In this document: piece by piece, positions 1 through 64,000 of the stretch | Layout: each line of letters starts with the position of its first letter | How positions within the stretch are numbered: the first letter of the stretch is position 1 | Assembly (NCBI GenBank): GCA_002256245.1 | Contig: NKIU01000001.1 | Coordinates: 186,001 to 250,000, forward strand | Source of the DNA: Pseudorhodobacter sp. PARRP1 | GTDB lineage: Bacteria > Pseudomonadota > Alphaproteobacteria > Rhodobacterales > Rhodobacteraceae | Direction of reading: 5' to 3' | Length of the DNA stretch: 64,000 nt | The notes under the pieces: generated by a model | The model's input: the letters and a program-made list of their open reading frames with translations, nothing else | Databases searched by the model: none | Told to the model about the DNA's origin: nothing | Position numbers and translations under genes: made by a program

Positions 1-40
1 GCAGGCGCGGCCCGATTTGGCGCGGGCCAAATCGGGCAAG
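1..40 (+). repeat. composite hairpin element, copy D (truncated by window edge)
   Basis: 40 bp identical to 57877-57916. Confidence 0.8.
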
Positions 41-61
41 AACCCCGAACGTCAGCAAGGA

Positions 62-619
62 TTACGCCGCCACCCGCGCCAAAACCTCATCCACACTGGC
101 CACCTGCGCGAACTCGCCGTCCAGATTGGCCAAAGTCATCTCCAGCACATCCGCCGCCGCCACTTCCCGGCCATCGCGCAAAATCTGGCGGAAGTTGATC
201 AGCGCATCGCCCACCACCGTCGTGGCATAGCCGAGGTTTCCCGCCATCCGCGTTGTGCTTTCCACGCAGTAATTCGCAGCCCCACCAATCACCACCAGAT
301 CGGTGATGCCCTGCGCTGCCAGATGATCGCCCAAACCCGTGCCGATAAACCCAGACGAGCCGTGCTTGATGAAAACCGCCTCATCCGCCCGCGGTGCGGC
401 ACAGGGCTGCACCGCTGAACCGGGCTGATCGGCATGAAAGCTGTCGCCGGGGTTCGGGTCGTGGTGATGCACATGCACCACCGGCAAGCCTTTGCTTCGA
501 AAGGCTTTCAGCAAAGCGGCAATGCTGGTCTCGGCGTCTGGATTGCCCCAGACATAGCCCTTGGCGCGCCGTTCGACAAAAGCCATCTGCACGTCAATCA
601 CCAGCAAAGCCGTTGCCAT
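62..619 (-). CDS. isochorismatase/cysteine hydrolase family protein
   Basis: MATALLVIDVQMAF N-terminus and GGAANYCVESTTR motif typical of isochorismatase-like hydrolases; start moved from 661 to the internal ATG. Confidence 0.85.
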   Translation of the reverse strand: MATALLVIDVQMAFVERRAKGYVWGNPDAETSIAALLKAFRSKGLPVVHVHHHDPNPGDSFHADQPGSAVQPCAAPRADEAVFIKHGSSGFIGTGLGDHLAAQGITDLVVIGGAANYCVESTTRMAGNLGYATTVVGDALINFRQILRDGREVAAADVLEMTLANLDGEFAQVASVDEVLARVAA

Positions 620-620
620 G

Positions 621-1109
621 TTACGCCCCCAGAAAATCCGTCTTGCCGATCTCAACACCATTGGCCCTCAGGATATTGTAGCAGGTGGACATGTGGAAAT
701 AGAAATTCGGCACCGCAAAACCGTGGTAATACTGCGCCGCCGGAAAGCTCAACTCGCGCGGGCCTGCCTTGACGCTGATCGTGCGCGCCTCGGCGCCCTC
801 AAACGCATCCGCCGGGATGGTGGCGATGAAGGCGACGGTCTTGGCAATACGCTCTTTCAGATCGGCAAGCGTGGTTTCGGTATCGGCAAAGCTGGGCACT
901 TCCAGCCCCGCCAGACGCGCGGGTGCGCCCTTGGCATGGTCGCAGGCAATCGTCACCTGACGCCACAGCGGCAGCATATCGGCGATCAGACGCAGTTGCG
1001 GGATCACCTCGGGCTCGATGTTGCGGGCTTCGGCAAAGGCCTCGGCCTTATCAAGGATTTTGGAGAGAGCGGTCAGCGAATGGGTGAAGAACGGAACCGG
1101 GTTTTGCAT
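621..1109 (-). CDS. DUF1993 family protein
   Basis: ORF with DUF1993-like features (AARNIEPEVIPQLRLIADMLPLWRQV, FYFHMSTCYNILRANGVEIGKTDFLG). Confidence 0.8.
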   Translation of the reverse strand: MQNPVPFFTHSLTALSKILDKAEAFAEARNIEPEVIPQLRLIADMLPLWRQVTIACDHAKGAPARLAGLEVPSFADTETTLADLKERIAKTVAFIATIPADAFEGAEARTISVKAGPRELSFPAAQYYHGFAVPNFYFHMSTCYNILRANGVEIGKTDFLGA

Positions 1110-1285
1110 TTGGCGTGCCTTTCAGGGCGATAATTTCGCCCCCACAAGGCCGCACAATCCGCCAGATTGCAAGCCCCGCCGCACGGGTCACGCGGCAGGG
1201 AACATCTTAACAATCGGTGAACGAAAAATACTAAGTCGTTGATTTAATTCACCGCCAAGACAGTCCCGCGTTGGGACCGCAGCCG

Positions 1286-2212
1286 TCAAACCCCCAGACA
1301 CCAGCGCATCACCGCCTTTTGAGCATGCAGCCGGTTTTCCGCCTCATCAAAGATCACCGAATGCGGGCCATCCATCACCGCACTGGTCGCCTCATCATTC
1401 CGGTGGGCAGGCAGACAGTGCATGAACAAGGCATCCGGCTTGGCGCGGGCCATCAAAGCCTCATTGACCTGATAGGGCCGCAACTGATTGTGCCGGCGCT
1501 CCTTGGCGCTCTCTGGGTCATGCATCGACACCCAGGTATCCGTCACCACCAGATCCGCCCCGGCAACCGCCTTGGCCGGATCACGCTCTATCGTCACCCG
1601 GCTGCCCTTTTCGCGGGCAAAGCCGACAAACTTGCCCTCGGGTTCCAAAGTCTCGGGGCCGGTGAAGGTGAAATCAAAGCCAAACTGCCCCGCCGCATGC
1701 AGGAACGACCCGCAAACGTTGTTGCCATCCCCAGCCCAAACCACCTTCTTGCCCGCAATCGGCCCGCGATGTTCTTCATAGGTCATCACATCCGCCATGA
1801 TCTGACAGGGATGCGTCCGGTTGGTGAGGCCGTTGATCACCGGCACCGTGGCGTGTTCGGCCATCTCCAAAAGCGTCGCTTCCTCGAAGGTGCGGATCAT
1901 GATCAGATCGACATACCGGCTGAGAACCCGCGCCGTATCCGCAATGGTCTCACCATGACCAAGCTGCATTTCCTTGCCCGACAGCACCATCGTCTGCCCG
2001 CCCAATTGGCGCACGCCGACATCGAACGACACGCGGGTGCGGGTGGAGGGTTTCTCGAAAATCAGCGCCACCATGCGGCCCGCCAAGGGCTGGTCATCAT
2101 CCGGCGTGCCCTTGGGGCGGTTGTTGCGGGCCTGCTTCATCGCATGGGCCGAGTTGATCATGCTGCGCAGATCGCTGGCATCGGTTTTGTGGATATCAAG
2201 AAAATGTTTCAT
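1286..2212 (-). CDS. argF: ornithine carbamoyltransferase
   Basis: [32 protein letters not shown] motifs. Confidence 0.96.
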
Positions 2213-2359
2213 GTGGCGTCTCTTGTTGGCCGAAGATTGGGGGTTTTACACCCCCAAACCCCCGTAGGATATTTGAGCAGAGAGGATGACCAAAGGGTCA
2301 GAGCCATACTCGTCGTGACGCACAATGGGCCGCTTCGGCACTGGGGTGGATCAGCCGCA

Positions 2360-3535
2360 TCAGGCAGCCTCTACCCGTGACGCGCTGCGATCCAGCCGGG
2401 CGAGGGCCTCGGCGATGTCGGCCTCGGTGATGTTCAGGGCGGGCAGCAGGCGCAACACATTGTCCGCCGCAGGCACGGTCAGCAGATGTTCAGCGTAAGC
2501 CGCCTTGACCACATCAGAGTTCAGCGCCTTGCACTTCAGGCCAAGGATCAACCCCTGCCCGCGCACGGCTTCAAACACCGTTGGGTGGCTGGCGACCAAG
2601 CCCTCAAGCCCTTGGCGGAACTGCGCCGCCCTGCGCGACACCGAGTCAAGGAAAGCATCCTCGGCGACAATCTCCATCACTTTCGCGCCCACCGCACAGC
2701 CCAACGGATTGCCGCCATAGGTGGAGCCATGCGTGCCCGCGACCATACCAGAAGCCGCGTTTTCGGTGGCCAGCACCGCGCCCAACGGAAAGCCGCCGCC
2801 GATGCCTTTGGCAACCATCATAATGTCAGGATAAACCCCGGCCCATTCATGCGCGAACAGCTTGCCGGTGCGCCCGACGCCGCATTGCACCTCGTCAAAA
2901 ATCAGCAGCGTGCCGGTTTCATCGCACAGATCGCGCAGGCCTTTCAGGCATTGATCGGGCACCACCCGGATGCCGCCCTCGCCCTGCACGGGCTCGATGA
3001 TCACGGCACAGGTGCGGGTGGTGATCGCCGCCCGCAGCGCATCGTGATCGCCCCATTTCAACTGGCGGAACCCCGGCATCAGTGGGCCAAAGCCCTTGAC
3101 CATTTTCTCTGACCCCGCCGCCGCAATCGCGCCCGTAGAGCGGCCATGGAACGCGCCTTCAAACGCGATGATCTCAACCCGGTCGGCCTGATCGCGGTCG
3201 TAGTGATATTTCCGGGCCATCTTGATGGCCAATTCACAAGCCTCGGTGCCGGAATTGGTAAAGAACACCGTATCGGCAAAGGTCTTATCGACCAGCATCT
3301 GCGCCAGTTTTTCCTGCTGCGGGATGCGATACAGGTTCGACACATGCCACAACTGCCCGGCCTGTTCGGTCAACGCCGCCACCAGCGCCGGGTTGGCGTG
3401 GCCCAACGCGTTCACCGCAATGCCAGCGCCCAGATCAAGATATCGGCTGCCGTCCTCGGCGGTCAGCCAAGAGCCCTCGCCTTTGACAAAAGCCATCGGC
3501 GCGCGGTTGTAGGTGGGCAAAACGGCGGTGATCAT
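2360..3535 (-). CDS. argD: acetylornithine/succinyldiaminopimelate aminotransferase family
   Basis: class III aminotransferase motifs (FTNSGTEACELAIKMARKY, LIFDEVQCGVGRTGKLFA); adjacent to argF. Confidence 0.94.
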   Translation of the reverse strand: MITAVLPTYNRAPMAFVKGEGSWLTAEDGSRYLDLGAGIAVNALGHANPALVAALTEQAGQLWHVSNLYRIPQQEKLAQMLVDKTFADTVFFTNSGTEACELAIKMARKYHYDRDQADRVEIIAFEGAFHGRSTGAIAAAGSEKMVKGFGPLMPGFRQLKWGDHDALRAAITTRTCAVIIEPVQGEGGIRVVPDQCLKGLRDLCDETGTLLIFDEVQCGVGRTGKLFAHEWAGVYPDIMMVAKGIGGGFPLGAVLATENAASGMVAGTHGSTYGGNPLGCAVGAKVMEIVAEDAFLDSVSRRAAQFRQGLEGLVASHPTVFEAVRGQGLILGLKCKALNSDVVKAAYAEHLLTVPAADNVLRLLPALNITEADIAEALARLDRSASRVEAA

Positions 3536-3601
3536 AGGCGGGGCCTTTCACGAGAAGCCTTAGGCGTAGCCAAGGACAAGGGGATAAGTCAACGAGGGAA
3601 G

Positions 3602-3676
3602 GCCCATATCGCCGGGCCAAAGCGGATCAAACGTCTGCGCTTTTCAGCGCAGGCGTCGAGGACGGGCGATATGGGC
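3602..3676 (-). other. nested inverted repeat / structured element upstream of argD
   Basis: GCCCATATCGCC (3602-3613) and GGCGATATGGGC (3665-3676) enclosing hairpin CTGCGCTTTTCAGCGCAG. Confidence 0.7.
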
Positions 3677-3854
3677 GGTCCGGGTGATCATGCGGGCGGT
3701 GTTAGCGGATGCGCCCGCACCTGTAAATCCATTTCCGCACGGGCCGGTTCTAAAATCCGCACGGGCGCGGATGCGGCACATATTGAGTCGCGCGGTCCTT
3801 GAATCACACTATCTGGTCGTGGCCGCGCGATAGTGTGGCCTATGGCTCTAGCGG

Positions 3855-3880
3855 CACAAGTCTGTCCCCGCGGGGACAAA
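3855..3880. repeat. CACAAGTCTGTCCCCGCGGGGACAAA repeat, first copy
   Basis: identical to 36388-36413. Confidence 0.8.
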
Positions 3881-3939
3881 CTTGCGACAAACCACTGTAA
3901 AGCCGCACGAAATCAATGCCCGCTTACATCAGCGCCGGC

Positions 3940-5274
3940 TTAAACCAAGGCCCGCGCCAAGCGGTTCTGCCGCTCGATCAGCAGCGGCAAGTCCAGCGTC
4001 ACCATCTGCCCGCCCCGCACCACTGCGCGGCCCTCGACGAACAGATCGCGCACCCGTGTCGGCCCGCACAGGATCAAACTGGCAACCGGGTCCCAAGACC
4101 CCGCCGCCTCGATCCCCGACACATCCCAGATCGCGATATCAGCGCGCTTGCCAACCTCTAATGATCCGCAATCGCCGCGCCCCAACACCTGCGCACCGCC
4201 CAATGTCGCAATCTCCAAAGCCTCGCGCGCCGACATCGCATCCGCGCCACGCGACACCCGCTGCAACAGCAGGCTTTGCCGCGCCTCCAGCACCAGATTA
4301 CCCGCGTCATTGCTGGCCGAACCGTCCACCCCCAGCCCCACCTTCACCCCGGCATCCCGCATCGCCCTAACCGGAGCAATCCCCGACCCCAGCCGACAGT
4401 TGGAACAGGGGCAATGCGCCACCCCGGTGCCCGATCTTGCGAACAGATCAATCTCGCCCGCATCCAGCTTGACGCAATGCGCGTGCCAGACATCAACGCC
4501 CGTCCAGCCCAGATCCTCGGCATACTGGCCCGGACGGCAGCCGAATTTCGCCAGCGAATAGGCGATATCCTCGTCATTTTCCGCCAGATGGGTGTGCAGC
4601 ATCACGCCCTTATCGCGCGCCAAAACCGCCGCATCCCGCATCAAATCGCGAGAAACCGAGAACGGCGAACAGGGCGCAATCCCCACCCGCACCATCGCGC
4701 CCTCGGCCGCATCATGGAAACGGTCCACCACCCGGATGCAATCCTCCAGGATCGCCGCCTCGCGCTCCACCAGACTGTCGGGCGGCAGACCCCCATCCGA
4801 CACCCCAATGCTCATCGCCCCGCGCGTCGGGTGAAACCGCAAGCCCACCTCACCCGCCGCCGCAATCGTATCATCCAAGCGCGACCCATTCGGGAACAGA
4901 TAAAGGTGATCCGAGGTCAGCGAACAGCCCGACAGCGCCAGTTCCGCCAGCCCCACCTGCGCCGAGACAAACATTTCCTCCGGCCCAAACTTCGCCCAGA
5001 TCGGGTAAAGCGTCTGCAACCAGCCGAAAAGCAGCGCATCCTGCCCCCCCGGCACCGCCCGCGTCAGGGTCTGATACAGGTGATGATGGGTGTTGACCAA
5101 ACCGGGCGTCACCACACAGCCCCGCGCGTCCACCACCGCCCCGGTGGTCGCCAGCCCCTGCCCCACCGCCGCAATCACCCCGCCCCGGATCAGCACTTCG
5201 CCGCCCGCAATCTCGCGGCGCGCGCCGTCCATCGTCACCACGACATCGGCATTCCGGATCAAAATTTCAGACAT
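3940..5274 (-). CDS. amidohydrolase, 8-oxoguanine deaminase-like
   Basis: TPGLVNTHHHLYQTLTRAVPG, HTHLAEN, GLGVDGSASND motifs of the TrzN/8-oxoguanine deaminase group. Confidence 0.85.
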   Translation of the reverse strand: MSEILIRNADVVVTMDGARREIAGGEVLIRGGVIAAVGQGLATTGAVVDARGCVVTPGLVNTHHHLYQTLTRAVPGGQDALLFGWLQTLYPIWAKFGPEEMFVSAQVGLAELALSGCSLTSDHLYLFPNGSRLDDTIAAAGEVGLRFHPTRGAMSIGVSDGGLPPDSLVEREAAILEDCIRVVDRFHDAAEGAMVRVGIAPCSPFSVSRDLMRDAAVLARDKGVMLHTHLAENDEDIAYSLAKFGCRPGQYAEDLGWTGVDVWHAHCVKLDAGEIDLFARSGTGVAHCPCSNCRLGSGIAPVRAMRDAGVKVGLGVDGSASNDAGNLVLEARQSLLLQRVSRGADAMSAREALEIATLGGAQVLGRGDCGSLEVGKRADIAIWDVSGIEAAGSWDPVASLILCGPTRVRDLFVEGRAVVRGGQMVTLDLPLLIERQNRLARALV

Positions 5275-5471
5275 GATTTCCCCGTTTCACCACCCCCTTC
5301 GGTGGATCAGGGAATGCGCGACAGAAGGGGGAGAAAAAGGACTCGCGCCATCAAAACCTACCAAACCCCGGCGCACAGGCCAAGCCCCTTCATCTTGGCA
5401 GAAATACTCTCGGGGGGGAGGGCGCAGCCCGTGGGGGGCAGACAGCCCCCCCGATTTTTCTCAAAAATCGT

Positions 5472-6272
5472 CTAGCCGTTCAGCAAAGCCAAAGCCTCGG
5501 CATGGATCTCGGCATTGGCCGCAGCCAACACCCGGCCGCCATCCAGACAGGGCTTGCCATTCCAATCGGTGACAATGCCGCCCGCAGCTTCAATCACCGC
5601 AATCGGCGCCTGCACGTCATAGGCCTGCAACCCGGCCTCGATCACCAGATCAATCTGCCCCGCCGCGATCAGCCCGTAGGCGTAGCAATCCATGCCATAG
5701 CGCACCAGTTTCGCGCCGGGTGCGACACGCCGAAACGCAGCGCCTTCCTCTGCCGTGCCGACCTCGGGGAATGTCGAGAACAAGATCGCCTCCGACAACG
5801 GCCGCGCCGCGCGGGTTTTCAGCACACGCCGCCCCATCGGCCCGTTCACTTCCGCGCGCCCGAGGCCGCCCTCAAACCGCTCACCGATATAGGGCTGGTC
5901 GATCACGCCATAGACCACACCACCCGCATCACGCACCGAGATCAACACACCCCAGGTCGGCGTGCCCGACAAATAGCCGCGCGTGCCGTCGATCGGATCA
6001 AGCACCCAAGTCAGCCCGGAAGTCCCGGCAACCGGCGCGAATTCTTCGCCCAAAATGCCATCGGCAGGCCGCCGTTCAGCCAAAATCGCCCGCATCCGCT
6101 GCTCGGACAACCGATCCGCCACCGTCACCGGATCAAACCGCGCGGCTTCCTTGTTGTCCGCCGTCAACCCATCGCTGCGAAAATGCTGCAACGTCGCCTC
6201 ACGCGCCGCATCCGCCAAAGCTGCCGCCGTGGCGATGATGTCTTGTGCGTCACTGTCGGAAAATGTCGTCAT
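5472..6272 (-). CDS. hisN: inositol monophosphatase family protein, histidinol-phosphatase-like
   Basis: GEEFAPV, WVLDPIDGTRGYLSG, YDVQAPIAVIEAAGG motifs; start at internal ATG. Confidence 0.85.
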   Translation of the reverse strand: MTTFSDSDAQDIIATAAALADAAREATLQHFRSDGLTADNKEAARFDPVTVADRLSEQRMRAILAERRPADGILGEEFAPVAGTSGLTWVLDPIDGTRGYLSGTPTWGVLISVRDAGGVVYGVIDQPYIGERFEGGLGRAEVNGPMGRRVLKTRAARPLSEAILFSTFPEVGTAEEGAAFRRVAPGAKLVRYGMDCYAYGLIAAGQIDLVIEAGLQAYDVQAPIAVIEAAGGIVTDWNGKPCLDGGRVLAAANAEIHAEALALLNG

Positions 6273-6434
6273 ATCTCGCCCCATTACCGGGGCACGAAAT
6301 GCCCGTCGCCCGCGAAGTGTTCAGCCTTGGCTAAGCACTTGCGGGCGATCGGTCAAGCTTCGTCAATCACGCAATTGGGGGCAATTCACGCAACAGAAAC
6401 GTCGCTTTACTCGTTACACAAACCAGATCACTTG

Positions 6435-6812
6435 TTACGCAGCTTCGCTGAGCACGCGCGCCAGATCGAACAGACGGCGGCGCTGTGCCTCGGGGATGGC
6501 GTAATAGGACCGCACAAGTTCCAGTGCTTCCTTGTCCGCCATCATGTCGTGACCCGCGGCAGCGGCTTGCGCGCCATCGGACAAACCTTCAAAGAAAAAT
6601 GCAATCGTCACACCAAGCGCATCTGCGATATCCCACAGGCGCGAGGCCGAAACCCGGTTCATCCCGGTTTCATACTTTTGAATCTGCTGAAACTTGATAC
6701 CCACCTTATCGGCAAGCTGCTGTTGCGTCATGCCGATCATCCACCGGCGATGGCGGACGCGTTTGCCGACATGGGCGTCAACGGGGTGCTTCATAACAGT
6801 CTCCACTTTCAA
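6435..6812 (-). CDS. XRE-family helix-turn-helix transcriptional regulator
   Basis: VGKRVRHRRWMIGMTQQQLADKVGIKFQQIQKYETGMNRVSASRLWDIADALGV. Confidence 0.92.
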   Translation of the reverse strand: MKVETVMKHPVDAHVGKRVRHRRWMIGMTQQQLADKVGIKFQQIQKYETGMNRVSASRLWDIADALGVTIAFFFEGLSDGAQAAAAGHDMMADKEALELVRSYYAIPEAQRRRLFDLARVLSEAA

Positions 6813-7026
6813 TGCTACCTTAACACCTTCCTATAAGCAATTTCCGTGCCAATTTTAGCAAATCCGATTTTCTCCTCAGATTCTCTCAAAGCCATCCGAA
6901 AACCTGTCTTTTTGGATATGTCCAATTATACAGGCGAACAAGAAACACGCCTCGGATACGGCTTACACCCCCCTGCGTTTACGCTGATCGCACAACTCCC
7001 CTTTAACGTGTATTCCATTATGCATT

Positions 7027-7065
7027 GCATTTTGCAACGATATTCGTCGTTTTATTGCAAAATGC
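7027..7065. promoter_or_regulatory. inverted repeat, candidate operator
   Basis: GCATTTTGCAA (7027-7037) and TTGCAAAATGC (7055-7065), perfect 11-bp arms with 17-nt spacer, in the divergent XRE/oxidoreductase intergenic region. Confidence 0.45.
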
Positions 7066-7211
7066 GACAATAGATTGGCATGGCATCGTTTCCAGTTGAT
7101 TTCGGAAACCCGCGCGCAACAGAAATTGTGTCGAAACCCGCAAAACTGGCGTTTATCTTGGCAAATCTTCACATAATCTGCCACCACATGGCAGCAAGCC
7201 GGAGGATGCGT

Positions 7212-8186
7212 ATGCAAGTTTGGCAAGTCACGGCGCTGGGCCATCCGGCAGCGCGCGCAGAGCACCCTGTGCCGATGGCCCTGGCTGGACAAGCACGCGT
7301 AAAGGTCGCCTCGGTTGGTCTGAACTTCGCCGATCTGCTGATGGCCGAGGGCAAATATCAAGAACACCCCGCGCTGCCGTTCATCCCGGGCATGGAGTTT
7401 GCCGGCGTTATCGACACGCTTGCCCCGGATACCGCCACACCGCTGAAGCCCGGGGATCGCGTCGCGGGATTTGCCAGCCATGGCGCCTTGGCCGAATATG
7501 TCACCGCAGCCGCCGCCCATCTGATTGCGCTGCCCGATAGCATGAGCTTTGCGCAGGCAGCCGCGTTTCAGATCGCCTACGGCACCTCGCACCTTGCCCT
7601 TGATCACAAGGCCCGCCTGCAACCCGGCGAAACGCTGTTGGTCTTTGGCGCGGCGGGTGGTGTCGGCCTGACGGCGGTTGAAATCGGCAAACGCATGGGC
7701 GCGCGGGTGATCGCCTGCGCGCGCGGCGCCGAAAAGCTGGAAATCGCCCGCGCCGCCGGTGCAGATGTGCTGATCGACAGCGACACGCCCGATCTGAAAG
7801 CCGCGCTCAAGGCCGCAGCGAAACCCTTGGGCGGCGTCGATGTGGTCTATGATCCGGTCGGCGGCCCAGCCTTTGCTGCTGCCCTGTCGGCCTGTCGCCC
7901 CGAAGGCCGCCTGCTGACGATCGGCTTTGCCTCCGGGCAGTTGCCCGAAATTCCCGCCAATCACCTGCTGGTCAAGAACCTGAGTGTGATGGGGCTTTAC
8001 TGGGGCGGCTATATGACCTTTGCCCCGCATGTGCTTGCAGGTAGCCTGCGCACCCTGTTCGCGTGGTTCGCACAAGGCGGTCTGCGCCCCCACATCAGCT
8101 TTGAGCTGCCGTTCGCCGACTACCCCAACGGGCTGGAACTGCTGCGCACCCGCAAGGCAACCGGCAAAGTGGTGATCACCCTATGA
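7212..8186 (+). CDS. NADPH:quinone oxidoreductase family (zinc-independent MDR)
   Basis: GLNFADLLMAEGKYQ, GAAGGVGLTAVEIGKRMGARVIA; GGAGG 6 nt before ATG. Confidence 0.9.
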   Translation: MQVWQVTALGHPAARAEHPVPMALAGQARVKVASVGLNFADLLMAEGKYQEHPALPFIPGMEFAGVIDTLAPDTATPLKPGDRVAGFASHGALAEYVTAAAAHLIALPDSMSFAQAAAFQIAYGTSHLALDHKARLQPGETLLVFGAAGGVGLTAVEIGKRMGARVIACARGAEKLEIARAAGADVLIDSDTPDLKAALKAAAKPLGGVDVVYDPVGGPAFAAALSACRPEGRLLTIGFASGQLPEIPANHLLVKNLSVMGLYWGGYMTFAPHVLAGSLRTLFAWFAQGGLRPHISFELPFADYPNGLELLRTRKATGKVVITL

Positions 8187-8197
8187 CACTTTAGCCA

Positions 8198-8265
8198 CGC
8201 CGCCCCGGACTTGATCCGGGGCCTCATGGGATGCGCTTAGGCCGCCGATCCAATCCGGGGCGGCG
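8198..8265. repeat. dispersed palindromic repeat CGCCGCCCCGGACTTGATCCGGGGCCT with degenerate inverted partner
   Basis: identical 27-mer also at 22744-22770, 40222-40248 and inverted at 22787-22813. Confidence 0.8.
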
Positions 8266-8276
8266 CAGGGTTGCGG

Positions 8277-9149
8277 TCATGCCACCGAGCGAATGGCCCG
8301 CGACAGGTAATGTCGCCGCACCATTGCCGCGAGCGCCGAGACCGCCTCGGAATGCACCGGGTCTGCCACATACATGTTGACCTTGATCACCGCGAGATCG
8401 GGCAGCGCGCCGCCATGCGCGATGCGTTCGACAAACGGCGGCTCTGATCCGGCCAGCACCGCATGCACCGCAAGATCGGCCGACACACTCGCCTCGATCC
8501 CGCGGGTGTCGTCGCTTTCCACCGCCATCTCCCACGGCATACCTGCGGCGTTCAGCGCCGCCTGCACGCCCTGCCGGAAGATGCAGTTATGCGCAAACGC
8601 CAGCCGCAAGGGCCGCCCCTTCCACGCCGTGCCCTCGGGGGCCCCCACCCAGATCAGCGGCAACTCGGCCAGCGTTTCTCCGCCCGGCGAGACTTCGGCC
8701 TCGGTTGTCAAAATCACATCACATTCGCCACGCGCAAACTGCGCCTTCAACACCCGCGTGAAGGACGAGATCAGCGAGACCTTCATCTTTGGGTATTCCT
8801 TGGCAAACCGCCGCAGCACCTGCGGGATCGCCGGATAGACGATGTCATGCGGCACCCCCAGCACGATCTCGCCCTCATGTTGCGCTTGCGTCAGCCGCCC
8901 GAACACCTCGTCATTCAACGACAGCATCCGCCGCGCATAGCCCAGCAACTGCTCGCCCGCCGCGGTCAGGCCAACCTGCCGGGCCGAGCGGTCCAGCAGT
9001 TGCGTGTCCAGCATCTCCTCCAGCCGCTTGATCTGCATCGACACCGCCGATTGCGTCAGGTTGAGAAACCCCGCCGCGCGGGTGACACCGCCCGCGTCGG
9101 CAATCGCCACGAAAGAGCGCAAAGAGGTCAGATCGAGATTCCGAGACAT
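8277..9149 (-). CDS. LysR-family transcriptional regulator
   Basis: MSRNLDLTSLRSFVAIADAGGVTRAAGFLNLTQSAVSMQIKRLEEML HTH. Confidence 0.93.
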   Translation of the reverse strand: MSRNLDLTSLRSFVAIADAGGVTRAAGFLNLTQSAVSMQIKRLEEMLDTQLLDRSARQVGLTAAGEQLLGYARRMLSLNDEVFGRLTQAQHEGEIVLGVPHDIVYPAIPQVLRRFAKEYPKMKVSLISSFTRVLKAQFARGECDVILTTEAEVSPGGETLAELPLIWVGAPEGTAWKGRPLRLAFAHNCIFRQGVQAALNAAGMPWEMAVESDDTRGIEASVSADLAVHAVLAGSEPPFVERIAHGGALPDLAVIKVNMYVADPVHSEAVSALAAMVRRHYLSRAIRSVA

Positions 9150-9282
9150 ATCACAATCCTTGATGCGAGAAGTCAAAACCATTCATTTTCATAATGTCAC
9201 CGATTCGGGCATAAGGATCAAGTGGTGTGATGAAACAAACGACTCACATCACCGACGCCGATGAACCTGAAAGGATACCACT

Positions 9283-9513
9283 ATGTTCGCCTCGCTCCAC
9301 ACCTCCACACTGGCAGTTGCCCATGTGCAGTCGCGCGGCACTCTTGCTGATCTTGCCAAGCGTTTCCGCCTTGCGATGATCGCCCGCCGCCAGCGCGCAC
9401 AACTGGCACAACTCGATGACGCCATGCTTGCCGATATTGGCGTCTCGCCGCGTCAGGCCGCCAACGAAGCCGCGCGTCCGGCATGGGATGTGCCCAGCAA
9501 CTGGCTGCGCTGA
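9283..9513 (+). CDS. DUF1127 domain small protein
   Basis: RQRAQLAQLDDAMLADIGVSPRQAANEAARPAWDVP. Confidence 0.88.
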   Translation: MFASLHTSTLAVAHVQSRGTLADLAKRFRLAMIARRQRAQLAQLDDAMLADIGVSPRQAANEAARPAWDVPSNWLR

Positions 9514-9564
9514 AACGTCGTTACTGCGACATTTACGCCCTACGGATTTCCTGCACTGGAAATC

Positions 9565-9595
9565 CTTGAAATCACGCCCAACAGTCCCGATATTG
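9565..9595 (+). promoter_or_regulatory. candidate RpoH (sigma-32)-type promoter for the BI-1 family gene
   Basis: CTTG-N17-CCCGATAT upstream of 9654. Confidence 0.3.
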
Positions 9596-9653
9596 ACACC
9601 ATTAGGGAGAGCGGAGAGCCGCGCGACCTTCAGTCCATCTATCGGAGGCTTCC

Positions 9654-10388
9654 ATGGCTGACTATCAGACGATCCGCCCCTCGGGCCAGACCGCCGGCGT
9701 TGGCGCACGGAGCGCCAACATCGACGCAGGTTTGCGGGCGCACATGAACAAGGTTTACGGGCTGATGTCCGTGGCCATGCTGATCACCGGCGGCGTGGCT
9801 TGGGCGGTTGGCACCAATGAAACGCTCGTGCAGCAGATCTTCATGACCCCGCTGAAATGGGTCGTGATGTTTGCGCCCCTGATCATGGTGTTCGCCTTTG
9901 GCGCGCTGATCAACCGCCTGTCGGTGGCGGCTGCACAACTGTTCTTCTACGTTTATGCCGCTGCGGTGGGCCTGTCGCTGGCCTTCATCTTCGCGGTCTA
10001 TACGCAAACCTCGATCGCGCAGACCTTCCTTGTGACCGCCATCGCCTTCGCGGGGCTTAGCCTGTATGGCTATACCACCAAGAAAGACCTGTCGGGCATG
10101 GGCACGTTCCTGATGATGGGCCTGATCGGCGTCATCGTCGCCTCGATTGTGAACATCTTCCTGGCCTCGTCGGCCCTGGCCTTCGCAATCTCGGTGATCG
10201 GTGTGCTGATCTTCGCAGGTCTGACCGCGTTTGACACCCAAAGCATCAAGAACGAATACGTCCAGCACGCCCAATACGGCGATCAGGATTGGTTGGGGAA
10301 ATCGGCGATCATGGGCGCGCTGCGTCTGTATCTCGACTTCATCAACATGTTCATGTTCCTGCTGCAATTCCTGGGCAACCGCGAATAA
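9654..10388 (+). CDS. Bax inhibitor-1/YccA family membrane protein
   Basis: multi-TM; LTAFDTQSIKNEY and ALRLYLDFINMFMFLLQFLGNR C-terminus. Confidence 0.94.
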   Translation: MADYQTIRPSGQTAGVGARSANIDAGLRAHMNKVYGLMSVAMLITGGVAWAVGTNETLVQQIFMTPLKWVVMFAPLIMVFAFGALINRLSVAAAQLFFYVYAAAVGLSLAFIFAVYTQTSIAQTFLVTAIAFAGLSLYGYTTKKDLSGMGTFLMMGLIGVIVASIVNIFLASSALAFAISVIGVLIFAGLTAFDTQSIKNEYVQHAQYGDQDWLGKSAIMGALRLYLDFINMFMFLLQFLGNRE

Positions 10389-10409
10389 GTCAGACTGGCA
10401 TCGAAATAC

Positions 10410-10439
10410 AAAGGGCCGCAGGAAACTGCGGCCCTTTTG
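10410..10439 (+). terminator. Rho-independent terminator after BI-1 family gene
   Basis: AAAGGGCCGCAGGAAACTGCGGCCCTTTTGC. Confidence 0.85.
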
Positions 10440-10468
10440 CTTTGGCTCACACGCTGCAGAAATTGGCG

Positions 10469-10975
10469 CTAATCAGGGCGCAGCATCCGCACCGCCGCAA
10501 AACCCAGTGGGCCAATCGGCACTGTAACGCGCTCTGTCTCCTCAAAGCCCAACGCTGCATAAAACGGCACCGCAGTCAGTGTGGACAAACATTCAAACCG
10601 TGTGCTGCCCTCGCTTTGCGCTGCCGTGAAAATGGCCGCCATCACCGCACGCCCGATGCCGCGCCGCAGATGCGCAGGGTCGCTCGCCACGTGGCGGATA
10701 TGCGCAAGGCCGGGCGTCGCCGCCCCCACAGGGGCATCCCGCCCGGCAGGGGCGTTCAAGCTATAACCGCCCGCCCCCACGATCTGATCGTTCAACACCG
10801 CCAGAAAGTATCGCCCCGATGCCAATAATTCGGGCCGCGGGCGCGCGATCCGCGGCACCACCTGCGCCATCACCTCGGCCGGATAGTCTGCCGCCAGCAG
10901 TGCGGGGTAGCTGCGCGCCAACACGTCAGCCACCGCGTCAAAATCATCGGCCTGCGCAACCCTGATCAGCATCAC
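10469..10975 (-). CDS. GNAT family N-acetyltransferase
   Basis: HIRHVASDPAHLRRGIGRAVMAAIF acetyl-CoA motif. Confidence 0.9.
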   Translation of the reverse strand: MMLIRVAQADDFDAVADVLARSYPALLAADYPAEVMAQVVPRIARPRPELLASGRYFLAVLNDQIVGAGGYSLNAPAGRDAPVGAATPGLAHIRHVASDPAHLRRGIGRAVMAAIFTAAQSEGSTRFECLSTLTAVPFYAALGFEETERVTVPIGPLGFAAVRMLRPD

Positions 10976-10984
10976 CGCACGCCT

Positions 10985-11669
10985 CTACACCACCGCGCCA
11001 AACAGGCTGCCAACCACTGCCGTCACCGCCATCGCCACAGAACGTCACCCGCACCACGGCCCGCCCCATCGGCGCACCACCCGCCTTGGCCCCCACCGCG
11101 CCCAAGGCGGCCAGAAACAGCAGCGACACCAGCGTCACCCAAAGGCTGATGCCAGCCTCCGGCACCAGCGCCGCCGTTGCCAACGGCAGCGCCGCGCCAA
11201 TCGCAAAACTGGCAGCCGAAGCCCCGGCAGCGACCAAAGGCTTGGCCTCGGAATGCGGCGAAAATCCCAGCTCATCGCGCAGATGCGCCGCCAGAGGGTC
11301 TTTGGCATGCAGCGCCGTCGCCACCTCTAGCGCCAGCGCCGGGGCCAAACCGCGATCCTCATAAATCCCCGCCAGCGCGCGCAATTCTTCCTCGGGGTCA
11401 GCCTCAATCTCGGCCTGCTCACGCAGCGCATCCGCCTTTTCGGTATCGGCCTGAGAGCTGACCGAGACATACTCCCCCGCCGCCATCGCCAAAGCCCCGG
11501 CGGCAAGCCCAGCCATCCCCGCCACCAGCACTTCCGACCGCCCCGACGCCGCCGCCACCCCCATGATCAGCGACGCGGTCGAGATGATGCCGTCATTCGC
11601 CCCCAGCACCGCCGCGCGCAGCCAACCGACCCGCGCCACATAATGCTCCTCAAAGTGATTGCGCTCCAT
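10985..11669 (-). pseudogene. VIT1/CCC1-family transporter, apparently frameshifted near the C-terminus
   Basis: EEHYVARVGWLRAAVLGANDGIISTASLIMGVAAA; after GRAVVRVTF the expected AMAVTAVVGSLFGAVV* is in a different frame (stop 10985-10987), while the ORF runs to 10944 into the GNAT gene. Confidence 0.65.
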
Positions 11670-11782
11670 CGACCATTCCCCTGCCAGACATATGCAGCTT
11701 TAAGCATGGAAAGAGCCCTGCGCATAACGAAAAACCGCGCCCGATGGGGCGCGGCACTTCCGCACAGAGAAGCTGCAAGATC

Positions 11783-11950
11783 TTACTTGATCTTGCCTTC
11801 TTTGTATTCAACATGCTGACGCTTGACGGGGTCATACTTGTTGACCGTCATCTTTTCGGTCATGGTCCGAGCATTCTTCTTGGTCACGTAGAAGTGCCCG
11901 GTGCCAGCCGTCGAGTTCAGACGGATCTTGATCGTCGCCGGTTTGGCCAT
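11783..11950 (-). CDS. rpmG: 50S ribosomal protein L33
   Basis: translated by hand: [55 protein letters not shown]; absent from the ORF track because it is short. Confidence 0.96.
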
Positions 11951-12149
11951 AGTCGTCTCTCCTGCATCGAGGCAACACCGTTGCCCCGCGAAATCCTTGA
12001 AGCCTGCCTTTTACGGATGGGCGCGGCAGAGTCAACAGCCAAACCGCAGGAAAGCCAGCATTTCCCGCAGCGCAACCACAATCCCCCTTGGGTGGCCCCG
12101 CTATCTGTGCAAACCTGCCAAAGCCTTGTGATTTGCCCCGGAGAAGACA

Positions 12150-13835
12150 GTGCATTTTGGAGTTGATCTGGGCACCACGAACTCGCTGATTGCCGTGTTC
12201 CGGGATGGCACACCCCAGTTGATCCCCAACGCTTTGGGCCAGGTGCTGACACCCTCGGTCGTCGCGTTGCACCAAGGCCGCCTTGTGGTGGGCGAGGCCG
12301 CGCGCGCCATCAGCCTCAGCCAGCCCGCGCAAGCGGCAGGCCTGTTCAAACGCGCCATGGGCACCGACCGCGCCTATCGTCTGGGCCAAACCGACTACAA
12401 CGCGCCCGAACTTTCCGCGATGGTGCTGGCAGCACTCAAGGCCGATGCCGAGGCCCATTGCGGCGTGCCGGTCAGCGATGTGGTGATCTCGGTCCCCGCC
12501 TATTTCAACGAGTTGCAGCGCAAAGCCGTCCGCGCGGCGGGCCGCATTGCCGGGCTGAACGTCACCCGCCTGATCAACGAACCCACCGCCGCCGCCCTTG
12601 CCTACGGCCTGCACGAGCGGGATGCCGAGGCGAAGATTCTGGTGTTCGATCTGGGCGGCGGCACCTTTGACGTCTCGGTGCTGGATCTGTTCGAAGGCGT
12701 CATCGAGGTTCGCGCCAGCGCAGGTGACGCGTTTCTGGGCGGCGAGGATTTCACCGATGCGCTGGCCCGCTACATCGCCACGCAGTCGGGCCTTGATGCC
12801 AATGACCCCGCCTTGCGCCCCGCGCTGATCAAACTCGCCGAACAGGCCAAGGTCGGCCTGTCGTCTGATGCGCAAATCCATCTGCAAGCCGAACTGGGCG
12901 GCACGCCCATCGACCTGCACCTGACCCGCGAGCGGTTTGACGACATCACCGCGCCCCTGCTGACCCGCCTTGCCGCCCCCCTTGACCGCGCCCTGCACGA
13001 TTCGGGCTTCACCGCCCAGCAGATCGACAAGGTGGTGCTGGTCGGCGGTGCCACCCGCATGGCCGCCGTGCGCGCCTATGCGGGCCGCAAGCTGCGGCAA
13101 TTCCCGGTGATCGGGCTTGACCCCGATCAGGTCGTTGCGCTTGGCGCCGCCGTGCAAGCCGCCCTTGTCGCCCGCGATGCCGCACTGGACGATGTGGTGA
13201 TGACCGACGTGTCGGCCTTCACCCTCGGCTGCGACACCGCCCGCCAGATCGGCAACACCTACCGCGAGGGGTATTTTCAACCGATCATCGAGCGGAACTC
13301 GATCATCCCCACCTCACGCGAGGAGATGTTTTCGACCATCCAACTCGGCCAGGAGGTGCTGCGCTTTCGCATCTTCCAAGGCGAGTCGCCGCTGGCGATG
13401 AACAACCTCGCGCTGGGGGAAATCGAAGTGAAAGTGCCGCGCAACATGGAACACCACGAATCTGCCATCGTGCGCTTTACCTATGATGTCTCTGGCCTGC
13501 TGGAGGTTGACGTGACGGTGCAATCCACCGGCAAAAAGGCGTCCCTTGTGATCTCGAAACTGGCCGGAGAGATGTCCGAGGCTGACATCACCGCCGCCCT
13601 GAAGAAAATGGCCGCACTGAAACAGCATCCCCGCGATGATGCCGCCAACATCCACCTGCGCACCCGGATAGAGGCCGCCTATGGCATGGCGCGGGCCGAG
13701 GCGCGCGATTGGGTGGCAAACCTTCTGGTCCAGCTTGATGCCGCAATCGACGCACAAGACCCCCACACCCTGACCGCCCTGCGCCGCGATCTGCACAAGG
13801 CGCTGGACGAGTTTGAGGCGCATTATGTCACCTGA
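12150..13835 (+). CDS. hscC: Hsp70 family chaperone, HscC-like
   Basis: [46 protein letters not shown]; 561 aa, shorter than DnaK. Confidence 0.9.
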
Positions 13836-14916
13836 CACCCCCGAACCCGAAGCCGTATGGCCGTGGTCCACGCTTGGCCTGCCCAAAATGCCGCCCGACG
13901 CCCGCGACATCCGCCGCGCCTATGCGACCGCGCTGAAACAAATCGACCAAGCCCGCGACCCGGAAGCCTTCACCACCCTGCGCCACGCCTACGACGACGC
14001 CCTGTCGATCCGCGAGGGCCGCAGCGCCCAGAACGCCCATCGTCGCGCCCGCAAGGCCGCCGCCGCGCAACCAAGCCCCGCCGAAGGTGATCTGGTGGCC
14101 GAAAAGCCGCCCACCCCACCGCCGCCCACCCCCGAACAACTCGCCCAGATCGCCAAAGACACCGCCATGCGCGACATGGTGGCCTTGGTCAGCAATGGTA
14201 ACCTGTTCGCCCCCGCCTCGGTGCGCATCCTGCAAGCGCTGGACAATCCGCTCAGCCATGCGCCCGAAGCCCAACGCCCTTTGCGCCACGCCTGCGCCCA
14301 AGTGCTGCGCGACATGCTGCGCGACAGTGAGGATGGCATCCCCACCCTGTCGCCGCAGATTACCCCCGAATGCATGTTGGCGCTGGACGCCCGCTTTGGC
14401 TGGCTGAACGATTACATCGCCTTCCGGCAGGATTTCGGCCATCACACCACCCTGCAACACGAACTCGCCAGCCGCGCCTATGGCAACATTCAGCTCGCGG
14501 CGCGCCCTGTCTCTACCGAGCCTGCAAAGACCGGGATCGACGCACGCGTGCTCGTCTTCGGCGGGATCATTCTGTTGAAAGTCATCGTCATCGCCACAAC
14601 CAATTCCGATGCGATGACCGGAGATGACATGCTTGGCCTAGCAGGTTTCGCCGCCGTCGTCTTCGCCCTGTACTGGATTTACAAAAGACTTTGCCGCAGG
14701 TTCCTGCCGGTTTTCGCGGCAATCGTGACCGCTTGGCTTGCCGCAATCGTGCCACTTCTGCTTTATCCGCCAGATTTTGCGACCCCCGGCGTCAAGGATT
14801 ACAGCTTGGCTTGGCTCTGGCTTGGCGTAACCAATATCGCCTTGTTCATCACCTGCTTCAAACCCGCCTCGCGGTGGCTGGTCCGCCGCTTTCGCGCCCG
14901 CACCAACAGCCGATAA
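13825..14916 (+). CDS. J-domain-like membrane protein (no HPD motif)
   Basis: LGLPKMPPDARDIRRAYATALKQIDQARDPEAFTTLRHAYDDAL plus C-terminal TM helices; start overlaps the end of the Hsp70 gene. Confidence 0.75.
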   Translation: MSPDTPEPEAVWPWSTLGLPKMPPDARDIRRAYATALKQIDQARDPEAFTTLRHAYDDALSIREGRSAQNAHRRARKAAAAQPSPAEGDLVAEKPPTPPPPTPEQLAQIAKDTAMRDMVALVSNGNLFAPASVRILQALDNPLSHAPEAQRPLRHACAQVLRDMLRDSEDGIPTLSPQITPECMLALDARFGWLNDYIAFRQDFGHHTTLQHELASRAYGNIQLAARPVSTEPAKTGIDARVLVFGGIILLKVIVIATTNSDAMTGDDMLGLAGFAAVVFALYWIYKRLCRRFLPVFAAIVTAWLAAIVPLLLYPPDFATPGVKDYSLAWLWLGVTNIALFITCFKPASRWLVRRFRARTNSR

Positions 14917-14932
14917 CCCATTCAGAAAATTT

Positions 14933-15369
14933 GCGCGGACGGCCTGTAAGCCGGATTTTGTCCCGGGGCTTACGCCCCTTGGATGACCATTCCTCTGCCA
15001 CCCGTGTTACCACGGGCAGTCAAGCTGCCAACCCGGGCCTCTGGGCTGAAGGTCCCTGTGGTGGTCTCCGCTATCGCCGCCAGCTTGCGCCGGCTTCAGT
15101 CGCGGACCTTACCACGCGAGGCCCCTATTCGGCATTGCTCCGGGTGGGGCTTGCCATACCGTCCTTGTTGCCAAGTCCGTGGTGGGCTCTTACCCCACCG
15201 TTTCACCATCGCCGCAGATCCGTCCGAGCGAACCCGAACACCACGGCAGTCTTTTCTCTGTGGCGCTTTCCCTGAGGTTGCCCTCGCCGGGCGTTACCCG
15301 GCACCCTTTCTTCATGGAGTCCGGACTTTCCTCGAGACTTGCGCCCCGCGGTCATCCAGCCATCCGCGC
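14933..15369 (-). ncRNA. rnpB: RNase P RNA (bacterial class A)
   Basis: reverse complement contains GAGGAAAGTCCGGACTCC and the 3' GACAAAATCCGGCTTACAGGCCGTC; P1 closed by GCGCGGATGGC/GCCGTCCGCGC. Confidence 0.95.
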
Positions 15370-15379
15370 GAGGTGGCAC

Positions 15380-16069
15380 TTATGCCTGTGCAGGCGTGGC
15401 GTCAACCGCGAAGCGTGCCGCCAGATCGCAGGCAAGCCCCGCATCCACCGCATCCACCGCCCCGCGCGCCCAAGGGCGAAAGCGCAGCCGGAACGCCGCC
15501 AGCAGATCGGCCTCTGGCGCATCGGGGTAGCCAAACCGCCGCAAGGCAGGCCAAAACGCGGCCACATCCGCCCGCGCCGCCTCTGGCCACACCGACAAGC
15601 CTGCCAGCGCCAGCCGCCGCCAATCAAACCGCGCGCCGGGGTCGCCCTTACGGCTGGGGGCCATATCCGAATGCCCGATCACCCGATGCGCGGGGATCGC
15701 CCAGCGCGCCATGATCCCGGACAACACCCCCTCCAAAGCCGCCATCTGCGGTTCCGCAAACGGCTGCCGCCCGGTATTCGCCAGCTCAATCCCGATGGAA
15801 TGCGAGTTTACATCGGTGACCCCCGCCCATTCCCCCGCCCCCGCATGCCAAGCCCGCATCGCCTCTGGCACCAGCGCCTCGGCCACACCCGCCTCCGAGA
15901 TCAGCCAATGACACGACACCTCAAACGCCGGATCGCACAACCGCGCCCGCGCCTCGGCACAGGTCGCCATGGCGGTGTAGTGGATCACGATGATGGATGG
16001 CAAAACGCCGCCCCGCCGGTCACCAAAGTTTGGCGAGGGCCAGGGCGGCGCTGTATCGCTCAGGCTCAA
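15380..16069 (-). CDS. N-acetylmuramoyl-L-alanine amidase (AmpD/Amidase_2 family)
   Basis: IIVIHYTAMATCAEARARL, AWHAGAGEWAG, NSHSIGIELAN, VIGHSDMAPSRKGDPGARF. Confidence 0.93.
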   Translation of the reverse strand: MSLSDTAPPWPSPNFGDRRGGVLPSIIVIHYTAMATCAEARARLCDPAFEVSCHWLISEAGVAEALVPEAMRAWHAGAGEWAGVTDVNSHSIGIELANTGRQPFAEPQMAALEGVLSGIMARWAIPAHRVIGHSDMAPSRKGDPGARFDWRRLALAGLSVWPEAARADVAAFWPALRRFGYPDAPEADLLAAFRLRFRPWARGAVDAVDAGLACDLAARFAVDATPAQA

Positions 16070-16848
16070 TTCTGAACAGCGGCCCGGAACGGCGTCGGGT
16101 CCCAGGCGCAGGCATAGCCGTCGCCATCCGGATCAAGGCCCTTGCGGTCACGATCCGGCCCGCCCGCCGCCAAAAACGCCTCTTGCGCCAGGTCGGGCGA
16201 GGGGAATTTCGCACAAGCCGCGTTATAGCTGTTCAACCGCAAGCCGCCACGCTTATACATCTGCGTGCCCTTGGGATGGTTGGTCGAAATCGCGAATTGC
16301 ACGATATTGGGCGCATCACCGCCCACGCGCTGCGGCAACGCCGTCGGCTGATCGACCTGATATTGCGCGCGGTTGCGCTCGATCCGGGCCTTGTCGCTTT
16401 CGATGGTTTCGCGCTGGGTCACCGCCTGAAAGTCCTGCTCGTCCGACACCGTGCCGACATTGGCCGACGATCCCGGCACATTCGCCATCTCTGATGTGGT
16501 TTCAGCGATCCCTACGGGCGCATTGCCGCGCGGACGCTCGCCGCTGCTGGTCGCCCCACCAATCACCGCACCCTGCTGCGGCTGGGCATAGGGCGAGGCC
16601 GCCGCCTGCGCGCTCAGCGGCTGATTGGTCGGCGTCAGCGCGGTATCGGTGTTCTTGCCCTCGGCCTTGTCAATCGCAGCCAGCGCGCCGCCGGGCGTGA
16701 AGCCTGTCGCCGGGTCCGGCACGGGATAGGTCGGCGGCTTGACCTGATAGGTGTCATAATCCTGAAACCCGACGCCCGCGCCCGAATCAGGCACGGCTGT
16801 TCCACAAGCTGCCAACCCAAAAGCCGCCAAAATCACCAAACTACGCAT
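16066..16848 (-). CDS. putative lipoprotein with excalibur-like calcium-binding C-terminus
   Basis: lipobox LAAFGLAAC; C-terminal DPDGDGYACAWDPTPFR. Confidence 0.8.
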   Translation of the reverse strand: MRSLVILAAFGLAACGTAVPDSGAGVGFQDYDTYQVKPPTYPVPDPATGFTPGGALAAIDKAEGKNTDTALTPTNQPLSAQAAASPYAQPQQGAVIGGATSSGERPRGNAPVGIAETTSEMANVPGSSANVGTVSDEQDFQAVTQRETIESDKARIERNRAQYQVDQPTALPQRVGGDAPNIVQFAISTNHPKGTQMYKRGGLRLNSYNAACAKFPSPDLAQEAFLAAGGPDRDRKGLDPDGDGYACAWDPTPFRAAVQN

Positions 16849-16884
16849 CGTCTCTGCCCCGGCCGTTTCTTCTGATCTTTGCGC

Positions 16885-18375
16885 TTACCACCATTTTTCG
16901 GGCTTGGCCACAAAGCCCGCAGCACGCTCCAAAACATAAGCGTGATTGAGCAATCCTGCCTCATCCCAAGGCCGCCCCAGCAGTTGCAGCCCCATCGGCA
17001 GCCCTTTGCTGTCCAGCCCCATCGGCACCGCCACCCCCGGCAATCCGGCAAGGTTTGCGGTCACGGTGAACACGTCGTTCAGATAAACCTCAACCGGCGA
17101 GGCCTTGTCCATCTCACCCAAACCGAAAGCCGAGGTCGGGGTGATCGGCGCCAAGATCGCATCAATCCCCGCCGCAAACGCCTGCTCGAAATCGCGCTTG
17201 ATCAGGGCGCGAACCTTGCGGGCGCGGTTGTAATAGGCGTCATAAAAGCCCGCCGACAAAACGTAGGTGCCAACCATGATGCGGCGCTGGGTTTCCGGGC
17301 CAAAGCCCTCGGCCCGCGTTTTCTCATACATCTCGGTGATGCCATCGCCCGCAGCCAAAGCCGCCCGGTGGCCATAGCGCACCCCATCATAGCGCGCGAG
17401 GTTGCTGGAAGCCTCGGCAGGTGCGATCACATAATACGCAGGCAGCGCATATTTGGCATGCGGCAACGAGATATCGACAATCTCGGCCCCCGCATCGCGC
17501 AGCATCTCACGCCCACGCGCCCACAACGCATCAATCTCTGCCGGAATACCGTCGATGCGATACTCGCGCGGAATGCCGATCTTCTTGCCGCGAATATCGC
17601 CGGTCAAAGCCGCCTCAAAATCCGGCACCGCCAGATCGGCGCTGGTGCTGTCCTTGGCATCATGCCCGGCCATCGCGCCCAGCATGATCGCAAGGTCGCG
17701 CACCGATTTGCCCATCGGCCCCGCCTGATCCAGACTGGACGCATAGGCAATGATGCCCCAGCGGCTGACCCGACCATAGGTCGGCTTGATCCCCGTCGTG
17801 CCCGTAAACGCCGCAGGCTGGCGGATCGAGCCGCCGGTATCCGTGCCCGTCGCCCCCAGACACAAATCCGCCGCCACCGCCGCCGCCGACCCGCCCGAAG
17901 ACCCGCCGGGTGTGCGCAGCACGTCATCGACCTTCCACGGGTTCACCGCAGGCCCGTAACAGCTGCTTTCGGTGGCCGAGCCCATGGCGAACTCGTCCAT
18001 GTTCAGCTTGCCCAGCATCACCGCACCGGCGTCAAACAGCTTGGCGGTGACAGTCGATTCATACTGCGGCACAAACCCCTTCAGGATGTTCGACGCCGCT
18101 TGCGACGCCACGCCCTTGGTGCAGAACACATCCTTGATCCCCAGCGGAATCCCGCACAAATCCGGCGCATCGCCGCCCGCAATCCGCAGATCCGCCGCCC
18201 GCGCCTGATCCAGCGCCAACTCCGGCGTCTTATGCACAAAGGCGTTCAAGCCATCGCCCGCATCCATCGCCGTCAGACACGCCATCGTCAGATCAACAGC
18301 CGAGATTTCACCCTTGCGCAACGCATCCCGCGCCGCTGCAATGGTCCAGGTGTTCGCGCTTCCAGTCATGCTCAT
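16885..18375 (-). CDS. gatA: Asp-tRNA(Asn)/Glu-tRNA(Gln) amidotransferase subunit A
   Basis: [34 protein letters not shown] amidase signature. Confidence 0.97.
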
Positions 18376-18659
18376 TCCACCACCTTCGGCACTGCAAAAA
18401 ACCCTTCCCGCGCATCCGGCGCATTGGCCAGAACCGCCGCCTGCTGGTTGCCATCCGTCACCACATCCGCCCTGCGCGCCAGCCGCATCGGCGTCACCGA
18501 AACCATCGGCTCGATGCCCGTGACATCCACCTCGTTCAACTGCTCCATGAACCCCAGAATGCCTGACAACTGCTCTGCCAGCTTTGGCAAAGCCGCTTCC
18601 TCCACCCGAATACGCGCAAGCTTGGCCACCTTGCGCGCGGTGTCGATGTCGATGGACAT
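18372..18659 (-). CDS. gatC: Asp-tRNA(Asn)/Glu-tRNA(Gln) amidotransferase subunit C
   Basis: [45 protein letters not shown]. Confidence 0.95.
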
Positions 18660-18741
18660 GGGGTCTCTCCGCAAATTGATTGCGCGACGTTTACCCGCCA
18701 AGATCAAATGCCGCAAGTAGCGCGCGCCAATCCCACCCGCC

Positions 18742-18786
18742 ACGGAATTCGCGCGAATTCCGTCCACGATTTCCGCGCGGAAATCG
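18742..18786. repeat. two adjacent perfect palindromes upstream of gatC
   Basis: ACGGAATTCGCGCGAATTCCGT (18742-18763, 22 bp) and CGATTTCCGCGCGGAAATCG (18767-18786, 20 bp). Confidence 0.85.
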
Positions 18787-18812
18787 CTTTGCGCCACCAT
18801 AAAGCGACTCTC

Positions 18813-19379
18813 CTACAAAATCACCGATTTCGCCGCCAGATCGCCGCCACGCCACAGATACAGCGCCGCAAGCGCCTGATCCTTGGTCTGCATCGCATGT
18901 GGCATCCAGCTTGGGTGATGGATCGCTTGGCCCACCTGCACCTTGGCGAAATCCGCATCCGCCTTTTGCCACGCAGCCACCCCGGCAATCGGCAGATAGA
19001 CTTCCTCTGCCGCATGGGCGTGGGGCGGATAGGTCACTCCCGGCGCCAACAGCAAAACCCCACAGGCGATGCGCGCGCTTGGCACCGGGCCACGCAAGCC
19101 GATGAACTCGCTCCACCCATAGCCGCGCAGAAAATCCGCGCCAAAATCGCCCGCGCCATAGGTCTGCTGCCATGCCAGACGGCCCGCCAGACGTTGCACC
19201 TCGGCCAGCACCGCTTGCGTCGTCGCAGCACTATGCAAGCCCGCAACCCATTCGCAAACCGGCAGCGTCGCGGGCGTCACCACCCGCCGCGCGTCCGCCT
19301 CTGGCCAATCCGCCAGAAACGCCGCCGCCTCGGGCACCGTGGCAAACGCTTGCCGCACCGCCTTCAGTAAAGCCTCCAT
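18813..19379 (-). CDS. cupin, dimethylsulfoniopropionate lyase family (DddL/DddQ-like)
   Basis: YGWSEFIGLRGPVPSARIACGVLLLAPGVTYPPHAHAAEEVYLPIAGVAAW...HHPSWMPHAM cupin motifs. Confidence 0.7.
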   Translation of the reverse strand: MEALLKAVRQAFATVPEAAAFLADWPEADARRVVTPATLPVCEWVAGLHSAATTQAVLAEVQRLAGRLAWQQTYGAGDFGADFLRGYGWSEFIGLRGPVPSARIACGVLLLAPGVTYPPHAHAAEEVYLPIAGVAAWQKADADFAKVQVGQAIHHPSWMPHAMQTKDQALAALYLWRGGDLAAKSVIL

Positions 19380-19580
19380 CCCGCCACACCCCCAGATACC
19401 CCGCGCCGCTGTGATGCGGCCACTCCGCGCGCTGTTTACCACGCCTTAACCATACACCCCACCCCCCCGAAATTCCCCCATGAAAACAATGGTCCCGAGT
19501 TGGGACCATCCCAAACACCCCCTTCCCCTCCCCGCAATCCCCGCCTAAACTCGCCCAAACCCCAGCCAAAGGATCGCACA

Positions 19581-20462
19581 ATGCCCCCCATGATCGGCGT
19601 AATCGGCGGCTCTGGCGTCTATCAGATTGAGGGGCTTGAGGGGGCATCCTGGGTCAAGGTGCACACCCCATGGGGCAAACCATCGGACGAAATCCTCGTC
19701 GGTCGCCTGAACGGCACCCCGATGGCCTTTCTGCCCCGCCACGGGCGCGGCCATGTCCACACGCCCACCTCCGTCCCATACCGCGCCAATATCGACGCGC
19801 TGAAACGGCTGGGCTGCACCGATGTCGTCGCGGTGTCAGCGGTGGGAAGCCTGCGCCCCGACTACGCGCCGGGCGATTTCGTGCTGGTCGATCAATACAT
19901 CGACCGCACCTTTGCGCGTGAGAAATCCTTCTTCGGCCCCGGCTGTGTCGGCCATGTCAGCATCGCCCACCCCACCTGCCCGCGCCTTGGGGCCGCCTGC
20001 CTGCAAGCCGCCACCCAAGCAGGCATCAAAACCCACGCCTCTGCCACCTATCTGGCGATGGAAGGCCCGCAGTTTTCCACCCTCGCCGAGTCGCGCCTCT
20101 ACCGCAGTTGGGGCGCCGATGTGATCGGCATGACCGGGATGCCCGAGGCCAAACTCGCCCGCGAGGCCGAGTTGTGCTATGCCTCGCTTGCGATGATCAC
20201 CGATTTCGATTGCTGGCACGAAGGCCATGGCGCGGTCGATGTGGCGCAGGTGATCCAGACCCTGACCGCCAACGCAAGCGCCGCCCGCAATCTGGTCGCC
20301 AACCTGCCCGCCCTGCTGCCCGATCATCCCACCTGCCCACACGGCTGCGACCACGCCCTGACCTATGCGCTGATGACCGCACCGGACAAACGCGACCCCG
20401 ATCTGCTGGCGAAACTCGATGCCGTCGCAGGGCGCGTGCTGCAATGCCAAAGCCACCCATGA
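19581..20462 (+). CDS. mtnP: S-methyl-5'-thioadenosine phosphorylase
   Basis: IGVIGGSGVYQIEGL, PRHGRGHVHTPTSVPYRANI, MEGPQFSTLAESRLYRSWGADVIGMTGMPEAKLAREAELCYA. Confidence 0.95.
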   Translation: MPPMIGVIGGSGVYQIEGLEGASWVKVHTPWGKPSDEILVGRLNGTPMAFLPRHGRGHVHTPTSVPYRANIDALKRLGCTDVVAVSAVGSLRPDYAPGDFVLVDQYIDRTFAREKSFFGPGCVGHVSIAHPTCPRLGAACLQAATQAGIKTHASATYLAMEGPQFSTLAESRLYRSWGADVIGMTGMPEAKLAREAELCYASLAMITDFDCWHEGHGAVDVAQVIQTLTANASAARNLVANLPALLPDHPTCPHGCDHALTYALMTAPDKRDPDLLAKLDAVAGRVLQCQSHP

Positions 20463-21712
20463 AAGTGCTGTTGCTGGGCGCCGATGGCTTCATCGGTCGC
20501 CACGCAGCCTTTCATCTGCGCGCCCAAGGCGTGCATGTCGTAGCCCAAGCCCGCAACCCCGCGCGCCTGAAACGCATGGGCTTTGCCACCCTGCAAGCCG
20601 ACCTTGCCAACCGCGCCACCCATGCGCCTGCGTTCTGGGCACCGCATCTCGATGCGCAAACCCATATCCTGAACGCCGCAGGCCTGCTGACGGGCACCGC
20701 CGCGGCGTTCGAGGCCGTGCATGTGCTGGCCCCCACCGCCGCCTACGCCGCCCGCCACCCCGGCACTCAGGCCCTGCTGATCTCGGCTGTCGGCATCGAA
20801 GCAGATACCCCCTTCGCCCAGTGGCGGCGCGCAGGCGAGGCTGCCGCCCGCGCCAGCGAAGCCATCATCCTGCGCGCGGGGCTGGTGCTGGCCGATACCT
20901 CCTACGGTGGCTCGTCGCTGATCCGGGCGCTTGCCGCCCTGCCCTTTGTCACCCCGGTGATCGGCACGGGCGAGCAAGCCTTCAACCCGATCCACGCAAG
21001 CGATCTTGCTGCCGTGGCATTTGAGTGCTTGCAAAACCCCGCCCCCGGCACCTATGACATCGGTGGTTCGCAAACCGTCAGCCAAACCGGCCTGCTGCGC
21101 GCCACGCAAAGCTGGCTTGGCCTGCCGCAACGGCCCCTGCTGCGCATCCCGCTGCCCCTCGCCCGCCGCTTCGGTCAGATCGGCGACGCGCTGCGGCTTG
21201 GCCCGATCTCGGCTACCGCTGTCGCGCAACTGCACCAAGGCGTGCTGGCCGATGCCACGCCACTGCTGCAAACCCTGCGCCACAAGCCCCGCCCCTTCAT
21301 CCAGTTCCTGCAAGCCCGCCCCGCAGGCACGCAAGACCTGTGGCAAGCCCGGCTCTACCTGCTGAAGCCGCTGATCCGGCTGACGCTCGCGGCGCTCTGG
21401 CTGGCCTCGGCAGCGCTTGGCCTGCTCACACCCTCGGCGAGCTATCTGCCACAAATCGACCTGCCCGCATCCCTCGCCGTGATCCTCGCCAAGGGCGGAG
21501 GCCTTGCTGACGCCGCCCTCGGCCTTGCCCTGCTGCGCGACTGGCGGCCCAAAACCACCGCGATCCTGCAACTGCTGCTGGTGTCGAGCTATACCTTGGG
21601 CCTGACAATCATCGCCCCGGCCCTGTGGCTTGACCCCTTCGGCAGCCTGCTGAAAAACCTGCCCGTGCTGGCCTTGATCCTGGCCCATCTGGCGCTGGCC
21701 GAGGAGCGGTGA
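20459..21712 (+). CDS. NAD(P)-binding SDR-type protein with C-terminal DoxX-like membrane region
   Basis: MKVLLLGADGFIGRHAAFHL Rossmann start; hydrophobic C-terminus; overlaps mtnP stop. Confidence 0.8.
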   Translation: MKVLLLGADGFIGRHAAFHLRAQGVHVVAQARNPARLKRMGFATLQADLANRATHAPAFWAPHLDAQTHILNAAGLLTGTAAAFEAVHVLAPTAAYAARHPGTQALLISAVGIEADTPFAQWRRAGEAAARASEAIILRAGLVLADTSYGGSSLIRALAALPFVTPVIGTGEQAFNPIHASDLAAVAFECLQNPAPGTYDIGGSQTVSQTGLLRATQSWLGLPQRPLLRIPLPLARRFGQIGDALRLGPISATAVAQLHQGVLADATPLLQTLRHKPRPFIQFLQARPAGTQDLWQARLYLLKPLIRLTLAALWLASAALGLLTPSASYLPQIDLPASLAVILAKGGGLADAALGLALLRDWRPKTTAILQLLLVSSYTLGLTIIAPALWLDPFGSLLKNLPVLALILAHLALAEER

Positions 21713-22182
21713 TGGACCCCTATCTCACCGCCCGTTGGCTGCATATCCTGTCGTCAACCGTGCTGTTCGGCACCGGCATCGGCACCGCGTTTCAGATGGT
21801 CTGGGCGATGCACACGGGCCGGGTGGAAACCATCCATTCCGTTGCCTCAGGCGTGGTGATCGCCGACTGGGTCTTCACCACCCCCGCCGGCGTGATCCAG
21901 CCGCTGACCGGCCTGTGGCTGATCCATTTGGCAGGCTATAGCCTGACCGAGCCGTGGCTGCTGGCCACCTACGCGCTGTATGTCACCGCATTCCTGTGCT
22001 GGGCCCCGGTCGTGCATCTGCAAATCCGCATCCGCGATCTGGCAGGCCAAGCCTTGGCCGCAGGCACGCCGCTGCCCGACCTCGCGCAAAGCTATTTCCG
22101 CATCTGGTGCGCCTTGGGCGTCCCCGCCTTTACCGCTCTTGTCGCGGTATTCTGGCTGATGGTAAACAGACCCGACTTCTAG
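21712..22182 (+). CDS. DUF2269 family membrane protein
   Basis: [24 protein letters not shown] and four predicted TM segments. Confidence 0.8.
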
Positions 22183-22192
22183 GGGGATACCG

Positions 22193-22723
22193 ATGAAAAC
22201 CGTCAAAGACTACATCCGCACCATCGTCGATTTCCCGCACGAAGGTATCCTGTTCCGCGATGTCACCACCCTGTTCGCCGATCCGCGCGGCTTTCGGATG
22301 TGCGTTGACCAGTTGCTCGCCCCCTATGCCGGGATGCGGATTGACAAGGTGGTGGGGCTGGAAGCCCGCGGCTTTATCCTTGGCGGTGCCGTCGCCCATC
22401 AGCTGTCCACCGGCTTCGTGCCGATCCGCAAAAAGGGCAAGCTGCCCGGCCAGACGATTGCCCAAGCCTACACGCTGGAGTATGGCGAGGCCGTGGTCGA
22501 GGTGCACGACGATGCCATGCAGGCGGGCGAAAAGGTGTTGCTGGTCGATGATCTGCTGGCCACCGGCGGCACTGCCGAGGCTGGCATCAAACTGATCGAG
22601 CGCCTTGGCGCGCAAGTGATCGGCTGCGCCTTTGTCGTCGATCTGCCCGATCTGGGCGGCCGCAAAAAGCTGGAAAGCATGGGCATGGAGGTCCACGCCC
22701 TCTGCGCGTTTGAAGGGCTTTAG
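22193..22723 (+). CDS. apt: adenine phosphoribosyltransferase
   Basis: [54 protein letters not shown]. Confidence 0.96.
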
Positions 22724-22743
22724 GGCGGGTTTCCCAGTAACCG

Positions 22744-22813
22744 CGCCGCCCCGGACTTGATCCGGGGCCTCGTGGCCGATGCAGAGAGGCCCCGGATCAA
22801 GTCCGGGGCGGCG
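22744..22813. repeat. paired inverted copies of the CGCCGCCCCGGACTTGATCCGGGGCCT repeat
   Basis: arms 22744-22770 and 22787-22813 (27 bp) separated by 16 nt. Confidence 0.9.
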
Positions 22814-22901
22814 TGGGATAGATGGACCGGATACCGCCCGCACAGGCAAACACCCCGCCCGGCATCAAGGCACTTTAGCGCCGCCTGCCTTCCAACACTC
22901 T

Positions 22902-23023
22902 GGCAGGTGCCATCGCACCTGCCAGGCGCAACGTCGAAGCGCACCCCCCCCGGTGGCCAAAGCCACCGGGCAGCGCCCGCCCCGCCCTCGGCGGGCGCTT
23001 CTCGCCCGCCGGGTCAGGCGCTG
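22902..23023 (-). repeat. composite hairpin element, copy A
   Basis: hairpins 22902-22923, 22949-22970 and a 53-bp core 22971-23023 that matches 34500-34552 (reverse complement) at 49/53 positions by eye. Confidence 0.7.
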
Positions 23024-23276
23024 CCCTCTGTCAGCTAAGCGGAAGCGGGTTTCGGGGCGGCCATCCACATGGCCGGGGCCAATCCTCCACTGGAGGATTG
23101 GCTTTTCCCGACCAATGTGAAACTTGCAATCGCCCCTACATCACCCTTAACCGCTTGTTTACCGAATCATCCTACACCGGAACCCCTAAGGCTTACCCAG
23201 CCTTAGGGTGACGCTGCTTGCAACACGTGACCCACCCAACCCCAGCGCCCTGTCGGTTTACCGGCAGGGCGTTTCT

Positions 23277-23669
23277 TCACGATGAACTGGCAAACCCAGC
23301 CCCGGGCCACCCGGTGTCTGCGGTGTCAAAGATCGGCGCGAACCCGCCCCAGACCATGCGCTGCGCGTCAAATGGCATCTCGGGCATCGCACTCCAGCGC
23401 GGGTCCGTCTGCATCCGGTCTGATGCCGCAGCACAAGTCTCTTGATCGGGCCATTCGATCCACGCAAACACCACCGCTTCATCTCCCGTCGCCTGCACGG
23501 CCCGTTTGAAATCGGTGATCTTGCCGTCGGGCAGCGTCTCGCTCCAGGTCTCCACCACCCGCAACGCGCCGTATTCCTTGAAGATCGGGGCCGATGCACG
23601 GGCCGAGTCGATGTAGGCCTGCTTTTTCGCCTTCGGCACCGCGATCAGAAATCCTTGAATATAGCCCAT
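23277..23669 (-). CDS. DUF1428 family protein
   Basis: MGYIQGFLIAVPKAKKQAYID, DGKITDFKRAVQATGDEAVVFAWIEWP, MPFDAQRMVWGGF. Confidence 0.88.
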   Translation of the reverse strand: MGYIQGFLIAVPKAKKQAYIDSARASAPIFKEYGALRVVETWSETLPDGKITDFKRAVQATGDEAVVFAWIEWPDQETCAAASDRMQTDPRWSAMPEMPFDAQRMVWGGFAPIFDTADTGWPGAGFASSS

Positions 23670-23728
23670 GACGGACCCTCCTGTTTCTGAATCATACCCC
23701 AAAAACCGCCGGGCCGAAAATCCGTTCC

Positions 23729-25141
23729 CTAGTCGCGCAACACCGCACCGGGGTTCATGATGCCCACAGGGTCCAGCGCCGCCTTGACCCTGCGCATCGC
23801 CGCAATCTTGCCGGGGTCGCCGTATTTCTCCAGATCATCCACCTTCAACCGCCCCAGACCATGCTCGGCGGACATCGACCCGTCCAGTTCCGCCACCAGA
23901 TCGTGCACGCAGGCCTTCACCGCATCGCGTTGATGGTCGTAGTCTTTCCGGCTGCGCCCCTTTGCCGGAAACACATTGTAATGCAGATTGCCGTCGCCCA
24001 GATGGCCAAAGCAATTCACCCGGAAATCGCCCATCGCCGCCAGCCTTGGCCCCGCCTTGGCGATGAACGCGGCCACTGCACCCAGCGGCACCGAGATGTC
24101 GTGGCTGCTGACCGCACCGATCATCCGGTTGGCCTCGGGGATCGCCTCGCGGATGCGCCACAACCCCGCCCGCTGGCTTTCCGAGGCCGCAATCACCCCA
24201 TCCGACACCAGACCCGCCGCCAATCCAGCTTCAAACAACCCGCCCAGATGATCCTCGGCCAGCCCAAAGCCCGCAGGCAGGCCGATCTCGATCAGCACCA
24301 TCCAGTCCGGCATCCCAATCGGCGATGTCACCTCGGGGATTTTCTCGGCCAGAAATTCCAGCCCCATCCGGCCAATCAACTCAAACGCTGACACCATCCC
24401 CGACAGCCGATCCTGCGCCAGCGACAACAGCTTCAGCGCCGCCGCCGGGCTTTCCACCGCCATCAACGCCGTGCCCACCACGCCGGGCTGCGGATAAAGC
24501 CGCAGGCTGGCGGCGGTGATCACCCCCAAAGTGCCCTCGGCCCCGATCAACAGATGCCGCAGATCATAGCCGGTGTTGTCTTTGCGCAGCCGCTTCAAGC
24601 CATTGAAAACGCTGCCATCCGGCAAAACCGCCTCGATCCCCAAGCACAGATCGCGGGTGTTGCCATAGCGCAGCACGTTCAACCCCCCGGCATTGGTTGA
24701 AAGGTTGCCGCCAATCCGGCAGGTGCCCTCCGACGCCAGCGCCAAGGGAAACACCCGCCCCACATCATTGGCATGGCGCTGGACATCGGCCAGGATCATC
24801 CCGGCCTCCACCACCAGCACATTCTCATCCGGATACACCCCGCGCAGCGCCGCCATCCGCTCGAGGGAGATCACCACCGGCGCCGGGCCATCCGCCACCA
24901 ACTGCCCGCCAACCAGCCCGGTGCCGCCCCCCCACGGCACCAGCCCCACGCGCGCCGCAGCACAAGCCCGCACCACTGTTGCCACCTCGTCCACCGAGCG
25001 CGGCAGCGCCACCGTGCCCGCGATGCCCTGCCAGCGCCCGCGCGGCTCTTCCAGATACCGCGGTTCGGGTGCATGCAGCGCGCCTTCGGGCAACAGCGCG
25101 CGCAGATGATCGACAAAAGCCGGATCGGCAGGGTTCAGCAT
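23729..25141 (-). CDS. FAD-binding oxidoreductase, D-lactate/glycolate dehydrogenase family
   Basis: VPWGGGTGLVGGQ, GGNLSTNAGGLNVLRYGNTRDL, MSAEHGLGRLK. Confidence 0.9.
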   Translation of the reverse strand: MLNPADPAFVDHLRALLPEGALHAPEPRYLEEPRGRWQGIAGTVALPRSVDEVATVVRACAAARVGLVPWGGGTGLVGGQLVADGPAPVVISLERMAALRGVYPDENVLVVEAGMILADVQRHANDVGRVFPLALASEGTCRIGGNLSTNAGGLNVLRYGNTRDLCLGIEAVLPDGSVFNGLKRLRKDNTGYDLRHLLIGAEGTLGVITAASLRLYPQPGVVGTALMAVESPAAALKLLSLAQDRLSGMVSAFELIGRMGLEFLAEKIPEVTSPIGMPDWMVLIEIGLPAGFGLAEDHLGGLFEAGLAAGLVSDGVIAASESQRAGLWRIREAIPEANRMIGAVSSHDISVPLGAVAAFIAKAGPRLAAMGDFRVNCFGHLGDGNLHYNVFPAKGRSRKDYDHQRDAVKACVHDLVAELDGSMSAEHGLGRLKVDDLEKYGDPGKIAAMRRVKAALDPVGIMNPGAVLRD

Positions 25142-25180
25142 GGTCAGTCTCACTTATAGTCCATCGTTCAGCACGCCCGG

Positions 25181-25723
25181 TCAGATCGGAATCGTGCGCG
25201 CCAAAGCCGCAATCGCCATCGCGGAGGTGTAGTTGCGCGCAGTTTTCACCATTTTCAGACCGCTTTCCAGCTTGGCCGCCAAAACCGAGCGACCAATACC
25301 ATTCGGGGCTAGCAGATAAACCGCCTTGTCAGAAAACAAGATCTGCTCTCCCTGCGCTGCATGGGCCGCAAACGCCTGCGCGCTGATCGAGGCCGGGCTT
25401 TCCAGAAACCAGATATGCACCAAAGCGCCATTAGCCTCGCCCTGCTTCTGAAACGGGTTTGCCGCCAAAATTGCATCGTAGTCGGCCAAAGGCATCACGA
25501 ACATCGGTGGGGCAAAACCGAACCGCTCTTTCATCGCCGTTGAAATCTTCTCCTCAACGCCCGTCACACCCGGATCAAGATACACCGCGTTGCCGCTTTG
25601 CAGATGGGTGTGTATGTGCTGAAGCCCTTGTTCCAGCAGCATTTGCCGGAATTCCGGCATCGGCAAACGGTTGGCACCGGCCACATTCACGCCGCGCAGC
25701 AGCAGGACTTTGATTTCGCTCAT
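25181..25723 (-). CDS. DUF1697 family protein
   Basis: VLLLRGVNVAGANRLPMPEFRQMLLEQGLQHIHTHLQSGNAVYL. Confidence 0.9.
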   Translation of the reverse strand: MSEIKVLLLRGVNVAGANRLPMPEFRQMLLEQGLQHIHTHLQSGNAVYLDPGVTGVEEKISTAMKERFGFAPPMFVMPLADYDAILAANPFQKQGEANGALVHIWFLESPASISAQAFAAHAAQGEQILFSDKAVYLLAPNGIGRSVLAAKLESGLKMVKTARNYTSAMAIAALARTIPI

Positions 25724-25783
25724 GGGGTTCTCCCGGCAAGACCCCACCCGCTCCGGCGTAGGGCTACCGCTGAAACCAGTGGC

Positions 25784-26368
25784 TTATCCTACGTCCGTGC
25801 GACCACGTCGGTCGTTCCGTAAGTTGGCGTATAACACATGGTTCCGCCAGCGCCCGTTGATTTGCAAATAAGATTGCGCCACGCCTTCGTATTTGAAGCC
25901 CGATTTCTCCAGCACCCCGCGCGAGGCCACGTTTTCCGGCAAACAGGCGCTTTCAATGCGGGAAAGGTCCAACTGCGCGAAGGAAAAATGCACCATCGCC
26001 TGCACCGCTTCCTTCATAAACCCTTGCCGGGCAAAATCCGCGCCGATCCAATAGCCCATCGTGCCCGCCTGCACCGGGCCACGCCGGATGTTGTCCAGCG
26101 TCACCGCGCCCAACAACTGCTGATCGGCACGCCGAAACATCAGCATCGGCAGCGCCGTGCCCGCAGCCTCGGCCCGCCCGGCCCAATAGACCCGGTTGGT
26201 GAACGCCTTGCGCGACAGATGATCATGCGCCCAAACCGGCTCCCATGGCCGCAGATGTTCAATCGAGGCCTCGCGCAAGCCCGACCACGCCCGGTAATCA
26301 CCATGGGTGGGCAGGCGCAATGTCATGCGCTCGGTTTCAACGACGGGCCTGCGGCGAAACGACAGCAT
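25784..26368 (-). CDS. GNAT family N-acetyltransferase (RimJ-like)
   Basis: TERMTLRLPTHGDYRAWSGLREAS, GYWIGADFARQGFMKEAVQAMVHFSF, NVASRGVLEKSGFKYEG. Confidence 0.92.
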   Translation of the reverse strand: MLSFRRRPVVETERMTLRLPTHGDYRAWSGLREASIEHLRPWEPVWAHDHLSRKAFTNRVYWAGRAEAAGTALPMLMFRRADQQLLGAVTLDNIRRGPVQAGTMGYWIGADFARQGFMKEAVQAMVHFSFAQLDLSRIESACLPENVASRGVLEKSGFKYEGVAQSYLQINGRWRNHVLYANLRNDRRGRTDVG

Positions 26369-27642
26369 TATGCCGCCAGACGCTTGCGGATATCCTCCAG
26401 CGAGGGGGCAGCCTCCACCGGGCCATAGAGCGCCAGCGCCGAATCCGCCGCCGCCAATTCGCCCGCATAGCGCCGCACATCGGCCACCGACACCGCATCA
26501 ATCCGCGCCACGGCCTCATCAACCCCCGGCACCCGATCATAAATCGCCAGCAGCCGCGCGATGCGTTCAGCCCGAGACGACGGGCTTTCCAGCCCCATCA
26601 GCATCCCCGCCTTGATCTGCGTGCGCGCCCGCGCCACCTCGGCCTCGGACATATCATCGGCTGCGCGCTTCAACTCATCCATGGTGATCTGGGTCAACTC
26701 GCCGATTTCTTCCGCCGAAGTGCCCGCATAAAGCGTAATCTGCCCGGCATCCTCATACGCCCCCGACTGCGCGAAGATCGAATAGCACAGGCCCCGTTCT
26801 TCCCGCACCTTCTGGAACAGCCGAGACGACATGCCCCCGCCCATCGTCATCGCATAGACCTGCGCCGTATAGACATCCGGGTGCCGATAGCCGGGTGCGT
26901 CAAACGCCATGGCGAAATGCACCTGCTCCAGATCCTTCACCTCACGCCGCTCTGATCCCTTGAACACCGCCGCCTGAAAGCTGGTCGCAGGCTTGGCCTT
27001 CATGCTGCCAAACATCGCCTCGGCCTGTTTCACAATTGCATCGTGATCCACAGCGCCCGCCGCCGCCAAGATCATCTGGCCGGGGCCGTAATGTTCGGCC
27101 ACAAAGCCCTGCAAATCCTTCCGGGTGAACGAAGAAACCCGCTCCTCCGGCCCCAGAATCGTGCGCCCAAACGCCTGATCCGGGTAGCTTGCCTCTTGCA
27201 GCCAATCAAACACGATATCATCCGGCGTATCCAAAGCCTGCCCGATTTCCTGCAAGATCACATGGCGCTCAACCTCGATTTCCTTTTTGTCAAAGGACGG
27301 GTTCAGCACAATATCGCCAATGACATCCAGCGCGAGGCCCACATCCGCCTGCAACACCCGCGCGTAATAGGCCGTCATCTCGCGCGAGGTATAAGCGTTG
27401 ATATAGCCGCCAACATCCTCAATTTCCTCGGCAATCTGCAAACTGGTGCGCCGCTTGGTGCCCTTGAAGGCCATATGCTCCAGAAAATGCGCGATGCCGT
27501 TCTGCGCCGGCGTCTCATGCCGCCCGCCCGCCATCACCCAGATCCCGGCGCTGGCAGACAGCAGCCCCGGCATGTGTTCGGTGACAATGCGAAAGCCGTT
27601 CGGCAAGGTGGTCAGGCGCAGACCGGCAGATGCGTGGCTCAA
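26368..27642 (-). CDS. M16 family zinc peptidase (processing peptidase-like)
   Basis: HFLEHMAFKGTKRR (HxxEH) and GGGMSSRLFQKVREERGLCYSIF. Confidence 0.94.
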   Translation of the reverse strand: MSHASAGLRLTTLPNGFRIVTEHMPGLLSASAGIWVMAGGRHETPAQNGIAHFLEHMAFKGTKRRTSLQIAEEIEDVGGYINAYTSREMTAYYARVLQADVGLALDVIGDIVLNPSFDKKEIEVERHVILQEIGQALDTPDDIVFDWLQEASYPDQAFGRTILGPEERVSSFTRKDLQGFVAEHYGPGQMILAAAGAVDHDAIVKQAEAMFGSMKAKPATSFQAAVFKGSERREVKDLEQVHFAMAFDAPGYRHPDVYTAQVYAMTMGGGMSSRLFQKVREERGLCYSIFAQSGAYEDAGQITLYAGTSAEEIGELTQITMDELKRAADDMSEAEVARARTQIKAGMLMGLESPSSRAERIARLLAIYDRVPGVDEAVARIDAVSVADVRRYAGELAAADSALALYGPVEAAPSLEDIRKRLAA

Positions 27643-29024
27643 CGGGCAATCCTTTCGCGGATCAGCGCCTGCAAAGCGCCCAGATCATTCGGCACACGGG
27701 TGACACGTTCCGGGCGGTCAAACAAGTCCGCCATGCGCGGCGGAAGCTGAGGCCGCACCCCCATCGCCTTCTCGACTGCATCGGGGAACTTTGCCGGATG
27801 CGCCGTGGCCAGCGTGATCATCGGCTCTGCGCCCAAATGCTCCTCGGCGACCTTGACCCCTACCGCCGAATGAGGGCACAAAACTTCACCCGTTTCGGCA
27901 AAGGCGCGGGTGATCGTCGCCAAGGTTTCACCTTCCGAACACCGCCCCGAGGCAAAAGTCTCGCGCAGCATCGCCATCGCCCCTTGGGAGATATGGAACC
28001 CGCCCGCCTTCAACTCATCCATCAAAGCCGAAATCGACGCCCCATCGCGCCCATAGGCATCAAACAACGCCCGTTCAAAGTTGGAACTGACCTGAATATC
28101 CATCGACGGGCTGATCGAGGCCTTCACCCCGTTCTGCACATAATCGCCCGACTTCATCGCCCGGTCGAGAATGTCATTCTGGTTGGTCGCAATCACCAGT
28201 TTCTCAATCGGCAAGCCCATCTTGCGCGCGATGTAGCCTGCGAAAATGTCACCGAAATTGCCCGTCGGCACGGTGAAACTCACCGACCGCTCCGGCGCGC
28301 CCAACGCCACCGCGGCGTAGAAGTAATACACCACCTGCGCCAAAACCCGCGCCCAGTTGATGCTGTTCACGCCCGCAAGCCGCACGCCATCACGGAAGCC
28401 GAAATCGTTGAACATATCCTTCACCCGGGCTTGGCAATCGTCAAAATCACCATCCATCGCAAGAGCATAGACATTCGCCTCGGACGGCGTGGTCATCTGC
28501 CGACGCTGCACATCCGACACCCGCCCATGCGGATAGAGGATGAACAGATCCACATTCGCCAGCCCCCGAAACGCCTCCATCGCCGCCGACCCGGTATCGC
28601 CCGAAGTCGCGCCGACAATGGTAATCCGCTCACCGGTTTTCGACAAAGCCGCCTGCATCATCTGCCCGATCAACTGCATGGCGAAGTCTTTGAACGCCAG
28701 CGTCGGGCCGTGGAACAACTCCAGCAGGAAATGGTTCGGCCCCAGTTGCACCATCGGTGCCCGCGCCGCATGGCCAAATCCGGCATAGGCCTTGGCAATC
28801 AGCCCCTTGAACTCATCATCCGTAAAAGTGGACCCCAGATACGGCCGCATCACCCGAAACGCGATGTCCTCATAGGGCAGCCCTGCCATCGCGGCGATCT
28901 CGGCCTTCGACAATGCGGGCACAACTTCCGGCACATAAAGCCCGCCATCGCGTGCCAGCCCCGTCATCATCGCTTCGCCGAAACTCAAAACCGGAGCCTG
29001 CCCCCGCGTCGAGATATACCGCAT
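27639..29024 (-). CDS. thrC: threonine synthase
   Basis: MRYISTRGQAPVLSFGEAMMTGLARDGGLYVPE, GPTLAFKDFAMQLIGQMM. Confidence 0.95.
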   Translation of the reverse strand: MRYISTRGQAPVLSFGEAMMTGLARDGGLYVPEVVPALSKAEIAAMAGLPYEDIAFRVMRPYLGSTFTDDEFKGLIAKAYAGFGHAARAPMVQLGPNHFLLELFHGPTLAFKDFAMQLIGQMMQAALSKTGERITIVGATSGDTGSAAMEAFRGLANVDLFILYPHGRVSDVQRRQMTTPSEANVYALAMDGDFDDCQARVKDMFNDFGFRDGVRLAGVNSINWARVLAQVVYYFYAAVALGAPERSVSFTVPTGNFGDIFAGYIARKMGLPIEKLVIATNQNDILDRAMKSGDYVQNGVKASISPSMDIQVSSNFERALFDAYGRDGASISALMDELKAGGFHISQGAMAMLRETFASGRCSEGETLATITRAFAETGEVLCPHSAVGVKVAEEHLGAEPMITLATAHPAKFPDAVEKAMGVRPQLPPRMADLFDRPERVTRVPNDLGALQALIRERIAR

Positions 29025-29034
29025 CCGTTCCCCC

Positions 29035-29703
29035 TTAATCTTGCCGCCTGATACGCCAGACCAGCCCCGCTGTCATCACCGCCCACACGAAAGCCAACGA
29101 AAACCACGTGATGGCATAGCCCCAATGGTCATTGGGGATAGACGAAGTATCCACCGGCATCGCCTCTATCCCGTCACCGGTTGGCAAACGCGCGACAATA
29201 AATGTCGGCTCTGTGTGTAAAACTGCCGCCATCGCCTCGGCATCACGGCCAAACCACATGCCGGTCTTGGGGTCTGGTGGCGGCGTATATTGGTTGGTGT
29301 CACGCGGCCACATCAGGTTGCCCTGCACCGTAAGGTCAGTCACATGCAGCTTCTTGTGTTTTTCCTCATCCGGCAAAAACCCGCGATCGACCAGCAAGCG
29401 CCGCCCATCCGCCATTTGCAGAACCGAGATCACCTGCACCCCGGCGCCCACCATCGGCTGGCCGGACAGCACATACAGCGTCTCGCCCATAAAGCGCCCC
29501 GCCGCAATCACCGGGCGATACCGGTCGCGCGCGGGGTCCAGCACCGCTGGCACCACCACCGCAGGCTCGGAAATCCCCGCCGTCATCTCATCCAGTTGCG
29601 CGCGCTTTTCATACATGCGCTGCACTTGCCAGATGCCAAGGCTGCACAGAAAACCCACGCCAGCCAAACCCAGCAGCAGCGCAGACATCAAACGGAATTT
29701 CAT
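29035..29703 (-). CDS. SURF1 family cytochrome oxidase biogenesis protein
   Basis: LGIWQVQRMYEKRAQLDEM, RGFLPDEEK, HWGYAITWFSLAFVWAVM. Confidence 0.93.
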   Translation of the reverse strand: MKFRLMSALLLGLAGVGFLCSLGIWQVQRMYEKRAQLDEMTAGISEPAVVVPAVLDPARDRYRPVIAAGRFMGETLYVLSGQPMVGAGVQVISVLQMADGRRLLVDRGFLPDEEKHKKLHVTDLTVQGNLMWPRDTNQYTPPPDPKTGMWFGRDAEAMAAVLHTEPTFIVARLPTGDGIEAMPVDTSSIPNDHWGYAITWFSLAFVWAVMTAGLVWRIRRQD

Positions 29704-29729
29704 CAGCCAACCTTGAAAAAGCTGCGCGG

Positions 29730-29751
29730 GCCACCGGGGCCCGCGCGCTGT
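29730..29751 (-). terminator. GC-rich hairpin between ctaE and surf1
   Basis: GCGCGGGCCACCGGGGCCCGCGC. Confidence 0.4.
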
Positions 29752-29760
29752 CTTTGATGG

Positions 29761-30567
29761 TTATGCGCTGCCCCAGATATAGACGGCAGCGAACAGGAAC
29801 AACCAGACCACATCGACGAAGTGCCAGTACCAGGCCGCAGCCTCAAAGCCTACATGCTGTTCCGGGGTGAAGTGGCCCTTGTAGGTGCGGATCAGGCAGA
29901 TCGTCAGGAAGATCGTGCCGATGATCACGTGGAAACCATGGAACCCGGTCGCCATGAAGAACGACGCGCCATAGATGTTGCCGGCAAAACCAAACGCTGC
30001 GTGGCTGTATTCATAGGCCTGGAAAAACGTGAACAGCATGCCCAGCAGCACCGCCAGGATCAAGCCCTGCTTCATCGCCGAACGGTTGTTGTTCTCATGC
30101 ACCAGCGCATGGTGCGCCCAAGTCGCGGCACAGCCCGAACACAAAAGGATCAGCGTGTTGATCAGCGGCAGGTGCCACGGGTCGAACAGCACGATGCCTT
30201 CCGGCGGCCACACACCATCTTTCAGCGGCGACATCGGCCCCATCGGATACATCGCGTGCTTGAAGAAGGTCCAGAACCACGCCGAGAAGAACATCACTTC
30301 CGACATGATAAACAGGATGAAGCCATAGCGCAGACCGATCCGCACCACCGGGGTGTGATCGCCGGTCTGGCCCTCATGCACAACTTCGGACCACCACGCA
30401 TACATGACGTAAAGCACCAAGGCCAAGCCGATCAGCCCCATCCACGGCCCCGAGCCGTGCATCCAAAGGACAGCGCCAAACAGCATGATGAACGCGCCAA
30501 GCGCACCGGCAAGCGGCCAGATCGACGGCGGCAGAATATGGTAATCGTGGTTCTTGGCGTGGGCCAT
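29761..30567 (-). CDS. ctaE: cytochrome c oxidase subunit III
   Basis: [55 protein letters not shown]. Confidence 0.96.
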
Positions 30568-30595
30568 GTTTGGGTTCCCTCGGGTTTTCTTGGTC

Positions 30596-31195
30596 TTATT
30601 GTATAAGCTTGGCGGGCGTCTCGGCAAGAGCGGGTGCAACCGTATTGGCCGCCTGCTTTTCCGGAATATCCGCGACGTGGAAGGTGTAGGACAGCGTGAT
30701 TTCCTTGATCAGGCTGGCTTCGGGGTCTTTCACAATCGACGGATCGACGTAAAAGCTGACCGGCATTTGCACACGCTCGCCGGGTTGCAAAACCTGTTCG
30801 GTAAAGCAGAAACACTCAATCTTGGTGAAATAACCGCCCGACTGATCTGGCGTCACATTATAGCTGGCCTGCCCGCCCACCGGCTTGTCGGTCGGGTTAT
30901 AGGCCTCAAAGAACGCAAGGCCGGTCTCACCGATGCGCAACTCCATCGAGGGCTGCATCGCGCGAAACTGCCACGGCATCCCCGCCTCAAGCGAGGCGTC
31001 AAAGCGGATTTTCACCGTCTGATCAAGGATTTCGTCCGCGCCCTGCGCGGCCACCGAGGTGGTCCCCGCATAGCCCGTCACCCGGCAGAACCAGTTGTAA
31101 AACGGCACAGCCGCAAACGACAGCGACAGCATCACCACCGCCACCCCTGCCAGCAAGACGGCGGTCTTTTTCTTGGGGTTCATCTGCGCGCTCAT
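30596..31195 (-). CDS. ctaG: cytochrome c oxidase assembly protein CtaG
   Basis: [25 protein letters not shown]-type motif ([18 protein letters not shown]), [12 protein letters not shown]. Confidence 0.96.
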
Positions 31196-31425
31196 GGCTG
31201 CACCGCCGGGCTTGCGGGTGCCGGTGCCGGTTCTTCCGGCGCGATCGGCACCGTCGATCCCAGCATCCCCGGCGCGTCATTGGCATGGCCCATATCGCCC
31301 TGCGTCACCTTCACCACCGTCAGCGCGAACACCAGCGCCACAAAGCTGACCAAAGCCAGCCCCACGCCCAGATTGCGCGAGAAACGCCGGCGGTGAATCT
31401 CATGTTCAGGAATTGGAAATGCCAT
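31192..31425 (-). CDS. small single-TM protein of the cta cluster
   Basis: one TM helix and Pro/Ala-rich tail; overlaps ctaB and ctaG. Confidence 0.7.
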   Translation of the reverse strand: MAFPIPEHEIHRRRFSRNLGVGLALVSFVALVFALTVVKVTQGDMGHANDAPGMLGSTVPIAPEEPAPAPASPAVQP

Positions 31426-32357
31426 CACCAGCCCCCCAAACCTTGCGCGTGCAGCACAGCCTCAACCAGCAAAGCGCCGAAATGCAGGAACAGATACAGC
31501 AGCGAGAACCGGAACACCGCTTTCTCGACCTTATACTTGTCCGCCTCGGCGATCACCTCATCGCGCTTCCAGATCTTGTAGGCACCGCGCAGGAACTCGG
31601 CGTTCAAAAGCACTGAAATCGCCAGATACACCGGCCCGCCGATTGATGTGAAGCCAAGGCCAATCGCAAACGGAATAAGCGCCAGCGTGTAGCCCAGCAC
31701 GTGATTTCGCGTTACCCGCTTGCCATGCGTCACCGTCAGCATCGGCACCCCGGCTTTCGAGTAATCCTCGTTCATAAACAAGGCCAAGGCCCAGAAATGC
31801 GGCGGCGTCCACATGAAGATCAGCATGAACATCAGGCAAGCTTCAACCGACAAAGACCCGGTTACCGCCACCCAGCCGATCATCGGCGGGAAAGCACCCG
31901 CCGCCCCGCCAATCACGATGTTCTGCGGCGTCGAACGCTTCAGCCACATCGAATAGACCACGGCGTAAAAGAAGATCGTGAACGCAAGCAACCCCGCCGC
32001 CAGCAGATTGGTCGCCAGCGCCAGCATCACAACCGAGATGCCAGACAGCGCCACGCCAATCGCCAACGCCTCACCCGGCTGCACCATGCCAGCAGGCACC
32101 GGGCGGCCCTTGGTGCGGCGCATCATCGCGTCAATATCGGCATCCCACCACATGTTCAAAGCACCCGACGCGCCCGCGCCCAGTGCGATGAACAAAATCG
32201 CGGTAAAGCCCACCACCGGGTGCAAGCCAACCGGGGCCACCAGCAAACCAACCATCGCGGTAAACACCACAAGCGACATCACGCGCGGCTTCAAAAGCTG
32301 CACAAAATCGCCGAATCCCGCTTCTTTCGGGCCCTCAAAAGACCGGATATCGGTCAT
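31425..32357 (-). CDS. ctaB: heme o synthase (protoheme IX farnesyltransferase)
   Basis: LLKPRVMSLVVFTAMVG, NMWWDADIDAMMRRTKGRPV. Confidence 0.96.
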   Translation of the reverse strand: MTDIRSFEGPKEAGFGDFVQLLKPRVMSLVVFTAMVGLLVAPVGLHPVVGFTAILFIALGAGASGALNMWWDADIDAMMRRTKGRPVPAGMVQPGEALAIGVALSGISVVMLALATNLLAAGLLAFTIFFYAVVYSMWLKRSTPQNIVIGGAAGAFPPMIGWVAVTGSLSVEACLMFMLIFMWTPPHFWALALFMNEDYSKAGVPMLTVTHGKRVTRNHVLGYTLALIPFAIGLGFTSIGGPVYLAISVLLNAEFLRGAYKIWKRDEVIAEADKYKVEKAVFRFSLLYLFLHFGALLVEAVLHAQGLGGW

Positions 32358-32385
32358 AACGTGTCCTGGCTTTCTGGTATGATAA

Positions 32386-32418
32386 AGGCCCCCAACCGGT
32401 GGAGGCCCTCTTTGCCGT
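32386..32418 (-). terminator. terminator-like hairpin between ctaC and ctaB
   Basis: AAAGGCCCCCAACCGGTGGAGGCCCTCTTT, imperfect stem. Confidence 0.5.
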
Positions 32419-32429
32419 AGCTTGGGGCC

Positions 32430-33371
32430 TTAGTTCGAGGCAAGCCGCAGATTGCCAGTCGAGGTCGCCTGCGCGATCCACGCATCATAAGCCGCCTGGC
32501 TGACAACCTTCACCGTGATCGGCATATAGGCGTGGTCCTTGCCGCACAACGTGGTGCACTGGCCGAAATACACGCCCTCGCGGTCGGCCTTGAACCACAA
32601 CTGGCCCAGACGCCCCGGCACCGCCGATTGCATCACGCCGAAGGCGGGCATCGCCCAAGCGTGGATCACATCCGCACCCGTCACCTGCATCACCACGGTC
32701 TTGCCCACCGGGATCACCACGGCGTTGTCGGTGGCCAGCAGGAAATCTTCTTTCTTGTAGCCGTAGTAGGCCAGTTTCTTGACCGCCACATCGCTCAGCA
32801 CCTCGGCGGTGGACATCGGCTGATCCTTGCCCCAGCCCGCGGCCTCGTCATCGATCTGGGTTGCGCCGTCGATGCGGAATGCGTCAAACTTCAAGGTATC
32901 GTCGCCGACCTTCACATCGGGGTATTCATAAGACCAATACCACTGGTTGCCGGTGGCCTTGATGGTGATATCGGCGACCGGGATCTCTTGCTGCTCATAC
33001 AGCGCGGGCAGCGAGAACGAGCCGATGAACACCAGAATCAGGATCGGGATGATCGTCCACGCCACTTCCAGCGGCGAGTTATGGGTAAAGGTCGCAGGCG
33101 TCGGGTTACGCTTCCGGTTGTAGCGCACAACGATATACAGCAGCAGCACCGTCACAAACGCCACGATCACCGAGATGATGACCAGAATCATATGATCCAG
33201 CCACTGCAGGTCGCGCGCGATGTTGGTTGCCGCCGGCTGATGCTCGGTGCCATACGGAACCGGAGCCCCCACGGTTTCCAAAGCCTGCGCCAATGCAAAG
33301 CTGGGCTGCATCAGCAGACCAAGGCTGGCGGCCGCAACAGCGTTGAAGGTGGACTTAAGACGCATGTTCAT
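32430..33371 (-). CDS. ctaC: cytochrome c oxidase subunit II
   Basis: ATGNQWYWSYEYPD, DVIHAWAMPAFGV, GQCTTLCGKDHAYMPI CuA motif. Confidence 0.97.
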   Translation of the reverse strand: MNMRLKSTFNAVAAASLGLLMQPSFALAQALETVGAPVPYGTEHQPAATNIARDLQWLDHMILVIISVIVAFVTVLLLYIVVRYNRKRNPTPATFTHNSPLEVAWTIIPILILVFIGSFSLPALYEQQEIPVADITIKATGNQWYWSYEYPDVKVGDDTLKFDAFRIDGATQIDDEAAGWGKDQPMSTAEVLSDVAVKKLAYYGYKKEDFLLATDNAVVIPVGKTVVMQVTGADVIHAWAMPAFGVMQSAVPGRLGQLWFKADREGVYFGQCTTLCGKDHAYMPITVKVVSQAAYDAWIAQATSTGNLRLASN

Positions 33372-33542
33372 TTCCCGTATCCAAGGGCAGCTTTCACGCT
33401 ACCTTTTCGACCATACCCACACAGGGGGCAGAATCCCGTTATCTCTGGCTTGTGAAACCATATTAGCCGCTTCCCGACAAGAGTAAGCTGCGGCAAAACC
33501 GCGCCACTTGATCAAGATCAAAGCAAAAATCCCACGCTTGCC

Positions 33543-34385
33543 TTGCGGCAGCCCCAAACAAAGGCCCCGACTTCCGTGACCCTGACGCTGCGTTTGCTGG
33601 CTGGTGCAGCCACCCTCTACCTGCTGATCGCCTTGGCGGTCTTTACGCTGCAACGCCGCCTGCAGTATTTCCCCGGCACCACGGGCACCGCGCCGCAACA
33701 GGTCGGTCTGCAAGGCGTCACCGTGATCGCGCTGACCGCGTCCGACGGCATTGCCTCGGCTCTGTGGTATGCGCCCGCGCAACCCGGTCAGCCGACACTG
33801 CTGTATTTCCAAGGCAACGCAGGCGAACTTTCCGACCGCGCCGACCGCTTTGCGTTCTACCAATCCATCGGGTTCGGCGTCGCATTCCTGTCTTACCGGG
33901 GCTACGGCGCCAGCCGCGATGCAATCACCGAACCCGGCCTGATCGCCGATGCCACCGCAGCCTATGATTGGCTTGCAGCCCAAGGCATCCCGCCAAGCCA
34001 GATCGCCCTTGTCGGTGAATCGCTTGGCACCGGGGTTGCCGTGCAACTGGCCGCAAAACGCAGCGTCGGGGCTGTGGCACTGGAAGCCCCCTATACCGCC
34101 ACCGTTGATATTGCTGCACAAATCTACTGGTGGCTTCCGGTGCACCTGCTGATGAAAGACCAATTCCGCTCGATCGACCATATCGCGCAGATCAACGCCC
34201 CGCTGCTGATCCAGCACGGCACCGCCGATCAGGTGATCCCCTTCGCCTCGGGCCAACGCCTGTTTGCGGCGGCAAAACAGCCGAAAACCTTCATCCCCCT
34301 GCCCGACCAAGGCCACGAGGCGCTGTATCAGCCGCAAACCTGGGCCACCGAGGCCGCCTTTATCATCGACGTGGCTCAGCATTAG
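33543..34385 (+). CDS. alpha/beta hydrolase (membrane-anchored)
   Basis: N-terminal TM, LVGESLGTGVAVQLA nucleophile elbow, GHEALY; exact start uncertain. Confidence 0.85.
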   Translation: MRQPQTKAPTSVTLTLRLLAGAATLYLLIALAVFTLQRRLQYFPGTTGTAPQQVGLQGVTVIALTASDGIASALWYAPAQPGQPTLLYFQGNAGELSDRADRFAFYQSIGFGVAFLSYRGYGASRDAITEPGLIADATAAYDWLAAQGIPPSQIALVGESLGTGVAVQLAAKRSVGAVALEAPYTATVDIAAQIYWWLPVHLLMKDQFRSIDHIAQINAPLLIQHGTADQVIPFASGQRLFAAAKQPKTFIPLPDQGHEALYQPQTWATEAAFIIDVAQH

Positions 34386-34499
34386 GAAGAATCGAGATAC
34401 GCGCGCCTGCTTTGGGCGGAGACAGGAAACGCCTTGCGTTTCCCCGCCCGCGTGTGCGGTTTCTCGCTGTAAACAGTGCCGCAATAAACCCACTGAGGC

Positions 34500-34620
34500 C
34501 AGCGCCCGACCCGGCGGGCGAGAAGCGCCCGCCATGGGCGGGTCGGGCGCTGGCCGGGCCATGCAGGCCCGGCAAGCCCAGCCGCATCTGCTCCGCATGG
34601 CGAAGGCAATGGCCTTCGCC
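34500..34620 (+). repeat. composite hairpin element, copy B
   Basis: core 34500-34552 within perfect 16-bp arms 34497-34512/34540-34555, then hairpins 34553-34573 and 34599-34620. Confidence 0.75.
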
Positions 34621-34744
34621 ACATAGCGCAAGGTGAATATCACTCCCACCCCAGACCTGACATCGCTGCAAGCTGGCCTTGCGATGGCCCGGCCCGCCAC
34701 ATAAGTTTGCCACAACCGGGCCAGTGTGGCCCCGAAAGGCCCCC

Positions 34745-36178
34745 ATGTCCGATACCGCCGCCGACGCCCCCTTCCGCCCGTTCGACACCTATCTGGATGA
34801 GGCCACCGCCCTCGCCACCCTGCGCGCGGCAACCGCCGGTGCCGATGATGGCGAGTTGTTTCTGGAACGCCGCCGCTCTGAAGCCATTGTGCTGGACGAT
34901 GGCCGCATCAAGACCGCCAGCTACGACGCCTCGGAAGGCTTCGGCCTGCGTGCCGTGCGCGGCGAGGTTGCAGGCTACGCCCATTCCACCGAAATCAGCG
35001 AACACGCCCTGAAACGCGCGTCCGAAACCGCCCGCCTTGCGGTGGGCGACGGCGGCGGCACCATGGCCGACGCGCCCAAACGCAGCAATATCAAGCTTTA
35101 CAGTGACGCCGATCCGATGGCCGACGCCACCTTCGCTGTAAAGATCGACCTGCTGAAAGAGATCGACGCCTATGCCCGCAGCCTTGATCCTCGCGTGGTG
35201 CAAGTCTCGGCCACCATCGCCGCTGGCCTGCAAGAGGTTGAAATCCTGCGCCCCGAAGGCCTGCGCTATGCCGACGTGCGCCCGATGGCGCGGATGAATG
35301 TCTCAATCATCATCGCAGACAAGGGTCGGCGCGAACAAGGCGGCACGGGGGGCGGGGGCCGCTATGGTCTGGCCAGCCTGATGCAGCCAAGCCATTGGCA
35401 ACCCTTGCTGAAAGAGGCGCTGCGCATCGCGCTTGTCAACCTTGACGCCGTCCCCGCCCCTGCGGGCATGATGGATGTGGTGCTGGGGCCGGGCTGGCCG
35501 GGTATCTTGCTGCACGAAGCCATCGGTCACGGGCTGGAGGGCGACTTCAACCGCAAGAAAACCAGCGCTTTCGCCGGCCTGATGGGCCAGATGATCGCCG
35601 CCCCCGGCGTCACCGTGCTCGATGATGGCACCATCCCGAACCGGCGCGGGTCCATCAGCGTCGATGACGAAGGCACGCCCTCGCAGAAAAACACCCTGAT
35701 CGAGGACGGCCGCCTTGTCGGCTATATGCAAGATCGCCAGAACGCCCGCCTGATGGGCGTGGCCGCCACCGGCAACGGGCGGCGCGAAAGCTATGCGCAT
35801 ATCCCGATGCCGCGGATGACCAACACCTATATGCTGTCGGGCAAGGATGACCCCGCAGGGATCGTCGCCTCGCTGAAAGACGGCATCTATGCTGTGGGCT
35901 TCGGCGGCGGCCAGGTCGATATCACCAACGGCAAATTCGTGTTTTCCTGCACCGAAGCCTACCGGGTGCGCAATGGCGTGGTGGGCGAGGCCGTCAAAGG
36001 CGCGACGCTGATCGGCGATGGTGCCACCGCCCTGAAACAGATCCGCGCCATCGGCAACGACCTGGCGCTCGACCCCGGCATCGGCAACTGCGGCAAAGCC
36101 GGCCAATGGGTGCCGGTCGGTGTCGGCCAACCCACCCTGCTGATCGGCGGTCTGACGGTTGGCGGCTCGCAAACCTGA
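34745..36178 (+). CDS. tldD: metalloprotease TldD
   Basis: HEAIGHGLEGDFNRK (HExxxH), SVDDEGTPSQKNTLIEDGRLVGYMQD, GLTVGGSQT. Confidence 0.95.
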   Translation: MSDTAADAPFRPFDTYLDEATALATLRAATAGADDGELFLERRRSEAIVLDDGRIKTASYDASEGFGLRAVRGEVAGYAHSTEISEHALKRASETARLAVGDGGGTMADAPKRSNIKLYSDADPMADATFAVKIDLLKEIDAYARSLDPRVVQVSATIAAGLQEVEILRPEGLRYADVRPMARMNVSIIIADKGRREQGGTGGGGRYGLASLMQPSHWQPLLKEALRIALVNLDAVPAPAGMMDVVLGPGWPGILLHEAIGHGLEGDFNRKKTSAFAGLMGQMIAAPGVTVLDDGTIPNRRGSISVDDEGTPSQKNTLIEDGRLVGYMQDRQNARLMGVAATGNGRRESYAHIPMPRMTNTYMLSGKDDPAGIVASLKDGIYAVGFGGGQVDITNGKFVFSCTEAYRVRNGVVGEAVKGATLIGDGATALKQIRAIGNDLALDPGIGNCGKAGQWVPVGVGQPTLLIGGLTVGGSQT

Positions 36179-36190
36179 GGCGGCCTCCAG

Positions 36191-36211
36191 GCCGATTTTT
36201 GGCGCAAAAAT
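36191..36211 (+). terminator. hairpin after tldD
   Basis: CGATTTTTGGCGCAAAAATCG. Confidence 0.55.
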
Positions 36212-36387
36212 CGTGGTGCGGCATGGGCGGTCTGCGGGATGTCGAGGCGGCTCTGCGGCATGGGCTGCAGAAGCCTCCGGCGGGGATATTTATGAACGGA
36301 TGAAGCAACCTTAGGTTGCTCTATGCACAAAATTCAATTTTCAAACCACACTATGTGGTAGAAATCAGCCAGAATCAGCGCATTGAC

Positions 36388-36413
36388 CACAAGTCTGTCC
36401 CCGCGGGGACAAA
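36388..36413. repeat. CACAAGTCTGTCCCCGCGGGGACAAA repeat, second copy
   Basis: identical 26-mer at 3855-3880; core TTGTCCCCGCGGGGACAA-like palindrome. Confidence 0.8.
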
Positions 36414-36441
36414 AAAGCCCCCGCCTTAAACCGGGTTTGGT

Positions 36442-37566
36442 TTACAAAACCGCGTCCAATCCGCGCTGCAAACGCGCCATCGTCGCGGGCACATCGGCCA
36501 GTTTGTCCAAGCCGAACAGCCCCAGACGGAAGGTGCGGAACTCGGCCCCTTCGCCCACCTGCAGCGGCACGCCAGCGGCGATCTGCATCCCCAAGGCGCG
36601 GAACTTTGCTCCGGTCTGCACCGCCGGGTCTTCGGTGAAGCTGACCACCACCCCCGGCGCCTGAAACCCGGCCGCTGCGACCGAGGCCACGCCCTTTTCG
36701 GCCAAAGCCCCGCGCACAGCCGTGCCCAGGGCCCATTGCGCCGCCTTCGCCTCGGCAAACCCCATCGCGCGGGTTTCCAGCATCGCATCGCGGAAGCCGA
36801 CAATTGCATCGGTCGGCATGGTGGCATGATAGGCGTGTCCGCCTGCCTCATACGCCGCCATGATGCTGCGCCATTTCTTCAGATCGACCGCGAAACTGTT
36901 TGAGGTGGTCTCGGCCAACCGTGCTTCGGCCAGCGCGCTCATCACCACGATGCCCGCGGCGGGCGAGGCCGACCAGCCCTTTTGCGGCGCCGAGATCAGC
37001 ACATCCACGCCCAGCGCGCCCATATCCACCCAGACGCAGCCGCTGGCGATGCAATCGAGCACCATCAGCGCGCCAACCTCATGCGCCGCCGCGGCCACCT
37101 GCGCGATGTAATCATCCGGCAGGATGATCCCGCTTGAGGTTTCGACATGCGGCGCGAACACCGCATCGGGGCGGATCTCGCGGATCTTGGCGCAGACCTC
37201 TTCCACCGGGGGCGGCGCAAATGCCGCCTGCGCGCCATTGCCCGAGGCCCGCGCCATCACCACCGTGGTCTGGCTGGCAAAGCCGCCTGCGTCAAAAATC
37301 TGGCTCCACCGATAGGAAAACCAGCCGTTGCGCACGATCAGGGCCGAGCCTTGGCCGAACTGCCGCGCCACCGCTTCCATCGCATAGGTGCCGCCGCCCG
37401 GCACCAAGGCCACGGCGTGGCCGTTGTAAACCTCGCGCAGCAGCGACGACACATCCCGCATCACGCCCTGAAACTTCGCCGACATGTGGTTCAGCGAGCG
37501 GTCGGTGAACACCACCGAGAATTCTTCCAACCCATCGGGATCGACATCAGCATGTGGCAGGTTCAT
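36442..37566 (-). CDS. class V aminotransferase (alanine-glyoxylate aminotransferase-like)
   Basis: VPGGGTYAMEAVARQF, VDVLISAPQKGWSASPAAGIVVM (PLP Lys). Confidence 0.85.
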   Translation of the reverse strand: MNLPHADVDPDGLEEFSVVFTDRSLNHMSAKFQGVMRDVSSLLREVYNGHAVALVPGGGTYAMEAVARQFGQGSALIVRNGWFSYRWSQIFDAGGFASQTTVVMARASGNGAQAAFAPPPVEEVCAKIREIRPDAVFAPHVETSSGIILPDDYIAQVAAAAHEVGALMVLDCIASGCVWVDMGALGVDVLISAPQKGWSASPAAGIVVMSALAEARLAETTSNSFAVDLKKWRSIMAAYEAGGHAYHATMPTDAIVGFRDAMLETRAMGFAEAKAAQWALGTAVRGALAEKGVASVAAAGFQAPGVVVSFTEDPAVQTGAKFRALGMQIAAGVPLQVGEGAEFRTFRLGLFGLDKLADVPATMARLQRGLDAVL

Positions 37567-37685
37567 CGCAGCACTCCTTGCAAGGCTTTGCCGCCAATCT
37601 AACCACATCCGCCGCAAAAACCGCGTGAAAACCGACAGCGCAGGTGCGGTTTTTGCAGATAGCACTGTTCGGCATCGGCTGAAAA

Positions 37686-38144
37686 TCAGCCCAAAGGCCC
37701 CGGCCTGCGTTCCTCTGTCAACAGCACATTGGCCTCCACCTGCCCCACCCCCGGCAGAGTCATGATCCGACGGCGCAGCACCCGCTCAAAATCCGCAATG
37801 TCGCGCGCCACCACCCGCAGGCGGTAATCGAACAACCCCAGCACATGCTGCACCACCTGCACTTCCGGTATCGCCATCACCGCGCGCTCGAAATCTTCAA
37901 GGCTGACCCGGCCCTTGGTGGCCAGCTTCACCCCCAGAAACACCGTCACGCCAAAGCCCAAAGCCGCGCGATCCGCATCCACCCGCGCCCCCGCAATCAC
38001 GCCCGCATCCTCCAACCGCTTGATCCGCCGCCAGGCCGCCGGCTGCGACAGCCCCAGCCTGCGCCCCAACTCGCCCGCCGAGACACTGGCATCCAGCGAC
38101 AGGCTGCGTAAAATCGCGCGGTCCAGATCATCAAGGTCGATCAC
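37686..38144 (-). CDS. Lrp/AsnC family transcriptional regulator
   Basis: LDDLDRAILRSLSLDASVSAGELGRRLGLSQPAAWRRIKRLEDAGVI. Confidence 0.93.
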   Translation of the reverse strand: MIDLDDLDRAILRSLSLDASVSAGELGRRLGLSQPAAWRRIKRLEDAGVIAGARVDADRAALGFGVTVFLGVKLATKGRVSLEDFERAVMAIPEVQVVQHVLGLFDYRLRVVARDIADFERVLRRRIMTLPGVGQVEANVLLTEERRPGPLG

Positions 38145-38599
38145 AGCGGCAAGCCCTCGCTATCCTTGATCGTCGCAATCAGCATCAGCGCATCAACCTC
38201 GGCGATATGCGGCAAAGCCAGAATCTGCCGCCGATACACCTCTTGATACTGCGCCATATCCCGCGCGATCACGTTCAGCCGCACATCCACCCGGCCGAGG
38301 AATGTCTCGATCGCCACCACCTCGGGCACCGCACGGGCTGCCGCGATAAACTCGTCAAACGCGCGCGGATTGGTCTTATCCAGCGTGAAGCGCAACGACA
38401 CCTCCACCTCGTAGCCCAAGCGCCGCCAGTCAATCCGCGCCTGCGCAACCCCGATCACCCCGGCCTGCGCCAACCGATCCAACCGGCGCGACAAGGTGGC
38501 CTGCGTCACCCCCGCCCGCTCGGCCAATGCGCTGCGCGTTAACGCAGGTTCGCTAAGGTGGTGGCGTAAAATTCTGCGGTCCGCCTCGTCCAGCTGCAT
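38141..38599 (-). CDS. Lrp/AsnC family transcriptional regulator
   Basis: LDEADRRILRHHLSEPALTRSALAERAGVTQATLSRRLDRLAQAGVI; overlaps the next Lrp by 4 nt. Confidence 0.93.
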   Translation of the reverse strand: MQLDEADRRILRHHLSEPALTRSALAERAGVTQATLSRRLDRLAQAGVIGVAQARIDWRRLGYEVEVSLRFTLDKTNPRAFDEFIAAARAVPEVVAIETFLGRVDVRLNVIARDMAQYQEVYRRQILALPHIAEVDALMLIATIKDSEGLPL

Positions 38600-38657
38600 G
38601 ATTTGATCACCATTCGCGCATTTGAAGAATGATCCATCCACCATATCGCAAAATTAG

Positions 38658-39749
<1,092 letters not shown>

Positions 39750-39771
39750 GGCTGATCTTCACGTGAAACTT

Positions 39772-39803
39772 GGGGCTGGTGGCATCTGCCGCCAGCCCTA
39801 ATT
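39772..39803 (+). terminator. Rho-independent terminator after ilvC
   Basis: GGGGCTGGTGGCATCTGCCGCCAGCCCTAATTGTTTT. Confidence 0.75.
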
Positions 39804-39831
39804 GTTTTCATATCGCGCCATTTCCCAGCGG

Positions 39832-40053
39832 TTATTCCAGAACCGGCGCCACGTTCAAATTGCGGCGCACGCGCTGATCCAGCGGCAACAGAAACGCCAC
39901 GCCGCCTTGCGGGCCATCTTTGGCCAAGGTTGATTTCGGGGCAAACGGGTCGTGCTTGCGTTCTTCGGTGCGTTCTTTGCTGATCAAAGCAAAGACGCCA
40001 ACAGCCCCAAGCGTGCAAAGTGCCAACATTGGAACGATCCATGCGGTATCCAT
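39832..40053 (-). CDS. small membrane protein of unknown function
   Basis: one N-terminal TM; 73 aa; start ATG. Confidence 0.6.
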   Translation of the reverse strand: MDTAWIVPMLALCTLGAVGVFALISKERTEERKHDPFAPKSTLAKDGPQGGVAFLLPLDQRVRRNLNVAPVLE

Positions 40054-40221
40054 CGGGTATTCCTTTCATGCTATCATCCTGTGTCACCAACAGGCTGGCA
40101 GCGTTCTGGTTCCCAAATTGAGAAGGTCGGGGGCGAAGGCCGCGACCCTCAGGCAAAGACAAAGGCTCGCAGACAGGCTGCGTCATCTAGGCCAAAGCCG
40201 CGCCCCCAGCCCCCCTCGCAG

Positions 40222-40248
40222 CGCCGCCCCGGACTTGATCCGGGGCCT
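40222..40248. repeat. CGCCGCCCCGGACTTGATCCGGGGCCT repeat copy
   Basis: same 27-mer as 8198-8224 and 22744-22770. Confidence 0.85.
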
Positions 40249-40359
40249 CCTGGCCTCGCGCAGAGTTGTAAAACACGGTCAAAGGTTAATACTTCCTGAC
40301 CAGCCCTCAGAAGCGATTGATTTCATTAGGCTCGAAAATGGTCCCAACTCGGGACCGCC

Positions 40360-41703
40360 TTAAACAGCCGCCTGAACCGCGCCGACGATCTCCTCGACGA
40401 CCGTCCGCAGCATCGCCTCATCCTCACATTCCGCCATCACCCGGATCAGCGGTTCGGTGCCGGATTTGCGGATCAGGATGCGGCCCTTGCCCTTGATCTC
40501 GGCCTCTTTGGCCGCAATCACCGCTTTCACCGCCGACGCTTTCAAAGGCTCCAGCCCCGGCGCGTAACGGATGTTTTTCAGCATCTGCGGCACGGTTTCA
40601 AACTGTTTGACCAAAGCGCTGGCCGCTTTGCCCGACCGCGCCATTTCGGCCAGAAACTGCAACCCCGCGATCAACCCATCCCCCGTGGTGGCATAGTCGG
40701 TCATCACGATATGGCCCGATTGCTCGCCGCCCAGATTGAACCCACCGCGCCGCATCGCCTCGACCACGTAACGGTCGCCAACCGCCGTGCGTTCCAACCG
40801 CAGGCCGCGCCCGGTCATGAACCGCTCCAGCCCCAGGTTCGACATCACGGTGGCGACCAAAGTGCCGCCCTGCAACCGCCCCTCATCCGCCCAACGCCCT
40901 GCCAGCAGCGCCATGATCTGATCGCCATCCGCCACGCTGCCGGACTCGTCAAGGATCATCACCCGGTCGGCATCACCGTCCAGACTGATACCCACATGCG
41001 CCCCATGCGCCACCACAGCCTCGGCCGCGGTTTGGGTGTAGGTCGAGCCACAGCGCTGGTTGATGTTCTTGCCGTTCGGACTGACGCCGACCGGGATCAC
41101 CTCGGCCCCCAACTCCCACAGCACTTCGGGTGCGGCCTTGTAGGCGGCACCATTGGCGCAGTCTATCACCACTTTCAGGCCATCCAGCCGCAGCCCCGCC
41201 GGGAAGGTGGTTTTCACAAACTCCTGATACCGCCCCACCGCATCGTCGATCCGTTTGGCACGTCCGATGTTTTCGGGCGCGGCAAGGTTCGGATCGGCCA
41301 TCAGCATCGCCTCAATCTCGGCCTCGGCGGCATCTGACAGTTTGAAGCCATCCGGGCCGAAAAACTTGATACCGTTGTCGTGGTGCGGGTTGTGCGAGGC
41401 GCTGATCATCACCCCCAGATCGGCGCGCATGGATCGCGTCAGGAACCCCACCGCAGGCGTTGGCACGGGGCCGAGCAACAGCACGCTCATCCCGGTGCTC
41501 GTCAACCCCGCCGTCAGCGCGTTTTCCAGCATGTAACCCGACAGCCGGGTGTCCTTGCCGATCACCACGCGGTGCGCCGTGGCACCGTCACGACGAAAGA
41601 ACTCTCCCGCCGCTGCCCCCAGTTTCAGCGCCATTTCGGCCGTCATCGGATAGGTGTTGGCGGTGCCGCGCACGCCATCAGTGCCAAAAAGTTTGCGACT
41701 CAT
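40360..41703 (-). CDS. glmM: phosphoglucosamine mutase
   Basis: [43 protein letters not shown]. Confidence 0.97.
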
Positions 41704-42710
41704 GCCGCGCCTCCTGTTGTTGCGGCCTGCCACAAGGACAAGGCCTGCCGGGTTTCGGCCACATCATGCACGCGGATCATCTGCATCCCCTGCGCCACCC
41801 CCGCCAAAGCGACAGCCAGACTGCCGGGCAGACGTTTCTGCGCATCACTTTCGGCGCTGATCGTGCCGATAAATCGCTTGCGCGATGCGCCCAGCAGCAC
41901 CGGCACGCCAAGATTGTGAAACAGCGACAGCCGCGCCAGCAGGATAAGGTTGTGCTGCAGCGTCTTGCCAAAGCCGATCCCGGGATCAACCGCCAGCTTT
42001 GCGCGCGGAATGCCAGCAGCCTCGGCCTCGGCGAGACGGGCGGCAAGGGCATCATACACATCGAGCAAAACATCGTCGTAATGCGGATCGTTCTGCATTG
42101 TCTGCGGTGTGGCAATCGAGTGCATCAGGATCACCGGGCAGCCAGAGCCCGCCGCCGCCGCCGCCATCGCCGGATCAAATTGCAGCGCCGTCACGTCATT
42201 CAGGATCGTGGCCCCCGCCGCGAAGGCGGCCTTGGCCACCGAAGTCTTGCGGGTGTCGATCGAGATCGGCACATCAAGACCACCGTCACGCAGCGCCGCA
42301 ATCACCGGGGCGGTGCGCGCGGCTTCTTCGGCAGCCTCAACCTCGGCCGCGCCGGGACGGGTGCTTTCGCCGCCGATGTCCAGAATATCGGCACCCGCCG
42401 CCATTTTCCGCGCCTGCATCAGCGCGGCTTCAGGGCGCAGGAACAGGCCACCGTCCGAGAAACTGTCAGGCGTGACGTTAAGAATACCCATGATGCGGGG
42501 GCGGTCCATCGACAGGCCGCCAAAATCCGGGCGACGGGTCGCAAGGCGGTCGCGGGTTTCGCCATCCAGATCGGCGACAGCGACAAGGCGCGGGGCCTCG
42601 TCACGCTGGATGACTTCGACATGCGAGAACCAGCACCAGCCGCCCGCCAGCGGCAAAGCGCCGGTGGGGCGGGCGGGGTCGGTCATCGGAATGGGGCGTA
42701 TGTAGGTCAT
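41700..42710 (-). CDS. folP: dihydropteroate synthase
   Basis: [41 protein letters not shown]. Confidence 0.96.
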
Positions 42711-42755
42711 AGACCTGTGGTAAAACTCTAGCCGTTGTGTCGCAAGGGGGAAGCT

Positions 42756-43664
42756 TCAGGCCCGTTCGACCCGCACGCGGCTTCCCGCCGGAAGTGCAAC
42801 ATCGCCGTGAACCACCAAACGCTCGGCCGCCATCAACTCGGCCAACCACAAAGCCAGCGCTACAGGTTCGCGGCTGTGCGGGCCATCGACAGCATCCAGC
42901 ACCAGTTTGGATGGTGCCCAGACCACAAGCTGTCCGCGTTTGATGGCCCAATCAATCTCGGTGCGCGTGGCCATCACCACGCAGCGCGGATCGCGCGCGG
43001 CCAGAACCCAGGCGTTCTGCTCAATGGCCAGCAGGTCCACGCGACGCTGCGTGGGCTTATGCCCGGTTTGCGGGCGGGCCATATCCGGCAGACCAACAGT
43101 CAGGATCACCGGGCGGCCCTGCGCCTGCCAATGGTCCAACCGCGCCGCCAGATCGCCCGCCATCACCGCCGGATTGTCGAGAAACACCACCAATGGATGC
43201 ACGGCGGCTTCCTCGCCATCGTGGCCGACCACCTTCACCGCATCACCTGCACGGCTGCGGACAATTTCGACACCCAACTTATAGGGGCCGACATCCAGCT
43301 TTTCGATCCGCACGAACACCCGCATCGCCTGTGGCTCGGCAAGGATGCGCTCGGCCAGCCGCTCGGCCAGGGTTTCCAGCAGATTGAGGCGTTCGGCGGC
43401 GAGTTCAGTATCAATCGCCTCGGTCAGGGTGTCATAGGACAGGATCAGATCAACATCATCGTTCAGCGGCTGCGCGGCCGGTCGCACCTCGACCACGATG
43501 TTGAACAGCACGCGCTGGGTGTGGCCCCGCTCTTTCTGGAACGCGCCGATCTCGACCGCGACGATATGGTCGCGCAGGCTGATGCGGTCACGCGGATCGG
43601 CGGTGGCCGAGGCGATGGAACGCTCCTCCGGGTGGGCGAAGGCTTGGGCGATGTCGCTGGTCAT
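42756..43664 (-). CDS. folB: dihydroneopterin aldolase with long C-terminal extension
   Basis: ISLRDHIVAVEIGAFQKERGHTQRVLFNIVVEV, LNLLETLAERLAERIL; 302 aa versus about 120 for FolB alone. Confidence 0.85.
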   Translation of the reverse strand: MTSDIAQAFAHPEERSIASATADPRDRISLRDHIVAVEIGAFQKERGHTQRVLFNIVVEVRPAAQPLNDDVDLILSYDTLTEAIDTELAAERLNLLETLAERLAERILAEPQAMRVFVRIEKLDVGPYKLGVEIVRSRAGDAVKVVGHDGEEAAVHPLVVFLDNPAVMAGDLAARLDHWQAQGRPVILTVGLPDMARPQTGHKPTQRRVDLLAIEQNAWVLAARDPRCVVMATRTEIDWAIKRGQLVVWAPSKLVLDAVDGPHSREPVALALWLAELMAAERLVVHGDVALPAGSRVRVERA

Positions 43665-43780
43665 GGGGCCCCCGAAAGGCGATATGCGTTACGGGCAAGC
43701 TACCGCTTGCTCGCCGCAGCGCCTAGTCCGAACCCGACAGGAAGCGCAAGAGCCGCGACTTCGCAACCGCCAACAAATGG

Positions 43781-44506
43781 TTACGGCTGGCGGTAAAACA
43801 GATGCGAGCCGATGGACGCCGTGCGGGGGAACTGCCGCGACCAAGACGGGCTGACAGCGCGGGTGTGGAAATAGGTGGCACCCGCCGTCAACTGACGCGG
43901 TGCGCCGTCCAGCATGACGCGTGCGATGCGGCCGGCAATCTCGGCAGAACTGCGGTCGGTCATCACGTCTTGCTGACCATCACAGGAATAGGAAAACGCG
44001 CAAGAGCCGCTGCCACGTTGCTGCACGACGCCGCACACCGTCTTGGGATAACGCGGGCTGTCCACACGGTTCAGCACCACCTCGGCCACCGCGAACTGAC
44101 CTTTCAGTGTTTCGCCGCGGCTTTCAAAATAGATCGCGGTTTTCAGGCATTGCCACTGCGCATCACCCGTCGCGGCCGGCTGAGCCATCAGCCAATCGGG
44201 GCTGTAGCTGACCAGAACCGGATTTTGCAACGATGGCTTGTCGCCCGCTTTCTTCTCGGCGGCTTTCGCCACCTTCGTCTTTTGCACGACAGGCGTGACA
44301 ACCTTTGGCCCCATCGCCATCGCCGTCAACTTCCCCTCTGGCAGGGCGTCGAACGCTTGATGTTCTGCCCCAAACAAAGAGGCCATTTGAGATCCCATCA
44401 GCAGGGACGGGTCGTTGGAATGGCTTACCGTCACATCGGCAAAGGCCGCCCCGCTTAGGACGCAAAGCGCCGCAGCGGCACTCGTCCAGGCTTGGTGGAA
44501 GCGCAT
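43781..44506 (-). CDS. cell wall hydrolase (SleB-like), secreted
   Basis: CLKTAIYFESRGETLKGQFAVAEVVLNRVDSPRYPKTVCGVVQQ; signal peptide. Confidence 0.92.
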   Translation of the reverse strand: MRFHQAWTSAAAALCVLSGAAFADVTVSHSNDPSLLMGSQMASLFGAEHQAFDALPEGKLTAMAMGPKVVTPVVQKTKVAKAAEKKAGDKPSLQNPVLVSYSPDWLMAQPAATGDAQWQCLKTAIYFESRGETLKGQFAVAEVVLNRVDSPRYPKTVCGVVQQRGSGSCAFSYSCDGQQDVMTDRSSAEIAGRIARVMLDGAPRQLTAGATYFHTRAVSPSWSRQFPRTASIGSHLFYRQP

Positions 44507-44690
44507 AGATCAGTATCCCAGTCTGTTTCAGCAACGCCGTAAGAGAGCAGCCTCATACGACGAGGGTCTGGCCTAGAGAACGAATCTTGATCGGTCCAGT
44601 CGCGTGGCAAAAATACCACGCGATTCTTGGACAAATGAGCGGATTTCCGCGCAAATTCTTAAAGCGTTAGATGAACTAAGCGGTGCAAAT

Positions 44691-47246
44691 TCATGATATT
44701 GTGGTGGTTTTCCGGATATCCACACGATCGGCCAAGGCCAAATGTGCAGCTGCCAAACGCGCCAAGGGCACCCGATACGGGCTGCAAGACACATAATCGA
44801 AGCCCGCCTTGCGGCAAAAGCCAATCGATTCGGGGTTACCGCCGTGTTCACCACAGATCGAAACGGTCAGGTCTGGTCTGGTCGCGCGACCCCGTTCACA
44901 GCCGATCAGAAGCAACTCCCCCACGCCATCCACGTCAAGTGTGTGGAACGGATCTTCCGGAAACACCCCCTGCTGGACGTAAGTGTTCATGAACCGCCCG
45001 GCGTCATCACGCGACAAACCGTAAGTCATCTGCGTAAGGTCATTGGTGCCAAACGACAGGAAGGCCGCGTGCTGTGCGATTTCGCCCGCGCGCAGGGCAG
45101 CACGCGGGGTTTCGACCATCACCCCCAGTTTGTAATCAAAGTCCACGCCGGTCTTTACCCGCACCGAAGCCGCAACCGCGTCGATGTGGGTCTTGACCAG
45201 TTCAACCTCGCGCCGTGCTGACACCAGCGGGATCATGATTTCCGGCACCACTGGCGCGCCCTTGCGGGCAATCTCGACAGTGGCTTCAAAAATCGCCTGT
45301 GCCTGCATGGCGTAGATTTCGGGAAGCACCACGCCAAGGCGCACACCGCGCATCCCCAGCATCGGATTGAACTCGGCCAAAGCCTCGGCACGGCGGGTCA
45401 CTTCGGAGAGCGGGCGGTCCAGCGCCTCGGCCAATTCGCGCAGACCCTCGCGAGAGTGCGGCAGAAACTCGTGCAGAGGTGGATCAAACAGGCGGATGCA
45501 GACCGGCAGGCCCGCCATGATCTCGAACAGTTGTACAAAATCGGCGCGCTGCATCGGCAGCAACCGCGCCAACGCCGCCGCGCGGTCTTTCGACGTGTCG
45601 GCAAAGATCATCTCGCGCATCACCACAAGACGGTCTTCGTCAAAGAACATATGCTCGGTCCGGCACAAGCCAATACCCTGCGCCTCAAACTGCCGCGCTG
45701 TCGCCGCATCGGCGGGGGTGTCGGCGTTGGCGCGGATGCCAATGTCACGGAAGCTGTCAGCCCAGCCCAGCAGTTTGCGGAAAGCATCGTCCAGCGCAGG
45801 CGCCAACATCTCGGCAGCCCCCGCGAGCACATCGCCCGTGGTGCCATCGACGGTGATCAGATCGCCCTCGCCGAACACCCGGCCATCGGCGGCGACAAGA
45901 CGTTTCTCTTTGGCATCCAGCCGCATCCCCGACGCCCCCACGACGCAGGGCACGCCCAAACCGCGCGCAATCACCGCGGCGTGGCTGGTCACACCACCGC
46001 GTTCGGTGACAACGCCCACCGCCGCGTGCATGCCGCGAATATCCTCGGGCGCGGTTTCGCGGCGCACCATGATGCAAGGCTCGCCCCGCGCTGCACTGGC
46101 CTGGGCGGCTTGCGAGGTGAACACGATCCGCCCCACAGCAGCGCCGGGGCTGGCGGCAATGCCCTTGGCAAACACATCGCGCGCGGCGCGCATATCGACC
46201 TGCGGGTGCAACAGTTCCGACAACGCGCGGGGCTCCACCCGCAGCACGGCCTCTTCCCGGCTGATCACGCCATCATCGGCCAAAGCCACCGCAATCTTCA
46301 GCCCCGCGCGGGCCGAGCGTTGCACTTTGATCGCATCCAGCACCGACAGTTTGCCGTCCTCGATGGTGAATTCGATCTGCATTTCCTCGCGCAGTTTTTG
46401 CCTGCACACCGCGCCGTGGCGGATCAGATCGGCAAAAATCTCGGGCGCGATGTCTTCCAGCGACGGGCCGCGCTTGTCGCGGGTGAGGTAAATCGCTTCG
46501 GTTTTTTTCAGCGCGTCGCGGCCCTGAGATTGGCCCAGATACCGCCCCTTCACCAAGGGCAGGCCCGTTACCGGATCAATGAACTGCATCACGCCCGAGC
46601 CGGAAATCCCCTGCCCGATGCCCTGCGCCATTTCTTGCACCACAAGCCCCAAAGCCGCCTCGACCGGAGCACCTTTGGCTTGCCGCAGCAGGCGGGCGGA
46701 GGTGCCTTCCCATGCACGCGCCATGCTGCGCAGGACTTCCGAAAGTTGCTGTGCGGGGTCTTCGGGGAAGGGTTCTTCCATTTCGCGTTCGTAATGCCGC
46801 AGCGCGTCGCGCAGGCTGTCGGCGTTGGTCTTGCCTGAATCGAACATATCAGGATCAAGTCGGGCGACATGGGTGGCATAGGCTTGCACAAACCGCAGGT
46901 AAAGCGCATCCGCCGCTTCTCGCCCGTTCGACTCGATCAGCCGTGCGTGCTGTGCTGCGTTCATGCCGATGTTCAGCACCGTGCCGGGGCCGCCCCAATC
47001 GGGGTTCTCGGGCGAGGGGCGCACCGAGATCAGCGGCACCGGGCCGAAATGCGACAGGATGGCCTTGGCATTGACCGCATGACCCGAGGCAATCGCCCGC
47101 ACCGTCTGCGCCGGAAGGGCGACGGTTTCCGGCACCGGCAGGTCCAGCCGCACCAGCCGTTGCAGGCATTTCGCCCGCCAGCCATGCGCCTCGCGGCGGA
47201 TGTCGGCGCTGGGGGTGATCTCGGCGAATTCGGCGATTTTCTGCAC
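44691..47246 (-). CDS. PEP-utilising enzyme, pyruvate phosphate dikinase-like
   Basis: GGVTSHAAVIARGLGVPCVVG catalytic His region; GLCRTEHMFF; SFGTNDLTQMTYGLSRDD; N-terminus diverged from canonical PpdK. Confidence 0.88.
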   Translation of the reverse strand: MQKIAEFAEITPSADIRREAHGWRAKCLQRLVRLDLPVPETVALPAQTVRAIASGHAVNAKAILSHFGPVPLISVRPSPENPDWGGPGTVLNIGMNAAQHARLIESNGREAADALYLRFVQAYATHVARLDPDMFDSGKTNADSLRDALRHYEREMEEPFPEDPAQQLSEVLRSMARAWEGTSARLLRQAKGAPVEAALGLVVQEMAQGIGQGISGSGVMQFIDPVTGLPLVKGRYLGQSQGRDALKKTEAIYLTRDKRGPSLEDIAPEIFADLIRHGAVCRQKLREEMQIEFTIEDGKLSVLDAIKVQRSARAGLKIAVALADDGVISREEAVLRVEPRALSELLHPQVDMRAARDVFAKGIAASPGAAVGRIVFTSQAAQASAARGEPCIMVRRETAPEDIRGMHAAVGVVTERGGVTSHAAVIARGLGVPCVVGASGMRLDAKEKRLVAADGRVFGEGDLITVDGTTGDVLAGAAEMLAPALDDAFRKLLGWADSFRDIGIRANADTPADAATARQFEAQGIGLCRTEHMFFDEDRLVVMREMIFADTSKDRAAALARLLPMQRADFVQLFEIMAGLPVCIRLFDPPLHEFLPHSREGLRELAEALDRPLSEVTRRAEALAEFNPMLGMRGVRLGVVLPEIYAMQAQAIFEATVEIARKGAPVVPEIMIPLVSARREVELVKTHIDAVAASVRVKTGVDFDYKLGVMVETPRAALRAGEIAQHAAFLSFGTNDLTQMTYGLSRDDAGRFMNTYVQQGVFPEDPFHTLDVDGVGELLLIGCERGRATRPDLTVSICGEHGGNPESIGFCRKAGFDYVSCSPYRVPLARLAAAHLALADRVDIRKTTTIS

Positions 47247-47336
47247 TGCGGCACCTTTACTTTGCGGGTGCAGGATACACAGGGCGGGCGGCGTGGTGCA
47301 AGCATTGTCGGGGCGGAGTGGGGGCTAGCCCCCTAG

Positions 47337-47365
47337 CCTGTGTTTTCCAGAATGGAAAACACAGG
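47337..47365. terminator. strong hairpin downstream of glyS
   Basis: CCTGTGTTTTCC/GGAAAACACAGG perfect 12-bp arms. Confidence 0.5.
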
Positions 47366-47400
47366 CCTACCCCCAGAGTATTTATGCCAAGATGAAGGGC

Positions 47401-49683
47401 CTAACCTTCGATTTTGGTCAGATCGGCCACGCCCGAGCAGATGGCGCGGATGCGGTGCAGCAGGTTCAGGCGGTTGCGGCGGATGATCGGGTTATCCGAA
47501 TTGACCTGAACGGCGGTGAAAAAGGCGTCGATCGGGGCGCGGAGGCTTGCCATCGCGGCCATGGCGGCGGCAAAATCTTCGCTGCGCATGGCCGGGGTGA
47601 TCTGGGCTTCGGCGGTGTCGAGGGCTGCGAACAGGGCGCGTTCTTCGTCGGTTTCGGCGAATTTCGGGTCGGCACCGTAGGAGTATTCCACGCCATCTTT
47701 GGCTTCCGCTTGGGTTAGGATGGTGTTGGCGCGTTTGAAGCCGGCCAACATGTTCGGGCCGTCTTCGGTTTTCAGGAAGGCGGCGAGCGCCTCGGCACGT
47801 TTGACCAGAAGGGTGAGGTCATCATTGCCGGGCATGGCAAGGCAGGCGTCGATCACGTCATGGCGGATGCCTTGATCTTTCAGGAAGACTTTCAGGCGGT
47901 CGTGGAAGAAGGCGAGGAGGTCGGAGCTTACAATGTCAAAGTTTATACTTTTTCCATCGAAAAGTGGATGGTTTTCGCCAAATGCCGTTTCCAATTTCAA
48001 ACGATCCGTTGCCCAGTCGTGAAGAGCCTCAATTCGTTTCTCTACATTCTTCGATTTTAGCTTGGGTAGCGCATTGCCGGAAGCAAGCGCTCGGAACAAC
48101 TCTTCCCCAACCAATGCGTCGACCTTTGAAACTTCAGCCAAGTAGTCAAAGGTAAAGCGACGGACGCTGGCGTCGGCCAAGAATTGAAAAAGACCGAAGT
48201 TATTGCCGTTCCCCAACACCAACCGAATAACCCCCAACGCCGCCCTGCGCAGGGCAAACGGGTCTTTGCTCCCGGTGGGCTTTTCGTCGATGGCCCAGAA
48301 GCCCGTCAGGGTGTCGATCTTGTCGCCTAGGGCTACGGCGACGGAAACGGGGTCGGTGGGGATGGTGTCGCCTTCGCCCTTGGGTTTCCAGTGATCGCGG
48401 GCGGCGAGGGCCACCGCTTCGGGCAGGCCAGCGGCGCGGGCGTAATACATGCCCATCAGGCCTTGCAGTTCGGGGAATTCGCCGACCATGGCGGAGCGGA
48501 GATCGGCTTTGGCGAGTTTGGCCGCTTGTTCGGCGAGGTCAGCATCCGCGCCGACCAAGGGGGCGATTTCCCGGGCAAGGGCTGCGATGCGGGCGATGCG
48601 GTCGGCTTGGCTGCCCAACTTGTTGTGGAAGGTGACGGATTTCAGACCATCCAGCCATTCCGTCATGCCCGCTTTCGCCACGCGCAGATCGTTTTCCCAG
48701 AAGAATTTCGCATCCGACAGCCGCGCCGACAGCACCTTCTGGTTGCCCTTCAGGATCGTCTCGCCGTGGTCGGCGGTTTCGGTATTCGCGACGGTGATGA
48801 AGCCTTCAATCCGACCCGTTTTCGGATTGCGCACCGAGAAGAACTTCTGGTGTTCCTTCATGGAAGTCTGCAAAACCTCGGGCGGTAGCGACAGGAATGC
48901 ATCGGCAATCCGCCCCATCAGCGGCACGGGCCATTCGACAAGGCCAGCGACCTCGGCCAGAAGGCCTTTGTCTTCAACTACTTCCCAGCCCGCCGCAAAG
49001 GCAAGGTTCTGCGCACCTTGCCAGATCGCGGCTTCGCGCTCGGCACTATCCAGCACGACATGGGCGCGTTTCAGTTTCACCGCGTAATCGTCAAACCCCG
49101 TGACCGCAAAGCGGGCGGGTGCGAGGAAACGGTGGCCGCAGGTGGTGTTGCCCGCAACAATACCGTCCACCGCAACCGGCACAACCTGCGCGCCGGCTTC
49201 ATCCGACAGCAGGCACAGGATAGAATGCAGCGGACGCACCCACCGCAACGCCCCTGCCCCCCAACGCATCGACTTCGGCCAAGGGAAGCTGCGGATCGTC
49301 GCCTCCAACACCTCGGCAATGATCACCCCAGCCGCACGACCGGGCTTTTCGACCACGGCATACAGCGTCTCGCCTTTTTTATCGGCGCGGCGTTCCAACT
49401 GATCCAGCGTCAGACCTGTCGCGCGCAAGAAGCCCTCGATCGCGGCAGGCGGAGCCGACGCACTCGGCCCTTTGCGTTCCTCGCGCACGGGTTTGCTTTC
49501 CGCCGACAGCCCTTCAACCGAGAGCACCAGACGGCGCGGGGTGGAAAACGCGCCAGCAGAGGCATAGGTCAGCCCAGCCTCGACCAAGCCATTGGTGATC
49601 AGGGATTTCAGGTCTTCGCGGGCGCGGGCCTGCATCCGGGCCGGGATTTCCTCGGAGAAAAGCTCAATCAGCAGGTCGGACAT
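47401..49683 (-). CDS. glyS: glycine-tRNA ligase beta subunit
   Basis: MSDLLIELFSEEIPARMQ, GIRHDVIDACLAMPGNDDLTLLVKRAEAL. Confidence 0.97.
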   Translation of the reverse strand: MSDLLIELFSEEIPARMQARAREDLKSLITNGLVEAGLTYASAGAFSTPRRLVLSVEGLSAESKPVREERKGPSASAPPAAIEGFLRATGLTLDQLERRADKKGETLYAVVEKPGRAAGVIIAEVLEATIRSFPWPKSMRWGAGALRWVRPLHSILCLLSDEAGAQVVPVAVDGIVAGNTTCGHRFLAPARFAVTGFDDYAVKLKRAHVVLDSAEREAAIWQGAQNLAFAAGWEVVEDKGLLAEVAGLVEWPVPLMGRIADAFLSLPPEVLQTSMKEHQKFFSVRNPKTGRIEGFITVANTETADHGETILKGNQKVLSARLSDAKFFWENDLRVAKAGMTEWLDGLKSVTFHNKLGSQADRIARIAALAREIAPLVGADADLAEQAAKLAKADLRSAMVGEFPELQGLMGMYYARAAGLPEAVALAARDHWKPKGEGDTIPTDPVSVAVALGDKIDTLTGFWAIDEKPTGSKDPFALRRAALGVIRLVLGNGNNFGLFQFLADASVRRFTFDYLAEVSKVDALVGEELFRALASGNALPKLKSKNVEKRIEALHDWATDRLKLETAFGENHPLFDGKSINFDIVSSDLLAFFHDRLKVFLKDQGIRHDVIDACLAMPGNDDLTLLVKRAEALAAFLKTEDGPNMLAGFKRANTILTQAEAKDGVEYSYGADPKFAETDEERALFAALDTAEAQITPAMRSEDFAAAMAAMASLRAPIDAFFTAVQVNSDNPIIRRNRLNLLHRIRAICSGVADLTKIEG

Positions 49684-50178
49684 TTATGGCTCCGCTACAG
49701 GAGAAATCTGGTGCCACGCATAGGCGCGGCCATCGGGGAAAACCGCGACAACGCGGTCGATGACTGGATCGCTGGGCTTGGCCTGCGTGACATTGGCTTC
49801 GGACAGAAAGGCAATCGCCTCGCCCTTCTCCAGCGCCTCGCCAATCGCATCAGCGTCAAAACAACCAAACCACGCGGGCGCGATCAGCGGCGTGGGCTTG
49901 TCGTAGATCTTGTAGGTTTCCGTCAGCATTGCCTGGCTGAGCGGGGTGTGGAAACAGGCGCGGTAGCCCAAGGGCGAGGCTTCGGCGGTGATGCCTTCGA
50001 TCTGATCCACCAGAATCGGCTCGGGCTGACCGGATTCGATCAGCGTCAGTTCGATCTCGGCCCCCTTCTGGAAACTGGCGGGGATATAGTTGGTATCTTC
50101 TTGCAATTTCAGATACATAGCGATGCCCGCAAGGGCCGCGACGATCACGATGAAACCCGCGACATATTTGCCATTCAC
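49684..50178 (-). CDS. conserved membrane-anchored protein (DUF6446-like), between glyQ and glyS
   Basis: GTG start; [27 protein letters not shown]-terminal TM. Confidence 0.7.
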
Positions 50179-51113
50179 TGTGCAACCTCTGCGTCTTGGC
50201 CCGCAGGCGTCAACCGGAACGCATCGGCGCATTTCTTCGCCAGTGCGCGGACGCGGCCGATATAGGCTTGGCGTTCGGTGACGGAAATCACCCCGCGCGC
50301 GTCGAGCAGGTTGAACAGGTGGCTGGCCTTGATGGTCTGATCATAGGCGGGATGCGCCATGATGATCTGCTTGCCGTTCTTTGGATCAACGGGGGGGAAA
50401 TCGAGCAGGCGCTGACATTCGGCCTCGGCATCCTCGAAATGCCGCAGCAGTTGCGCGGTATCGGCACCGTCGAAATTGTGGCGCGAATATTCTTCCTCGG
50501 TCTGCCGGAAGATATCGCCATAGGTCAGCGGGATCGGCGACTGCGGGTCGTTGAACGGCATGTCCATGACGTGATCGACGCCGAGCACATACATCGCCAG
50601 ACGCTCCAACCCGTAGGTGAGTTCGCCCGAGACGGGTTTGCAATCATGGCCGCCGACTTGCTGGAAATAGGTGAACTGCGACACTTCCATGCCGTCGCAC
50701 CAGATCTCCCACCCCAGACCCCAAGCGCCAAGGGTCGGGGATTCCCAATCATCCTCGACAAAGCGGATATCGTGCAGCGAGGCGTCAATGCCGATGGCGG
50801 CCAGCGAGCCGAGATAGAGGTCTTGCAGGTTCGGCGGCGAGGGTTTGATGATAACCTGATATTGGTAGTAGTGCTGTAGGCGGTTGGGGTTTTCGCCATA
50901 GCGCCCATCGGTGGGGCGGCGCGAGGGCTGCACATAGGCAGCCGCCCAAGGCTTCGACCCCAAGCTTCGCAAGGTGGTCGCGGGGTGAAAGGTGCCTGCG
51001 CCCACTTCCATATCATAGGGTTGCAACACCGCGCAGCCTTGTGCGGCCCAATAATTCTGCAAGCGCAGGATGATTTCCTGAAAGCTGCGGGGGGCTTTGG
51101 GGGCATCAGCCAT
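50175..51113 (-). CDS. glyQ: glycine-tRNA ligase alpha subunit
   Basis: [43 protein letters not shown]. Confidence 0.98.
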
Positions 51114-51266
51114 GACGGACCTCTTGAAATGTTGCCACTCCATAGGCAAGAGGCAGCCAAGGGTCAATGCGGCGCTTGAATTGTGGGGCGAAAGCGTGTG
51201 CATCTGCGGGGTGCTCTGCTAGGTTCGCCGCATGAGTGCGTTGCGAAAACGAGATGGGACGGTTCT

Positions 51267-53042
51267 ATGAGAGTTTGGATGGTTTTGCTGGCAGTGCTGG
51301 CGGTGCTTGGGTTCAGCGAAGTTGCGATGGCGCAACAGCAAGCCTGGGTTCAGGTGGAAGCACAGCCCAGTCTGGCCGAAGCCGAGGCGCGGGCGCGCGA
51401 TTATGCCGCAGAATTTCCCAACGTGGCCGGGTATCAATTGTCGTCGGGTTGGTATGCCATCCTGCTTGGCCCCTACGCGCCCGAGGCCGCGGCGGGCGCG
51501 CTGGCTGACTTGCGCCGCAGTGGCGTTATCCCGCGCGACAGCTTTGTGACCGATGACGCGACCCACCGCCAGCAATTCTGGCCCGTTGGGGCGATGGCCG
51601 GGCAACCCGCCCTTGCAACCGATCCGTCCGTGGCTGACCCGGCTGTGGTTGATCCGGTGGTGGTTGATCCGGTCGCGCAGCCCCAGACGCCCGCTGTAGA
51701 TGTGCGGCCTGCCGAGGAAACCGTGCGCGAAGCGAAAGCTTCGGAAGCCGCGCTGGATGCCGACGGCCGCAAAGCCTTGCAAACCGCGATGGCATGGTAT
51801 GGCTTTTACGAGGGTGGCATTGATGGCGCATTCGGCCCCGGCACCCGCAACTCGATGGCGGCTTGGCAAGAGTCGAACGGGTTCGAGCCGACGGGCGTAT
51901 TGACCACCACGCAACGCGAGGCGCTGGTGATGAACTATAAGGCTGATCAGACCGAGTTTGGCTTTGAAACCGTTTCCGAGCCAGAAGCCGGGATCGAGAT
52001 TACGCTGCCGATGGCCTTGCTCCAGTTCGACCACTACGAGCCGCCCTTCGTGCATTACGCCGAGAAAGCCAATTCCGGCCTGCGGGTGATCCTGATTTCC
52101 GAACCGGGCAATCAGGACAGTCTTTCGGGTCTCTATGACATCCTGCAGACCCTGGAAGTGGTGCCGGCCCAAGGCGAGCGGAGCAAAACCGACAAAAGCT
52201 TCACCATCAACGCGGTGTCTGACAAGGTGCAAAGCTATGCCTATGCCGAGGCCAAGAACGGTATGGTGAAGGGGTATCTGGTGGTCTGGAATCCGGCCGA
52301 TGCCGAAAGGATGAGCCGGATCTTGCCCGCGCTGAAATCCAGCTTCCGCGGCGTGGGCGACAAGGCATTGGACCCCGGTCTTGTGCCGATGGATGAGGCA
52401 ACCCGCTCGGGCCTGCTCGCGGGCATGGAAGTGAAGCTGCCGAAGCTGTCACGCTCGGGCTTTTTTGTCGATGCCAAGGGCAGCGTTGTCACCACGGTTG
52501 AGGCTGTGGCGCAATGCGGCCGGGTGACGATTGATCGCGCGACCGAGGCGCGGGTGGTGGCGCAGGATCAGGCCAGCGGGCTTGCGATCTTGCAGCCCAC
52601 GACCCCGCTTGCCCCGCGCGCGTTCGCGCAGTTTGCGGGCGGTTCGGTGCGGCTGGGGTCGGAAGTGGCGGTGGCGGGCTATTCCTACGAGGATAAGCTG
52701 CCCGCCCCCGTGCTGACCTTTGGCACGCTTGAGGAAGAAAAGGGCCTGAACGGTGAGGCCGGGTTGTCGCGTCTGGCGGCCCCTGTGTTGCCCGGCGATG
52801 CGGGCGGGCCGGTGCTCGACGGCACCGGTGCGGTGCTGGGGATGCTGCTGCCTGCCGCCGTCAAGGGTGCCAAATTGCTGCCCGATGGCGTGGCTTTTGC
52901 CGCACAAGCCGGGGTCGTCTCGCAAGCTTTGACGGCCGCAGGGATCACGCCCAGCATGGCCACCTCGACCGATCTGGCCACGCCTGATGCCTTGAATGCG
53001 GCGGGGTTGGGGATGACGGTTCTGGTGTCTTGCTGGGAATGA
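51267..53042 (+). CDS. secreted SPOR-like/peptidoglycan-binding/trypsin-like (apparently non-catalytic) protein
   Basis: signal peptide; PG_binding_1-like GFYEGGIDGAFGPGTRNSMAAWQ; degenerate protease motifs VVTTVEAVAQC, GLAILQP, PGDAGGPVLD. Confidence 0.8.
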   Translation: MRVWMVLLAVLAVLGFSEVAMAQQQAWVQVEAQPSLAEAEARARDYAAEFPNVAGYQLSSGWYAILLGPYAPEAAAGALADLRRSGVIPRDSFVTDDATHRQQFWPVGAMAGQPALATDPSVADPAVVDPVVVDPVAQPQTPAVDVRPAEETVREAKASEAALDADGRKALQTAMAWYGFYEGGIDGAFGPGTRNSMAAWQESNGFEPTGVLTTTQREALVMNYKADQTEFGFETVSEPEAGIEITLPMALLQFDHYEPPFVHYAEKANSGLRVILISEPGNQDSLSGLYDILQTLEVVPAQGERSKTDKSFTINAVSDKVQSYAYAEAKNGMVKGYLVVWNPADAERMSRILPALKSSFRGVGDKALDPGLVPMDEATRSGLLAGMEVKLPKLSRSGFFVDAKGSVVTTVEAVAQCGRVTIDRATEARVVAQDQASGLAILQPTTPLAPRAFAQFAGGSVRLGSEVAVAGYSYEDKLPAPVLTFGTLEEEKGLNGEAGLSRLAAPVLPGDAGGPVLDGTGAVLGMLLPAAVKGAKLLPDGVAFAAQAGVVSQALTAAGITPSMATSTDLATPDALNAAGLGMTVLVSCWE

Positions 53043-53231
53043 TCTGGCTTTGGTCCCAACTCGGGACCAAGGATGAAGTTATTTTCTTTCAAGTGGTTAG
53101 ATATTTTCGTTTACCAGGCATTAACATTTTGGCGGCGGCGCTGTCTGAGATGTTGAAGCCTCCGGCGGGGATATTTGGGCAGAGAGGATGACCAAGGCGC
53201 GGGTTTTTTCGAGCGCTTATCTAGAATAGAT

Positions 53232-53263
53232 AATGCCGCAAACCGGGGGACCAGTTTGCGGCA
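53232..53263 (-). terminator. hairpin downstream of folE2
   Basis: ATGCCGCAAAC...GTTTGCGGCAT perfect 11-bp arms, next to TTATCTAGAATAGATAA (53217-53233). Confidence 0.6.
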
Positions 53264-53317
53264 TTGCTGTTTGTAAACCGGACTGTGCTGCGGACGCGTG
53301 CTTGCAGGCAGCGCCGC

Positions 53318-54406
53318 TCAGCCGACGTGATAAAGGCTTGCGAACAGTTTGGGGTCCAGACTGTCGGCGGCAAAGGTGGCACCTTCGGTCAGCACCGAAA
53401 CCGCATCATGGCTGTGCAAAGATTCCTGATGGCTGGCGACGATGCGGAAATCGCCGATACGGCCATCCTGTTGCAGCGCCTGACAGAAACTGCGCGCGGC
53501 ATCCTCGACGAAAATCGGGTTCGCAGCGTTCAACTCGGCAAAGGCCTGTTCGTCTTCGCGCTTCACCATCACTTGCGTCTCGGTTGGCACCGCCAAGCGG
53601 GCCAGATCAATCAGATCTTCGAACCACAGGCATTTATCGCCCGACAGTTCAACCGAGATGCGGGCGACAGAGCGTTGCGAATGTGGTGTTGCCAACTGCC
53701 CCCGGGTCTGACGGGCGTGTTCGGACAGCTCTAAACTGCACGGGCAGGTGCTGGAATAGACAAAATCCAAGTGCATCAACCGCTTGCGCACACCGGCTTT
53801 GTCCACCAGTTCCAGCGCGATGTCGTAATACTGCCAACCCGACAGGCCCGAACGCAAGCTGTCCACCTTTACCGGGAAGGAAAACCGCATCTGGATGCGC
53901 GCATCAAAGCTGCCCAGATCTTTCAGGTAATCCTCTAGCGCGTGTTCGATCACCTGATAGGAAAACTCCCGATCGGAATGGGCATAGAACGAGCGCATGA
54001 TGCGGCTCATGTTGATGCCCTTCTTTTCAGCCTCAAGGCTGACGGTGCCGGTGACCGAGGTTTCCAGCGTGACCGGGCCGTTATCGCGGGTGCGGTAGCG
54101 GATCGGCAGGCGGAAGTTGGAAATGCCGACGTGCTGGATCACCTGCTTGGCGCCGACGATCAGGCTGGAGGGACCGTTTTGCAGATCGGGCATCGAATCC
54201 TTGTAGGCCTCGGACACCACGAAATCGGCGGGGTATTCGCGCGACAGCACAGGATAGTCCTGCCCGATCAAAGCACCCGCACCGGGCGCCAGATGCGCAA
54301 TCTCGGCATCGCTGGCACGCTGGGCCCAAGCGCGCAGCGTGGCAAGCGCAGCCTCGGCTTCGGCACGGCCAGGACGTTGATCCAAATCCGGCATGTGAAT
54401 GTTCAT
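53318..54406 (-). CDS. folE2: GTP cyclohydrolase FolE2 (GCYH-IB)
   Basis: MNIHMPDLDQRPGRAEAEAAL, MRSFYAHSDREFSYQVIEHALEDYL, STCPCSLELSEHARQTRGQLATPHSQRS. Confidence 0.94.
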   Translation of the reverse strand: MNIHMPDLDQRPGRAEAEAALATLRAWAQRASDAEIAHLAPGAGALIGQDYPVLSREYPADFVVSEAYKDSMPDLQNGPSSLIVGAKQVIQHVGISNFRLPIRYRTRDNGPVTLETSVTGTVSLEAEKKGINMSRIMRSFYAHSDREFSYQVIEHALEDYLKDLGSFDARIQMRFSFPVKVDSLRSGLSGWQYYDIALELVDKAGVRKRLMHLDFVYSSTCPCSLELSEHARQTRGQLATPHSQRSVARISVELSGDKCLWFEDLIDLARLAVPTETQVMVKREDEQAFAELNAANPIFVEDAARSFCQALQQDGRIGDFRIVASHQESLHSHDAVSVLTEGATFAADSLDPKLFASLYHVG

Positions 54407-54540
54407 TGCAGCGCTCCCCAGGTTGGTCGCAGACTTCAGATATAGCGGGATCGCCGTGATTTCCAAAGCCTGACCGAAGAAATACGCGCCAAAGGCGACA
54501 TTGGATTGACAGACATGCAATATTTCGCGGTGTGGGGGGA

Positions 54541-54564
54541 TCGGGGGGCGCTGTTGCGCCCCCC
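54541..54564 (-). terminator. GC-rich hairpin downstream of metZ
   Basis: CGGGGGGCGCTGTTGCGCCCCCCG. Confidence 0.6.
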
Positions 54565-54572
54565 GAGGGGCC

Positions 54573-55754
54573 TCAGATGGCTGACAAGGCGTTTTGCAGA
54601 TCAGTGATCAGATCGTCGCAATCTTCCAAGCCCACCGACAATCGGATCAGCCCCGGCGTGATGCCCAGCGCGTCTTTCTGCGGCTGTGGCAGGCGCTGAT
54701 GCGTGGTGGTAGCCGGATGGGTCGCAATGCTTTTGGCATCGCCCAAGTTGTTGGAAATCTTCACGATTTCCAAAGCGTTGCAGAATTTGAACGCGGCGTC
54801 TTTGCCACCCTTGATGTCAAAGGTCACAATGGTGCCGCCTGATCCCATCTGCGCCATCGCCAGCGCGTGTTGCGGATGGCTGGAGAGGCCGGGGAAAATC
54901 ACCTTGGATATCCGCGCGTCGCTCGACAACACTTCGGCGATTTTCTTGGCTGCATCTGCCATCGCACGGCAGCGCAGATCCAGCGTCGCCATGCCGTTCA
55001 GCATGATCCAGGCGGTGAAGGGCGACATCGCCGCCCCGGTGTGCTTCAGGTAAGGCTCGGCCACCTTGCGGATGAAATCCTTGGTGCCGCAGATCACGCC
55101 GCCCAGCGCGCGCCCCTGCCCGTCGATGTGTTTGGTGGTGGAATAGACCACCACATCCGCGCCCTGTTCAACCGCACGGCTGAAGACGGGCGTGGCAAAC
55201 ACGTTATCGACGATCACCAACGCCCCGGCGGCATGGGCGATCTTGGCGACCGCCGTGATATCGACCAGTTCCAGCGTCGGGTTCGACATGCTCTCAAAGA
55301 ACACCGCTTTGGTGGCGGGGGTAACGGCGGCGCGCCATTGATCAAGGTCGGCACCATCGACGAAGGTGACGTTGACGCCGTAGCGGGTCAGCACCTCTTC
55401 AAGGATATAAAGGCACGAGCCGAACAGGGCGCGCGAGGATACCACATGATCGCCCGCCCGCAGCATCGCCGTCAGCGCGCCGTTAACCGCAGCCATGCCG
55501 GATGCGGTGGCGAAGGCGTCTTCAGTGCCTTCCAGCGCCGCGATACGTTCTTCGAACATCCGCGTGGTCGGGTTGCCGTAACGGGCGTAGATGAACTCGT
55601 CGTCACCGGCTTTGATGAACCGCTGCTCGGCGGCTTCGGCGGTGGGATAGGCGAAGCCTTGGGTGAGGTAGATCGCCTCGGCCATCTCGCCATATTGGCT
55701 GCGGCGCGAGCCTTCGTGCACCAGTTTCGTGCGTGTTTTCCAGTCTTTGGTCAT
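54573..55754 (-). CDS. metZ: O-succinylhomoserine sulfhydrylase
   Basis: TKLVHEGSRRSQYGEMAEAIYLTQGF, YARYGNPTTRMFEERIAALEG, VVYSTTKHIDGQGRALGGV. Confidence 0.94.
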   Translation of the reverse strand: MTKDWKTRTKLVHEGSRRSQYGEMAEAIYLTQGFAYPTAEAAEQRFIKAGDDEFIYARYGNPTTRMFEERIAALEGTEDAFATASGMAAVNGALTAMLRAGDHVVSSRALFGSCLYILEEVLTRYGVNVTFVDGADLDQWRAAVTPATKAVFFESMSNPTLELVDITAVAKIAHAAGALVIVDNVFATPVFSRAVEQGADVVVYSTTKHIDGQGRALGGVICGTKDFIRKVAEPYLKHTGAAMSPFTAWIMLNGMATLDLRCRAMADAAKKIAEVLSSDARISKVIFPGLSSHPQHALAMAQMGSGGTIVTFDIKGGKDAAFKFCNALEIVKISNNLGDAKSIATHPATTTHQRLPQPQKDALGITPGLIRLSVGLEDCDDLITDLQNALSAI

Positions 55755-55776
55755 GTCGCGGGCCCCTTGGGCTATA

Positions 55777-55808
55777 GAAAAACCCCGAAACCAAAGGGCT
55801 TCGGGGCT
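55777..55808 (-). terminator. terminator hairpin in the metZ leader (SAM-II expression platform)
   Basis: reverse complement AGCCCCGAAGCCCTTTGGTTTCGGGGTTTTTC, stem followed by a T-run. Confidence 0.8.
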
Positions 55809-55819
55809 GATGACCCTGA

Positions 55820-55872
55820 CCCTCTTTAGCGGATTGTTTAACGTGGCCCGCAATTCGGAATAAAGCACCACC
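55820..55872 (-). promoter_or_regulatory. SAM-II (metA) riboswitch aptamer upstream of metZ
   Basis: reverse complement GGTGGTGCTTTATTCCGAATTGCGGGCCACGTTAAACAATCCGCTAAAGAGGG matches the SAM-II pattern (GGTGG...CCACGTTAAA...CGCTAAAG). Confidence 0.85.
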
Positions 55873-55992
55873 GGGGCGGCATAGCTTGCGGCGCGCGCGC
55901 GGTCAACCTTGGGTCGCAGATTTTGCGCACAATGCGGTGAAAATCGGCTACTATGCCCGGATTAGCACAAGTTTTTACATATGGAGATTACG

Positions 55993-56715
55993 ATGTCTGG
56001 ATATGGCTATCAGCCAAAGCCGATCGGTTTGATGACCGGAAAACTGACCCTTTCGCCCGAAACGCAGGCGATGATTGCCGAGATCGAGGCGAAGATGGCC
56101 GCCCGCGCCTGGATGGAGGCGATGCTGGCTCCGAAATGGGCCGATCTTATACCGACGCTGCAACTGACGACGCTGCGTCCGGTGGTGGTGGGCCCGGTGG
56201 CTGGGGCGCCCGCTGCGTGGCTGGTGCCGCTTCCGGCTGGGGCTGGGCCGACCGCGCCCAATCCGGGGCCCGCAACACCCCATGCGGGTGAGGCCACAGA
56301 TGTGCTGGATGCCGTGTACAAGCTGGCGATCGTGCAGCGGGGCGTCGGTTTGGCGCAAGACGAGATCAAGCGGCAGGGCCGGGTTTTTCTTGGCGAGTGG
56401 AAGATCGCTCCGACGAGCGAGAAGGCGTTGATTGTCACCACCTCGGTCGTGGTCGCGGGGTCTTTGATCGCGCCGATTTTGGCGGTGCGCGACACGCGGT
56501 TGATGGCTTTCGGGCTGATCAAAGACAAATGGCTGCCAGTCCCGGGCTTGGATGGCTACAAGATCAAGCTGCTGGATGAAGGCGCGGGGGTGACCGTGCC
56601 GCTGCCTGTGCCGGGCCTGACGGTGGAAGCGGAATCGCAGTTTCTGCAAAGCGGGGCCAAGCCCACCACGGTCATGTTCCAGTTTGATCTGATGGAGTTC
56701 TGGAAGAAAAAGTGA
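55993..56715 (+). CDS. hypothetical protein, no family recognised
   Basis: ORF with ATG; 240 aa; Pro/Ala-rich linker in the middle. Confidence 0.6.
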   Translation: MSGYGYQPKPIGLMTGKLTLSPETQAMIAEIEAKMAARAWMEAMLAPKWADLIPTLQLTTLRPVVVGPVAGAPAAWLVPLPAGAGPTAPNPGPATPHAGEATDVLDAVYKLAIVQRGVGLAQDEIKRQGRVFLGEWKIAPTSEKALIVTTSVVVAGSLIAPILAVRDTRLMAFGLIKDKWLPVPGLDGYKIKLLDEGAGVTVPLPVPGLTVEAESQFLQSGAKPTTVMFQFDLMEFWKKK

Positions 56716-56796
56716 CCGTTACGCTGCTGTAACGCCGCGTTCATCCCGGTGTTGCAGGCTTGTGGCATCCGTTGGATGTCATGAGGGGGCGGTGTC

Positions 56797-57714
56797 ATGC
56801 CAGATCAGACGGTGCTGCGCGCCGATGTGACCCGAGGCGGCCTGCAAATGGACGGTGCCGTGTTGGCCCAAGCCTTGGCCGCGCTGCCCAAGGGCGCGCC
56901 GGTGGTGGTGATGATCCACGGCTACCGCTTTGCGCCCGGCGCGGGCGGTGGCAACTGCCCGCACGGACATATCTTTTCGATGCAGCCGCCAGTGCAGGAT
57001 TGGACGGCGATTTCGTGGCCGCGACATCTGGGGTTAAGCGGTGGGCGGGCCTTGGCAATCGGTTTTGGCTGGCCGGCGCGGGGGCGGTTTCGTGGCGCTT
57101 GTGCGCGGGCGCGCGCTGCGGGGCGGGCTTTGGCGCAACTGGCGGCACTGGTGCGCAGCCTTGATCCGGGGCGCGCCGTTGACGTGGTGGGGCATAGTCT
57201 GGGCGCGCGGGTGGCGTTGACCGCCCTGCCCTATGCCGAGGCAGGCGATTTTCGCCGGATGATCCTGCTGGCCGGGGCCGAGGTGCGCAGGCCAGCGCAG
57301 CGGGCGATGCAATCGGCTGCGGGGCGCTGCGTGCAGGTGGTCAATGTCACCACGCGCGAGAATGATCTGTTCGATTTCCTGTTTGAATGGCTGGGGGCTG
57401 CCGGGTTGGATACAGCCATCGGTCAGGGCATGCGCGAGGCCCCGGCGAATTGGTTGGATCTGCAACTGGATCAGGCGGCGAGTTTGGCGGCGTTGGCGCG
57501 ACTGGGCCATGCCTTGCCAGAGCCACCCGCGCGGATCAGCCATTGGTCGCCCTATCTGCGCCCCGGCGCGCTGGGGCTGTATCGAGCGATTCTGGATGGC
57601 AGTTTGCCGTTGGAGCGACTGCGGACTGCGCTGCCCGAGCGGCGCGATCCGCGCTGGTCGCGGTTGCTGGCGGGGTGGCGCTGGCCTCTGGTCGGGCGGA
57701 TGCAGCGGGTTTGA
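56797..57714 (+). CDS. alpha/beta hydrolase
   Basis: VVVMIHGYRFAPG, VDVVGHSLGARVALTALPYA. Confidence 0.85.
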   Translation: MPDQTVLRADVTRGGLQMDGAVLAQALAALPKGAPVVVMIHGYRFAPGAGGGNCPHGHIFSMQPPVQDWTAISWPRHLGLSGGRALAIGFGWPARGRFRGACARARAAGRALAQLAALVRSLDPGRAVDVVGHSLGARVALTALPYAEAGDFRRMILLAGAEVRRPAQRAMQSAAGRCVQVVNVTTRENDLFDFLFEWLGAAGLDTAIGQGMREAPANWLDLQLDQAASLAALARLGHALPEPPARISHWSPYLRPGALGLYRAILDGSLPLERLRTALPERRDPRWSRLLAGWRWPLVGRMQRV

Positions 57715-57732
57715 TCGGCCTTCGAACCGAAA

Positions 57733-57757
57733 GAAAACTCTGCGGGGCAGAGTTTTC
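57733..57757 (+). terminator. hairpin after alpha/beta hydrolase
   Basis: GAAAACTCTGCGGGGCAGAGTTTTC. Confidence 0.65.
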
Positions 57758-57833
57758 CGGTTCGTTGCTCATAAGGCTGAAAGCCGTTGAGCAAGGGGTG
57801 TGGTGCCACAAGCCATCGCAACGGAAATCGGGG

Positions 57834-57912
57834 CGCGCCTGACTGGCGGGCGCGGAAACGCGCCTGCCGGGGGCAGGCAGGCGCGGCCCGATTTGGCGCG
57901 GGCCAAATCGGG
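57834..57912 (+). repeat. composite hairpin element, copy C
   Basis: core 57834-57885 (CGCGCCTG...CAGGCGCG closing arms), hairpin 57887-57912; 57877-57916 identical to bases 1-40. Confidence 0.7.
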
Positions 57913-57937
57913 CAAGACTGACAATCGTGCGCCCGTG

Positions 57938-58558
57938 TCAGACAGCCCCGTAACCTTCCTGCACCGTGCGCACCAACGCCGTGCGGATCAGGTTCGTCGC
58001 CAAGGGCAACAGCCCGAAATACAAAAGCCATGTGGTTTGCGAGGCGTGGTGGATCAGGGTCTCATTCGCCAGCACCATCGCAAGGTTATAGATCACCATC
58101 ACCCGGGTCATCACCGCGTCGGTGCCGCGCATCTCTGGCTGCGGCCAGCGAAAACGGTTGATCGCATAGGTGCCATCCACCACGTCGATGATGTAAAGGG
58201 CGGCGGCAAAAACGAAATAGAGGCTCAGGAAGCGTTGGCACAACAAAGGTTCCGCGCTCCAGATCAGCAGGGCCAGCACGCCGGGACCAGCCAGCAGGAT
58301 CAACGCCACTGTAGCAGGGGCTGATACATGCGCCCGCGTGCGCATGATCATCAGCCGCGATTTCATCGCAAGCCGCAGACCCATCCCCAGCACGAACGCC
58401 ACCATGAATGTGGTGCTGGCATCATCCAGCCAGATGCGCAGCAATGGCCACGCAAACAGGATCAACAGGCCCGGCAGCATGATCTCGATCGGAAACGGGG
58501 TTGTGCGGCGAAAGCTGCGAATAAACTGCGCAAAACTGTCGAGCGTTGTGTCCAGCAT
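57938..58558 (-). CDS. conserved multi-TM membrane protein
   Basis: hydrophobic segments throughout; internal ATG chosen. Confidence 0.7.
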   Translation of the reverse strand: MLDTTLDSFAQFIRSFRRTTPFPIEIMLPGLLILFAWPLLRIWLDDASTTFMVAFVLGMGLRLAMKSRLMIMRTRAHVSAPATVALILLAGPGVLALLIWSAEPLLCQRFLSLYFVFAAALYIIDVVDGTYAINRFRWPQPEMRGTDAVMTRVMVIYNLAMVLANETLIHHASQTTWLLYFGLLPLATNLIRTALVRTVQEGYGAV

Positions 58559-58666
58559 CCAGCGTCCCCCGGTTGACTGCGGCCTTGATGCAACCGCAAT
58601 CGGGCGGGGATGGGGCTGAATTGTGGTCGCATTGGGGCCGTTAACCCTCACCGCGCGACCGTGGCG

Positions 58667-59281
58667 TCAGGTTTTATCCGAAGGCGTGTCCGTCTCGATT
58701 GCATAGCGGCTTAGCACGCTGCTTTGGCTGATGAAGAACAAGAACAGCGCAGCGGTCAGCCCGAAGGTCTTGAAGTTGACCCAAGCATCGGTGGACAACA
58801 ACCGCCAGACTGCCTCGTTGGCAATCGCCAGCGCAAAGAAGAACGCGCACAGGCGCCGGGTCAGGATCATCCAGCCCTCGGGGTGCAGCGGCAAGGTCTC
58901 TTCCATCACCAGCTTGAGATAGGACTCGCCGCGCAGCAGGCCGATGCCCAAAGTGATGGCGAAGGCAAGATAGAGCAAGGTCGGCTTCATCTTGATGAAG
59001 CGTTCATCCTTCAGCCAGACCGAAAGCCCCCCCATCACGATCACCAGCACCAGCGTCATGATCTGCATCTTCGAGAGCGTGCCAGTCAGCTTCCACAGCA
59101 GGGCCGTGGTGGCGATGATCAGCACGACAAACACCGCCGTCATCACGATAAATCCGGAATAATCGGTGCCAAGAAGGTGGAAGGTTCTGTCTTTGACATA
59201 CCGAAACCCGGCGAAGAACAAAACGATGGGGCCAAGCTCTAGCGCCAGTTTCACCATCGGGTTCAGTTTTGTCTTCTCCAT
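58667..59281 (-). CDS. yciB: inner membrane-spanning protein YciB (septation protein A family)
   Basis: KLALELGPIVLFFAGF, KPTLLYLAFAITLGIGLL, NEAVWRLLSTDAWVNFKTFG. Confidence 0.92.
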   Translation of the reverse strand: MEKTKLNPMVKLALELGPIVLFFAGFRYVKDRTFHLLGTDYSGFIVMTAVFVVLIIATTALLWKLTGTLSKMQIMTLVLVIVMGGLSVWLKDERFIKMKPTLLYLAFAITLGIGLLRGESYLKLVMEETLPLHPEGWMILTRRLCAFFFALAIANEAVWRLLSTDAWVNFKTFGLTAALFLFFISQSSVLSRYAIETDTPSDKT

Positions 59282-59285
59282 CAGA

Positions 59286-60185
59286 TCACCCTGCCCATTC
59301 CATCACGACTGCTCCTAGCGCAATCAGCGCCATCAGGCCAGTGCGGACAAGCCCCACCTTCTCGCCCAGCACAAGCCAGCCGATCAGCGCGGCAAACACG
59401 GTCGAGGTTTCGCGCAGCACGGCGGCTTCGCCCACGCGGTCAAGCCTTGTGGCGATCATGATCGAGCCGAATGAGAAATAGGCGACGAATGCGCCGATCA
59501 GGCCGCGCTTGAACAACGGGATGGCTTGGGCTCGGGTCAGGTTTGCGATGCGTTTGGCCATCAGCGCCGGGATGAAGATGCCATCGAGCATGAAGAACCA
59601 GGCCAGAAAGGTGAACGGGTCGGCGGTGGCACGGATGCCCCAGGCGTCATAGGTGGTGTAGATGGCCACAAAGGCTCCGGTCGCGGCGGCAAACCAAAGG
59701 GCGGCTACAAGGGTGTCACGCTCGGCCGTCAGGTGGCGCAGGTTATAGGCGGCAAGGCCAAGGATACCCGCCACCAGCAGGCAGACCCCGAACCATTGCA
59801 GGGGGTGGTAATGCTCGCCAAACACCAGACCCGCGCCGATCACGGTGAACAAGGGCCCGGTGCCGCGCACCACCGGATAGACCACGGTATAAGCGCCGCG
59901 ATCGTAGGTCATCGCTTGCAGCAGTTTGTAGATGGCGTGGATCACGAAAGCGCCTGCGAAGATCGCCCACATATGCGGTTCGGGCCATGGCACCACGAAC
60001 AGCGCAAAGGGGGCGGCAATCACGCCGTAGGTCAGATCAATCACGGCGCGCGACAGCCACGGGTCGTGCTTGCCCTTTTGCAGCGCGCCAAACAGCGCAT
60101 GCAACATGGCGGCCAGCAAAGCGAGGGCCAGGGCGAGATGCTGGCCGGTGGGGGTGCCTGCGATGGAGACGAGCCAGTTTGACAT
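59286..60185 (-). CDS. EamA/DMT-type transporter
   Basis: ten hydrophobic segments; VLRETSTVFAALIGWLVLGEKVG. Confidence 0.88.
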   Translation of the reverse strand: MSNWLVSIAGTPTGQHLALALALLAAMLHALFGALQKGKHDPWLSRAVIDLTYGVIAAPFALFVVPWPEPHMWAIFAGAFVIHAIYKLLQAMTYDRGAYTVVYPVVRGTGPLFTVIGAGLVFGEHYHPLQWFGVCLLVAGILGLAAYNLRHLTAERDTLVAALWFAAATGAFVAIYTTYDAWGIRATADPFTFLAWFFMLDGIFIPALMAKRIANLTRAQAIPLFKRGLIGAFVAYFSFGSIMIATRLDRVGEAAVLRETSTVFAALIGWLVLGEKVGLVRTGLMALIALGAVVMEWAG

Positions 60186-60259
60186 TTTTCACGCTGCGCT
60201 TGGGGCCAGCCGCCGGGGCCAGCCCCGGACCCCGGGATATTTATGAACAGATGAAAGGC

Positions 60260-61255
60260 TTAGTCGGATTGGCCGACGAGAGCCTTTGCGAAGTCATCGG
60301 GATCAAACGGGGCAAGGTCGTCGATTTGCTCGCCCACCCCAATCGCATGGATCGGCAGACCGAATTTATCGGCCAAGGCGACGAGGACGCCGCCTTTGGC
60401 GGTGCCGTCAAGTTTGGTCATCACAAGGCCCGTGACATCGGCGATCTTGCGGAAAATTTCCACCTGATTGATGGCGTTTTGCCCGGTGGTGGCATCAAGC
60501 ACCAACAGGGTGTTGTGCGGCGCCGTCGGATCTTTCTTGCGGATAACGCGGACGATTTTCGACAGCTCTTCCATCAGATCCTGCCGGTTTTGCAAGCGGC
60601 CTGCGGTGTCGATCAACAAAAGGTCCGCGCCTTCGGCTTGCGCCTTGGTCAATGCGTCGAAGGCGAGCGAGGCCGGGTCTGATCCTTCGGGCGCTGTCAG
60701 CACCGGCACGCCCGCGCGGTTGCCCCAGACCTGCAGTTGTTCTACCGCTGCGGCGCGGAAGGTGTCGCCTGCGGCGATTACCACGGATTTGCCGGCGGCT
60801 TTGAACTGTGACGCCAGTTTGCCGATGGTGGTGGTTTTGCCCGACCCGTTCACCCCCACCACCAGCACCACTTGCGGCTTTTGCGAATAGAGCGGCAGCG
60901 GCCGCGCGACCGGTTCCATGATGCGGGCGATTTCCGCCGCCAAGCCTGCGCGCAATTCGCTGCTGGAAACGCGCTTGCCAAACCGCCCCTCGGCGATGTT
61001 GGCGGTGACGCGGGTTGCGGTTTCCACCCCCATATCGGCGCTGATCAGCAATTCCTCAAGGCTTTCCAGCATCGCATCATCGACCAGGCGGCGCGGCTCG
61101 TCGCTGCGGCCAATCAGGCGGCTGATCAGGCCAGGTCTGGCCTCGGGCTCTGCGGGGACGCTGACGTCGGGTTCGGCCACCAAAGCCTCGAGCCCCTCGC
61201 CGATCTTGTCGGAGGAGCGGAACATCCGGTCTTTCAGCTTCTTGAAGAAGGACAT
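60260..61255 (-). CDS. ftsY: signal recognition particle receptor FtsY
   Basis: VVLVVGVNGSGKTTTIGKLASQF, LLIDTAGRLQNRQDLMEELSK, TKLDGTAKGG; ATG at 61255, not the track start at 62053. Confidence 0.96.
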   Translation of the reverse strand: MSFFKKLKDRMFRSSDKIGEGLEALVAEPDVSVPAEPEARPGLISRLIGRSDEPRRLVDDAMLESLEELLISADMGVETATRVTANIAEGRFGKRVSSSELRAGLAAEIARIMEPVARPLPLYSQKPQVVLVVGVNGSGKTTTIGKLASQFKAAGKSVVIAAGDTFRAAAVEQLQVWGNRAGVPVLTAPEGSDPASLAFDALTKAQAEGADLLLIDTAGRLQNRQDLMEELSKIVRVIRKKDPTAPHNTLLVLDATTGQNAINQVEIFRKIADVTGLVMTKLDGTAKGGVLVALADKFGLPIHAIGVGEQIDDLAPFDPDDFAKALVGQSD

Positions 61256-61326
61256 GGGGCCTCGGGTTTGAAAGGGCTGGCTCTCATCTAAGGGATTAAT
61301 CGGGTCGGGAAAAGCGGGCCTGAGTG

Positions 61327-62025
61327 TTAAAAGCCAAAAGGCATCCAATAAAGGCCCGCCCCCGCCAGTATCAGCAGTTGCCCAAGCCAATAGGCGGGCC
61401 AAAGTGCGCGCGACAGCACAAGCGCTGGCTGGCCTGAGGGATAGACAAACAGGCGCAGGGCAAGCAGCAGGTCGGATAAGATGAACAGCCCGGCCCCGAG
61501 GCGCAGCACGCCCGCGCCGCCCGTTTCGGGGTGCGCTGGCAGCAAGATCGCCGTGCAGCCCATCAGGCCGATCACCAGAACATAGCCGCGCACCGGCCAG
61601 CGCAAGGCGGCGGTCCGGGGGGAAAGCCAGACTTCGGTTGACAGGATCAGGGCAGCCAAGACCACCAAGGCGGCAAAGGCGAGACCCGAAAGCGGCTCTT
61701 GTGGCATGGTTTCGGCGCGCGCCCAGAGTGCCGCGACATAGGCCAGATGGCCCGCCGCAAAAGCGGCCATTCCGACCAGAAAAGCGTCTTGCCCGCGCCG
61801 GGTCAGGGCGAAGTCGCCCAATGCGCCAAGGCCAAGGCCCAGTGCGATCACGCAGAAGCCGCGCGCAGGGGTGGTCAGGGCCAAAGCGGCCAGACAGCCG
61901 GTTGAGGCGGTTTTCAGCACGGCGGCGGTCAGGGTGATACGCTCGCGGCTGGCCCCGATGATCCAATATGCCGCGAAACACAGCAGGGCGGACAGCAGCA
62001 GCAGAAGTTGCAAGGCTTGCGACAC
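61327..62025 (-). CDS. lysoplasmalogenase (YhhN family)
   Basis: multi-TM; LKTASTGCLAALAL, LGLGALGDFAL, LFILSDLLLALRLF; GTG start proposed. Confidence 0.8.
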   Translation of the reverse strand: MSQALQLLLLLSALLCFAAYWIIGASRERITLTAAVLKTASTGCLAALALTTPARGFCVIALGLGLGALGDFALTRRGQDAFLVGMAAFAAGHLAYVAALWARAETMPQEPLSGLAFAALVVLAALILSTEVWLSPRTAALRWPVRGYVLVIGLMGCTAILLPAHPETGGAGVLRLGAGLFILSDLLLALRLFVYPSGQPALVLSRALWPAYWLGQLLILAGAGLYWMPFGF

Positions 62026-62088
62026 TGAGTCCTCGGCGGTGACGGCTGGGCACTGGCCCTTCAGATTTCTCCTGCTAGATTGAGCGCC

Positions 62089-63132
62089 ATGCAAGCTGTA
62101 ACCTTTCGCCCCGTCCCCATGGCGCTGTTCGCGCTGGCCGCCCTGCTGCCCTTGGCGCTGTTTGGCGCGGGCGCGATTTGGGGCGGTTGGTGGGGGTTGG
62201 CGGGGCTGATCTACATGACCGGATTTGCGGCCTGCCTCGATCAGATCAATGGCTGGTTTCAGGGCGATGCACCGGAGGGGGCAGAGTTTCCGGCGGCTGA
62301 TGGTTTGCTGGTGGCGGTGGCGCTGGGCGCGTTGGGCCTGATGCCCTTGGCCGTTTGGGCGGTGGCGGGCCAGTCTGGGCTTTCGATCTGGGCACGGCTG
62401 GCGGTATTTGCCGGTGCGGGGCTGTGGCTGGGTCAGGTCGCCAATCCGGCAGCGCATGAGTTGATCCACCGACCGGGGCGCGGGTTGTTCCGCTTGGGCG
62501 CGTTGGTGTATTGCTGGCTGCTGTTCGGCCATCACACCTCGGCGCACCGTTTGGTGCATCACCGTCATGCGGCAAGTGCGCAAGACCCGAACACCGCGCG
62601 CTCGGGTGAGGGGTATTACGCCTTTCTGATCCGGGCATGGGGCGGCAGTTTCCGTCGCGGCTGGGCGGCAGAGGACGCGTTGCGCGCCAAGGGCAAAAAG
62701 GGGGTGCATCCTTACGCCGCCTATATCGGGATGGCGCTGGTCTGTCTTGGGCTTGGGTATGCGATTGCCGGGGTTTGGGGCGCATTGGTCTGGGCAGCCC
62801 TTGCCGCCCATGCGCAAAGCCAGCTGATGCTGTCGGATTACGTGCAGCATTACGGCCTGACGCGGGCCTTGCGCCCCGATGGGCGGCTGGAGCCTGTTGC
62901 CGCCCGCCACAGCTGGAACGCACCGCATTGGTTCTCGGCGGCGTTCATGCTGAACGCGCCGCGCCATTCGGATCATCATGCGCATCCGTCCCGGCCCTAC
63001 CCCGCTCTGCGCCTGCCCGCACCCGAAGACGCGCCGATGCTTCCGTGGCCGCTGCCCGCCGCCTGCCTGATCGCGCTGTGCCCACCACTGTGGAAACGCG
63101 CGATCCGGCCTCATCTGAAGCCTTGGCTTTAA
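62089..63132 (+). CDS. alkane 1-monooxygenase/AlkB-like membrane di-iron hydroxylase
   Basis: His boxes HELIHR, HHTSAHRLVHHRH, HSDHHAHPSRPYPALR; DYVQHYGLTR. Confidence 0.88.
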   Translation: MQAVTFRPVPMALFALAALLPLALFGAGAIWGGWWGLAGLIYMTGFAACLDQINGWFQGDAPEGAEFPAADGLLVAVALGALGLMPLAVWAVAGQSGLSIWARLAVFAGAGLWLGQVANPAAHELIHRPGRGLFRLGALVYCWLLFGHHTSAHRLVHHRHAASAQDPNTARSGEGYYAFLIRAWGGSFRRGWAAEDALRAKGKKGVHPYAAYIGMALVCLGLGYAIAGVWGALVWAALAAHAQSQLMLSDYVQHYGLTRALRPDGRLEPVAARHSWNAPHWFSAAFMLNAPRHSDHHAHPSRPYPALRLPAPEDAPMLPWPLPAACLIALCPPLWKRAIRPHLKPWL

Positions 63133-63215
63133 CGCACACGAAGCTGTCACTGGCGTTTTGCGCAAGCTGACGCCAGAATTGCACCTTGGGATGTTTGCCG
63201 GATGGGAGACCAGCG

Positions 63216-63641
63216 ATGCGCCACCGACTCAGCCTTGCCTTGATCGCCGTTGCCGCTCCGCTTTGGGCCGAGGAACCTGCGCCGTTGGCTCCGCCGATGA
63301 CCCCGATGACAGGGGCGGCGTTTGAGGCCTATGTCACCGGCAAAACCCTGACCTATGCCAGTGGCGGGGTGATCTATGGCACCGAGCAATACAAGCCGCA
63401 GCGCAAGGTGGTCTGGGCCTTTACCGAGGATGAGTGTCGCGAGGGGTATTGGTATGAACAGGGCCCGCAAATCTGCTTTGTCTATGAAGACCCCAATGAT
63501 CCGCAATGCTGGCTGTTCTTCATGGGGGTGGCGGGGATGAAGGCCGAATTCATGGGCGACGGTGGCAGCGGTGCAGACCTATCAGAAGTGGCGCAGTCGG
63601 CAGGACCGATGGCGTGCATGGGGCCTCAGGTGGGCGTCTGA
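63216..63641 (+). CDS. secreted hypothetical protein
   Basis: signal peptide MRHRLSLALIAVAAPLWA; Cys-containing conserved-looking body. Confidence 0.65.
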   Translation: MRHRLSLALIAVAAPLWAEEPAPLAPPMTPMTGAAFEAYVTGKTLTYASGGVIYGTEQYKPQRKVVWAFTEDECREGYWYEQGPQICFVYEDPNDPQCWLFFMGVAGMKAEFMGDGGSGADLSEVAQSAGPMACMGPQVGV

Positions 63642-63741
63642 CCAAAGGGTAGTGCCGCCTTGGGTGGCATCGAGCCACCACGCGGCGGCGCTGCCGGGAT
63701 CATGTCCTGCAGCGCGGGGTTAAGCGAAATCTGTTGATTTC

Positions 63742-63826
63742 ACCTGTTCTTAAATATCCCCGCCGGAGGCTTCCGAAGCCGGCCACAGGAGCCTCCGGCG
63801 GGGATATTTAAGAACGGGTGAAATGC
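63742..63826. repeat. inverted pair of the CTCCGGCGGGGATATTTAAGAAC intergenic motif
   Basis: GTTCTTAAATATCCCCGCCGGAGGCT and AGCCTCCGGCGGGGATATTTAAGAAC flank a short loop; related motifs elsewhere in the window. Confidence 0.85.
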
Positions 63827-63834
63827 GAAGGCGC

Positions 63835-64000
63835 TTAGAACAGGCTGCCTTGAGCGGCGGTGGCGGGTTTGGACTTTTTCGCCGGGCGCGGGCCAAGGTT
63901 CAGGTTGCCATCGGCGAATTCGATTTCCAGCGTCTGCGCTTTTTCGGCCGATGCTTTGCTGGTCACGACATGCCCGTCGCCGCGCACAACCGCATAGCCG
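63835..64000 (-). CDS. xseA: exodeoxyribonuclease VII large subunit, C-terminal fragment (runs off window)
   Basis: translated by hand: GYAVVRGDGHVVTSKASAEKAQTLEIEFADGNLNLGPRPAKKSKPATAAQGSLF*. Confidence 0.75.
   Translation of the reverse strand, partial: GYAVVRGDGHVVTSKASAEKAQTLEIEFADGNLNLGPRPAKKSKPATAAQGSLF

What the first reader, a model, noticed from the sequence alone, without database searches (positions are those of the whole stretch)
22902..23023. Composite multi-hairpin intergenic element, three copies plus one truncated
Seen directly: copy A (22902-23023) and copy B (34500-34620, opposite orientation) share a 53-bp core at about 49/53 positions. The core has closing arms (CAGCGCC...GGCGCTG) around an inner hairpin GGCGGGCG-AGAAG-CGCCCGCC. 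In both copies it is flanked by two further perfect hairpins whose sequences differ completely (GGCAGGTGC/GCACCTGCC vs GGCGAAGG/CCTTCGCC; CCCGGTGGC/GCCACCGGG vs GCCGGGCC/GGCCCGGC) while the pairing is kept. Copy C (57834-57912) has the same core-plus-hairpin layout with further sequence drift and a GAAA loop. Copy D is cut by the window edge (1-40, identical to 57877-57916). B, C and D all continue GGCAAG after the flanking hairpin. Preserved pairing with diverging sequence suggests selection on structure rather than passive repeat decay. B and C lie just downstream of + strand alpha/beta hydrolase genes. Inference: a REP/BIME-like family or a structured 3' UTR RNA.
Basis: partly seen in the sequence, partly recalled or inferred. 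Interest (0 to 1): 0.62.

Follow-up and report, generated by a model that had tools for sequence, protein, structure and literature searches.

The report
Repeated four-hairpin element at gene ends
The finding is one corner of a family of at least 80 mobile DNA repeats in this Rhodobacteraceae genome, each folding into four hairpins just after gene ends, whose paired strands keep changing together; it belongs to a known kind of bacterial repeat but is an unrecorded and unusually well-documented variant.

Summary
The genome holds 53 scored copies of the A/B type and 30 analysed copies of the C/D type, a separate family with the same layout. Stem pairing is kept through matched double changes, across genera (H4) and among copies within this genome (C type: 22 of 58 pairs; 111 cells against 35 in shuffles, 0/500). 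Copies sit next to stop codons (47 of 83 between convergent genes, 4 divergent) in either orientation relative to the gene, which weakens the 3'-UTR-RNA reading. The A/B type is patchy: about 8 of 249 family genomes match convincingly. In a close relative several sites are empty; six are occupied in both genomes, but at three the element is inverted or of the other type. B copies end in terminal inverted repeats that coincide with TAG/TAA stops. A RAYT gene exists but is not flanked by the element, and RAYT presence does not track copy number. Rfam has no match. Best reading: a new composite REP/MITE-like mobile repeat family, mobilising enzyme unknown, whose hairpin arms are rewritten together and also constrained. 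RNA function is possible, not shown.

The parts
34383..34653 (+). Copy B, whole element (B subfamily) with its degenerate terminal inverted repeats; the left end coincides with the TAG stop (34383-34385) of the upstream alpha/beta-hydrolase gene
34413..34450 (+).
34497..34555 (+). H2 core: closing stem GGCCAGCGCCCGACCC/GGGTCGGGCGCTGGCC around inner hairpin GGCGGGCG-AGAAG-CGCCCGCC
34553..34573 (+). H3 hairpin GCCGGGCC/GGCCCGGC; overlaps the last bases of H2
34598..34621 (+). H4 hairpin TGGCGAAGGC-AATG-GCCTTCGCCA, the most clearly covarying A/B-type stem
22900..23113 (-). Copy A, whole element (A subfamily)
22900..22925 (-). H4 of copy A (GGCAGGTGC/GCACCTGCC)
22949..22970 (-). H3 of copy A (CCCGGTGGC/GCCACCGGG)
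22968..23026 (-). H2 core of copy A
23071..23113 (-).
57723..57917 (+). Copy C, whole C-family element
57723..57764 (+). K1 nested hairpin (outer CGAACCG/CGGTTCG, inner AAAACTCTGC/GCAGAGTTTT)
57765..57794 (+). K2 hairpin TTGCTCA..TGAGCAA with inner GGCT/AGCC
57825..57894 (+). K3: AAATCGGG + GCGCCTG stem around an inner GAAA-loop hairpin; its 3' arm CCCGATTT is shared with K4
57886..57913 (+). K4 hairpin GCCCGATTTGGC/GCCAAATCGGGC; alternative partner of the K3 3' arm
1..41 (+). Copy D: 3' end of a C-family element that starts before the window (contig 24, 185843-186041)

Best explanation
This is a new family (two related types, A/B and C) of dispersed, non-autonomous, composite hairpin repeats of Rhodobacteraceae. 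It works like REP/BIME and MITE elements. Each unit is four hairpins in a fixed order. SHOWN: it is repeated at more than 80 loci in this genome; it varies from zero or a few to dozens of copies between related genomes; sites A, B and C and several others lack it in a close relative; it lies at gene 3' ends in either orientation; the stems change as matched pairs, both between genera and between copies in one genome. INFERRED: it spreads by a mobilising enzyme that recognises the folded single-stranded or cruciform hairpins, so copies with broken stems do not found new families. INFERRED: once resident, matched double changes come largely from template switching within a hairpin and from conversion between copies, with some purifying constraint on the fold. 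It survives mainly where insertion is harmless, just after stop codons and above all between convergent genes. The B subfamily burst through terminal inverted repeats, and its ends lie on TAG/TAA stop codons; at the three empty sites checked the stop was already TAG in the relative.
For: Copy number and dispersal. Same hairpin order in named Rhodobacter, R. capsulatus, R. viridis and Frigidibacter genomes, with each genome's own stem sequences. Patchiness: 20 of 249 family genomes at E<=1e-6, about 8 convincing; own genome 61 matches against 0-8 in 14 congeners. Empty sites in congener G007 at A, B and C and at L033 and L034. Covariation: H4/H2 across genomes 73 against 24 cells, 0/500; C family 111 against 35, 0/500. 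Location: 47 convergent / 32 tandem / 4 divergent against 9/45/9 in the window, Fisher p about 1.5e-7 for convergent. B ends on stops: TAG 22, TAA 8, TGA 2 against 8/25/31, p about 4e-8 for TAG. Six of six complete elements found in the G007 stretches surveyed lie at sites also occupied here, with two inverted and one type-swapped.
Against: No mobilising enzyme is linked. The RAYT is not flanked by the element and also occurs in congeners with no detected element, and the three DDE_Tnp_1 loci lack the B-type ends. Target-site duplications were not clean. In two collinear orthologous C copies, stems diverge less than linkers (10% against 28%, p about 2e-5), which hints at a host-level or RNA role not required by this reading. 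Congeners were sampled at the species level, so active movement was not seen. At site B the neighbouring hydrolase gene is missing in G007 too, so that site alone is not a clean empty site.
Confidence: 0.62

Rival explanations
1. A structured 3'-end RNA: the element is transcribed as part of the mRNA tail and protects, processes or decouples the 3' ends of convergent genes, so selection on RNA folding keeps the pairing.
For: Position just after stop codons; stems more conserved than linkers in two orthologous copies; one-sided G-U changes dominate in H2 on the H1-to-H4 strand and G-U exceeds A-C mildly in the C family; three-strand covariation AAATCGGG/CCCGATTT/AAATCGGG, as expected of alternative pairing.
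Against: No orientation preference next to tandem genes (14 with, 18 against); absent from orthologous sites in the relative; no Rfam match; double changes mostly transversional rather than through G-U (71 against 35); no U-tract for intrinsic termination.
Confidence: 0.2
2. No selection at all: covariation is a mutational by-product, because hairpin arms are copied onto each other by replication template switching or converted from other copies, so neutral repeats stay self-complementary.
For: A whole hairpin tip changed as a block at an orthologous site (L302 against G007); transversional doubles predominate; the CTCCAGTGGAG tip recurs in A-type H1, C-type K1 and a nested module; the mechanism is documented (PMC8794818).
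Against: Stems diverge about three times less than linkers at two orthologous sites, which a purely mutational process does not predict; three-strand covariation needs more than one arm-to-arm copy.
Confidence: 0.25
3. The B subfamily is a classical MITE: terminal inverted repeats cut by a DDE transposase that targets YTAR, which in this GC-rich genome falls mostly on stop codons.
For: About 22-nt terminal inverted repeats (consensus TTAGGGTGGATCGACATTCACC) at fixed offsets; 30 of 32 adjacent stops are TAA/TAG; the stop was already TAG at the three relative sites checked.
Against: No autonomous element with these ends among three DDE_Tnp_1 loci; inconsistent duplications; A and C types and other genera lack these repeats.
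Confidence: 0.25
4. RAYT-mobilised REP/REPIN population of the standard kind.
For: A RAYT (NF047646, 132.9 bits, cut-off 80) is encoded in the genome.
Against: The RAYT is not flanked by the element; RAYTs occur in several congeners with no element match; no GTAG or CGTC tag at the hairpin feet.
Confidence: 0.1

Closest known systems
REP / BIME / REPIN elements (GTAG and CGTC superfamilies, PMC3733652; REPINs, PMC3116915)
   Same: Dispersed hairpin-forming intergenic repeats, mostly between convergent or tandem genes and close to gene 3' ends; patchy between genomes; a RAYT is present somewhere in the genome.
   Different: Unit is about 200-270 nt with four hairpins in fixed order, not a 20-40 bp palindrome or a pair; no GTAG or CGTC tag at the hairpin feet; RAYT not linked.
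MITEs of bacterial insertion sequences
   Same: B subfamily has terminal inverted repeats, a specific target context and many copies.
   Different: The repeats are confined to one subfamily; no parent transposase found; no clean target duplication.
Rhizobial intergenic mosaic elements and similar composite palindromic repeats (recalled, not tested here)
   Same: Mosaic multi-palindrome intergenic elements of alphaproteobacteria.
   Different: No sequence comparison was made.
Structured 3'-UTR RNAs / sRNAs of Rfam
   Same: Strong covariation of stems.
   Different: No Rfam match; no orientation preference; absent from orthologous sites of a close relative.

Membership tests
REP (GTAG or CGTC superfamily) | Short 20-40 bp palindrome | tested here: not met
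   Unit is four hairpins, about 200-270 nt.
REP (GTAG or CGTC superfamily) | Unpaired GTAG or CGTC tag at one foot of the hairpin | tested here: not met
   No such tag at any hairpin foot in the family consensuses; a GTAG occurs only mid-linker in the own B subfamily.
REP (GTAG or CGTC superfamily) | Intergenic, next to gene 3' ends | tested here: met
   47 convergent, 32 tandem, 4 divergent; most within about 35 bp of a stop codon.
RAYT-mobilised REPIN | RAYT gene flanked by the repeat | tested here: not met
   RAYT at L159 has no element or strong hairpin beside it.
RAYT-mobilised REPIN | Copy number tracks RAYT presence | tested here: not met
   RAYT found in G002, G004, G005, G006, G009 and G014, which have no element match; G010, G011 and G013 have element matches without a RAYT match, but two of these are incomplete genomes.
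MITE (B subfamily) | Terminal inverted repeats | tested here: met
   Repeats at fixed offsets in many B copies, degenerate in others.
MITE (B subfamily) | Target-site duplication | tested here: inconclusive
   A few copies show the same CTAA on both sides, others do not.
MITE (B subfamily) | Parent transposase with the same ends | tested here: not met
   Three DDE_Tnp_1 loci lack the ends; other transposase families were not searched.
Structured cis RNA (3' UTR) | Covariation of stems | tested here: met
Structured cis RNA (3' UTR) | Fixed orientation relative to the gene | tested here: not met
   14 with, 18 against.
Structured cis RNA (3' UTR) | Transcribed with a defined 3' end | not testable with these tools
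   No RNA-seq data available.
Rfam families | Match at gathering score | tested here: not met
   No element match.

The most novel reading that the evidence does not exclude
Resident copies are individually selected as orientation-independent gene-end devices. Each keeps a set of hairpins and, in the C family, a three-strand switch (AAATCGGG / CCCGATTT / AAATCGGG) whose three segments change together, while sequence, orientation and even element type at a site are freely exchanged. This would be a functional 'slot' between convergent genes refilled by interchangeable mobile hairpin cassettes.
Probability: 0.15. Interest if true: 0.8.

Novelty: new variant of a known kind. Interest (0 to 1): 0.52.

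Why it matters
It adds an apparently undescribed repeat family, with a clear anatomy, to a bacterial family that includes the model Rhodobacter capsulatus. One genome carries dozens of copies whose stems have covaried, so it is a natural experiment for an open question: does hairpin covariation reflect selection on structure or template-switch mutation? It also warns RNA-gene hunters that strong covariation can arise in mobile repeats, and it offers a target (B-type ends on stop codons) for finding the unknown mobilising enzyme.

Tried and rejected
Intrinsic terminators: no T-tract follows the hairpins, so rejected as the main reading. RAYT as mobiliser: gene found but neither linked nor correlated. 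DDE_Tnp_1 transposases as source of the B ends: three loci checked, no match; a genome search for the end sequence returned ten places with no autonomous element recognised. Rfam at permissive thresholds: only chance-level matches. Plasmid records: no match. Literature on Rhodobacter repeats: nothing on this family in the open library. G-U against A-C strand asymmetry as a test of RNA function: mixed between helices and not decisive. My first labels for C-family orientation next to tandem genes were wrong for minus-strand copies and were corrected; convergent and divergent counts were unaffected.

Full report
WHAT IS THERE. The quoted core, hairpins and coordinates check out, and the three copies fold much better than shuffled sequence (z -5.5 to -6.3 for A and B on both strands and -5.7 for C on the plus strand). 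Searching the whole genome (G000, 4.35 Mb; window = contig 24, 186001-250000) with copy B gave 43 places of real similarity. A covariance model built from 40 copies of several genomes (R1) gave 61 matches in this genome, of which 53 were used as distinct A/B-type elements. Searching with copy C gave about 30 further places of a second family.

ANATOMY. An A/B element reads H1 (nested hairpin CGGGCGGA-ACA-GGAAACGC..GCGTTTCC-CCGCCCG) - linker of about 45 nt - H2 (the reported core) - H3 - linker of about 27 nt - H4. The same order is found in named Rhodobacter, R. capsulatus, R. viridis and Frigidibacter genomes, but with genome-specific stems: for example H4 is TGGCGAAGGC/GCCTTCGCCA here, TGGCAGGGGC/GCCCCTGCCA in other Rhodobacter MAGs, TGGCACAGGC/GCCTGTGCCA in another, and CGGCATGTGC/GCACATGCCG in a fourth. 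Copy A belongs to a divergent A subfamily. C and D belong to a C family (K1, K2, K3, K4) with a similar nested first hairpin and a related core.

COVARIATION. On 40 A/B copies from many genomes, H2 + H4 keep 96% of cells paired, with 73 double-changed cells against 24 in shuffles (0/500); the H4 helix shows it most clearly. Within this one genome the C family has 22 of 58 pairs with changes on both sides, 111 double-changed cells against 35, and a covariation score of 0.206 against 0.071 (0/500); sliding the partners destroys it. In the C family the 3' arm of K3 (CCCGATTT) is also the 5' arm of K4, and all three segments change together in some copies (CAATCTTG/CAAGATTT/AAATCTTG; AAATCTGC/GCAGATTT/AAATCTGC). 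Both alternative foldings are supported.

SELECTION OR MUTATION? Copies share ancestry, so counts are not independent events. Two findings pull in different directions. Double changes are mostly transversional (71 against 35 cells, 14 against 10 pairs), not the G-U-mediated path expected of stepwise RNA evolution. At the orthologous L302 site the K1 tip was replaced as a block, and the same CTCCAGTGGAG tip recurs in A-type H1, C-type K1 and a nested module. That fits template switching (PMC8794818) or conversion between copies. On the other hand, in the two collinear orthologous C copies (L292 and L302 against G007) stems differ at 26/248 sites and linkers at 37/132 (p about 2e-5), with 9 double compensations, 4 wobble changes and 5 breaks. 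So some constraint on the fold acts at resident sites.

LOCATION. A codon-usage gene caller trained on the window placed 83 elements: 47 between convergent genes, 32 tandem, 4 divergent, against 9/45/9 for the gene pairs of the window (Fisher p about 1.5e-7 for convergent). The window baseline is small (63 pairs). Most elements lie within about 35 bp of a stop codon. Next to tandem genes the orientation is neutral (14 with, 18 against). Published REPs sit in the same places (PMC3733652).

B-SUBFAMILY ENDS. Only the B subfamily carries an extra terminal inverted repeat of about 22 nt (TTAGGGTGGATCGACATTCACC ... GGTGAATGTCGATCCACCCTAA), degenerate in many copies. The YTAR at its tip coincides with the stop codon of the neighbouring gene at a fixed distance: 22 TAG, 8 TAA, 2 TGA, against 8/25/31 in the window; A and C types show no such bias. 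At three B sites that lack this element in congener G007 (L033, L034, L021) the relative's stop is already TAG. The end therefore most likely landed on an existing stop and did not create it. A YTAR-targeting transposase is a natural guess; no such enzyme with these ends was found.

MOBILITY. In 14 congeners the model finds 0-8 matches against 61 here. In the family, 20 of 249 genomes match at E<=1e-6, about 8 convincingly (few candidates were scored per genome, so copy counts are lower bounds). Congener G007 aligns along the window and lacks the element at A, B and C (the hydrolase gene beside B is missing there too), and at L033 and L034; further C-type sites have short gaps where this genome has an element. 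In about 1.24 Mb of G007 plus one extra locus I found six complete elements, all at sites that also carry an element here: three C-type copies shared (L292, L302 and L303/L333), two A-type copies in opposite orientation between the same genes (L194, L196), and one C-type where this genome has A-type (L037). By sequence the inverted pairs are not each other's closest copies, so replacement or re-insertion is likelier than simple inversion. Elements in a more distant congener, G003, were not at shared sites where this could be judged.

MOBILISING ENZYME. A RAYT gene is encoded (NF047646, 132.9 bits), but it has no element beside it, and RAYTs occur in congeners without any element match. The enzyme remains unknown.

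VERDICT. A new variant of a known kind: a composite, multi-hairpin, REP/MITE-like dispersed repeat family of Rhodobacteraceae. That it is a dispersed, amplifying, structure-conserving repeat is shown. That a hairpin-recognising enzyme moves it, and that template switching or conversion drives the paired changes, is inferred. An RNA or gene-end function is possible but unproven.

Noticed in passing
L041 (contig 13, about 27351-27400), L333, L106, L119, L061, L040; 7 of 397 family genomes: A second structured module of about 85 nt, GGTGATGAGCGAnnAGAAA[covarying hairpin]TTTCnGCGAAGAACGCCCGGCC..GGCCGGGC, sits inside the core hairpin of both C-type and Frigidibacter A/B-type elements at the same structural position, and outside such elements in three viral contigs (L335-L337). 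It may fold as a junction with a fixed internal loop; not in Rfam.
   Followed up: partly
8192-8266, 22738-22816, 40216-40258: Separate palindromic repeats CGCCCCGGACTTGATCCGGGGCC, resembling known alphaproteobacterial REPs; one lies beside copy A.
   Followed up: no
36263-36304, 53148-53189, 63737-63824: Another repeat family (GGAGCCTCCGGCGGGGATATTTA..GAACGGRTGAA), in one place as a near-perfect inverted pair. In G007 a relative of it stands where this genome has a B element (L021 site).
   Followed up: no
L159:1336-1848 (contig 28, about 59.5-59.9 kb): A REP-associated tyrosine transposase (RAYT) gene with no obvious REP beside it; matches to the same family in many congeners.
   Followed up: partly
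14931-15367 and 55805-55881: RNase P RNA (RF00010) and an alphaproteobacterial SAM riboswitch (RF00521), both minus strand.
   Followed up: no
L064, L079, L050, L099, L111 and neighbours: In several Rhodobacter MAGs the element occurs in head-to-tail tandem, often at contig ends, suggesting arrays that break assemblies.
   Followed up: no
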